This document shows, one piece after another, positions 1-34,434 of a stretch of 34,434 nt of DNA. The stretch comes from a virus. Location: the IMG/VR virus record IMGVR_UViG_3300010373_000100, positions 1-34,434 of that record. One strand, 5' to 3'. The position numbers were made by a program, and so were the translations under genes. Numbering within the stretch: position 1 is the first letter of the stretch; every line of letters starts with the position of its first letter. The notes under the pieces were generated by a model that worked only from the letters and a program-made list of their open reading frames with translations, had not been told where the DNA came from and did not search any database.

Positions 1-2274
1 AAAACTCGGGAGGACAATTTTGAATGTCCCGGCGGGAGAGGCATTGCCGTATTTCTGCGTCCAGCCGAGCACTTGGACTTCGTTTTCAATCGGATAGCCC
101 GCCTGAGTTTCGGTCAGGCTGATGGTCGGTAGGGTCGATACGCCCGCGGCGCTGCCGGTCAATATCGCTTGCGACGCATTTCCAAGGCTGCCCACAAATT
201 CCGCGGTGTAGACGATAGGAGACGGCGATGCGCCGTAGTCGATAAAACTCGTCGCTGGTGCCGCCACGGTGCCCAGTAAAACATTCTCCCCACTTGAAGT
301 TGAGCCGCGGTATACGCGGTATCCGTTTGCGCCTGTGGCCGATGACCAACCGAGCGATACCCGTCCCGTTGAGCCATTCACGAAGGCCGAGAATTCGTTT
401 CCCGGCAGTGTCTCGCCCTGAGTGTCAACGGCGGTGACCTGGTAGAAATACTTGCCCGTCGACAATGAACCGCCGCCGAGTGCTCCAACGGCAGAAGTAA
501 TCTTGGGTGCCGCGGTAGTGCTCAGCGCCGTGGAAATCACCGGCGGGATGGCCGGAAATGCCTGTTCCTGAACCATGCCCGAAAAGGCTGTGAAATTAGC
601 CCCACTGACCTGGACATTGCCCGGCCCCACTCCCGCCAACCCCTCCAATTCGCCTTGTAAGACACCGTTGGTTGTGGGCGGCTGTGGGTTGGCGCCGATC
701 GTGGCGTCGGTCACGTTGTCCGCGAATGCCGTTGTCGTGTTGTCGTTGATTGTCGTGACCAGAAAATATGGGCCGGTAATCGCTCCGCCCGCCTTCGTCC
801 GATAGAGCCGTTTTTTGGTGACAACGCTGGGTCCGTTGGTAAGCGTGACGCTGATCTGTTGCGCGCTGGGCGAGACGATCGCTGATGGCGCGGACGGTTC
901 AGTTTCCCCGGTGGCTGTCAAAAACGTCTGCACGTAGTAATAGGCGCCAGTCAAACTTCCGGCGCCACCCGTAGCGACCGTGGGCGCAACGGGGGGAACG
1001 GGAATCGCATTGGTCGTGTGGCCGCCCCAGGAAAGCGTGAATGTCGAACCCGCTTCGGCGTTGGGCTGGATCGTGACCTGCTGAAGCTCGTTCGCCCCGG
1101 CTCGGGCCTGTTGCGTCCGCGTGACGGATATGGCCGGCGTCAGTTCGGTGATGGCAATTTTGTCGGTGGGCGGAAAAAACGGCGAGTTGATCAGATTGAA
1201 CGCCAGTTGCGGTGGAATCGTGCCGGTCACCTGGCTGGTGAGATAAAACGGCACCCCTTTGTTGCCGACCAAAAGCAACGTATTGCCGTCGCTGGGGGCC
1301 GGGGCGTTGGCCAAAATTCCCCGCTGAATCTCGCTGACAATGACCTGCGGGGTAATGCCGGCTGGCACGGTAATTGGATACACGAAACTCTGCGCGCCAG
1401 CGCCGATCAATGCCTGGTCTTTCGCCCCGAGAGAGTTGGTGAACTGCACCAACCAGGGGGAGTCAGTCGTGCCGCTACCCATAACCACCGCATTGCCAGG
1501 AGCAATCGACTCGAGCGACTGCAAGACGGCTTGCAATTGTGTCGCGGTTGCATTGTAGGGGATGCCGGTCAGATTGGACGTGGGCTGCGCGGCGCCGAGC
1601 GAACCATCCGCGATATTGTCGGTGAATGTGGTGGCTGAATTGTCCCAAATCGTCCAGAGCAGCTTTTCCGTGCCAGATGCGCCGCCGGCTGCTGTGCGAT
1701 AAATGCGGCGAGCGATCGTTCCAATGGGTCCGGTGCGAATGGACGTCAGGCTGACCGAATGGCTGGCGACGGTGATGGAGGTTTCTGGGCTGGGCTTTGT
1801 TTCGCCAATTTGCCCCAGGGCGTTAAAGTACAGGAACGTGACCGTGTATTTATACGCGCCGTTGGGGTTTCCCGCATTTCCGCTGTCGGTTGCGATTAAG
1901 CCAGCAGTCGGATCTGCGAGAAACGGCGTTGAGCTGCCCTTCCAGGCAACCTGAAAGCTGCCACCTGTCGGCGCGCCAGTGATATAGACCGCCTGAATCT
2001 CGTTCGTGCCGGAACCTTGCGGCGCATCCGCCGGGCTGCTCGTGGTCGGAACGCTGGCGGAGATTTCTTGAAACTCTGGCTCTTGGCTGCTTTGCCAGAG
2101 GTTCAGCATTCCCTGTACGGCGTCGGACGGCGTGCCAGTGCTGATGTAGGTCAACGATTTTCCGTTGAGCATCAGCGTCCAGGATGGCGCGGTGGCGGTG
2201 ACGGGCGGAGAATAGCCCCAAACCCGAGACTTGGAGGCGCTGTTGCCCACGAAACGTTTTGTCTTGGAAGCCAT
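1..2274 (-). CDS. Large repetitive tail-tip/fibre-like structural protein (3' end outside window)
   Basis: I translated this frame by hand: it is open for 758 codons from the ATG at 2274 to the window edge, so the C-terminus is missing. It is rich in Ser, Thr, Gly and Ala and repetitive. A short block beginning N-E-(I/L/V)-Q occurs at residues 91, 395 and 731. Fibronectin-III-like stretches (G-x-Y-x-Y-x-V-T-F, then G-E-T-x-P-S, then R-x-Y-R-T) lie near 138-229, 438-529 and 603-690. Such blocks are common in phage tail-tip and fibre proteins. It is the last gene of the tail order, 17 bp after the preceding stop, which fits an adsorption or host-contact role. That role is inferred. No strong Shine-Dalgarno precedes the ATG. 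Confidence 0.8.
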   Translation of the reverse strand, partial: MASKTKRFVGNSASKSRVWGYSPPVTATAPSWTLMLNGKSLTYISTGTPSDAVQGMLNLWQSSQEPEFQEISASVPTTSSPADAPQGSGTNEIQAVYITGAPTGGSFQVAWKGSSTPFLADPTAGLIATDSGNAGNPNGAYKYTVTFLYFNALGQIGETKPSPETSITVASHSVSLTSIRTGPIGTIARRIYRTAAGGASGTEKLLWTIWDNSATTFTDNIADGSLGAAQPTSNLTGIPYNATATQLQAVLQSLESIAPGNAVVMGSGTTDSPWLVQFTNSLGAKDQALIGAGAQSFVYPITVPAGITPQVIVSEIQRGILANAPAPSDGNTLLLVGNKGVPFYLTSQVTGTIPPQLAFNLINSPFFPPTDKIAITELTPAISVTRTQQARAGANELQQVTIQPNAEAGSTFTLSWGGHTTNAIPVPPVAPTVATGGAGSLTGAYYYVQTFLTATGETEPSAPSAIVSPSAQQISVTLTNGPSVVTKKRLYRTKAGGAITGPYFLVTTINDNTTTAFADNVTDATIGANPQPPTTNGVLQGELEGLAGVGPGNVQVSGANFTAFSGMVQEQAFPAIPPVISTALSTTAAPKITSAVGALGGGSLSTGKYFYQVTAVDTQGETLPGNEFSAFVNGSTGRVSLGWSSATGANGYRVYRGSTSSGENVLLGTVAAPATSFIDYGASPSPIVYTAEFVGSLGNASQAILTGSAAGVSTLPTISLTETQAGYPIENEVQVLGWTQKYGNASPAGTFKIVLPSF

Positions 2275-2291
2275 CGCAGAACGTACCTAAA

Positions 2292-3113
2292 TCAGAGGTT
2301 GGCAGGCCACGGCGTCGGCGTGCCGTCGATATTGACGGGCGAGATAAACGTGTACTGCCACCAGGTTGTCCAGAGCTTGTAGGCCCGGTCCTTGCCGCGT
2401 CCGATGGCACGCGCCCCGCGCTTGCCGCGTCGAGTCGCTCCGGGGGCATGGTTTTGCAGGGCGGGATAAATCGGCGGTTGATAGCGCTGCGACCAATATC
2501 CCAAGTAGCCGGTGGCCGATCCCTTTTGGGTCATGGTGACCGGCGTTAGCTGGTGCAGTGTTTGAATGATAGGCGGCCCGCGCAACGGCTTCAGTACGCC
2601 GATCTCGGGGCCTCCGTCGCCGTCGAAATCAAGCGATTCCTCGAACGACCATAAGGTGCCTGCGATTCCGTTAAACGGCACCTCGGCTTCGAGCGTTACC
2701 GAGAATTCCAGTTGCGTGACATAGCTCGCGCCGTCCCCGTTTGGGAATTCCGGCGGCTTGATGACGCGCACCCCGCCAAGGGTCTTCGCGCTGAAAATCG
2801 AGTTGGGAGATGGTGCGCCGTTGTCTTGCACCAGGATCAAGTCGCCGCCTGAGATATAGGCTTTTTTGAGGGCGATGATTTGCGCAGCGATATCCGCCTG
2901 TGCGCTGGCCGTGACCGATTGCCTTGACAGCAGTTTTCCGCTCAGGTCAAAGCGGTATCGTTGCGAAATCGGGAACTCGGCATCGTTCAATATCGGGTCG
3001 AGATGCAGGTCGTATTTGACCGTGCCGGGCGGGTGCTGGATGCTTCCGCCCAGGCTGTTGTATTGGACGAACATCAGCAACAGCCCAAAGACGAGCGTAG
3101 ACAGTAAGCGCAT
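2292..3113 (-). CDS. Putative distal-tail/tail-tip structural protein
   Basis: A 273-residue protein of unrecognised family. It has a hydrophobic N-terminus (residues 3-16), a long beta-rich middle and a basic C-terminal part (around 225-245). The first 14 residues look like a signal or membrane segment. The true start may instead be Met15 (ATG near 3071), after which the sequence reads like a soluble virion protein; neither ATG has a good Shine-Dalgarno. It follows the tape measure in transcription order, once the plus-strand island is ignored, and directly precedes the repetitive tail protein. This is where distal-tail or tail-tip proteins sit in long-tailed phages. The role is from position only. 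Confidence 0.7.
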   Translation of the reverse strand: MRLLSTLVFGLLLMFVQYNSLGGSIQHPPGTVKYDLHLDPILNDAEFPISQRYRFDLSGKLLSRQSVTASAQADIAAQIIALKKAYISGGDLILVQDNGAPSPNSIFSAKTLGGVRVIKPPEFPNGDGASYVTQLEFSVTLEAEVPFNGIAGTLWSFEESLDFDGDGGPEIGVLKPLRGPPIIQTLHQLTPVTMTQKGSATGYLGYWSQRYQPPIYPALQNHAPGATRRGKRGARAIGRGKDRAYKLWTTWWQYTFISPVNIDGTPTPWPANL

Positions 3114-3240
3114 GGCATCGCAAGGGCGAACACCGCAGGTCGCCGGCCTTGGTTCCTAAAAGAGCGAGCCTAGGCGTGGGGGGGCTTGGAGGTGGGGCGT
3201 GAAGTCGCCCGGCTAGAGAAGGCTGCCTATGCCGCTACAA

Positions 3241-3269
3241 TAAAAAAGCCGCCAGTGTGAACTGGCGGC
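3241..3269 (-). terminator. Rho-independent terminator, minus strand
   Basis: A perfect 9-bp inverted repeat (arms 3248-3256 and 3261-3269, GCCGCCAGT / ACTGGCGGC) encloses a 4-nt loop. Read on the minus strand it is followed at once by TTTTTT (3247-3242), the classic intrinsic terminator form. It would stop transcripts coming from the tape measure and running antisense through the plus-strand island, so the tail-tip genes below 3113 probably need their own promoter. On the plus strand the A-run precedes the stem, so it is not a good plus terminator. A TACAAT at 3236-3241 could be a plus-strand -10 box for the island, but no convincing -35 is visible. Confidence 0.8.
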
Positions 3270-3350
3270 CGTTTCGAGCCGCGAGGCCCATGCGCGAGTG
3301 GTATCCGCATGGTATGCCTCCCGGACAAGCCTGTCAACTTGGAGGATGCC

Positions 3351-3737
3351 ATGCTGGAATTCAATGAAAACGAGTTTCATTTTGTCGGGCCAGTTTGGTT
3401 CGTGGCGCCATCGCCTCTTCCGGCGGATGAAATGCACCTGTGCCGCGTGACCCGGAGAATCGGCGATCCGGGTTGCATGGCAGTATTCAGCGACGACGAC
3501 ATCGCCAGGAATTTTGCCAAGTGGCAGCAAGAAGAACATCCGACAGCAGCCAACCTGGAGCCGTTTTGTCGATCTACCAAAGACGAATTCATTAGATTTA
3601 TTTTCTTGCTTTCGGGAGCGGGGATAACGCATGTCGGAATCGACCCAGAAAAAGGGCGAAGATTCAGAAGGGTGCCAATTTCAGACTTCGCCCAAAGCGC
3701 ACTTGGCGGAGATGGAGGTTTGGTTTTCGATCCCTGA
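3351..3737 (+). CDS. Small cytosolic-type protein of the plus-strand island, first of three related genes
   Basis: A 128-residue protein with no signal peptide. The ATG at 3351 is chosen over an upstream start at 3309 because GGAGG lies 5 nt before it. Visible features are V-W-F-V-A-P-S-P near residue 14, M-A-V-F-S-D-D-D-I in the middle, and I-T-H-V-G-I-D-P near the C-terminus. The middle-to-end pattern (VF-S-D-D-D...H-V-G-I-D-P) faintly recalls SseB-type domains, but this is not secure. It opens a plus-strand cluster inside the minus-strand tail operon. Its tail overlaps the next gene by 107 nt in another frame. Function unknown. Confidence 0.75.
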   Translation: MLEFNENEFHFVGPVWFVAPSPLPADEMHLCRVTRRIGDPGCMAVFSDDDIARNFAKWQQEEHPTAANLEPFCRSTKDEFIRFIFLLSGAGITHVGIDPEKGRRFRRVPISDFAQSALGGDGGLVFDP

Positions 3738-3951
3738 GTCTCACGTCGACTTCAGCGTGATGGGACCGGAGCATGTCGTGGACGTAATCGCAGGGGACGG
3801 TACTGCTGTTCGCGTCGTCGAGCCTTTCGAACAGCCGCGGGTTGAGTTCACCGAAAACGGCTTCTCGGCTCCGTGTGGGTTGATGGAGCACCTCGGGGGC
3901 GATGGCGACATTGTTTGCGGAGAGCCTGGCAGCGAGATCGTCCTCGGGTAA
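3631..3951 (+). CDS. Small protein of the plus-strand island, second of three related genes
   Basis: A 106-residue acidic protein. The ATG at 3631 has GGGGA about 7 nt upstream, but gives a 107-nt overlap with the preceding gene. An alternative ATG at 3712 (M-E-V-W-F-S-I-P) shrinks the overlap to 26 nt. It shares E-x-x-W-F-S-I-P-x-S with the next gene and W-F-x-x-P-S with the previous one, so the three may be diverged tandem duplicates. Third codon positions past 3738 are GC-rich, which supports coding. The stop is 6 bp from the next start, so the two are probably co-translated. Function unknown. Confidence 0.6.
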   Translation: MSESTQKKGEDSEGCQFQTSPKAHLAEMEVWFSIPESHVDFSVMGPEHVVDVIAGDGTAVRVVEPFEQPRVEFTENGFSAPCGLMEHLGGDGDIVCGEPGSEIVLG

Positions 3952-3957
3952 AGCATC

Positions 3958-4323
3958 GTGAGCCAACGAGTAATAAATCGACGAACCGCTCTTGCGGGAA
4001 TTGCCGGTCTCGTATCGCTCAGAAAATGCCCATGCTCCAATCCGCCCCTGAAAGAACTGGGGACGTGGTTTTCGATTCCCCGTAGCGCCATTGAAGAATG
4101 CGTCTGCGTTGTGGAGCAGGTATCGCCAAGCGACTCATTCGCCGCTGACGTGCATTTCCAGATCGCGTACGCGGGCTGCGAGCGAAAGTATCGCGCGGCC
4201 AAGGTGCTCGTCCTGAACGTCACTGATGACGACGTAGCCGTGCCCTTGGTCTCGCTCTTGGCGGCCAACGGAATTATCAACCACTTCGCGAACACGATCG
4301 AGCGCGCCGTCGTCGTTCGGTAA
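3958..4323 (+). CDS. Small protein with twin-arginine-like N-terminus, third of three related island genes
   Basis: A 121-residue protein from a GTG at 3958, six bases after the preceding stop; no Shine-Dalgarno is visible, so it is probably coupled. The N-terminus has N-R-R-T-A-L followed by a short hydrophobic stretch (about residues 8-21) and then C-P-C, resembling a Tat or lipoprotein-type export signal, though short. It repeats the E-L-x-x-W-F-S-I-P-x-S motif of the preceding gene. Third positions are strongly GC-rich in the second half, which supports this strand over the minus-strand frame that overlaps it from 4135. Function unknown. Confidence 0.55.
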   Translation: MSQRVINRRTALAGIAGLVSLRKCPCSNPPLKELGTWFSIPRSAIEECVCVVEQVSPSDSFAADVHFQIAYAGCERKYRAAKVLVLNVTDDDVAVPLVSLLAANGIINHFANTIERAVVVR

Positions 4324-4413
4324 TTGACAGCCAGCAGGTGATCGCTTTTCATCAACCGCAAAGAGGCTGGCTGCACTCGCAAACAGAGAACCAAGAAAAC
4401 CGCGACGGAACAT
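4135..4413 (-). CDS. Possible small exported protein, antisense to the preceding gene
   Basis: A 92-residue frame beginning M-F-R-R-G-F-L-G-S-L-F-A, which fits a twin-arginine or Sec-type export signal, followed by a charged soluble part. An AGGA lies about 7 nt before the ATG. Its last 189 nt run antisense to the plus-strand gene ending at 4323. In the overlap the plus frame has the stronger GC bias at third positions, so at least one of the two is probably spurious or recently arisen. Other minus-strand genes here also begin with R-R plus a hydrophobic run, which is why it is kept. Low confidence. Confidence 0.35.
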   Translation of the reverse strand: MFRRGFLGSLFASAASLFAVDEKRSPAGCQLPNDDGALDRVREVVDNSVGRQERDQGHGYVVISDVQDEHLGRAILSLAARVRDLEMHVSGE

Positions 4414-4474
4414 AGGGCTATCCTGAGAATGAAGTAGCGTGACAGGCCGATTCTGGGCCGGCCCGGGCTTGCTC

Positions 4475-4498
4475 TCCTAAACATCCTCCTAAACATCC
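4475..4498. repeat. Tandem 12-bp direct repeat
   Basis: Two perfect, adjacent copies of TCCTAAACATCC (4475-4486 and 4487-4498) lie in the gap upstream of the glycosyltransferase. On the minus strand each copy reads GGATGTTTAGGA, which makes AGGAGG directly abut an ATG but opens only an unconvincing frame. It may be an operator-like site or a chance duplication. Confidence 0.6.
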
Positions 4499-4541
4499 GT
4501 ACCGCTTGCTGGTGGTTCGCAAGGCTGCTTATCGTGGAACC

Positions 4542-5432
4542 GTGCCCACCGTCAGCCTGTCCATGATCGTTCGCAATGAGGCGGCCAATCTGCCGGCCTG
4601 CCTGGCCTCGTGTGCGGACCTCTTCGACGAGCTAGTAATCGTCGATACGGGCTCGACAGACGAAACGAAGGCGATTGCGCTACAGGCACTCGACAAGCAC
4701 GGCAATCCGGCTAGTGTCTTCGATTTCGCCTGGTGCGACGATTTTTCCGCCGCCCGCAACGAATCCCTGCGGCACGCCACCGGTGATTGGATCTTCTGGA
4801 TGGATGCGGATGACAGGCTGGATGACGAGAACAAAGGCCGGCTACGATCGCTTTTAGCGGGCCTTGGTGATCCCTGCGGCTATGAGGCAATCGGCGTCTC
4901 ACGCCACCCCGGTGGCGAGGTCGTCTCGTCCAGCAAGCTTCGACTGTTCCACCGATCATTAGGGATGAAGTGGCGATGGCGGGTTCACGAGAACCTGTTC
5001 CCTCTTGATGCAATCGAAATCAAACCATCTGGCGTGTCGATTATCCATGTCGGGAGCCTCGATACAAAGGCGGTGGCAGCTAAAAGCTCCAGAAACTTGC
5101 GAATCCTGTGGCGCGAAGTTCAGGACCGTCCCGAAGAGCCGGCGCTTCGGTATTACATCGGATCTGAGTTGACTTATCAGGGCGATTACGCGACGGCCCT
5201 GGCATCCCTTCATGCGTGCCGCGCAATGTTAGACGCACAAGGCTATCGACCGGTTTATTATTGGTTTTTGCTCTTGGACCTCGGCCAGTGCTACGGTGCA
5301 ACCTGCCAATGGGAGAAACTTGCCGAGATCGAAGCAACGCAAGACGGCGGTAGGATTGCGACCGAACTGCGGCGACGGTTTCCGCCAGCATTGAGGCGCG
5401 GAGCCATGGAAACCATATCGGTATTGGTGTAA
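4542..5432 (+). CDS. Family 2 glycosyltransferase with TPR-like tail
   Basis: A 296-residue cytosolic GT-A fold glycosyltransferase that would transfer a sugar from a nucleotide-sugar donor; the acceptor is unknown. Visible motifs are V-S-L-S-M-I-V-R-N-E at the N-terminus, D-T-G-S-T-D-E at 35-41, D-F-S-A-A-R-N-E at 67-74 and the metal-binding W-M-D-A-D-D at 86-91. The C-terminal third (about 190-260) has helical repeats like the TPR tails of this family. The GTG at 4542 is chosen because family members usually begin 2-4 residues before this core; the frame is open to a TTG at 4506. In phages such enzymes modify virion, DNA or host surface. In this plus-strand island, host-surface modification is a plausible inference. 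Confidence 0.85.
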   Translation: MPTVSLSMIVRNEAANLPACLASCADLFDELVIVDTGSTDETKAIALQALDKHGNPASVFDFAWCDDFSAARNESLRHATGDWIFWMDADDRLDDENKGRLRSLLAGLGDPCGYEAIGVSRHPGGEVVSSSKLRLFHRSLGMKWRWRVHENLFPLDAIEIKPSGVSIIHVGSLDTKAVAAKSSRNLRILWREVQDRPEEPALRYYIGSELTYQGDYATALASLHACRAMLDAQGYRPVYYWFLLLDLGQCYGATCQWEKLAEIEATQDGGRIATELRRRFPPALRRGAMETISVLV

Positions 5433-5470
5433 ATCAAGCGGGCTTTATTTCGACATGTGGAAGGTGACCT

Positions 5471-6013
5471 GTGAACCTGGAAAGCCGCCTAGAACGCCGT
5501 AGCCGCCTTATCGCGGCGCTGCTGGCGGTGGCGTTGGCGGCCACAGGCGGGTGCGGACAGGGCTACAACGAAGCACTTCAGGCGTATAACAATGAAGCAC
5601 AAATTCTTGATCGCCTAAACAGCGAATACGAACCAAAGCTTGCCGCGTTTGACCGCGAACTGGAGAAGCTGAAGACCGATCTAGAGGAAGCCCAAAACAA
5701 TTGGAACATTTGGAAAGATGTCGGGTGGAAAGAGGCTGCCGATATTATTTATAGAACACACGAGATTGATTATCGGAAGGCATCAACCGACGAAGATCGT
5801 GAGCGCGTAAAGCAAGAAGCACAAAAAGAGGTCGACGAATCTATCGAACAAACCAACGAGGTTCACGAAAACCTGATGGTCGCTACGGCGAGAGCGATTG
5901 AAAGAGTCGCAAAAGACAGAAAAGCACTCGTCACGGAATATGAGCCAAAGATTCGAGAGCAACAAGGACGGGTTGATGATGCGATGGCCTTGAAGGAGCG
6001 ACTTCGGAAATAG
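5471..6013 (+). CDS. Coiled-coil lipoprotein
   Basis: A 180-residue protein from a GTG at 5471, with GGAAGGTG about 4 nt upstream. A basic N-terminus, a hydrophobic run (about 13-24) and T-G-G-C with Cys28 look like a lipoprotein signal peptide, though the lipobox lacks the usual Leu at -3. The rest is charged and mostly helical, with heptad-like stretches (about 40-75 and 115-178). It is more AT-rich than the phage genes, suggesting separate origin. It is the last gene of the plus-strand island; its stop abuts the tape-measure stop with no gap. A superinfection-exclusion lipoprotein or outer-membrane spanin-like protein are both possible, and neither is shown. Confidence 0.8.
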   Translation: MNLESRLERRSRLIAALLAVALAATGGCGQGYNEALQAYNNEAQILDRLNSEYEPKLAAFDRELEKLKTDLEEAQNNWNIWKDVGWKEAADIIYRTHEIDYRKASTDEDRERVKQEAQKEVDESIEQTNEVHENLMVATARAIERVAKDRKALVTEYEPKIREQQGRVDDAMALKERLRK

Positions 6014-8671
6014 TCACTGAGACTGATTTTTCCCTTGCTGGTGAATATTTTTCGACGCGGCATCGACCGCCGCGTGAATCGCGGCGATAACCTTCTGATC
6101 GTGTTCTCGGAATCGTTGATCAATCGAAGCCTCGAACTCATGTAGCTGCTCAGCGAGCTGCATATCGTCACGAATATCGACCGTGACTCGGTACTCGCCG
6201 CCGACGATTACCTCGTTCGTCACGCCCTGAATCGCCCTTGACCTCTCGCCAAGCTGTGCAGAGACGATTTCAGCATTGCGCGTCGCCGATTGCACGGAGT
6301 GCTCTTCAAGTTTAAATTCGAGTCCGCTATTCTCGCCCATTGCTCGCCCGCGGGCACGAAGCGCCTGTCTAGCAAGGTCCTGACTTTGTTCGTCGCCATT
6401 CTGTAGAGCGTAGACATCTTCAAGTGGTGTCTTGGACAAATCCTTGGACGCCAAGGCGCGCCGCTTGGCCTGCGCGATGTTGGCCACCTGAAGAGGATTC
6501 ATTGCGCCGATGCGCTCTTCCGTGCTCTGCAATCGTCTGGTCGCTTGGCTGAGGCGATCCTTCGCCACGTCAGCATTCTGCTTGGAGTATTCCAGGAGCT
6601 TCGCGGCGTCCTGAATGTCTCGCTGGCGCATCCGCTGGTGAAGCTCGTCGCTTTCTCTCGTCAACCGCGCGCGCTCTTGGTTCAGGCGATTCAACTGCTC
6701 GGCGGTTTGCCGTTCCGACTCTTGGTTCGGATTGTCGGCATTGCGATTTTGCGCGGCTGCTGTAACAACCCTCTCTCGGTCAGCCGCCAGACTTTGCAAT
6801 TGCTGCTTGATGCGATTCTGACCCACCAGGAATTCGTGCGAGGCATCACGGCGAGCCTGCAAAAAACGCATCCGCTCGCCTTGGTCTCGGATGTTCGTCG
6901 CGCCAGAAAAAATGCCGCCGGTCGCAAATGCGCCAGTTAATTCGCCGATGCCTGTTTGACCTTCGCTCCGAACAAGAGACTTGCCTGGCCGCCCATATCG
7001 ATCCCTGGTGCCCAGAAAATATGGCGTCAGATTGGCGTGTAAATAGGTTGCGCTTAGCTTGCGGTCGATCTCCGCTTGAGCATTCTCGCGTTCTCGCTGC
7101 ATCGCCGAGATCTGAAAGTCACCCGCTAATCCGAGGTTGCCGATCTGCCGAAACGTCGCACGCTGTTGCTGACGCTGGCCAGACATGATTTGCAGGCGTT
7201 CGGCGTTCCGTGCCGTTGCCGCAGCGGCGTCAAATACGCCGAATCCAGTGCCGAACGCCGACAGTCCCGCACCGCGAGGATTATTCGGATCTTCCATCTG
7301 GGTGAGCCGGCGTCGCTCGATCGCCTTGCGCTCGTGCTCTTCCATACCCAGCGTTTCCAGCATGTTGACCAGTGAGTGCAGTCCCTGGGATGTGCCCACC
7401 AGTCCGTGACCGACCGAGCGCCCAAGGGCTTTGGTGAATCGCCCGCCAATGAGTGCCTGGTCTGCTGCCAGGGTCAGTGCCGCCACAATGCCACCCACGA
7501 TGACGCCAGCGGGTGCCGAGAATGCCGCCGTGATACCGCCGGGCACAGCGCCCAGATTGGCCGCGCCACCAGCGGCTGGTCCGAGCCCCATTAACGCCCG
7601 CCCGACGCCTCCCATACCGCCGGTTTTATGTACCGCATGCAGATTTCTGAGTAGACCGCCGAAGTCGCCGGCCGACCTGACGCCTCCGGTCACTACATTG
7701 GCGATGCCGCGAATCTTCAAGAGGCTGTCAGTGAGGCTGCCGAGATCCCGCTTGCCGATCAATCCCAAATATGCGGCGCCTTCCCCGAGACGCGTGATGG
7801 CATCGACACTGCCGCCGATGGATTCGGTGAGCCGGTGGTATCCTTCACGCTGCCGTGCAAGGGCAATCTCTTGTTCGCGCGCTGCCTGTCGCTCGGCACG
7901 TTCGGCGCGCTGCTGGTCTTGCCGCTGGGCTTGTGGACCGCCGCGGACGAGGCTGGCGAGCTGCCGATTGCCGAGCTGAATTCGTTTTGCTAGGTCGCGT
8001 TCTTCTTCTCGCTGGTCATGTTGTTGCGCTTGCGCGCCCGACCGGAGAAGCCCCTGAAGCTGCCGATTGCCGGCACTAATGCGCCGCTGTAAATCTCGCT
8101 CTTCCTCGCGCTCTTGTCTCTCGCGCTGGGCCTTACTCTGCTTACCTACCTGCTGAAAGTCTTTCCAATAGTCAGCTTCCGCCTTTTGCTCTTTCTTGAA
8201 CTGCTGCTCGCGAGCCTTTGATACGCGCTCGGCATTTTTAACCTCTTCGTCGGCGGCCTTCTTGTCCGCCTGAGCTCTCTGGATGGCAATGTTGTTCAAT
8301 CCGCGCGACCAGGCGGTCTGATTGTCAAGGTTCTTTTTTCCGGCTGCCGACAGTTGCGCCCAGCCGTCCAATTGCGCCTTGACCGCTTTTTGATGGGCCA
8401 ACGCGCCGTTGGTCAGGTGCTTGCCAATGGCAGCAGTCCCATTTTGCGCGGCCTTCACCGCCTCCTGCATGCCGTGCGACATGCCATTCCCGCCGCCGAA
8501 CCGGTTGCCGCCGCCAGCGCCATTGCCACCAGCGCCGGAAAACACCCCTCCCATCCGTTGTTGGAGCCGATCAATCTCGCGGTGGACGGGCGCGAACGCC
8601 TTCAGGTAATCGGGCGCGACCTCGGGCTTTAGAATGAACCGCACGCCGCGGGTAGCTTCGCCTGTGGCCAT
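6014..8671 (-). CDS. Tail tape measure protein
   Basis: An 885-residue protein, the longest in the tail module. It has a Gly-rich N-terminal stretch (about 42-65), long charged helical regions rich in Gln, Arg, Glu and Lys (about 110-290, 610-720), and a hydrophobic central stretch (about 330-410, Gly/Ala/Val-rich). This is the usual make-up of siphophage tape measures, which set tail length and are ejected with the DNA. At about 1.5 A per residue the tail would be near 130 nm. The ATG at 8671 is preferred to the GTG at 8677 because GGAG lies 9 nt before it. It follows the gpG/gpGT pair, the canonical position. Confidence 0.9.
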   Translation of the reverse strand: MATGEATRGVRFILKPEVAPDYLKAFAPVHREIDRLQQRMGGVFSGAGGNGAGGGNRFGGGNGMSHGMQEAVKAAQNGTAAIGKHLTNGALAHQKAVKAQLDGWAQLSAAGKKNLDNQTAWSRGLNNIAIQRAQADKKAADEEVKNAERVSKAREQQFKKEQKAEADYWKDFQQVGKQSKAQRERQEREEERDLQRRISAGNRQLQGLLRSGAQAQQHDQREEERDLAKRIQLGNRQLASLVRGGPQAQRQDQQRAERAERQAAREQEIALARQREGYHRLTESIGGSVDAITRLGEGAAYLGLIGKRDLGSLTDSLLKIRGIANVVTGGVRSAGDFGGLLRNLHAVHKTGGMGGVGRALMGLGPAAGGAANLGAVPGGITAAFSAPAGVIVGGIVAALTLAADQALIGGRFTKALGRSVGHGLVGTSQGLHSLVNMLETLGMEEHERKAIERRRLTQMEDPNNPRGAGLSAFGTGFGVFDAAAATARNAERLQIMSGQRQQQRATFRQIGNLGLAGDFQISAMQRERENAQAEIDRKLSATYLHANLTPYFLGTRDRYGRPGKSLVRSEGQTGIGELTGAFATGGIFSGATNIRDQGERMRFLQARRDASHEFLVGQNRIKQQLQSLAADRERVVTAAAQNRNADNPNQESERQTAEQLNRLNQERARLTRESDELHQRMRQRDIQDAAKLLEYSKQNADVAKDRLSQATRRLQSTEERIGAMNPLQVANIAQAKRRALASKDLSKTPLEDVYALQNGDEQSQDLARQALRARGRAMGENSGLEFKLEEHSVQSATRNAEIVSAQLGERSRAIQGVTNEVIVGGEYRVTVDIRDDMQLAEQLHEFEASIDQRFREHDQKVIAAIHAAVDAASKNIHQQGKNQSQ

Positions 8672-8692
8672 GATCACTATCTCCGCTTGCGG

Positions 8693-9061
8693 TTACGCCT
8701 TAAGAGGGCGAACGATCGAATCAATCAGGGTGAGGTTTTGCACGAGCGTCCGGTCGGCGAGCATCTCTTCGGTCAGCCGGCGGCCGCAGGTGGCGCGCAC
8801 TTCGCGGTAGAATTCCAGGGCCCGCCGATTCTTGTCCGACAAGACAAACTCGTGCTCGTGTGCGGGGCTGATCTTGGGGCAGCGATCGCAGGGTGGCGGC
8901 ACGACCCGCGGCTGGTCCATGCGACCCCCGCCGCACTTTTTCACGCGGCCCGTGCCCGAATGGTCCTGCCAGTCGTAATCGACCATGAACTTCTGGCAGG
9001 TGTCGCAATCAAACTTGGCCAGCACGGGAAAACGCAGCAAGAGCGTAATCCCGCCGGCTAG
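8693..9061 (-). CDS. Tail assembly chaperone, gpT-like frameshift extension
   Basis: This 122-codon frame has no good start of its own (a TTG at 9040 has no Shine-Dalgarno) and is open up to the slippery site at 9067-9061. It is therefore most likely made only as the C-terminal part of a gpG-gpT fusion of about 276 residues. In lambda-like phages gpGT binds the tape measure and recruits tail tube subunits, and is absent from the virion. The extension has two Cys pairs (C-D-T-C and C-D-R-C) plus further single Cys, suggesting a zinc-binding fold. It sits directly before the tape measure, as expected. Confidence 0.85.
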   Translation of the reverse strand, partial: LAGGITLLLRFPVLAKFDCDTCQKFMVDYDWQDHSGTGRVKKCGGGRMDQPRVVPPPCDRCPKISPAHEHEFVLSDKNRRALEFYREVRATCGRRLTEEMLADRTLVQNLTLIDSIVRPLKA

Positions 9062-9067
9062 TTTTTT
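9018..9067 (-). other. Programmed -1 ribosomal frameshift site (slippery heptamer plus hairpin)
   Basis: On the minus strand the upstream chaperone frame ends GCA AAA AAC TAG. The heptamer A AAA AAC (9067-9061) is in the correct phase for tandem -1 slippage and touches the stop codon. A slip leads exactly into the frame open to 8695. A bulged GC-rich hairpin can form just downstream (arms 9058-9050 and 9028-9018), a plausible stimulator although its spacing is short. Confidence 0.85.
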
Positions 9068-9522
9068 GCGTCAGCCGCCGCGGTCTCGTCGCCAGGGTGC
9101 TGGCCAGCGGACATGGCCTCGAGCTCGCGCACCAGGTCGCTGACCTCTTCCTTGCCGGCCGACTCTTGCAAGTCGCTGGGCTCCCGGCCCGAGACGATGT
9201 TGTAGAGCCGGTCCCACAGTTCGGACGGAACCTCCGTGCGCAGGTTTTCCTCGGTAAGCGGCATGTCTTTGCCGCGCAACGCTTCGTTGGGGTGATTGGC
9301 ATCGTATTTCAGATCCCAATCGTCCATGTGCTTGAGCACGAGATTGCGCAACAGCGTGTTGAAGGCCCGCGATGTCTTGGCCCGAGTGCTTCCTGACCGA
9401 AACACCTCGTCGCGGTCATCGTACAAGATGCGGCGGTAACTGAACTTAACGTCGGGGTGCAGGTCGCCGTTGCCCTTGATGAAGCCCTGCCGGGTGTAGC
9501 CGTCGGAAATGCTGGTTGCCAT
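9058..9522 (-). CDS. Tail assembly chaperone, gpG-like
   Basis: A 154-residue soluble, acidic protein between the tail tube and tape measure genes, the lambda gpG position. It is largely helical, with an acidic C-terminal tail. Its last codons form the slippery heptamer A AAA AAC followed by TAG, so a fraction of ribosomes should shift -1 and add the gpT-like extension. The family acts as a cytosolic chaperone that keeps the tape measure soluble during tail assembly. The ATG at 9522 has no evident Shine-Dalgarno. Assignment rests on gene order plus the frameshift, as this family diverges strongly in sequence. Confidence 0.85.
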   Translation of the reverse strand: MATSISDGYTRQGFIKGNGDLHPDVKFSYRRILYDDRDEVFRSGSTRAKTSRAFNTLLRNLVLKHMDDWDLKYDANHPNEALRGKDMPLTEENLRTEVPSELWDRLYNIVSGREPSDLQESAGKEEVSDLVRELEAMSAGQHPGDETAAADAKN

Positions 9523-9557
9523 GATCGAATTATCTGGTGACTGATTGCGGTGATTGA

Positions 9558-10463
9558 TTACATCGTGACGACGACTTCGCGCGTGGCGCCGAGCATCCGC
9601 GCCATGAACGTCATCTTGAGCGGGATTTCCACTTTGCCGCTCGTACTGGGTGTGGGGACCGGCGCCTGGAGCGCCGCGAAGGTGAATGTCAGCGTCTTCG
9701 TGCCGTTGGTGTAAACCACCGTGCCGCCGACGCCTGGCTGAAGGGCCTGCAAATACAGATCGGTCTCGTCGCTGGTAAACGGCGTGGTCACGGTGACTGA
9801 AACCGTGCGGTCCTGCTCGGGCAGCGCCGTGCGCGTCAGGCTGTTGAGATAGCGCTCCAGGTCAAGGTGGTTATCGAACAGGATCTCGACATCCTTGACG
9901 TTTCGGGCGACGCCGTTGAACGTGAACAGGGCCGATTCATGCTGAAACGGCGCTTCCAGGGGGATCGCCGCGGCAGCAGCTGGAATTGCCGGGAAGGTGC
10001 CGGCCGCCCCGACGGTTTCCGTGAGGCCGGCGAACTCGAAGCCCAGCCGCAGGTTCTGGCCTTCGCTCGAGCGGAACGTCGCCTTGTTGACTTTTACACC
10101 CGCGTAGGTGAATACTTTGGCGATGCGGTCAAACGTGTGGAAGTAAGCTGGGACCGTTTCTCCCAGCGGATACGTCACCGGCGCGGAACCCGTCGGAGTG
10201 CCGCCCAGAATGGCCTGCAACCCCCAGGCGGAGAGTAAACTTGGCACCGGCTCGACTTCCACCGGCCCATCGACCGGGATCTTATTGAGCACCACGTTTT
10301 CGCTGGGGCGCGAGCGCGTGCCGCGGATGCCGCCGGTTTCGGTGTGCTCAGGCTTTGCGCCGAACGCCTCCGAGATGAACTCGTAGGTCTTCGTGATCGG
10401 ATTGGCCGAATCGACGCCCCATTTGACCTGCGAGCCTTGCGAGGGTGCGGCATAGACGGGCAT
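9558..10463 (-). CDS. Major tail tube protein
   Basis: A 301-residue beta-rich protein directly upstream of the chaperone pair and tape measure. It starts with a short soluble lead (V-K-W-G-V-D), contains a segment on a defined internal residue ladder (F-T-F-N-G-V near the middle) and ends in V-E-I-P-L-K-M-T-F, a pattern typical of tube proteins of long-tailed phages. It polymerises into hexameric rings round the tape measure. Length is somewhat above lambda gpV (246). It has no Shine-Dalgarno; upstream lie CCAAGCC (59 nt before the ATG) and AACTAGGG, two of the repeated elements described separately. Confidence 0.85.
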   Translation of the reverse strand: MPVYAAPSQGSQVKWGVDSANPITKTYEFISEAFGAKPEHTETGGIRGTRSRPSENVVLNKIPVDGPVEVEPVPSLLSAWGLQAILGGTPTGSAPVTYPLGETVPAYFHTFDRIAKVFTYAGVKVNKATFRSSEGQNLRLGFEFAGLTETVGAAGTFPAIPAAAAAIPLEAPFQHESALFTFNGVARNVKDVEILFDNHLDLERYLNSLTRTALPEQDRTVSVTVTTPFTSDETDLYLQALQPGVGGTVVYTNGTKTLTFTFAALQAPVPTPSTSGKVEIPLKMTFMARMLGATREVVVTM

Positions 10464-10494
10464 GGGAGACTCCGGCAGACAACAGGACGTTTCG

Positions 10495-10522
10495 CCCTAG
10501 TTGTGCTCGCCGGATGGCTTGG
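10495..10522 (-). promoter_or_regulatory. CCAAGCC plus CAACTAGGG element upstream of tail tube gene
   Basis: On the minus strand CCAAGCC (10522-10516) is followed after 14 nt by ACTAGGGCGAAA. It is the only site where both repeated elements of this window occur together. It lies 32-59 nt before the tube ATG, in a 76-bp gap. Confidence 0.45.
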
Positions 10523-10539
10523 AGCGGTTAAGGATCCGC

Positions 10540-11436
10540 CTACACCGTGCCGCCCATGCGCCTGAGGATGAACGATAACTTCAGCCAGCCGAAGTCGAGC
10601 TTCTTTTTCGCCAGCTTTTCGTAGTCGAAAATCGTGCCCGGCTTCACTCGGCAGTCGTGGAACGAATAGCTATTTCCGTTGGCGGTCACGGTCAGATAGC
10701 CGCCATAGCCAGGCGTCGTGCCAAACCCGCGCAGGTGGTTGAATTTTGCGATGACGACTTCGCGCCAGCGCAGGAACGGATCGTCGTTGGCTTCTTCAGG
10801 AACATTGGCCGATTCGTTTTCGTTCAGAAACACGACGCTGATGGGATAGCCAATGTCGTCCCGCACATTGCTTCCCTCGGTGGGTACGATCTCTTCCACG
10901 TCGAAGTAGCAGATGACGATGGCCGGCAGGGCATACTCATCGGTCGACGGCAACGGATTGACGGCCGAGACATCGCCCAGGTAAGGCACCTTGCGGACGT
11001 GAACGCTTGCCGGCGATATGCCGACGATCGACGTCCCCAGCATGCCTTGGATCGTCGCTTGCACCGCCGCGGCCAGAGCTTTGTGGACCGACAGATAAGC
11101 GGCGCCACCCGTTACCTGAAACAGCGGCTCATTGCTGGGCAGTGAGGGCAGGCCGGCCAAAACTGACTCGCAGCGTGCGACATAGAATCCGTCACTAAGT
11201 GCCAGGGCGACCGCACCATCGCCCGTGCGAGTGGAGGATGCTGTCCAAATGAGGCTACTGCCTGGACCTGCCCAGGGCGCCGTATAGACCGTGTTCGTTG
11301 CACCCGTAGCTGATCCACTGACGACTGCCGAGGCACCGGTGCCGTCGCCGTTATCGACGGGCTGGGAGAGGACTGGCGTTGCCGGCGAGACCTCATTCGG
11401 CCCGAGGCTGCGCAATAGGTTTGCGACAAAACTCAT
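10540..11436 (-). CDS. Putative tail terminator or tail-completion protein with beta-rich N-terminal domain
   Basis: A 298-residue protein just before the tail tube, where the tail terminator normally lies. The N-terminal 100 residues are Ser/Thr/Gly-rich and beta-like (possible immunoglobulin or Fn3-like domain). The rest resembles tail-terminator proteins: an alpha/beta part with A-L-P-A-I-V-I-C-Y-F, I-G-Y-P-I-S-V-V-F, W-R-E-V-V-I-A-K-F and a basic C-terminal strand. Terminators cap the tail tube and dock it to the head. They are usually 130-200 residues, so the N-terminal domain would be an addition. It overlaps the previous gene by 4 nt (ATGA), so translation is probably coupled. Confidence 0.65.
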   Translation of the reverse strand: MSFVANLLRSLGPNEVSPATPVLSQPVDNGDGTGASAVVSGSATGATNTVYTAPWAGPGSSLIWTASSTRTGDGAVALALSDGFYVARCESVLAGLPSLPSNEPLFQVTGGAAYLSVHKALAAAVQATIQGMLGTSIVGISPASVHVRKVPYLGDVSAVNPLPSTDEYALPAIVICYFDVEEIVPTEGSNVRDDIGYPISVVFLNENESANVPEEANDDPFLRWREVVIAKFNHLRGFGTTPGYGGYLTVTANGNSYSFHDCRVKPGTIFDYEKLAKKKLDFGWLKLSFILRRMGGTV

Positions 11437-11912
11437 GCGTGTGCCGCCCCCACAATGACTGAGTTGGAGTTGAGCGGGTTGCCGGACGTGTCATAGAGCG
11501 GCTGCCGAAGCAGCTCCGTGCCCGTTCCAATGCCTCCGGTGCCTCGCTTAATCTTCACCCGCGCCCAGTGAGTCGGGTCGGTAGTCGTGTCGATGTATTC
11601 GTCCGCTACAGCCAGTGCCTCAAGTGACGAATTCGCAATGGACGCAGTTTGAAACGTCGCCGCCGTGAGCGTCAGGCCGTTGAGCGGGTCAACGCAGATC
11701 GGATTGCCGTTGGCGTCGAGCGCCGCAAGCAGATAGTTTCCCGCCGGCACGTCCGCGAACGTCGCTTGGTAGATTCCTTTGCGGTTCGTGGACTCGACCA
11801 CAGCCGAGGCCGTAGCGGCAGCGATATCGCTCCCTGGCGGATACAACTTGGCAGTTGCACCAGCATCCAGCCCGGTCGAGCCGGGGAACTCTACTGTTTG
11901 CGTGACGGGCAT
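11433..11912 (-). CDS. Hypothetical structural protein
   Basis: A 159-residue, Ala/Thr-rich, beta-type protein. Its first 85 residues (A-T-A-K-L-Y-P-P-G... G-I-Y-Q-A-T-F-A-D-V-P-A-G-N-Y) read like the small beta-sandwich domains found at the start of phage tail and baseplate proteins. The C-terminal half has W-A-R-V-K-I-K-R-G. No family is recognised. It sits between the fibre-like and tail-terminator-like genes and overlaps the latter by ATGA, so it is likely a virion or assembly protein. A weak AGG lies before its ATG. Confidence 0.75.
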   Translation of the reverse strand: MPVTQTVEFPGSTGLDAGATAKLYPPGSDIAAATASAVVESTNRKGIYQATFADVPAGNYLLAALDANGNPICVDPLNGLTLTAATFQTASIANSSLEALAVADEYIDTTTDPTHWARVKIKRGTGGIGTGTELLRQPLYDTSGNPLNSNSVIVGAAHA

Positions 11913-11923
11913 GGACTAGCCTA

Positions 11924-12295
11924 TTAGAGTTGTCCGTTGCGATGGCCAAGCGAAGTCAGATATTCGACGATTCCGGCCATCAGCCCAGCCAATGTGATCT
12001 GCACGGGATTGCCGCTGGCGTCAGTTGTGGGCACAGCCGTAGTGTCGGATGCTGCTTGTTGGTACAGGTCGGGCACGCCGATCGATACTTGCGAGCCTTG
12101 CGGAGCGAGTGTGACTGAACCGTCGGCGTTCGGGTAAGACGGCAAAAAATTCGCTTGGGCCGAATACTTACTGTGCGCAGCGTCGATGGCGTTGATTTGA
12201 AGCAAGGTCATCTGCCAGTTAATAAATGTCTGCTGCGGAACGGCCGGTATGACCGCCGGATTCGTGGCGGGGACTGGCGGCAGTGAGATCGACAT
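11924..12295 (-). CDS. Hypothetical protein in fibre-tail gene cluster
   Basis: A 123-residue protein with AGGAG six nt before the ATG, a strong start. The Pro-rich N-terminus is followed by a helix (W-Q-M-T-L-L-Q-I-N-A-I-D), a Ser/Gln-rich middle and a short C-terminal helix (L-A-G-L-M-A-G-I-V-E-Y-L). No family is recognised. It lies in a tight run after the fibre-like gene and may be a small virion or fibre-associated protein; this is inference from position. Confidence 0.75.
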   Translation of the reverse strand: MSISLPPVPATNPAVIPAVPQQTFINWQMTLLQINAIDAAHSKYSAQANFLPSYPNADGSVTLAPQGSQVSIGVPDLYQQAASDTTAVPTTDASGNPVQITLAGLMAGIVEYLTSLGHRNGQL

Positions 12296-12298
12296 GCG

Positions 12299-12508
12299 TT
12301 ACTCCTGAGTTGGCGGGTTTTTGTCTGAATCTGAGTTGGCAGTTTGTGGCGCATCGGGCGACACTTCCGCCGCCTTAGCTTCCTCTTGCTGCCGCGTGAC
12401 GATTTCCGCGTTGAGAATCTTGAGGTTGTTCTGCGCGTTTTCGATCTGCACCAGTTGATCGTAGGCGAGTGCCTTTAGTTCGGTGACGTTCAGCTTGGTG
12501 ATGTCCAT
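12299..12508 (-). CDS. Small coiled-coil protein after the fibre gene
   Basis: A 69-residue protein. The ATG at 12508 is chosen over an upstream start at 12550 because GGAG lies 10 nt before it and the extra residues overlap the fibre gene. Residues 1-45 form a likely coiled coil (V-T-E-L-K-A-L-A-Y-D-Q-L-V-Q-I-E), followed by an acidic, Ser/Pro-rich tail. Small coiled-coil proteins beside fibre genes often act as fibre chaperones or attachment proteins, but nothing here proves that. Confidence 0.7.
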   Translation of the reverse strand: MDITKLNVTELKALAYDQLVQIENAQNNLKILNAEIVTRQQEEAKAAEVSPDAPQTANSDSDKNPPTQE

Positions 12509-12525
12509 GAAATAAATACTCCGTG

Positions 12526-13959
12526 TTAGTTGTTTGCTTCGATTAACCAATTGCTTACGCCATCCGTTGTCACGGTGACGTACTTGTACTGAGTCGCCAG
12601 CGCGTAAGTTGCCGCGCCGTCAATCTTGTCCGTGCCAGCCGCAGTGAGCGTGACAGCGTTCGCGCTGCTGTCGATCTTCTTGAGCGTGTAGCTTCGCCCG
12701 GCGGTGAGGCTATTAGACGCCGGAAGCGTGACCGCAAAGGCCGCTGTTGTGGCGTCCGCCGCAATGAGGTTGTCTGCGGCGGTGAGTGTGTACGCGGCTG
12801 TTTTTTTTGCAAATGGTGGAATAAATGCAATGGCGTGAGACTGGCCGACGGCATCAATGGATGCCATAACGGCCGTGCCGGTGCTGTTTTGATATTGAAA
12901 AGCGTCGGCGGTCTGAGTTACAAAAGCCCGCAGGACAAGCAGCGAACGAGTTGGATTATTAGTGGAAATCGTCAGAGTCGGATTTCCAGGAGCCGGAGTT
13001 ATCGTTCCAAGTGTATTATTAGCACCGACGGCTGTAATCCCACCTAGGGTCGCATTGAATCCTGCGGCATCCAGGGTCGCGTCAGTTTTTAGGTGCGTGC
13101 CGTTCTGGTAGAGATTCGCCCCGAGAGGAAACACGATCTTCTGAGTCGAGTCGATCGAGAACGCCGTCACTAACGCATTTTGCGTCGTGCCCGTCAACCC
13201 GGCGGGTGCGGTCTGAAATACGATGCTTCCACCAACGCCGGTGCCAGTGCCCTGACTCCCGGAGATTGTCAGATTCGCGCCGGCGGTGTTAGTGGTGCCG
13301 GCAACGACATTTTGGACGGAGAGCGTTTGGGCGACGGGCGCGGCTGCGTCGGTAGCGCCGAGTTGCAGATTCGCGGCGCCTTTGCGGGTTAGCTGAACGT
13401 CTGGCGTACCGCCAGCGTCCGTTGAGGACGAAGCAAAACCAAGGAAGGACGATCCTTTGATATGCACGCCGTTGGAGTCAACAATTGCATACCGAGAACC
13501 AGATGTCACGGCAGCGGTTAAAGATGCCGCAGACAGGTTTCCATTGTTGTCCACCTTAGCCAGTGATGCGCCACCGTTGACGTGGAAGTCGAGAAAATTC
13601 CCGGCAAACCCCGATGCTGCATTGACGCCAAAGTACGTCCCGCTCGCGCTCCACGAGGTGGGGGCTGTCACGCCGTTGTTGAGGTAGTGCAGCGGCGTCG
13701 ATGTCGTGCCAGTTCCAGCGAACGGCGTCCCCGTGAGCGTCAACGCGCCTTGAGATGCCGTGCCGGAATAGCTATTCGTCTGCGGGGCCGTCCAGGTGTT
13801 CGCATTGGCGGTATTCAGCGCCAGTTTGCCGCCAGACAACAGCAGCGACGCATCAATCGACAACGCCTCTAGCGGGCCGATGCCGGCCGTCGAGCGCCCG
13901 GCGAGTTTGCCCGTGGGGACGTTGACGACTGACTTGTAGTTGGTTTCGAGAGTGGGCAT
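12526..13959 (-). CDS. Fibre-like structural protein, probable receptor-binding protein
   Basis: A 477-residue Ala/Thr/Gly/Ser-rich beta-structured protein. The N-terminal part has short repeats typical of fibre shafts (K-L-A-L-N-T, G-A-L-T-L-T-G). Residues about 185-265 carry N-L-Q-L-G-A-T-D and N-L-T-I-S-G-S-Q-G motifs seen in phage fibre proteins. The last 90 residues (Y-T-L-T-A-A-D-N... Y-T-L-K-K-I-D-S-S) match a common C-terminal head domain of fibres. It would trimerise and contact the host. Its place between head-completion and tail-tube genes, rather than at the tail tip, is unusual. No Shine-Dalgarno is visible before the ATG. Confidence 0.8.
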   Translation of the reverse strand: MPTLETNYKSVVNVPTGKLAGRSTAGIGPLEALSIDASLLLSGGKLALNTANANTWTAPQTNSYSGTASQGALTLTGTPFAGTGTTSTPLHYLNNGVTAPTSWSASGTYFGVNAASGFAGNFLDFHVNGGASLAKVDNNGNLSAASLTAAVTSGSRYAIVDSNGVHIKGSSFLGFASSSTDAGGTPDVQLTRKGAANLQLGATDAAAPVAQTLSVQNVVAGTTNTAGANLTISGSQGTGTGVGGSIVFQTAPAGLTGTTQNALVTAFSIDSTQKIVFPLGANLYQNGTHLKTDATLDAAGFNATLGGITAVGANNTLGTITPAPGNPTLTISTNNPTRSLLVLRAFVTQTADAFQYQNSTGTAVMASIDAVGQSHAIAFIPPFAKKTAAYTLTAADNLIAADATTAAFAVTLPASNSLTAGRSYTLKKIDSSANAVTLTAAGTDKIDGAATYALATQYKYVTVTTDGVSNWLIEANN

Positions 13960-14033
13960 TGTTACGAAGCTGAACGGATAAAGAACTCGGGCGAGGCCAG
14001 CATGGTTTCCGCGGTCAAAGCGGGTGGGCGTTG

Positions 14034-14525
14034 CTATGCCTCTGCGATCTGATCCAGCACTGCATCGGCGATGATTTCCGCCATCTGATCCATCGCGGCA
14101 TCAGACACATCGAAAAATTCTCGCTGCGGCAAATTCCGCTCGGCGAACCCGTAGTTTTGCGCGGCGGCGTAGGGAATGACCGCCGGGTCGATCCCGATCT
14201 CAGCCCCGCGCGGAAACACTTCCTGCTCGTGGCCGCGACCAAATGGAGAGCTTGCGGCCAAAAACTCGTCACCAGACTTGATTTCCAGCGGATGGCCTTC
14301 GCCACGCTTCAGTCCCTTGCCGTTTCGCTTGCGCGCCGGCCAGGGACCAGAGTGCGGACCAGCCGCCGCCGCGAAGTTGCGGCCAAATTCTTTGTCCGCG
14401 ATCTGCGCGCATTCGATCAGGGCTTCGGTCAGATCACCGAAGGCGATGGCGTGACCGATTTCGGCGATAGCATATTCAAACCGCTCGGCCTCGATGTCCG
14501 GCGCGGTAGCCGCACGCAGCATCAT
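14034..14525 (-). CDS. Phage virion morphogenesis protein (Mu gpG-like)
   Basis: A 163-residue protein with the outline of the phage virion morphogenesis family (Phage_tail_S type). A helical N-terminus ends in a central segment on an edge strand (A-E-I-G-I-D-P-A-V-I-P-Y-A-A-A-Q-N-Y-G). It finishes with N-L-P-Q-R-E-F-F-D-V-S and a short helix (M-D-Q-M-A-E-I-I-A-D), the usual closing motif. Members act in joining or completing heads and tails. Two adjacent ATGs (14525, 14522) are possible starts, with a weak AGGG upstream. It lies between connector candidates and tail genes, as expected. Confidence 0.75.
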   Translation of the reverse strand: MMLRAATAPDIEAERFEYAIAEIGHAIAFGDLTEALIECAQIADKEFGRNFAAAAGPHSGPWPARKRNGKGLKRGEGHPLEIKSGDEFLAASSPFGRGHEQEVFPRGAEIGIDPAVIPYAAAQNYGFAERNLPQREFFDVSDAAMDQMAEIIADAVLDQIAEA

Positions 14526-14534
14526 CGCACGGCC

Positions 14535-14873
14535 CTATTTGGTTGGTGTGGTGGAGGGCGGCTTATCGGCAGCCGGTGGTGACGGGGGAGTCTCCGGCGC
14601 AGACGGCGGTACGCTCTTTCTCTCCGTACCGTGCGTGCCGTAGCTCTTGCGAATCGCAATCCACGATTCTGGCTCGACCGGCGCGGGGGAACCAGGATCG
14701 GCCTTGACCGCCACAAACGGATGATGCGAACGGTCGATGCCGTATAGTCGCTTGTATTCCGCGATCGCGTCGTCTTGGTCTTGCGCGGGAATGCGGATCG
14801 TGGGCCAATGCTCCAGCGACACGTCAAAGAGGCCGGCAGAGTCCGAAGTCCCGGTGGTGGTTGTGTTAGCCAT
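14535..14873 (-). CDS. Hypothetical protein with Pro-rich tail
   Basis: A 112-residue protein with a strong start (GGAGGA, 8 nt before the ATG). The first 75 residues look folded (W-P-T-I-R-I-P-A-Q-D-Q-D-D-A-I-A-E-Y). The last 30 are Pro/Ser/Thr-rich and probably disordered. It sits in the head-completion cluster, two nt after its upstream neighbour's stop. No family is recognised. Confidence 0.7.
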   Translation of the reverse strand: MANTTTTGTSDSAGLFDVSLEHWPTIRIPAQDQDDAIAEYKRLYGIDRSHHPFVAVKADPGSPAPVEPESWIAIRKSYGTHGTERKSVPPSAPETPPSPPAADKPPSTTPTK

Positions 14874-14875
14874 TA

Positions 14876-15277
14876 CTATCGTCCTCCGACCTGCTCGACG
14901 CAGTGAATGTTTACTGTGGGGCGAAGCCCGGTGGAACTGGTCACGCCGTCCGGTTTCTTCGTCTCCAGAATGTTCCAGGTGTTTGCGTCTTGATCCGTGA
15001 AAGTGTCACCCTGCTTTGGCTTGTAAGACCCCGGGTTCAGGCCGTTGCCCGCGATGGTGATCGTCCAGAGTTCGAACCACTGGCGAAAGCCGGCGATGCC
15101 ATCGCCCAACTGACCGTCCCAATCAATGTCGCTTTCCTGGTCTTCGATCAGCCGATAGGCGACGTTGGTGAAGGGTCCTATCGAATTCGGCACGTGCTTG
15201 GGCGTAAGCGTGCCGCGAAAGACGTTGGGGCCAGCGTACAAATAACCGTTGGCGTATTGGTCGGTCCAGTTGGGCAT
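14876..15277 (-). CDS. Putative head-tail connector or head-closure protein
   Basis: A 133-residue, mostly beta protein between small head-completion genes and the Mu gpG-like gene. It ends in a strand-rich part (F-E-L-W-T-I-T-I-A-G, W-N-I-L-E-T-K-K, R-P-T-V-N-I-H-C-V) resembling the small barrel of head-closure and stopper proteins. These seal the portal after packaging and give the tail its docking site. Sequence conservation in such proteins is low, so the call is from fold pattern and position. No Shine-Dalgarno is seen. Confidence 0.55.
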   Translation of the reverse strand: MPNWTDQYANGYLYAGPNVFRGTLTPKHVPNSIGPFTNVAYRLIEDQESDIDWDGQLGDGIAGFRQWFELWTITIAGNGLNPGSYKPKQGDTFTDQDANTWNILETKKPDGVTSSTGLRPTVNIHCVEQVGGR

Positions 15278-15290
15278 GTCTTATCGGGCG

Positions 15291-15530
15291 CTACCAGACG
15301 CTCCGTGTTTCCAGTTCCCACGGCCCGTCAGCCAGGCTAATAGCCTTCAGGAGCATCTCGCGCTCTTCGTAGAGGCTCTTACGATAGGCGACGTGCCCGA
15401 AGCCTCCGCCGCCTTGCGCATCAGGCAACGAGCCTGGCACGCCGTTGGCGTTGGCCCCGCCTATGATTCCGGACAGTTCCGCGTCGATGTTGGCGAGGCG
15501 CTGTTTGAGTTGCGCGACGTTGCCAGCCAT
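15291..15530 (-). CDS. Small gpW-like head-completion candidate
   Basis: A 79-residue protein with AGGAG six nt before the ATG. It has an N-terminal helix (V-A-Q-L-K-Q-R-L-A-N-I-D-A-E-L), a Gly-rich turn, and a second helix (Y-R-K-S-L-Y-E-E-R-E-M-L-L-K-A-I). The helix-turn-helix outline with a short strand between matches lambda gpW-type completion proteins (about 68 residues), which plug the portal after packaging. The Gly-rich insert is longer than usual. Identification is by outline and position only. Confidence 0.5.
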   Translation of the reverse strand: MAGNVAQLKQRLANIDAELSGIIGGANANGVPGSLPDAQGGGGFGHVAYRKSLYEEREMLLKAISLADGPWELETRSVW

Positions 15531-15539
15531 GAGATGCTC

Positions 15540-15875
15540 CTACGGGGCCGCCACGGCAACGATCGCGGTAACGGTGGGGTTTGTGCCGCCGGCCAGGCCG
15601 GCCAAGGCGACCCTGTAGAAGCTTACGGGTTTGTCGATGGCGAACTTGATTGCGCCGCTGGCGTCCGTGCCGATCGTGAACTGTGCCAGCCCGGTGCCGC
15701 TGGTGTCGAAGTTGGTGCCGTCCAGTGAACCTTGAAGCGTCACGGTGCCACCGGTGGGTGCGCCGGTAAGCAGCACCTGCATCGCCAATTTGGCGTGGGC
15801 TCCGCTAAGGTTCGTCACCGGGCCGTTGACGTTGGCGGCGACCGCATCCAGGGCGCGATTCGGCAAATACGTCAC
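15540..15875 (-). CDS. Small beta-structured virion protein
   Basis: A 111-residue protein from a GTG with AGGAGG five nt upstream. It is Ala/Thr/Gly-rich with regular beta strands and the segment V-T-L-Q-G-S-L-D-G-T-N-F, seen in small phage structural proteins and in discoidin-like folds. It lies among head-completion genes downstream of the capsid gene. Minor decoration protein or head fibre are possible. No family is firmly recognised. Confidence 0.65.
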   Translation of the reverse strand: MTYLPNRALDAVAANVNGPVTNLSGAHAKLAMQVLLTGAPTGGTVTLQGSLDGTNFDTSGTGLAQFTIGTDASGAIKFAIDKPVSFYRVALAGLAGGTNPTVTAIVAVAAP

Positions 15876-15884
15876 GCCGGCCTC

Positions 15885-16364
15885 CTAGTTTGCGAGGGCA
15901 GCGTTCTTGGAGTCCGCGGCGGCTTTCTCAATCGCGCCGTGATAATCCAGGTCGGCGGCGGTTGGCACGTAATCGACCGGATTGGCACGCACGTCGATAT
16001 CGTGCGGAGTCGACCGAATTCCCTGCCCGATCTTATACCGCTCAACAGCCGCTTTGGCGTCTACGGCCAGTACGTTGACGACGTTTGGTGCGCCCTTCAT
16101 GCTCAGGCCGAACCAGCGCGGCGCGGCGGGCGCGGCGTCCACTTGTACCACGGCGTCGCCGTCCGGAGCGTTGGGCTTGTCAACCGGCTTCTCTGGGTCA
16201 ACTGGCTTATCCGCGGGCACCTCGGCTGGATCCTGATTGGCGGCGGGTGCTGGCGCAGCCTGGGAAGCGGCCGGAGCCTCTTCCTTCGCCGGGGCCTGAT
16301 TGACCATCGGTGCCGCTGGAGCTGGCGCGGCGGCTGATGCCGCTGATTTGGTTGCTTCGGGCAT
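15885..16364 (-). CDS. Pro/Ala-rich hypothetical head-region protein
   Basis: A 159-residue protein with GAGGA seven nt before the ATG. The first 80 residues are an Ala/Pro/Glu/Lys low-complexity, probably disordered stretch. The remainder is a small folded part (W-F-G-L-S-M-K-G-A-P-N-V-V-N-V-L-A-V-D-A-K-A-A-V-E at about 84-108). It is in the cluster after the capsid gene. The layout (long flexible arm plus small domain) could suit a capsid-surface or connector protein, but this is only inference. Confidence 0.7.
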   Translation of the reverse strand: MPEATKSAASAAAPAPAAPMVNQAPAKEEAPAASQAAPAPAANQDPAEVPADKPVDPEKPVDKPNAPDGDAVVQVDAAPAAPRWFGLSMKGAPNVVNVLAVDAKAAVERYKIGQGIRSTPHDIDVRANPVDYVPTAADLDYHGAIEKAAADSKNAALAN

Positions 16365-16428
16365 GGGTTAATCCTCTGAGCTGAAGCTGGTACGCGATCC
16401 GGTTGGCCAGCGTGGGACGAAAACTTAG

Positions 16429-16932
16429 CTAGGCTGCGGCGGCTTCGGCAACCAACGGCTGGCCGTGCTCGTCCACCTCGTAGCAGATGTACTGGCTCTC
16501 GCCAGCAATCGACTTGATGCCAAAAAATTTGTTGTATTTGACCTGCGCCAAGGTCTCGTCATGGGCGCCGACGGTCCGCCACGGGTTTTGCGGCGGCAGA
16601 GAGCATTCCGTCGCCGACAAGCCCGGGTTCTTGAGCTTGTTGCGCAGGTTGTCCCACTCGTTAAGGTTGATCGCGTCGAAGATGCAGATGCGGAAGTGTC
16701 GGGGGCCGCGCATCAGCTCGGCATGGGCTTTGGCCTGCTCCGCTTCGAAAGCGTCGAGCCGGCGCTGCAGACGCTCGTTGCGCTCGCGCTCGACGTCCGG
16801 CATGACGACCGTCGCTGTGACGGGGGCCTGCTGCTTATCCGCCAGCAACTGGTTCACCAATTGCTTGGTTTCAGCCAGCTCCTTTTGCAGCAGCTTGATT
16901 TCCGAAGAGGACTCGTTCTTGTCGTTCGACAC
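16429..16932 (-). CDS. Hypothetical coiled-coil protein after the capsid gene
   Basis: A 167-residue protein. The GTG at 16932 is preferred to a TTG at 16947, because GGGAG lies 8 nt before it. The N-terminal third is a coiled coil (K-L-L-Q-K-E-L-A-E-T-K-Q-L-V-N-Q-L). The rest is a small folded domain (H-F-R-I-C-I-F-D-A-I-N... Y-I-C-Y-E-V-D). A CTAGGG run (16987-16982) lies upstream. It is the first gene after the major capsid gene and may be a head accessory protein. No family is recognised. Confidence 0.7.
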   Translation of the reverse strand: MSNDKNESSSEIKLLQKELAETKQLVNQLLADKQQAPVTATVVMPDVERERNERLQRRLDAFEAEQAKAHAELMRGPRHFRICIFDAINLNEWDNLRNKLKNPGLSATECSLPPQNPWRTVGAHDETLAQVKYNKFFGIKSIAGESQYICYEVDEHGQPLVAEAAAA

Positions 16933-17001
16933 GGATAAAACTCCCAAAAAATGGTCGATACCACTGCCCCTGGTCGTCGGCCCCTAGCCGCCGATCGTCG
17001 C

Positions 17002-18291
17002 TTAATTCGTGTTGCGGATCACCTTGCGCGGCTCGTAAACAAAGGGCACGCCACGCTCGTTGCCGAACACAGCCAGCACCAGGTCGCTGTCCCGCATCAC
17101 GTAATCGTTGATGGGGGCCTCGGTCGAGGTGAACGGCCAGTTCTCGGCATAGGCGAAGGCGCCTTGCTGTTCGAAGGCCCACCAGTATTGACGGGCGTTG
17201 GAAGCACTCAGGTTGCCGTCGAGCGGGTCGGTGAGGGCCTGCTCGAGGATCGTGCTGGCGAACACTTTGTAGTTCGACAGCGGCGTCCCATAGTAATCCG
17301 TCACATTCGGCGCGAAGGTGCGCTGACCCGAGTTGGCGGTCGTGGTCGATCCGCTGGTAAGCGGTTCGATCTGCGTCGCCCGGCGGATATAGTCCACCGT
17401 GGGCACCAAGAACGGCGTGCAAAGGATCGCGTCGAGCTTGACGCTGATCCGTTGGCCGGCCTCCTGGTCGGTCATGCGGCTGGCGAGATACCAGGCCTGG
17501 TTGATGCTGGTCCAATCGGCCAGGGGGTTGCTCTGGGTGTTCACCCAGTTACCGCTGGTCAGGTACGTGTTGTAAGCCGTACCGCCGTAATTGTACGGAT
17601 TTTGCGAGATGCCGATGACCATCGCGAACACCCGGCGTTCCTTCCGGAGGGCGATTTCCTTGCCGACGCTTTCGGCCTGCTGGAGGATCGATCCGGTCAG
17701 ATCGAAGAACGCAGCCTCCTTGGTCACCTCGACGGCCAGACCAAACTTGGTCGCTGCCGGCCAGGTGATATAGCGCTCCAGAAACTGCGCCCGCGGGTGA
17801 GGCTGGCCCGGAGCCATAGCCTCGGCCTTATCGCCGATGCGGCCCAGGCCGATGATCTTCCCGCCGTTGGTCTTGGACGGAATCAGCTTGGTGATCTTAT
17901 CGGCGATGAACTCGGGCGTCGAATAGCCCTCGATCATCTTGGCCTCGATCAAGCCGCCGACCGTGGCGTCCCATGCGCTGATGTCGATGAACTGCGACGG
18001 CTGGACGGCGGTGTTGCCGGCTTCCAGCAAGTTTGCGCTGCGGCGCCAGCGATTTCGCTCGTCGAAGATGTGCTCGGCGTTGTCGCCCAGCATGGCCCGC
18101 GTGACTTCGGGGATCTGAAATTCTTCCGGCTTCGCCTTGCGCGTTTCGAGCAAGATCGATCGACCATTGTGGTCGCGCGTCAGGCCGATGAGCGAATGGA
18201 TCTTGTCGCGGAACTTCCGCGCGCCATCCAGCGGGTTCGAGCCTTCGGCTTTGTACGACTCGTAGAGGTTCTTGAGGCTGGTGCCCTGCAT
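17002..18291 (-). CDS. Major capsid protein (HK97 fold)
   Basis: A 429-residue protein that builds the icosahedral shell. It follows the protease-scaffold and decoration genes, the standard position. Features include an N-terminal arm and helical delta-like part (1-90), a central domain with R-Y-I-T-W-P-A-A-T-K-F-G and V-T-K-E-A-A-F-F-D-L-T, a long spine helix (I-L-Q-Q-A-E-S-V-G-K-E-I-A-L-R-K-E), and a C-terminal part with D-S-D-L-V-L-A-V-F-G-N-E-R-G-V-P-F. It lacks a good Shine-Dalgarno; the CGACTAGGG element lies about 20-28 nt upstream. A terminator-like hairpin separates it from the decoration gene. Expected to be the most abundant virion protein. Confidence 0.85.
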   Translation of the reverse strand: MQGTSLKNLYESYKAEGSNPLDGARKFRDKIHSLIGLTRDHNGRSILLETRKAKPEEFQIPEVTRAMLGDNAEHIFDERNRWRRSANLLEAGNTAVQPSQFIDISAWDATVGGLIEAKMIEGYSTPEFIADKITKLIPSKTNGGKIIGLGRIGDKAEAMAPGQPHPRAQFLERYITWPAATKFGLAVEVTKEAAFFDLTGSILQQAESVGKEIALRKERRVFAMVIGISQNPYNYGGTAYNTYLTSGNWVNTQSNPLADWTSINQAWYLASRMTDQEAGQRISVKLDAILCTPFLVPTVDYIRRATQIEPLTSGSTTTANSGQRTFAPNVTDYYGTPLSNYKVFASTILEQALTDPLDGNLSASNARQYWWAFEQQGAFAYAENWPFTSTEAPINDYVMRDSDLVLAVFGNERGVPFVYEPRKVIRNTN

Positions 18292-18309
18292 CGGAGGTCC
18301 ACTTTCGCA

Positions 18310-18379
18310 CCCTAGTCGGAGTAAATTGAATCGGAAAAACCAGCGGGTTTGGTGGCCACCGCCCCCGCCAGTTACTAGG
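18310..18379 (-). promoter_or_regulatory. Structured intergenic region before capsid gene (CGACTAGGG plus hairpin)
   Basis: On the minus strand CCCTAGT (18379-18373) and ACTAGGG (18316-18310) are inverted repeats flanking a GC-rich region. Inside are C-T-G-G-C-G-G-G / C-C-C-G-C-T-G-G arms and the palindrome GGTGGCCACC (18360-18351), followed by TTTTT (18339-18335). The shape suggests an attenuator or transcript-processing site between the decoration and capsid genes, and the 3' element repeats that before the decoration gene. Confidence 0.45.
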
Positions 18380-18386
18380 GACTCGG

Positions 18387-19256
18387 CTACTTGTCGAAGA
18401 CCATGTATTTCAGGCGGAACGTACCGGCACCGCCCCCGTTGGTGACGAGCAACGTAAAGTCGGTGCTGCTGGTGATCGTCAGTCGCGGAGAAACTTCCGT
18501 CAGCTGGAAGCTGGTTGCGGCCACCGACGCCGAACCCTTCTTGCCGGTCGTGAAGACCGATTGAGTAGCATCCGCTGAGAACTTGCTGCCCGTGCCAGAA
18601 ACTCCCACGGTCAGAACCGCGGTCGTGTCGCCAGCGAAGGCGCCGGTGCAGTTGAAGGTCCAGCCGAGAACGATGGCGCCAGCCGGCAACTTGTCGGTCA
18701 GGTCGAGAGTTCCCGACGTGCCGCCGCCATCGGTGAAATTGGCCACGGCGACGGATTGAACGATTTCTCCGTGACGAATGAATGAGCCGCGGCCGTTGTG
18801 CAGCAAATCGCTTTTCAGGCGGCAGCGGACAAGAGTCGATGACGTCGAGGCCTTGACCACTTGGCCAATGGACACAGCGGGGTCGGTGACGCCGATGAGT
18901 GTGTCGCTCAAAATGCCGTTGTTCCCGCCGTTCTCCGAAACTCCCAGCATGCCGCCCTGCGCGAAGCTCGCCGAGGCGCAGATGGCATCGACAATCGCGT
19001 CGGTGATGATCGGAAAATTTGGGTCGGCCGTGTCGGTGGCCAGTTTGGCTGCGCCCGCCAGGCCAATGAAGTTTTGGGCGAACAGTAACTGGTTGCTCTT
19101 GACCGTGGTTTGGTCGGCCTGCACCGATGCCGGCTGAATGTTTCCGCTGCCGTCCAGATAGAGCAGGTCGTTGATGTTGATGGCCACGCCGCCGTTGTAG
19201 TTGCCGTAGCCGATACGACCGACGTTGCCTTCTTGCACTACGCGCTGAATTGACAT
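18387..19256 (-). CDS. Capsid decoration/stabilisation protein candidate
   Basis: A 289-residue Gly/Thr/Ser-rich protein between the protease-scaffold and capsid genes, the classic decoration-protein slot (lambda gpD position). The first 130 residues (V-A-I-N-I-N-D-L-L-Y-L... Q-A-D-Q-T-T) resemble a shell-binding domain. The last 110 look like a beta sandwich (A-G-A-I-V-L-G-W-T-F-N... F-R-L-K-Y-M-V-F). It is longer than gpD (110 residues), as in phages whose decoration proteins carry an extra domain. It lacks a Shine-Dalgarno and has the CGACTAGGG element 20-29 nt before the ATG. Ends in TAG. Confidence 0.65.
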   Translation of the reverse strand: MSIQRVVQEGNVGRIGYGNYNGGVAININDLLYLDGSGNIQPASVQADQTTVKSNQLLFAQNFIGLAGAAKLATDTADPNFPIITDAIVDAICASASFAQGGMLGVSENGGNNGILSDTLIGVTDPAVSIGQVVKASTSSTLVRCRLKSDLLHNGRGSFIRHGEIVQSVAVANFTDGGGTSGTLDLTDKLPAGAIVLGWTFNCTGAFAGDTTAVLTVGVSGTGSKFSADATQSVFTTGKKGSASVAATSFQLTEVSPRLTITSSTDFTLLVTNGGGAGTFRLKYMVFDK

Positions 19257-19275
19257 TGCTGGATTAAGCTTTCAT

Positions 19276-19314
19276 CCCTAGTCGGTCGTGATCTCGTAAG
19301 GCGGTGGCCACCGC
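19276..19314 (-). promoter_or_regulatory. CGACTAGGG element plus 14-bp palindrome before decoration gene
   Basis: CCGACTAGGG (19285-19276) lies 20 nt before the decoration ATG and repeats that before the capsid gene. A perfect palindrome, GCGGTGGCCACCGC (19301-19314), lies just upstream, sharing GGTGGCCACCGC with the capsid leader. The same pair of sites in the same order in both gaps argues against chance. Confidence 0.55.
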
Positions 19315-19342
19315 ACGTTGAGGCGTGATTAGTTCGTGCAGG

Positions 19343-20758
19343 CTACTTCCCGGCTGGCAAATAGCCGCTGCGCAGATAGCCGAGCAACTCGTCGTCGCTG
19401 CGGTCGACCATGCGCGGCTTCGCCCTTTCGGGTTCGGTCTTGGAGGCCGCGGTGCCGGGGCGTTGCGTCGCCCTGGGACTAGTCTCGGCCAGCCCGACGG
19501 CCCCGGGTTGACTGCGGGCTGCGGTGCGAGCGCGGGGCGCTTCAGCGAGCGTCTCGACCAAGGCCCGCCGGCGCTTCGAAGGCGTGCGGCAAAGAGCGGA
19601 AATAGTTGCTCCGCGTACCGGCACGCCGTGAGCGTTCGCCAGGTCAATGCAGGGGATGACGACCGTTTCCAGCAGTTCCGTCAGCAGCTTCGACTTGCTG
19701 GGCGTAACGACCTTGGGGGCGGTTTCGGTCACCGGTTTCTTGTCGGTCGGAGTGTCGGATGGCGCGGCCTCGAGAACCTTTTTGTCTTCGGGCTTCGCCT
19801 CCGGCTCCGGGTCGGTCTCGTCCAGGTCGCTGCCGACGTCAGCCGGCTCTTCATCGCCACCGCCACGAACGGCGCCGACTTTGTCTTGCAGCTTCAGCAG
19901 GGCGACGATCTTGCCGGCCTTGTCCTGGGCCGTTCCATCGCCTGAGACGATGCCCATGATTTCTTTTTGGAAGGCAGCGTCGAAGTGATCGGCGGGGGCC
20001 GGGTCGCCGCCCGGAGCGTTTTCCATCGTTGCGGCCGGCGGGGCATCGGCCGGCATCACGCCGGGGTCATCCTCGTGCAGGCTGGCGTCGCCGCCGTTGA
20101 CTTGCGTTGTGACCTTCTCATCGGGGTTCTTGCCGATTTCCGGGGCTTCCGGGGTTCCAACTTCGCCGGCCATTTGATTTGGTTCCGATTCAAAAAGTGA
20201 CTGAGTGGTTCCGGGCCGTTCGCCCACGATGTCGACGCTCTTCACGTCGCCGATTTCGGTAATGACGATCCTGCCGTTGATTAGGCTTGGGTCGCCGTGT
20301 GCGTTGTGACTTAGCGCCAAAAGCTCCGGAAACTTTTCGGCCAACTCGACAATCTGCGGAGCGTCCGGATGCGAGGTGACGTATTGCAGGTCACCGAACA
20401 AACCCGTTTCACCGACGCGGATGTTTACCAGTCGTCCGAATACTTCATCTAACCTGCGGTCGCGCTGGCTTGGTATCCGCTCGCCGCTGGGCAGGTATTT
20501 GAATTCCGGATGATCGATGTAGACGCGCACGCCTTCGTAGAGCGGCGCCGCTTCGGCGACGGCAGCGGGGTCGTAAGAGTACGGTTCATCGATCGCAGGT
20601 CCGAATTCGTTCGGATCTAGGCCGATGGTGCGACCAGTAGCGCGGCTCTGAAACCCGAGAATCTTGACGCCGTAGATGATGCCCTTGTCGCGGTCCACAC
20701 GCGCGGCTGAGTTGCCGTCGGCGGACTCAAAGAGCTTTACGGGGCGGGCAGCAACCAT
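19343..20758 (-). CDS. Prohead protease fused to scaffold-like region
   Basis: A 471-residue protein. Residues 1-190 are the protease part, with V-Y-I-D-H-P-E (79-85), L-S-H-N-A-H-G (149-155) and S-V-D-I-V-G (174-179), a serine-type maturation-protease pattern. From about 190 to 330 it is acidic, Pro/Asp/Glu-rich and low complexity, with a helical stretch (A-A-F-Q-K-E-I-M-G-I-V-S). The last 140 residues are basic, like the capsid-binding end of scaffolds. Such fused protease-scaffolds guide shell assembly, then cut themselves out. It has no Shine-Dalgarno, but CCAAGCC lies 29 nt before the ATG. Confidence 0.85.
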   Translation of the reverse strand: MVAARPVKLFESADGNSAARVDRDKGIIYGVKILGFQSRATGRTIGLDPNEFGPAIDEPYSYDPAAVAEAAPLYEGVRVYIDHPEFKYLPSGERIPSQRDRRLDEVFGRLVNIRVGETGLFGDLQYVTSHPDAPQIVELAEKFPELLALSHNAHGDPSLINGRIVITEIGDVKSVDIVGERPGTTQSLFESEPNQMAGEVGTPEAPEIGKNPDEKVTTQVNGGDASLHEDDPGVMPADAPPAATMENAPGGDPAPADHFDAAFQKEIMGIVSGDGTAQDKAGKIVALLKLQDKVGAVRGGGDEEPADVGSDLDETDPEPEAKPEDKKVLEAAPSDTPTDKKPVTETAPKVVTPSKSKLLTELLETVVIPCIDLANAHGVPVRGATISALCRTPSKRRRALVETLAEAPRARTAARSQPGAVGLAETSPRATQRPGTAASKTEPERAKPRMVDRSDDELLGYLRSGYLPAGK

Positions 20759-20787
20759 GCGGCCACTGTCGTGGCGCGACGGCTTGG
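20759..20787 (-). promoter_or_regulatory. CCAAGCC start-associated element (protease-scaffold gene)
   Basis: CCAAGCC (20787-20781, minus strand) begins 29 nt before the protease ATG and runs through to a C-rich tail ending in GGCCGC next to the start codon. No Shine-Dalgarno is present. It is one of five such elements. Confidence 0.6.
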
Positions 20788-20834
20788 TTTAGGATGGCTG
20801 CATGACTATCCTGCGCCGATCGCGCGCTATTAAA

Positions 20835-21629
20835 CTAAGCGGCCCGCGACCCGACCTGCGTTGCCAGCACCCACCTCAGATAGCATCGGCACCGTGGATG
20901 CGCCGGTGGGCCGCCCGGATAGCGGCTGCCGTACACCAACTGCCCGTGCCCGTCGAGCGGCTCACAATGATCGCACACGTCCTGGTCTTCAGCCGTCTGC
21001 CAGATCGGCTCGAGTTGCCGACCCTCCTGATTCACATACCGCCCACTGATGTCGATCGGCCTGCCCGCCGCATCGACCGGCAAACCATATCGTCCGACGT
21101 GCGAGTAGTTGCCCTCGGCATCGCGCACCAGCCGCGGTCGAGTATCAGGCACGAGGCTTTGATGAAACCAGAGCACCGCCACATGCTCACCCGCTGACGC
21201 GGCCCTGGTCGTTTCGGTGATGGCGATGTTCTCCAGCCGGCTGTCGGCCATGAATACCGTCGCCAGTCCCTCACGTACGGCCTGGGAATCGCCCGCGGCC
21301 TCTCGCACCGCGTCATCCGCCAGCTCACGCGACGTGGCCACCACCTCGTGGGCCAGCGTCTGAGCGAACGGCACGGCCCATTGTTGGGCAGCCTGATCGA
21401 AAGCGCCAGCCGTGATGACCACCCCGTGGCCAATCAGCAGCACGGCGCCGGCCTCTCGAAAGATGTCGGCCAGCTCGCCCGCCATCGTGTGGGCCAGGTC
21501 AGACTCGAACTGATCGTAAAGGATCGCCTCGGGAGAAGACAAAGCCCGGCGGTACTGAGCCTCGAAGATCGGCTCTAGCTCGGCGACGATTTGCTGCTCA
21601 ATGGCATCGCGGTTTTGAAGTTCTGGCAT
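20835..21629 (-). CDS. Phage head morphogenesis protein (MuF/SPP1 gp7-type)
   Basis: A 264-residue protein. Residues 1-130 are helical, and 137-143 read I-T-E-T-T-R-A, a typical family motif. The C-terminus has C-D-H-C (219-222) and P-A-H-P-R-C-R-C (242-249), the hallmark zinc-type end of MuF-like proteins. This minor capsid protein binds the portal and enters the prohead, and some carry added effector domains, but none is visible here. It normally follows the portal directly, but eight genes separate them here. No Shine-Dalgarno is present; CCAAGCC lies 29 nt before the ATG. Confidence 0.85.
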   Translation of the reverse strand: MPELQNRDAIEQQIVAELEPIFEAQYRRALSSPEAILYDQFESDLAHTMAGELADIFREAGAVLLIGHGVVITAGAFDQAAQQWAVPFAQTLAHEVVATSRELADDAVREAAGDSQAVREGLATVFMADSRLENIAITETTRAASAGEHVAVLWFHQSLVPDTRPRLVRDAEGNYSHVGRYGLPVDAAGRPIDISGRYVNQEGRQLEPIWQTAEDQDVCDHCEPLDGHGQLVYGSRYPGGPPAHPRCRCYLRWVLATQVGSRAA

Positions 21630-21658
21630 TCGCCCAGAATTGGCGGCGCGGGGCTTGG
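21630..21658 (-). promoter_or_regulatory. CCAAGCC start-associated element (MuF gene)
   Basis: CCAAGCC (21658-21652, minus strand) begins 29 nt before the MuF ATG. It is followed by C/G-rich bases, CAATTCTGG and GCGAATG, similar to the portal leader (CAATCTGGCGGCATG). No Shine-Dalgarno is present. Confidence 0.6.
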
Positions 21659-21680
21659 TGACTTACGTCTAGCGCTCGAT

Positions 21681-21824
21681 TCAAGGCCATTCAAGAAAAA
21701 ACGGCACTCTCCACCGCCGGCAACTGTAAATCATCTGCTCAAGCTCATTCTCATCGTGGGCGCGCGACAATGCTTCCCATCGTCCGAACTTGAGCACCTT
21801 GGCGACAATGCTTGGAATCAACAC
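21681..21824 (-). CDS. Small hypothetical protein (47 residues)
   Basis: A 47-residue frame from a GTG at 21824, with GGAGG 10 nt upstream inside the previous gene's end. The start overlaps the previous stop, so the two are probably translationally coupled. The peptide is amphipathic (I-V-A-K-V-L-K-F-G-R-W) and ends in F-F-L-E-W-P. An upstream Met extends it to 68 residues but lacks a Shine-Dalgarno. Function unknown. Confidence 0.45.
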   Translation of the reverse strand: MLIPSIVAKVLKFGRWEALSRAHDENELEQMIYSCRRWRVPFFLEWP

Positions 21825-22471
21825 AGTGTCTCGACCTCCACACCCGCCTTGGCCATCGCCTCTTTCGCCTGCCAGACCGCCCGCCAAACGCTGACGGCAC
21901 GTAGAGAATCATCATGCTCGCCAGTAATCCAGGTCATCGCCTCGTGCAGGTGACGCCACACTTCGGGCTCGCCACAGAACGGAATAGGGCGATACGGCAC
22001 GCGTTCACTGTCCCATACGCCAGCAAACCAAAGCAGGCGGGCGCAGCCCGAATATGCCTGTTCGATTAGGGCGGTGAATTTTCGCAAATCCTCGAAGCCG
22101 CAGAGATGACGCATGCGGTCTTCCGTATGAAACGAAAGATTGGCGCATCCGTCCCACTTCACGTCGCCGCTCGCGAGTTTAGAGGCTGTCTCAAGATCTG
22201 TGGTGGGCTGGCAGTCGTCACTATTGAACAACACCACGCCGTTTTCATCGCGCCCAAACCATTCCCGTGCATCGAATTCGGCAACGTGCGTGTTGACCAT
22301 CCGGTAACGGACAGAGGCGTCTATCTCGTCGTAATGGACGAGCCGCCATGCCGTCGGATATTCATCGAAATAGTGAACCGGTAGATCGGCGTCGCGTGCG
22401 CGACGCTCCCTGCACATTTCCGCTTCTTCCACGGGCACCATCAGGCCGCTGTCGCGTTCGGTGAATTTCAT
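21818..22471 (-). CDS. Hypothetical accessory protein
   Basis: A 217-residue soluble protein with AGGAGG seven nt before the ATG, overlapping the previous gene's stop (ATGA). It has several aromatic-rich segments (A-W-R-L-V-H-Y-D-E, R-E-W-F-G-R-D-E) and a C-terminal helical stretch with V-W-R-A-V-W-Q-A-K-E-A-M. No family is recognised. It belongs to a run of tightly packed, unrelated small genes between the portal-CAP pair and MuF, a place phages often use for cargo. Confidence 0.75.
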   Translation of the reverse strand: MKFTERDSGLMVPVEEAEMCRERRARDADLPVHYFDEYPTAWRLVHYDEIDASVRYRMVNTHVAEFDAREWFGRDENGVVLFNSDDCQPTTDLETASKLASGDVKWDGCANLSFHTEDRMRHLCGFEDLRKFTALIEQAYSGCARLLWFAGVWDSERVPYRPIPFCGEPEVWRHLHEAMTWITGEHDDSLRAVSVWRAVWQAKEAMAKAGVEVETLC

Positions 22472-22794
22472 GGAGCACCCTCCTGATTCCAGTCGTCGTC
22501 CGGTTCATAGGGATGCGCAGTAATGCCCCAGTCCTGCATATCCGGGCGCCACCAAGCATCCGTTTCGGCGACCATCCACAAGTCGCACCCTTCGTCATGT
22601 TCGGAATCATCGAAGGGTAGGCATGACCGAACGTAAAATAGGTCGCCCTTCTTTAAATCGCGCATTCGCACGCGAACTGCCGTCTCACCATCCTGCCGCC
22701 AGATTTCTCGCAGTGATTGGCCGGTAGTGTGGTTCTTGGCCGGAAAGCGGAACTCCGGGCTGTCGATGATCGTTGGCAGTGCAAGGCGTTTCAT
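22468..22794 (-). CDS. Hypothetical accessory protein
   Basis: A 108-residue acidic protein with a beta-rich middle (R-V-R-M-R-D-L-K-K-G-D-L-F-Y-V) that resembles small barrel or SH3-like proteins, and an Asp/Trp-rich C-terminus. It starts four nt after the previous stop and overlaps the next gene by four nt. AAGG before the ATG is a weak ribosome site. No family is recognised. Confidence 0.75.
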   Translation of the reverse strand: MKRLALPTIIDSPEFRFPAKNHTTGQSLREIWRQDGETAVRVRMRDLKKGDLFYVRSCLPFDDSEHDEGCDLWMVAETDAWWRPDMQDWGITAHPYEPDDDWNQEGAP

Positions 22795-22797
22795 AGG

Positions 22798-23133
22798 TTA
22801 AACCTTGCAGGCTGGAGCCTGCCGCTCGCGAAGCATTTCCGTCATCACCGCGTTCTCTAACAGCTCCGCATTCTGCCGGGCCAAATGAACACAGGCGATG
22901 GTTAGCGCTTTCTCCAGAGTCCAGTGCCCGGCTCGCCACGCTTGTAGGCAATGGTCCAAGGTGGCATTATGTCGGGCCGCTTCAAACAGATCGTTCGGCG
23001 TCGGTGAGACCCGCGTAAATGCATTCATTTCTTCACGCTCGCGCCGCCAGCGTTCGGTTTCTCGGGCGCACTCATCTAAGTGCTCTTGGCCACTCTGTGC
23101 GCCGCATTGTCCGCAAACTGACATAGGCATCAT
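22798..23133 (-). CDS. Hypothetical protein with N-terminal zinc-type motif
   Basis: A 111-residue, mainly helical protein. C-G-Q-C at residues 7-10 and a further Cys at 22 suggest a small zinc-binding or CXXC motif, followed by charged helices. Three in-frame Met codons lie at the start (residues 1, 2, 4) and none has a Shine-Dalgarno, so the exact start is uncertain. It lies 12 bp after the preceding gene's stop. Function unknown. Confidence 0.7.
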   Translation of the reverse strand: MMPMSVCGQCGAQSGQEHLDECARETERWRREREEMNAFTRVSPTPNDLFEAARHNATLDHCLQAWRAGHWTLEKALTIACVHLARQNAELLENAVMTEMLRERQAPACKV

Positions 23134-23145
23134 CTTTTGCGAAAG

Positions 23146-24111
23146 TTACCCGAGCAGCGACGGCCTGTCGCGCCAGGATTCTTGCTTGGGTTCGTCAAAC
23201 ACCGGCGGGTTGTACGGCTCGATTGTCTTGGCTTCAAATACGCCGTCAGTCGGTGGAGGGTTGCCGACTAGATCGTCAGTGATGATAGCCCTCACTGGGT
23301 AAAACTCGAATCCATCGCGCGGTGGACCGCATGGACGCGGAAACTGTACGTGCTCGATCGTTTCGAGAACCCCCGGAAGCACCGATTCGATCTCGACCAC
23401 CGTACCGGCCTGAGTGTGCCGAACATTGCGACAACGTCCAACGACTAAATTTGAGCCGGGCGCCGAGTAGATGGGCTTGCCTTCAAACTTCTCCAAGGGA
23501 AGTTTCTCGCAAGAAATCACTGCTTCGTAGACGATGCGACCTGTTCGCGATTCCGGCTCTTTGGTGGTGCCGCGAACTGGTTTACCATGAACTCCAGGCG
23601 TCACTTCAAGGCCGCCGGATCGGAACGATTTAATGCGATCAGGATGGGCAAGTCTAATCGGCTCGGTCATATGCGTGCGCAGCGCCGCTTCCGTTAGGCC
23701 TTCTTGGTCGTCGGCCACATACGCCATGCCGTCGTCGCGCAGACAGGCCCACTGGCCGGCGTCGATTTGCTCGCCGGCGCGAAAGTAGGTCACGCCCGAT
23801 GGAACCTCTTGCAGATGACCGACAGGCAGTGCCTTCGTGATGATGTCGAGGATGTGACTCTCGTATTTTTCTGCCCAGCGCCGGCCGATTTCCTCATAGG
23901 ATGCGAATTCTCGTTTAAGCCGCGCATCGTGCTCTTTCTGGCTTTCAAAGAACGATGGCATTTGGCAGGTAACTGTTGGCGACTCACTGCGCTCATAATT
24001 CTCCCGCAGCATGGCGCATCGCTCAATAAGCGATTCACCGGGCTTGCAGCCGGCGGCAATGCGGGCCTCGTGAATGACTTCTCCGGCCGTCATGTTGGAA
24101 TGATCGCTCAT
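23146..24111 (-). CDS. Hypothetical accessory protein (321 residues)
   Basis: A 321-residue soluble protein, the largest of the accessory block. The first third is helical and charged (residues 10-100). The centre has short repeats of G-M-A-Y-V-A-D-D and E-P-I-R-L-A-H-P-D. The rest is beta-rich, ending in a Pro-rich tail (P-P-V-F-D-E-P-K). The start ATG overlaps the previous stop (TGATG), with GGGGA a few nt upstream. No family is recognised and no enzymatic motif is visible. Confidence 0.75.
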   Translation of the reverse strand: MSDHSNMTAGEVIHEARIAAGCKPGESLIERCAMLRENYERSESPTVTCQMPSFFESQKEHDARLKREFASYEEIGRRWAEKYESHILDIITKALPVGHLQEVPSGVTYFRAGEQIDAGQWACLRDDGMAYVADDQEGLTEAALRTHMTEPIRLAHPDRIKSFRSGGLEVTPGVHGKPVRGTTKEPESRTGRIVYEAVISCEKLPLEKFEGKPIYSAPGSNLVVGRCRNVRHTQAGTVVEIESVLPGVLETIEHVQFPRPCGPPRDGFEFYPVRAIITDDLVGNPPPTDGVFEAKTIEPYNPPVFDEPKQESWRDRPSLLG

Positions 24112-24383
24112 CAGCTTATCCCCTGCGCCAACTCTGCTGGAATCTTGCCGCCATACTCGACCAATTCATGCGGCGGGTCTGGCTCAAGAATGCCCCGGGA
24201 CGCTCGCCACGCGATCAGGCCGCGCAGATCGGTCGTCAAATCGGACCTACGAGACACCAGGCAATCCCCGTTCGGAAACTGCATCAAGGCGACGTATCGG
24301 TCGCATTCGTCGATTGAGCCGCGAATTTTAACCGACATGAGCGGCTGAAAATCGTCACCGATGACGTTGAGGTTAATGCTCAT
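24111..24383 (-). CDS. Hypothetical accessory protein (90 residues)
   Basis: A 90-residue protein. The ATG at 24383 is chosen over an upstream start at 24497, because it overlaps the previous gene's stop in an ATGA and the extra N-terminus runs antiparallel to no known feature. Residues 8-40 form a compact beta part (P-L-M-S-V-K-I-R-G-S-I-D-E). A Met and several Cys follow, with a short helical end (H-E-L-V-E-Y-G-G-K). Function unknown. Confidence 0.65.
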   Translation of the reverse strand: MSINLNVIGDDFQPLMSVKIRGSIDECDRYVALMQFPNGDCLVSRRSDLTTDLRGLIAWRASRGILEPDPPHELVEYGGKIPAELAQGIS

Positions 24384-24598
24384 GCGACGGTTCTGTAGAG
24401 TTTCCTCGCCGTCGCTCCTGGCGGTGCGGCAGGCATCCTGCACCGGCAGTTCGGATGCTCCGGTGGCGGATGTGACACATAGGTCACGGTATACCAATAT
24501 CCAGAAGGGACAACACGACGAGATGGCGAGCCGCCGCGAAAGAGAGCCGCCAACGGCAACGCGACAAGTGCCCGCAAGATAGTTCGTCGCGAGATCAT
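24380..24598 (-). CDS. Small exported-type protein with twin-arginine-like signal
   Basis: A 72-residue protein starting M-I-S-R-R-T-I-L-R-A-L-V-A-L-P-L-A-A-L, an R-R motif plus hydrophobic run as in Tat signals, though short. The rest is a Pro/Arg/Ser-rich stretch holding P-E-H-P-N-C-R-C-R, a motif that echoes the C-terminal H-P-x-C-R-C of MuF-type head proteins. The ATG at 24598 is chosen as the natural start of the signal. Upstream extension in the frame is poor. It overlaps the next gene by ATGA. Function unknown. Confidence 0.55.
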   Translation of the reverse strand: MISRRTILRALVALPLAALFRGGSPSRRVVPSGYWYTVTYVSHPPPEHPNCRCRMPAAPPGATARKLYRTVA

Positions 24599-24638
24599 GT
24601 CGGTAAGTATCGCGCGAACGACGGTCGAGTGCAACGGG

Positions 24639-25406
24639 CTAGTAGCGGAACACTCCGGTCGCAAACCACACTTCCTGCCCGCCAAACCAGCGGCTTCTAC
24701 CGCGCCGCATGTCATAACCGAACTCGTCGCATGGCGAGCTTGCCCCGCGCCAGTGACCCGGACTCGTTCGCCAGGCGGCGACGCAATCTATGGCGCCGTC
24801 CACGACGTTTGTGTTCCACGGCCAACTTTCAGCGGCGATTTCAGCGGCGTTTCCCAGGTAGCCGATCGGCGTGTGGTGGCCCTGCTGCTCTCGTTCGCAT
24901 TGCCGGCGGTTATTCTCGGACGCGTGCGCGAACAGGCGTGGCGACGGGCGGCCGTAGACGCTTTGTGGGCGCTCAGGGTGCGTCCTCAAGGCCCAGATCA
25001 ACGAGCGCTGGGTAAGCGTGCCGCGAGGCAGACGCATCAAGGCCTCGATGCCTCCCGGCGTGCAGTATCGCCGCGGCAAGACACTGATCGCGTGGCCGCT
25101 GGTGGTATCGATGACGACGATGCCCGCGCCGCCCAGCAACCTGAAACCGGGTTGTTCGATCAGCCTGACACGATCGGTGCCAGCGCGATACACGTGCAAA
25201 GATGGCACGCGGCATAAGACATGGTCGGCGTAATCGCGCGGCCAATGCCATCCATCGAGACCGACGGCCACGGCCACCAAGCGATGACTGCTTCTGCCGG
25301 CGGCGAACGCCTGCGCATAATCGACGGAAACGAGCGGGGCGGGATCGGCGGCTTGGGAAACAGCCACACACAACAGGGCCGCAAGGGCAATCGATAGAGC
25401 TTTCAT
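24639..25406 (-). CDS. Secreted protein with C-terminal CAP/SCP-like domain
   Basis: A 255-residue protein. Residues 1-20 are a clear Sec signal peptide (M-K-A-L-S-I-A-L... ends S-Q-A-A). Residues about 40-125 have a thioredoxin-like outline, without a CXXC. The last 100 residues have CAP/SCP-like features: L-F-A-H-A-S-E-N-N, an E-I-A-A-E-S stretch, W-R-T-S-P-G-H-W (212-219) and V-W-F-A-T-G-V-F at the end. Role outside the cell is unknown; some phage-region CAP proteins are thought to act on hosts or envelope. The ATG at 25406 is preferred to a GTG at 25415 because CCAAGCC lies 30 nt upstream, as with TerS. Confidence 0.7.
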   Translation of the reverse strand: MKALSIALAALLCVAVSQAADPAPLVSVDYAQAFAAGRSSHRLVAVAVGLDGWHWPRDYADHVLCRVPSLHVYRAGTDRVRLIEQPGFRLLGGAGIVVIDTTSGHAISVLPRRYCTPGGIEALMRLPRGTLTQRSLIWALRTHPERPQSVYGRPSPRLFAHASENNRRQCEREQQGHHTPIGYLGNAAEIAAESWPWNTNVVDGAIDCVAAWRTSPGHWRGASSPCDEFGYDMRRGRSRWFGGQEVWFATGVFRY

Positions 25407-25436
25407 GCCCGGCACATTGCCGATGGCATGGCTTGG
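25407..25436 (-). promoter_or_regulatory. CCAAGCC start-associated element (CAP gene)
   Basis: CCAAGCC (25436-25430, minus strand) begins 30 nt before the CAP ATG. The bases nearest the start, AATGTGCCGGGCATG, match the TerS leader (AATATGCCGGGCATG) at all but one position. Confidence 0.7.
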
Positions 25437-25456
25437 CCGTTACGCAGCAGTGCGCG

Positions 25457-28009
25457 TTACGGGTATTCCGTCTCCCAAAGCTCAGCGGCCCGGCGGGCGA
25501 GACGCCCAGCGGCGGTTATCGGCGGTGCCGACTCGTGCAACGCCAGCGGCTTCGAGGTATCTCCCCCAGCCAACCACTCCTTGAACTGCCCGAGCGTCAT
25601 GGCCGCGATCGGTCCGACCTTCCAGCCGTCTGGATAAGCCGATTTGTACGCCTCGAGCGCATCGGTCTCGTTCAGATATCCGATGAGGCATTTGTGCTCG
25701 TCGAACGATCCATCGGCCCGCACCTGGTCGACCACGAACACGAGCTGACTTTCCGGATCGGGACCGATGAAAACGTCGACAGCGTCGCCGTCGGCGCCCG
25801 ACTCCGTGCGACGGAAATAGCCATAGTGGGCAGGCATCCTGATCGACCAATCGTCACCCTTTCTGCGCGTGGCTCCTTTGGGCGATTCGATCGTCACAGG
25901 CAGTCCGTACCAGGAGAAGCGGCCCATGCGGTAATTGCCGGATTCTTTCTGAGCATCCGTAGGATTTCGCTCGGTGGCATCTGCAGCAGCCTTGATCGCC
26001 GCGCGAATATCTGGGGCGGTTTCGTGCAACTTCCGCCGCTCGCGAACCAGCCCGGCCGCCTGGCCATAGCCGTTGATGTCGACCATCGCTGACGGCTGAA
26101 CGGCGCTGGCGGTTTCGGTTGGATTGGCTTCAGGCTTATCGTCGGGCTGGGGCTGCCGGGCCGGTACTTTGTCACCGGTTCCGGCACGTTCACCATTCTT
26201 CGGCTCTGCCAGTGATGTCACAGCGCCGCTCGAATCCATTTGATCCGCTTTGGCTGTGATCTCGGAAGGCTTCGGCTTCGCCCCAGCCGCCACCTCTTCG
26301 TCATAGTCATACCCCTCTTCGGCGGCCCGCTTCTTGCGCGAGATAACGCCATCGTCATCCAGCACCTTCAGTCGATCCGTTTCGCTCTTGCGGTCGCGCG
26401 TCTCGATCGTCGGGAAGCTGACGTGCAGCTTGAGCATCTTGCGAATGGCCCAGTAAGACCCGGCCTCACCAAAGCGGTCGAACCGGCCGTAGCGGGCCGC
26501 ATTGCCGATCACCAGCCACATCAGGTCGTGCCAGTAGGATCCATAGCCGAACTGTAGGGCCTGGATGTTTTTGACGAAGGGCGCCTCCGACACGAGCGTG
26601 CTGCTGTAGTTGGCGTTGCTGCTATCGCCGGAGATCATAAATTCCGGCATCGCCCACTGCGTCGCTACCCAGCGGAGCATGGCCTGCGCTACATCGACGA
26701 AGGCCGGGCCGCGCTCATGGCCAGGCGGCGGGTCCACCCAGTCCATGCCAAACGGCATGTCGAGCAATGAGGCGCCCGGGTAGCCGTAGTTGTTAAACGT
26801 CCGGCTGCCGCCGCCCGGCATGTACGCGGTGTTCGTGTAATCGGTTTTGCTGGCCCGGAACGCTGCCACATCGTCCCTGGTGACGCCCTCCATGTGCTTG
26901 CGAATACCGGCGATAGCAGCCTGGAAGCTCGCCCCGTCGGCTGTCTTGGTCAGCAGGTTGTCGGACTTCTGCAGGTACTTCAGGGCCCCATAAAAATCGC
27001 TGATGCCCCGCTTGATGTTCGTGTCGGAGAGCTTGAAATGCTGAAGCGACGCGGCCGGCAAAAAGTCGCTTTCTCCCAGATCGTCGAACCACGCACTGGC
27101 CCCGTAAACGGTCGTCACGTCGTGCGCCGCCGTCAGCATTCCGAAGGTGCAATCGATCCGGGACTGCCCCACGTCGACGCCGTAATCGGCCAATGCCTCG
27201 GCCGTCCAGTCGCTTGCACCTTGTTCGGTGATTTGCTCCGGCTCGATGATCCGCAGATCGGTGCGCCCCACATGGTCGCAGTGAGTCTGCAGGAAATACT
27301 CACCATCGCGGCGGGTTCGCATCAGGAGCTCGCCCTCTTTTCCCATCGCCCCGCACCACTTCGTGCGCTCCAGGAACTCGTCCAAGACTTCCTGTACGGC
27401 GGCCATCAGCCCGTCCACCGGCTTGTCGCCAACCCGCTTGGGCGCGAAAGCGTACTGAAACCCGCGGCCGCCCACGGTGTAGTTCACCAGGTTTCGCAAC
27501 ACCCCCTGGGCCGGGCAGTTGACCTGGCAGACAATTCTGGCGATGCCGCGGATAAAGCCCAGATCGATTTCAGTGATGACAAACGGCCGGTCGCGCCCCT
27601 TGGCCCGGTCGACGCGGGTCGACAGCGGATTGAGGTACGGCTGCATCCCGTAGCCCAACGGCTGCCCCCACGTGCTGGCCTCGCCGCCGGGGCCGAACGT
27701 ATCGAGCCATCCGTACGCGCCGTAGCTTTCCAGCAGGTCGCGGTCTTGGCGGGCGCGCTCGTAATCAACGCCGTCTTCCGGCAATGGGTGCGGTGTATCG
27801 TTCAGCGCGTAGGCCAGCTGTTCGTGGCGGCGCGTGATGGCTTGCGTGCGGGCTTCGGTCTCTAATAACTGCCGCTCGCGTTGGTCAATGGCCCGCTGCT
27901 CGAGCTCCAATTCCAGCACGCGGCGACGCTCCTGCAACACCTCGAGCTGTGAGGCGGGCGAATCGAGAAGAATGACGCGGGAGCTGGGCGGCTGGCTGCG
28001 CTTGGGCAT
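25457..28009 (-). CDS. Portal protein with C-terminal pyrophosphatase-like (InPase-type) domain
   Basis: An 850-residue portal, lambda gpB type. The N-terminus is a coiled-coil Arg/Glu/Gln-rich arm (20-65). The portal core spans about 85-560 (I-A-R-I-V-C-Q-V-N... M-P-E-F-M-I-S-G-D-S-S-N-A-N-Y-S-S). A Pro/Glu/Lys-rich linker follows (about 575-640). Residues 705-815 carry I-E-S-P-K-G, H-Y-G-Y-F, D-G-D-A-V-D-V-F-I-G-P, D-Q-V-R-A-D-G-S-F-D-E-H-K and A-Y-P-D-G-W-K, the pattern of the phage InPase-type domain (described among polyvalent proteins). Portals form the dodecameric DNA gate. A fused enzyme-like domain could enter with the DNA or act in the head. CCAAGCC lies 29 nt before the ATG. Confidence 0.85.
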   Translation of the reverse strand: MPKRSQPPSSRVILLDSPASQLEVLQERRRVLELELEQRAIDQRERQLLETEARTQAITRRHEQLAYALNDTPHPLPEDGVDYERARQDRDLLESYGAYGWLDTFGPGGEASTWGQPLGYGMQPYLNPLSTRVDRAKGRDRPFVITEIDLGFIRGIARIVCQVNCPAQGVLRNLVNYTVGGRGFQYAFAPKRVGDKPVDGLMAAVQEVLDEFLERTKWCGAMGKEGELLMRTRRDGEYFLQTHCDHVGRTDLRIIEPEQITEQGASDWTAEALADYGVDVGQSRIDCTFGMLTAAHDVTTVYGASAWFDDLGESDFLPAASLQHFKLSDTNIKRGISDFYGALKYLQKSDNLLTKTADGASFQAAIAGIRKHMEGVTRDDVAAFRASKTDYTNTAYMPGGGSRTFNNYGYPGASLLDMPFGMDWVDPPPGHERGPAFVDVAQAMLRWVATQWAMPEFMISGDSSNANYSSTLVSEAPFVKNIQALQFGYGSYWHDLMWLVIGNAARYGRFDRFGEAGSYWAIRKMLKLHVSFPTIETRDRKSETDRLKVLDDDGVISRKKRAAEEGYDYDEEVAAGAKPKPSEITAKADQMDSSGAVTSLAEPKNGERAGTGDKVPARQPQPDDKPEANPTETASAVQPSAMVDINGYGQAAGLVRERRKLHETAPDIRAAIKAAADATERNPTDAQKESGNYRMGRFSWYGLPVTIESPKGATRRKGDDWSIRMPAHYGYFRRTESGADGDAVDVFIGPDPESQLVFVVDQVRADGSFDEHKCLIGYLNETDALEAYKSAYPDGWKVGPIAAMTLGQFKEWLAGGDTSKPLALHESAPPITAAGRLARRAAELWETEYP

Positions 28010-28038
28010 GCCGCCAGATTGCGGCCGGTCAGGCTTGG
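28010..28038 (-). promoter_or_regulatory. CCAAGCC start-associated element (portal gene)
   Basis: CCAAGCC (28038-28032, minus strand) begins 29 nt before the portal ATG, followed by GGCCGCAATCTGGCGGCATG. GGCCAAGCC and the CAAT core are shared with the CAP leader. No Shine-Dalgarno is present. Confidence 0.65.
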
Positions 28039-28062
28039 CCGAGTGCTACCAAACCGTAAGGG

Positions 28063-28227
28063 CTACTTCCTCTTGAACAGCGGGTGCGTCTCTCTCATGT
28101 GCTTGAATTCCTCGCGGAGCTTCTCGTCTTTTTTCGCGTCCGCTTCGCTATTCGCGTGGAATCTCTTGCCGCTGTCCTTGCTGGTCACGGTGACTCCGGA
28201 TTTCGTCTTGCGCTCTTCGTAGGGCAT
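28063..28227 (-). CDS. Small charged hypothetical protein (54 residues)
   Basis: This 54-residue frame was read directly from the sequence: M-P-Y-E-E-R-K-T-K-S-G, then a basic/acidic helical part (E-A-D-A-K-K-D-E-K-L-R-E-E-F-K-H) and a TAG stop at 28063-28065. It is well formed and lies between the portal and the Tat-like gene in the operon. An AGGA lies 2 nt before the ATG. The high charge is like small phage DNA-binding or head-accessory proteins. Function unknown. Confidence 0.65.
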   Translation of the reverse strand: MPYEERKTKSGVTVTSKDSGKRFHANSEADAKKDEKLREEFKHMRETHPLFKRK

Positions 28228-28260
28228 GGTCCTACAATCAGCCGCCGCTGGCTTGACGGT

Positions 28261-28752
28261 TCATCCAGTCTCTCGTGTGGTTCCGTCCGGCCCGCAAAGC
28301 TTTTTAAACGGCATTCCGCCATTGAGAAGCAGAAGCTGATCGTACAGGATGACGCGCGCCCGCATCAGGCAGGCGTGCTGCGCTGCATGGGCCGTCTCGT
28401 AGACATCGCCTGACGCGTGCAACTGACCAGGCCACCACCACTCGCCGGCCTCGATGCGGGGCGTGATCGAGGCGACATCCGATTCGGTAGACATCTGCGC
28501 GTAGATGCCGTAGCCGAACCCGCGGCCATCGAAACCGCGAACGATCAGGAATAGCGCCCCGGTGTGAATCCACCAATGTGGAATTGGCGGAAGCCCGGCT
28601 TCGCTGCTTCGATTCATTGAGGCGAAATTCCAGTCAACGTCCGACAGGACGATACCGGTTGCGGCATCACTGGCCTTCGTTCGCCGCGGCCAGATCGCTG
28701 CCAGGGGCGCGGCGAGAGTGGCGAGATACCTCAGCAGAGAACGGCGGTTCAT
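28261..28752 (-). CDS. Exported-type protein with twin-arginine-like signal
   Basis: A 163-residue protein beginning M-N-R-R-S-L-L-R-Y-L-A-T-L-A-A-P-L-A-A-I, a good R-R plus hydrophobic run (about residues 6-20). AGGA lies 7 nt before this ATG (28752), which is preferred to a Met five codons upstream. The mature part is Trp/Gly-rich with a beta pattern (W-W-I-H-T-G-A-L-F-L-I-V, G-F-G-Y-G-I-Y). No family is recognised. It lies between the large terminase's neighbour and the portal, an unusual place for an exported protein, so it may be host-directed cargo. Confidence 0.65.
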   Translation of the reverse strand: MNRRSLLRYLATLAAPLAAIWPRRTKASDAATGIVLSDVDWNFASMNRSSEAGLPPIPHWWIHTGALFLIVRGFDGRGFGYGIYAQMSTESDVASITPRIEAGEWWWPGQLHASGDVYETAHAAQHACLMRARVILYDQLLLLNGGMPFKKLCGPDGTTRETG

Positions 28753-28779
28753 GTATTTTCCTTTCATGCTACTAGCTTT

Positions 28780-29145
28780 TCAACGAACGGAACACGCTCC
28801 GGCCTCAATACGCCCGTATTCTAGCGACAGATCAGGGTATGGCGAGTCCATGACCGGTCCGCCCGACTCCCGCGCGAGCAACCGCCCCTTCAAAATCTGA
28901 TACTCGTGCGCGTCGGCCATCGGCTCCACGCCTTCGCCCAGGCAGACGCGACAAATCCACTTCCGATGCACGACGTTTTCCACCAGCTCAATGTTGTGAC
29001 TGTAGACGCGCTCGCACCGGCCAGGCGGGCAATCGAGTTCATCAAGCGACTTGCGGCATAGAACGCAACGGCGCGTGCCGTGGTCGACCTGATGCTCCAC
29101 AGAGTCTTCGTGACACGGTACGTGATTACTGCTGATTGCGATCAT
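28780..29145 (-). CDS. Small zinc-binding hypothetical protein
   Basis: A 121-residue protein with C-V-L-C (27-30), C-P-P-G-R-C (39-44) and C-R-V-C (65-68), suggesting a zinc-ribbon-type or HNH-like fold. No clear nuclease H-N-H is visible, but H-x-x-E-x-x-V-E-H near the start and C pairs are reminiscent of such families. HNH endonucleases next to terminases help packaging in some phages, so this is a candidate partner; the call is tentative. It overlaps the terminase end by four nt (ATGA). Confidence 0.6.
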   Translation of the reverse strand: MIAISSNHVPCHEDSVEHQVDHGTRRCVLCRKSLDELDCPPGRCERVYSHNIELVENVVHRKWICRVCLGEGVEPMADAHEYQILKGRLLARESGGPVMDSPYPDLSLEYGRIEAGACSVR

Positions 29146-30764
29146 ACGGAACGAAATCTCCTTTCTCCGGGTGCAAGGTAGGCATTGCCATTGGCGCCGA
29201 CCACCGGCTGGCGCGCCGGTTCGGATTCGTGGCCGATCGGGTTTAGATGCAGGTCTCCGGCAATCGCCAGGGCGGCCGGAAGCGTCATCGCCAGGGCTAT
29301 GGCCCGATCGCAGTGGCCGCTTTGCTTGTCCTCTGGGGCCTTGATGGCGAAATGATGCTGTTTTTCCTCGATCGATAGCTTCAGCAAATCGTCCCGGAGT
29401 TCTTTGTGGGCGAATAGCTCGATGCGGTGGTTGTTAATCGCGTCGACGATAGCCGACGCCATATCCTGGTTGTCTCTGGCGCCGTGAATTTCTTTGATGC
29501 GCATCGCCAGCGACGGGTTGGCGGCCACATCCTTCGCCAGCAATTGCAGGCTTAACTGCGCCTGCCAGGGATCGACGCAAAGCTGATGTAGGCGGAACTT
29601 CCGTCGGGCCTCGACCACCGCACGATGCACTACGGTCAGGTCGATCTTCCTGCCGGGGAAATCGGACGGCTTCCAGCTTTGAATGCTCGCCAGGCGGACT
29701 TTGCCGGTACGCGCGTGGACGCCCACCACAGCCAAGGCCGCGTGATGGCCGCTATACGCCAAGTCCAACCCGGCGATGAACGGCTCATACTGAGGGTCGT
29801 ATCCAGTCATCGGCGCCAGCGACGTTGTGCAGGCGTCAATGTCCGCGGCCGACAAGGTTTCCGATCCTTGCTCAACCCATTGGTTCAGCCAGACACGCTG
29901 AAACTCCGTGCCGAACACGACCTGCTCGCGCTGGCTCTCAATTTCTTCCTTGCTGATCCAGGAAGCCACCGGCCCAGGCAAACTACGAAAGTGCCACTTT
30001 TCTGGATGGGTGCGGGCATACTCCATGACCTTCCACTGCCAGCTTACACCCCGGCCAAAGCCAGCATTGGCAATCACGACGACCATGCAGTTGGTCTTTT
30101 TGCCGGCCGACGTGATGAGCATGTCCCACAGCTTGGGGTTCTTCCAAACCGTCAGCTCGTCGCCGATGACAAAATCAGGATTTGACCCCTGGTTTGTAGC
30201 CTCGTCGCCCGTCAGGATCTTGAGCAGGCTGCCAGTGCGGCGGTTCTTTACGTCGCGGTTATAAACCGAAATGGTATCGCTCAGCCACGGGTTGCGGCGG
30301 ACCATCCGGTCCATCGCTTCCGCGATTTGCTGGGCCTGCTTGAGGGTGCTGGCAACCGCGATCGCTTCCAGGGGGCGCGGGCAGACGTGCATCGCCCAGC
30401 CGGCCATGTGGGCCTCGCCGGTCGTCTTATCGTGCCCCTTTGGGCGCTCGAAATAATAGCGGAGCTTGGCGTCGCCATGACCGGTGACCATCCGCAGCCA
30501 GCCCTGGTCGGCGGCTTCGTAGTCTTCCCGCTGCCAGGGATCGAGACAGGACTCCAAGGGCTTTGATGACCCCGATGCGTCAATCAACAGGCGACGGCGG
30601 AAGTCCTGGGGGTTGAGCATCCGGTGGGGTATCTCCGCCGCCAGGCTCTCCAACGCTTCGACCGATTGCGTCGATAACCAGCCCTCGGCTAGCAGCTTCT
30701 CCCCGTAAGCGATCGACTGCAAGAGCTGCTCGTTCGTTAGGAGGCAAGACGAGGGTGTGCTCAT
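29142..30764 (-). CDS. Terminase large subunit
   Basis: A 540-residue motor that packages DNA into the prohead. ATPase motifs: a Walker-A-like R-P-K-G-H-D-K-T-T (107-115) and Walker B F-V-I-G-D-E (198-203). The nuclease half has G-L-D-L-A (332-336), V-D-P (397-399) and D486, the acidic metal-binding set of RNase H-like terminases. Length matches the family. The ATG at 30764 overlaps the small-terminase gene by 185 nt; an internal ATG at 30620 would cut this to 41 nt, but the frame upstream of it is GC-rich at third positions, so the longer form is likely real. No Shine-Dalgarno is present. Confidence 0.9.
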   Translation of the reverse strand: MSTPSSCLLTNEQLLQSIAYGEKLLAEGWLSTQSVEALESLAAEIPHRMLNPQDFRRRLLIDASGSSKPLESCLDPWQREDYEAADQGWLRMVTGHGDAKLRYYFERPKGHDKTTGEAHMAGWAMHVCPRPLEAIAVASTLKQAQQIAEAMDRMVRRNPWLSDTISVYNRDVKNRRTGSLLKILTGDEATNQGSNPDFVIGDELTVWKNPKLWDMLITSAGKKTNCMVVVIANAGFGRGVSWQWKVMEYARTHPEKWHFRSLPGPVASWISKEEIESQREQVVFGTEFQRVWLNQWVEQGSETLSAADIDACTTSLAPMTGYDPQYEPFIAGLDLAYSGHHAALAVVGVHARTGKVRLASIQSWKPSDFPGRKIDLTVVHRAVVEARRKFRLHQLCVDPWQAQLSLQLLAKDVAANPSLAMRIKEIHGARDNQDMASAIVDAINNHRIELFAHKELRDDLLKLSIEEKQHHFAIKAPEDKQSGHCDRAIALAMTLPAALAIAGDLHLNPIGHESEPARQPVVGANGNAYLAPGERRFRSV

Positions 30765-31032
30765 GCTGATGTGTGGTCGGATTATCGCGCTCTTCCTGGG
30801 CGAGGTTCAGCTTGTCGGCTGCCACGATGGTTCGGGCGGCGGCGACCACCTCGCGCTTGGTCGATTTGGAGTCGGCCACGATGCTTAGGAGCCTGCCCAC
30901 AATGGCCTTGCGGGTATTAACCGGCATGGGCCACCGCTCCCGGATGGCGCGCTCTTCCATCCGGCGTTCCACGAGAGGGTGAAGCCCCCCAGTTCCCCCG
31001 GCCCGGTCGCTCTGGTGGCCGTCTTGTTCCAT
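30580..31032 (-). CDS. Putative terminase small subunit
   Basis: A 150-residue protein directly before the large terminase, whose position and helical, charged make-up (R-E-V-V-A-A-A-R-T-I-V-A-A-D-K-L-N-L-A-Q-E) fit a small terminase that recognises DNA and hands it to the motor. The ATG at 31032 is preferred to one at 31041 because the CCAAGCC element lies 30 nt before it, as in the CAP gene. Its Pro-rich C-terminal 60 residues overlap the large-terminase start in another frame. No HTH is clearly visible, so the call leans on position. Confidence 0.65.
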   Translation of the reverse strand: MEQDGHQSDRAGGTGGLHPLVERRMEERAIRERWPMPVNTRKAIVGRLLSIVADSKSTKREVVAAARTIVAADKLNLAQEERDNPTTHQHEHTLVLPPNERAALAVDRLRGEAASRGLVIDAIGRSVGEPGGGDTPPDAQPPGLPPSPVD

Positions 31033-31062
31033 GCCCGGCATATTCCCCGCCGCAAGGCTTGG
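31033..31062 (-). promoter_or_regulatory. CCAAGCC start-associated element (small terminase gene)
   Basis: CCAAGCC (31062-31056, minus strand) begins 30 nt before the small-terminase ATG. A matching GGCTTGG lies a few bases further upstream, forming an inverted repeat here only. The bases nearest the start (AATATGCCGGGCATG) repeat the CAP leader. The gap between here and 31275 holds no convincing open frame; a phage packaging (pac/cos) site could lie there but is not identifiable. Confidence 0.7.
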
Positions 31063-31275
31063 CGCGGACCCTCCAAGCCTGCCAGGGGGTTGAATCGACC
31101 GCTCAGCCCCCGACTGGCAAAAGGTTCAACGGCTGCGATACCGACCGCCCAGGCTACAAAGGCGCAGCGCTCAAATTGCCCATGACCCGCGCGGTGTAGC
31201 GACGCCCCTGACGCGCGGCGAGGATGACGTGCCGAGATCGAAAGACGGTGCGCCTAGGGGGCGGTGCGCGGCTGC

Positions 31276-31560
31276 CTACCGGCGATCACCAGCGCGAAAC
31301 CGCTCTGAGTACTCGCGCGCACCATTCGTGGCAATCTCAAACGCTCGAAACGCCATCTCTTCAGCGGCTTCGAGGGGAATTCCCCCAAGCTCCATGTATC
31401 CCTGGGGCACTGGGTGCTGGATGCGATAAAGTCGATGGCTCTCCCGACCGTCAAGCAGCGCCAATGCCGAGCACGCCTCTGCGCTTATCCTTCCCCCAGG
31501 CTCACAAGTGATCGGGTCGATAGTTATCCGTGCGAACGTTCTCCCTGGGTTGATGCACAC
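31276..31560 (-). CDS. C-terminal part of a frameshifted hypothetical gene
   Basis: A 94-residue frame from a GTG at 31560 without a Shine-Dalgarno. The frame is open back to 31668, and the extra residues (F-I-W-R-R-G, C-Y-S-F-W-C-E-L) look protein-like and lead into V-C-I-N-P-G-R-T. Hence the true N-terminus is probably the overlapping frame starting at 31753, joined by a shift of +1 (see findings). The C-terminal part is soluble, with I-P-L-E-A-A-E-E-M-A-F-R-A-F. Function unknown. Confidence 0.5.
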   Translation of the reverse strand: MCINPGRTFARITIDPITCEPGGRISAEACSALALLDGRESHRLYRIQHPVPQGYMELGGIPLEAAEEMAFRAFEIATNGAREYSERFRAGDRR

Positions 31561-31753
31561 GATCGGCTGCCGATGCAGTTCGCACCAGAACGAGTAGCAC
31601 CAATTCGCGGGACGGTCGGATCGTCCTCTTCGCCAGATGAACCCAACCTTTTTGGCGCGCTCGTACCGCTATGGCCACCTTTCGCCCCCAAATAGTGACC
31701 GTCGATCGCCCCGAGGCAGCGCTTTCGATTTGATCTTCAGACTCGTGAAACAT
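31502..31753 (-). CDS. N-terminal part of a frameshifted hypothetical gene
   Basis: An ORF with GGAG five nt before the ATG at 31753, an excellent start. The first 30 residues look natural (M-F-H-E-S-E-D-Q-I-E... T-I-W-G-R-K-V-A-I-A-V), but the rest (R-P-S-R-E-L-V-L-L-V-L-V-R-T) reads like an out-of-frame translation of the neighbouring frame. A +1 shift between 31669 and about 31640 would connect it with the frame ending at 31276 to give a protein of about 158 residues. Confidence 0.5.
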   Translation of the reverse strand: MFHESEDQIESAASGRSTVTIWGRKVAIAVRARQKGWVHLAKRTIRPSRELVLLVLVRTASAADRVHQPRENVRTDNYRPDHL

Positions 31754-31767
31754 GGATTCTCCGCGCC

Positions 31768-32124
31768 TCAGTCCCTCCACAGAGAGGGCGGCATCTCTTC
31801 CGAAAATCCTTCGCCGTCCTCGATCGTCGCCGTATGAAGGCAGTGCAGGTAGGTGATGCCCTTGTGAAACCCAAACCTAACAGCGAATAGATGTCCTTCT
31901 TCGCATGCCATGCACACGGACACATTGCTACCTCTTTGGTGTGCAGGCGGGTTCTCTTCGCGGAGCGTGTCGTTTCGCCCATCGACGACCGTCACCCACT
32001 TCCCCTGGTCGATGATCACCTTCGACAGATAGGCGTAATCAAATCCGCAGACTGGGCACAGAACGGCGCCTTCTTCATTGACCTTCACGCCTTGGTATGA
32101 AACCGGCTCGGGAAGAACTTTCAT
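31768..32124 (-). CDS. Small zinc-ribbon hypothetical protein
   Basis: A 118-residue protein. The ATG at 32124 has GGAG five nt upstream, and is chosen over a long upstream extension with no ribosome site. C-P-V-C (about 23-26) and C-M-A-C (about 73-76) form a likely zinc-binding pair. It ends in an acidic tail (E-D-G-E-G-F-S-E-E). It lies between an HTH gene and the frameshifted gene in the regulatory end. No family is recognised. Confidence 0.7.
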   Translation of the reverse strand: MKVLPEPVSYQGVKVNEEGAVLCPVCGFDYAYLSKVIIDQGKWVTVVDGRNDTLREENPPAHQRGSNVSVCMACEEGHLFAVRFGFHKGITYLHCLHTATIEDGEGFSEEMPPSLWRD

Positions 32125-32126
32125 CG

Positions 32127-32336
32127 CTACTCCTTCTTCGCCGCGATCCACACCGGGTTCCCGACGCGTCGCCCGGCCCCTGCCGCCTTGAGCTTCTTCA
32201 CGTCCGCTCTCGTGAGCACCCAAACGCTCAGCACCTTCCTGCCGATGCCCAGGCGCTCGCAATAGCGGCGCAGGGTTCTCGATGGCACTTCCAGTTGACG
32301 TGCCGCTTCGCTGATGCTGATCTCTTCCTTGGGCAT
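32127..32336 (-). CDS. Small HTH DNA-binding protein (MerR/excisionase type)
   Basis: A 69-residue protein with an N-terminal winged-HTH-like motif, I-S-E-A-A-R-Q-L-E-V-P-S-R-T-L-R-R-Y-C (about residues 8-26), typical of MerR-like and excisionase-type regulators that bind DNA. A basic C-terminal part follows. It starts without an obvious Shine-Dalgarno. It ends 2 bp before the next gene. It could control early/late switching or serve as an excisionase; no integrase is visible in the window. Confidence 0.75.
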   Translation of the reverse strand: MPKEEISISEAARQLEVPSRTLRRYCERLGIGRKVLSVWVLTRADVKKLKAAGAGRRVGNPVWIAAKKE

Positions 32337-32374
32337 CCCAGGATAGTAGCCGACGCGGTCAATTGGTCAATCAC

Positions 32375-33292
32375 CTATGATCGGATCGTAAACGTCCCCT
32401 TCTCAGCCCGCGCGAACCGCGACTCCTTGCCCTTTTTTTCGATCTCTCGCAGGATGGCCGAATAGAGCGTGGCGTGCGGTGTCTTCCCCCCAGGGCTGGT
32501 CCAGTAGCCTTTCTCAGCCATCGCCGTGATCATATCCTTCGTCCCCATCGGTGCCCCAGCCTCCTTCAGCACCTTCGCCGCGGCGTCGATGGCGCTGAGC
32601 TTGCCATTCTTCTCGGCCTTCTTGGCCTTGCCGGTCTTCTTGTCAGCGGCCGTCGCCTTATCGCCAGGCTCAAAGCACTTCGCGCAGAAGCGCTTGCCAT
32701 CTTCTTCCTTCCATTCGTGGTCGCCGCCCTTGGGGCACACGGCGTCCTTGGGTGATGAATTGGCCACAACTTTGCTTTCGCTCTTACTCGCGTTCGTTGC
32801 GGCCCTGGTGGCCCGTGCCGTAGCCTTCTGGGACGCACGATTCTTGGCCGCAGACTTTTTCCGCATCTCGATCTCCTTAGCTTCGGTTTCCTCGGGCGAT
32901 CCGGTCGCCCACCCGTCGGCGCAACATGCGCCCCCCGTGATCTCCCTTACGTACCCCGCCACAATCGCCTCGGCATCCTCGCCTAACGCTTGGCAAACAT
33001 CGTCGAGCGTTAATAGCTCGCCCCGCGCGATGTATTCGGCGATCGTCCGCGCGTTGCCCTCAGACAGAATGCGATGCCTGTTGATCTGCTCGACGCGTTC
33101 GTTCATTCTCGCGTCGGCTTCTGCCTTCAGGCGGTTGGCCCGCAACACCATCTGGTCGGTCACCTCGTCGGGCGAGAGGCCGACCGTCGAAAGCACATCC
33201 GCGTTCTTGGCCACGTACTCAATCGTGTAGCCCGTTGTTTCCGCCGCATCGAGAAGGAGCGGCGCAAGGTCGTGAATGGTTGCAGCGCTCAT
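32375..33292 (-). CDS. HARE-HTH domain protein with central basic region
   Basis: A 305-residue protein. Residues 1-150 are helical. A Lys/Ala/Ser-rich basic region (about 150-195) follows, resembling histone-tail-like DNA-binding. A zinc-type motif (C-P-K-G-G...C-A-K-C) lies near 205-225. The C-terminal 74 residues (232-305: A-A-A-K-V-L-K-E-A-G, E-K-G-Y-W, T-P-H-A-T-L-Y-S-A-I) form a HARE-HTH domain, known from restriction, RNA polymerase delta-type and chromatin proteins. It probably binds modified or specific DNA; with the DNA methyltransferase nearby, a link is tempting. The ATG at 33292 overlaps the previous stop by ATGA. Confidence 0.75.
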   Translation of the reverse strand: MSAATIHDLAPLLLDAAETTGYTIEYVAKNADVLSTVGLSPDEVTDQMVLRANRLKAEADARMNERVEQINRHRILSEGNARTIAEYIARGELLTLDDVCQALGEDAEAIVAGYVREITGGACCADGWATGSPEETEAKEIEMRKKSAAKNRASQKATARATRAATNASKSESKVVANSSPKDAVCPKGGDHEWKEEDGKRFCAKCFEPGDKATAADKKTGKAKKAEKNGKLSAIDAAAKVLKEAGAPMGTKDMITAMAEKGYWTSPGGKTPHATLYSAILREIEKKGKESRFARAEKGTFTIRS

Positions 33293-33498
33293 TCGTAATA
33301 CACCCCTCCCATCGCCCCGCGAACGCGTATTAATCCCAGGCTGGTAAGTGCTTCGTGGCGGCCCTTGCGGTCCCGCTCGCGCCGTTCTCGCAGTCGCGAT
33401 ACCCGACGGTCGAATGCCGCGTGATTGGCGCACTTCGCGCAAATATTCTCCCCGTCCTTGGTATCGATCTCCGCCATGCGCTTGGCACAAAATTTCAT
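33289..33498 (-). CDS. Small zinc-type basic protein (69 residues)
   Basis: A 69-residue protein. The ATG at 33498 has GGAG six nt upstream and overlaps the previous stop by ATGA, so it is chosen over a longer frame reaching 33795. C-A-K (4-6) and C-A-K-C (20-23) suggest zinc binding; the second half is Arg-rich (R-R-V-S-R-L-R-E-R-R-E-R-D-R-K). It may bind nucleic acid. It overlaps the HARE-HTH gene by four nt. Function unknown. Confidence 0.7.
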   Translation of the reverse strand: MKFCAKRMAEIDTKDGENICAKCANHAAFDRRVSRLRERRERDRKGRHEALTSLGLIRVRGAMGGVYYE

Positions 33499-33686
33499 TT
33501 CCGGCTCCTTGTGATGATCAGGTCTCTTGCCTCGGCGATCGAAAGCAGGCAAATGCCACCGATCGTTCGCCGGATGTACAACTCGCCCCGGCACTTCTTG
33601 ATGATCGTTCCGCCCATCGCGTCGCCAAACGGGGTCCGCCAGGACGCGCCGTCGCCTTTGCGGGCTTTTTCTGCTGCTACAATCAC
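33495..33686 (-). CDS. Small hypothetical protein (63 residues)
   Basis: A 63-residue protein from a GTG at 33686, which has GGAGG seven nt upstream. The frame stays open to an ATG at 33815, and the extra part holds C-P-S-C, so a longer 106-residue form is possible; but it lacks a Shine-Dalgarno and has lower third-position GC. The core is beta-like (I-I-K-K-C-R-G-E-L-Y-I-R-R-T-I-G). It overlaps the next gene by ATGA. The region 33687-33880 upstream has no other convincing frame and may hold a promoter. Confidence 0.55.
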   Translation of the reverse strand: MIVAAEKARKGDGASWRTPFGDAMGGTIIKKCRGELYIRRTIGGICLLSIAEARDLIITRSRK

Positions 33687-33880
33687 GCGGCCGCCTCCAT
33701 CGGCATGGTCCCGATCTCCTTTTTGCTTTGGTAAATCCTCCCCGCACGATGGACATGTTATAGCTTTCCTGCCAGCATGCAAGGTAAAAATGCATACCGC
33801 AAGCCTTTGGGACATATAGAGATGTGACCTGACTTTTTTGCCAGAGTCGAGGTGCCGCCAGAATGCGGCAGATTCATGCC

Positions 33881-34123
33881 TTAGCCGGCCTTTTTGCCGG
33901 GCGATTTCCCCTTCGGGCGCCCGCGGCCCCCGGCCTTGCCGGCCTTGCGGGCGATCTCGCTCCGTTTCGCCTTGGGGAGTTTTGCCCGGCCCTCGTGGAG
34001 CCTAGCGCCTTCGGCCTTGCGTTCTTCGATGCTGGCCTCGTCCCATCTCTTTCGCGCCGCTTGCTGCGCCAATATTCGACGGGCTTCGGCGAGTTGGTCG
34101 GGCGTAAGGGGCTTACGGGGCAT
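33881..34123 (-). CDS. Small basic protein, possible DNA-binding
   Basis: An 80-residue protein, helical in the first half (T-P-D-Q-L-A-E-A-R-R-I-L-A-Q-Q). A basic Gly/Arg/Lys tail includes G-R-G-R-P-K-G-K, an AT-hook-like run. It probably binds DNA. The ATG at 34123 is preferred to a GTG at 34129; no strong Shine-Dalgarno is visible. It lies just after the methyltransferase in transcription order. Confidence 0.7.
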   Translation of the reverse strand: MPRKPLTPDQLAEARRILAQQAARKRWDEASIEERKAEGARLHEGRAKLPKAKRSEIARKAGKAGGRGRPKGKSPGKKAG

Positions 34124-34154
34124 CGGCACAGCTTACGTGCTTGCATTCGCCGTG

Positions 34155-34434
34155 TCAAATGCGCTCGAGCAGGGCCTTGCCGCCCGTGAACTTCTCCCAC
34201 CGCTGGACAATGACGTCCACATAGCGGGGGTCCAGCTCGCAGGCGAAAACCCGCCGGCCTAGCTGCTCGCCCGCGATGATCGTCGTCCCCGACCCGACGA
34301 ACGGATCGTAGACGGCGTCGTTCTTGTCGCCGTGATTGCGGATGGGACGGGCCATGCATTCCAATGGTTTTTGTGTTCCGTGTTCGGTGCTATCGTCCTT
34401 GTCGAGCCGGCTGCTGGTGTCCTAGATGTTTGGT
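34155..34434 (-). pseudogene. DNA methyltransferase C-terminus, interrupted by an in-frame TAG (5' end outside window)
   Basis: The C-terminal part of an N6-adenine or N4-cytosine DNA methyltransferase. Motif I (D-P-F-V-G-S-G-T-T) is clear, preceded by H-G-T-Q-K-P-L-E (the common T-Q-K-P-x-E segment) and followed by F-A-C-E-L-D-P-R-Y, all cofactor-binding parts. In the same frame a TAG lies at 34424-34422, directly before D-T-S-S-R-L, where related enzymes usually have Trp-Asp. TGG to TAG would be a single change. If no TAG were real this is a normal gene; otherwise it is a broken copy, or translation restarts at the TTG at 34364 without most of the enzyme. The catalytic motif is outside the window. 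Confidence 0.65.

What the first reader, a model, noticed from the sequence alone, without database searches (positions are those of the whole stretch)
25457..26000. Portal protein fused to a pyrophosphatase-like InPase-type domain
After the portal core and a Pro-rich linker, residues about 705-815 show the E-S-P-K-G, H-Y-G-Y, D-G-D-A-V-D-V-F and F-D-E-H-K pattern of the phage InPase-type domain known from polyvalent proteins. Fused to the portal, it would be present in twelve copies at the DNA gate. It might remove pyrophosphate, act on nucleotides, or be delivered to the host.
Basis: partly seen in the sequence, partly recalled or inferred. Interest (0 to 1): 0.7.

Follow-up and report, generated by a model that had tools for sequence, protein, structure and literature searches.

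The report
Phage portal carrying a pyrophosphatase domain
The ring-shaped gate protein of this phage's head carries, on a flexible tail, an apparently intact enzyme domain of the pyrophosphatase type; the combination was described in 2017, but here it sits on a different kind of gate, and the domain turns out to recur on at least four gate families, including that of therapy phages whose structures are solved.

Summary
The 850-aa minus-strand gene at 25457-28009 is a lambda-type portal protein (Pfam PF05136, E 2.4e-11) followed by a ~140-aa disordered linker and a C-terminal InPase domain (PF18823, E 7e-45; residues 685-813 = nt 25571-25957). The domain folds like a shortened family-I pyrophosphatase: all 50 best rows of the structural re-alignment are such enzymes. 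The residues matching E. coli E20, Y55, D65, D67 and D70, plus an FDEHK strand, are kept in all 12 portal-borne copies compared. The kind is not new: Iyer et al. 2017 reported portal-InPase fusions (BcepF1), and I find the same C-terminus in Pbunavirus portals (Pa193, PDB 9b41), where it has no cryo-EM density, so it is probably a floppy tether inside the head. What is added: InPase sits on four portal families (PF05136, PF06074, PF04860, PF06381). The window copy is about 57% identical to InPases on Mu-type portals whose portal halves share no detectable similarity, so the module probably moves between portals. Likeliest role: a virion-carried hydrolase of a pyrophosphate-type bond, used in the infected cell. 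Delivery and substrate are inferred, not shown.

The parts
25457..28009 (-). portal-InPase fusion gene, 850 aa (P0001)
26552..27538 (-). portal core, PF05136 Phage_portal_2 match (aa 158-486)
   Evidence: PHROG portal match aa 155-626
25958..26374 (-). linker aa 546-684, 83% disorder-promoting and 17% hydrophobic residues
25571..25957 (-). InPase domain PF18823 (aa 685-813)
   Evidence: AF2 model pLDDT 87.6
25874..25888 (-). ESPKG motif; E708 corresponds to E. coli PPase E20
25817..25828 (-). HYGY motif; Y729 corresponds to E. coli PPase Y55
25769..25792 (-). DGDAVDVF motif; D740, D742, D745 correspond to metal-ligand/catalytic D65, D67, D70
25691..25705 (-). FDEHK motif; D770/E771 and K773 probably correspond to D102 and K104 (by order and spacing only)
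25460..25570 (-). C-terminal tail aa 814-850, predicted helix at its end
29142..30764 (-). terminase large subunit, upstream of the portal on the same strand (packaging context)
20835..21629 (-). MuF-like head morphogenesis protein downstream (Pfam just under cut-off)
17002..18291 (-). major capsid protein (PF25209)

Best explanation
A lambda-family portal protein has acquired, at its C-terminus behind a ~140-residue disordered linker, a divergent family-I-type pyrophosphatase domain (InPase) whose catalytic residues are intact. SHOWN here: the fusion, the fold similarity, the conserved active-site set, and the recurrence of InPase on several portal families and other virion proteins. BY ANALOGY with Pbunavirus E217/Pa193 portals of the same layout: twelve copies hang on floppy tethers inside the packaged head. 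INFERRED: the portal works as an anchor that loads a fixed dose of enzyme into every virion, and the domain hydrolyses a pyrophosphate-type bond (PPi or a nucleotide made in defence) in the newly infected cell, after being freed from the portal and passing down the tail, as other InPases are proposed to do in polyvalent proteins.
For: Pfam and PHROG matches. AF2 model pLDDT 87.6, pTM 0.80; best Foldseek match is P. aeruginosa PPase (E 0.059, prob 0.84); all 50 listed VIA-align rows are family-I PPases, Z 5.5-4.3, about 110 residues at about 3.9 A. hhalign with E. coli Ppa over MPAHYGYF...DGDAVDVFIG, prob 86-90. E708, R715, Y729, D740, D745, Q762, D770, E771, K773, Y788 invariant in 78 diverse domains, D742 always D or E; all kept in 12 of 12 portal-borne copies. 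The same domain is C-terminal to portals of four families, and is joined to a DNA-transfer protein (L070), a Mu gpI-like protein (L176) and polyvalent proteins with ART, DarA_N, ddrB-ParB and SLT domains. Pa193 portal (PDB 9b41) has InPase at 628-763, and residues 529-765 have no density; the E217 barrel projects into the head and unfolds after ejection. Iyer et al. 2017 infer injection for portal-fused InPase.
Against: Portals stay in the emptied capsid, so delivery needs cleavage or release, and no such step is shown here or in the papers read. Fold match is middling (Z about 5; Foldseek E not below 0.001). K29, E31, D97 and K142 of E. coli PPase are not clearly conserved, so the substrate may not be PPi. 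No enzymatic test of any InPase of this family was found in the held library.
Confidence: 0.48

Rival explanations
1. The enzyme acts in the producing cell, not the next one: free portal subunits or procapsids late in infection hydrolyse PPi (or a nucleotide) released by phage DNA replication and transcription; carriage in the virion is a by-product.
For: Needs no release or translocation step. Active-site residues are conserved. Iyer et al. also offer PPi clearance.
Against: The packaging motor itself makes ADP and Pi, not PPi (established knowledge), and hosts have an abundant PPase. Recurrent fusion to portals, to a DNA-transfer protein and to virion proteins suggests that loading into the particle matters.
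Confidence: 0.27
2. The domain is structural: an OB-like fold retained to bind DNA, scaffold or nucleotide at the portal crown, with no needed catalysis.
For: Some canonical PPase residues are missing; it sits on a structural protein; E217 barrel order depends on DNA.
Against: Complete conservation of the acidic/Lys/Tyr set across widely different contexts at 37-58% overall identity is the signature of an active site. No density in two cryo-EM maps argues against a fixed structural role.
Confidence: 0.15
3. Artefact: an assembly join of two genes or a chance motif match.
For: No close relative of this portal was found to check the junction directly.
Against: InPase E 7e-45 in the same frame as the portal; even composition; same layout in many unrelated records.
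Confidence: 0.02

Closest known systems
Portal-InPase fusion of Burkholderia phage BcepF1 (BcepF1.124, YP_001039808.1), Iyer et al. 2017 (PMC5512222)
   Same: C-terminal PF18823 InPase behind a linker on a portal protein; next to TerL and head morphogenesis genes
   Different: Its portal is PF06381 (Phage_portal_3); the window's is PF05136 (lambda family). InPase identity only 37%.
Pbunavirus portal gp19 (Pa193, PDB 9b41; E217; LBL3)
   Same: 765-aa portal with InPase at 628-763; dodecamer; C-terminal 529-765 without density
   Different: PF06381 portal; the two structure papers do not mention a pyrophosphatase; InPase 46% identical.
Portal_Mu (PF06074)-InPase fusions in IMG/VR and genome contigs (L128, L130, L029, L033, L207, L208, L210)
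   Same: Closest portal-borne InPases (up to 57% identity); grouped with the window in the domain tree, support 93 and not starred
   Different: Portal halves show no detectable similarity (hhalign prob 0.1; BLASTP's main match covers only linker and InPase).
InPase domains of polyvalent proteins
   Same: Same Pfam family, same N-terminal PTxAQKExGNY motif and active-site set
   Different: There InPase is one of many effector domains; here it is alone on a portal.
Family-I soluble inorganic pyrophosphatases (PF00719; E. coli Ppa)
   Same: Core fold and the E20, Y55, D65, D67, D70 positions
   Different: 21 instead of 35 residues between E20 and Y55 equivalents (hairpin missing); D97, K29/E31/R43 region and K142 not conserved; no PF00719 match in P0001.

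Membership tests
InPase PF18823 | profile match over the curated cut-off, full length | tested here: met
   152.6 bits against 26.8; profile 1-134 of 135
InPase PF18823 | conserved metal-binding acidic residues | tested here: met
   E708, D740, D742, D745, D770, E771 present; all but D742 (D or E) invariant in 78 domains
InPase PF18823 | lacks the beta hairpin between strands 1 and 2 of other family-I PPases (Iyer et al. 2017) | tested here: met
   E708-Y729 spacing 21 against 35 in E. coli Ppa; global hhalign puts the gap there
InPase PF18823 | pyrophosphatase activity | not testable with these tools
   no experiment found in the held literature either
Family-I inorganic pyrophosphatase PF00719 | Pfam PF00719 match over cut-off | tested here: not met
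   not listed for P0001 at E up to 1; sub-threshold in relatives
Family-I inorganic pyrophosphatase PF00719 | OB-type PPase fold | tested here: inconclusive
   all 50 listed rows are PPases but Z only 4.3-5.5 and Foldseek E 0.059
Family-I inorganic pyrophosphatase PF00719 | full E. coli active-site set (E20, K29, E31, R43, Y55, D65, D67, D70, D97, D102, K104, Y141, K142) | tested here: inconclusive
   E20, Y55, D65, D67, D70 mapped with confidence; D102, K104, Y141 plausible by order; D97 and K142 positions not conserved
Lambda-family portal PF05136 | profile match over cut-off and packaging gene context | tested here: met
   43.8 bits against 32.9; TerL just upstream
Lambda-family portal PF05136 | dodecameric ring in the virion | not testable with these tools
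   single-sequence AF2 model of the portal was unusable (pLDDT 36)
Polyvalent protein | several effector-type domains combined in one protein | tested here: not met
   only one non-portal domain found

The most novel reading that the evidence does not exclude
InPase is a mobile virion-cargo module that has been grafted repeatedly onto different portal families because a portal C-terminus loads a fixed 12-copy dose into every head; the enzyme is released at ejection and destroys a nucleotide made by host anti-phage defence.
Probability: 0.18. Interest if true: 0.75.

Novelty: new member of a known kind. Interest (0 to 1): 0.38.

Why it matters
The fusion itself was published in 2017, but its function has stayed untested in the literature held here, and the two Pbunavirus cryo-EM papers read do not discuss the unmodelled 237-residue portal C-terminus as an enzyme. 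Showing that the same domain occurs on at least four portal families, and at the C-terminus of portals of well-studied PB1-like Pseudomonas phages, makes the question (is a portal used as a carrier for an injected enzyme?) directly testable in laboratory phages.

Tried and rejected
Assembly chimera and chance match: rejected (and recurrence). Close relatives of this phage by portal, TerL or capsid protein in IMG/VR, INPHARED and GTDB contigs: none found with these pattern- or BLAST-based searches, so the age of this particular fusion cannot be dated; the tools may leave out records very near the window. One common origin of all portal-borne InPases: not rejected by the domain tree (AU p 0.24), because the domain is short; separate origins therefore rest on the unlike portal halves, not on the tree. 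Two further AU tests did not finish. A second PF05136-InPase fusion was looked for in about 40 records and not found; the PF06381 scan rang nowhere, not even in its controls, so it shows nothing. Global sequence alignment of InPase to E. coli Ppa is unreliable after D70, so the FDEHK assignment rests on order and spacing. The single-sequence model of the portal core failed. Mass spectrometry of Pbunavirus SCUT-S1 lists the portal at 84.5 kDa with 59% coverage, slightly more than the modelled region alone could give, but peptide positions are not stated, so it does not prove that the C-terminus is kept.

Full report
WHAT IS THERE. The window is a 34.4-kb virus record. On the minus strand the order is terminase large subunit (29142-30764), small genes, portal (25457-28009), and further on a MuF-like protein (20835-21629), major capsid protein (17002-18291) and tail tube (9558-10463). 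The portal ORF is 850 aa without interruption. Pfam finds Phage_portal_2 (lambda family) over residues 158-486 and InPase over 685-813 (E 7e-45); PHROGs finds a portal family over 155-626 and InPase-bearing families over the C-terminus. Between them lies a linker (546-684) with 83% disorder-promoting and 17% hydrophobic residues.

WHAT THE DOMAIN IS. An alignment of 84 InPase domains gave an AlphaFold2 model of residues 660-850 with mean pLDDT 87.6. Foldseek's best match is the P. aeruginosa inorganic pyrophosphatase, at a weak E of 0.059; when the best 1000 chains were re-aligned, all 50 rows listed were family-I pyrophosphatases (Z 5.5 to 4.3, about 110 residues at about 3.9 A). Sequence profiles agree: hmmsearch of the PDB with InPase domains returns the Pbunavirus portal at 5.6e-59 and then mostly family-I pyrophosphatases at E 0.007 and weaker, and hhalign pins MPAHYGYF...DGDAVDVFIG to the E. 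coli PPase Y55...D65/D67/D70 stretch. The Z values are middling, so homology to PPases rests on fold, motifs and order together.

ACTIVE SITE. In 78 non-redundant domains E708, R715, Y729, D740, D745, Q762, D770, E771, K773 and Y788 never vary, and D742 is D or E; all 12 portal-borne domains keep them all, D742 included. E708, Y729, D740, D742 and D745 correspond to E20, Y55, D65, D67 and D70 of E. coli Ppa. FDEHK probably supplies the D102/K104 equivalents, but this rests on order and spacing. Positions matching D97 and K142 are not conserved, and the hairpin carrying K29/E31 is missing (spacing 21 against 35 residues), as Iyer et al. 2017 reported for this family. The domain therefore looks catalytically alive, but its substrate need not be PPi.

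WHERE ELSE IT OCCURS. 465 phage records encode an InPase relative. In many, the domain is C-terminal on a portal: BcepF1, Kyle, LBL3 and TropicalSun on PF06381 portals, L075 likewise and L072 on PF04860, L083 on PF04860 and L029 and L033 on PF06074, L128 and L130 on PF06074, L207, L208 and L210 on Mu-type portals by a home-made profile, and L234 on PF04860 (the portal match lying in the same 1215-aa frame as the InPase). In some of these (L029, L033, L083, L208, L210, L234) more sequence follows the InPase. The window is the only PF05136 case seen. Elsewhere InPase is joined to a DNA-transfer protein (L070), a Mu gpI-like protein (L176), or sits in polyvalent proteins.

THE MODULE PROBABLY MOVES. 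The window's InPase is 56-57% identical to those of L128 and L130, and the domain tree places it with the Mu-portal copies (support 93, below the star threshold). Yet the portal halves show no similarity (hhalign prob 0.1), and the only significant BLASTP match between whole proteins covers linker and InPase. The simplest account is transfer of the domain between portal genes of different families. The tree alone does not prove separate origins (AU test p 0.24 for a single clade).

LOCATION. For this phage the location is not shown. For E217 and Pa193, Pbunaviruses with the same layout, the portal is a dodecamer whose C-terminal barrel projects into the head; Pa193 residues 529-765 had no density, and the deposited chain's InPase lies at 628-763. 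So the domain is most likely inside the head on a floppy tether.

HOW IT MOST LIKELY WORKS. The portal anchors a fixed dose of enzyme inside each particle, and the enzyme acts on a pyrophosphate-type bond in the infected cell. Iyer et al. proposed injection and either nucleotide or PPi substrates. The weak step is release: portals remain with the capsid, and no cleavage is shown. Action in the producing cell needs no release and is the main rival; a purely structural role is less likely given the conserved active site.

KNOWN OR NEW. The architecture was published. This is a new member of that kind, on a portal family other than that of the published example. The added value is the breadth over four portal families, the evidence for domain transfer between portals, and the link to unmodelled portal C-termini in solved Pbunavirus virions, which makes the function testable.

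Noticed in passing
window 25970-26029 and 25481-25540 (-), aa 661-680 and 824-843: A ~20-aa element (LHETAPDIRAAIKAAADATE / LHESAPPITAAGRLARRAAE) flanks the InPase on both sides; 3 of 2000 shuffles score as high (post hoc), and the LHE[ST]A motif occurs nowhere else in the window. Docking helix, insertion scar or protease site are all possible.
   Followed up: partly
L029 / L217 (IMGVR_UViG_2786546467_000001): A single 1749-aa ORF joins a Mu-type portal, InPase and an SNF2-type helicase: a portal carrying a polyvalent-style tail.
   Followed up: no
L070:1280-4432: A DNA-transfer (ejection) protein family (phrog_770, 1.9e-81) with InPase at its very C-terminus; ejection proteins are delivered into the host, which supports the delivery reading.
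   Followed up: no
L176:2390-4480: Mu-like gpI (PF10123) N-terminal match with InPase further along the same ORF, in a Verrucomicrobiota contig.
   Followed up: no
window 4506-5432 (+): A family-2 glycosyltransferase on the strand opposite to the structural genes.
   Followed up: no
window 32375-33490 (-): 371-aa protein ending in a HARE-HTH domain (PF05066, 1.1e-10).
   Followed up: no
window as a whole: Portal core, TerL and capsid protein found no close relatives in INPHARED, IMG/VR or GTDB contigs with the searches used: a little-sampled phage lineage.
   Followed up: partly
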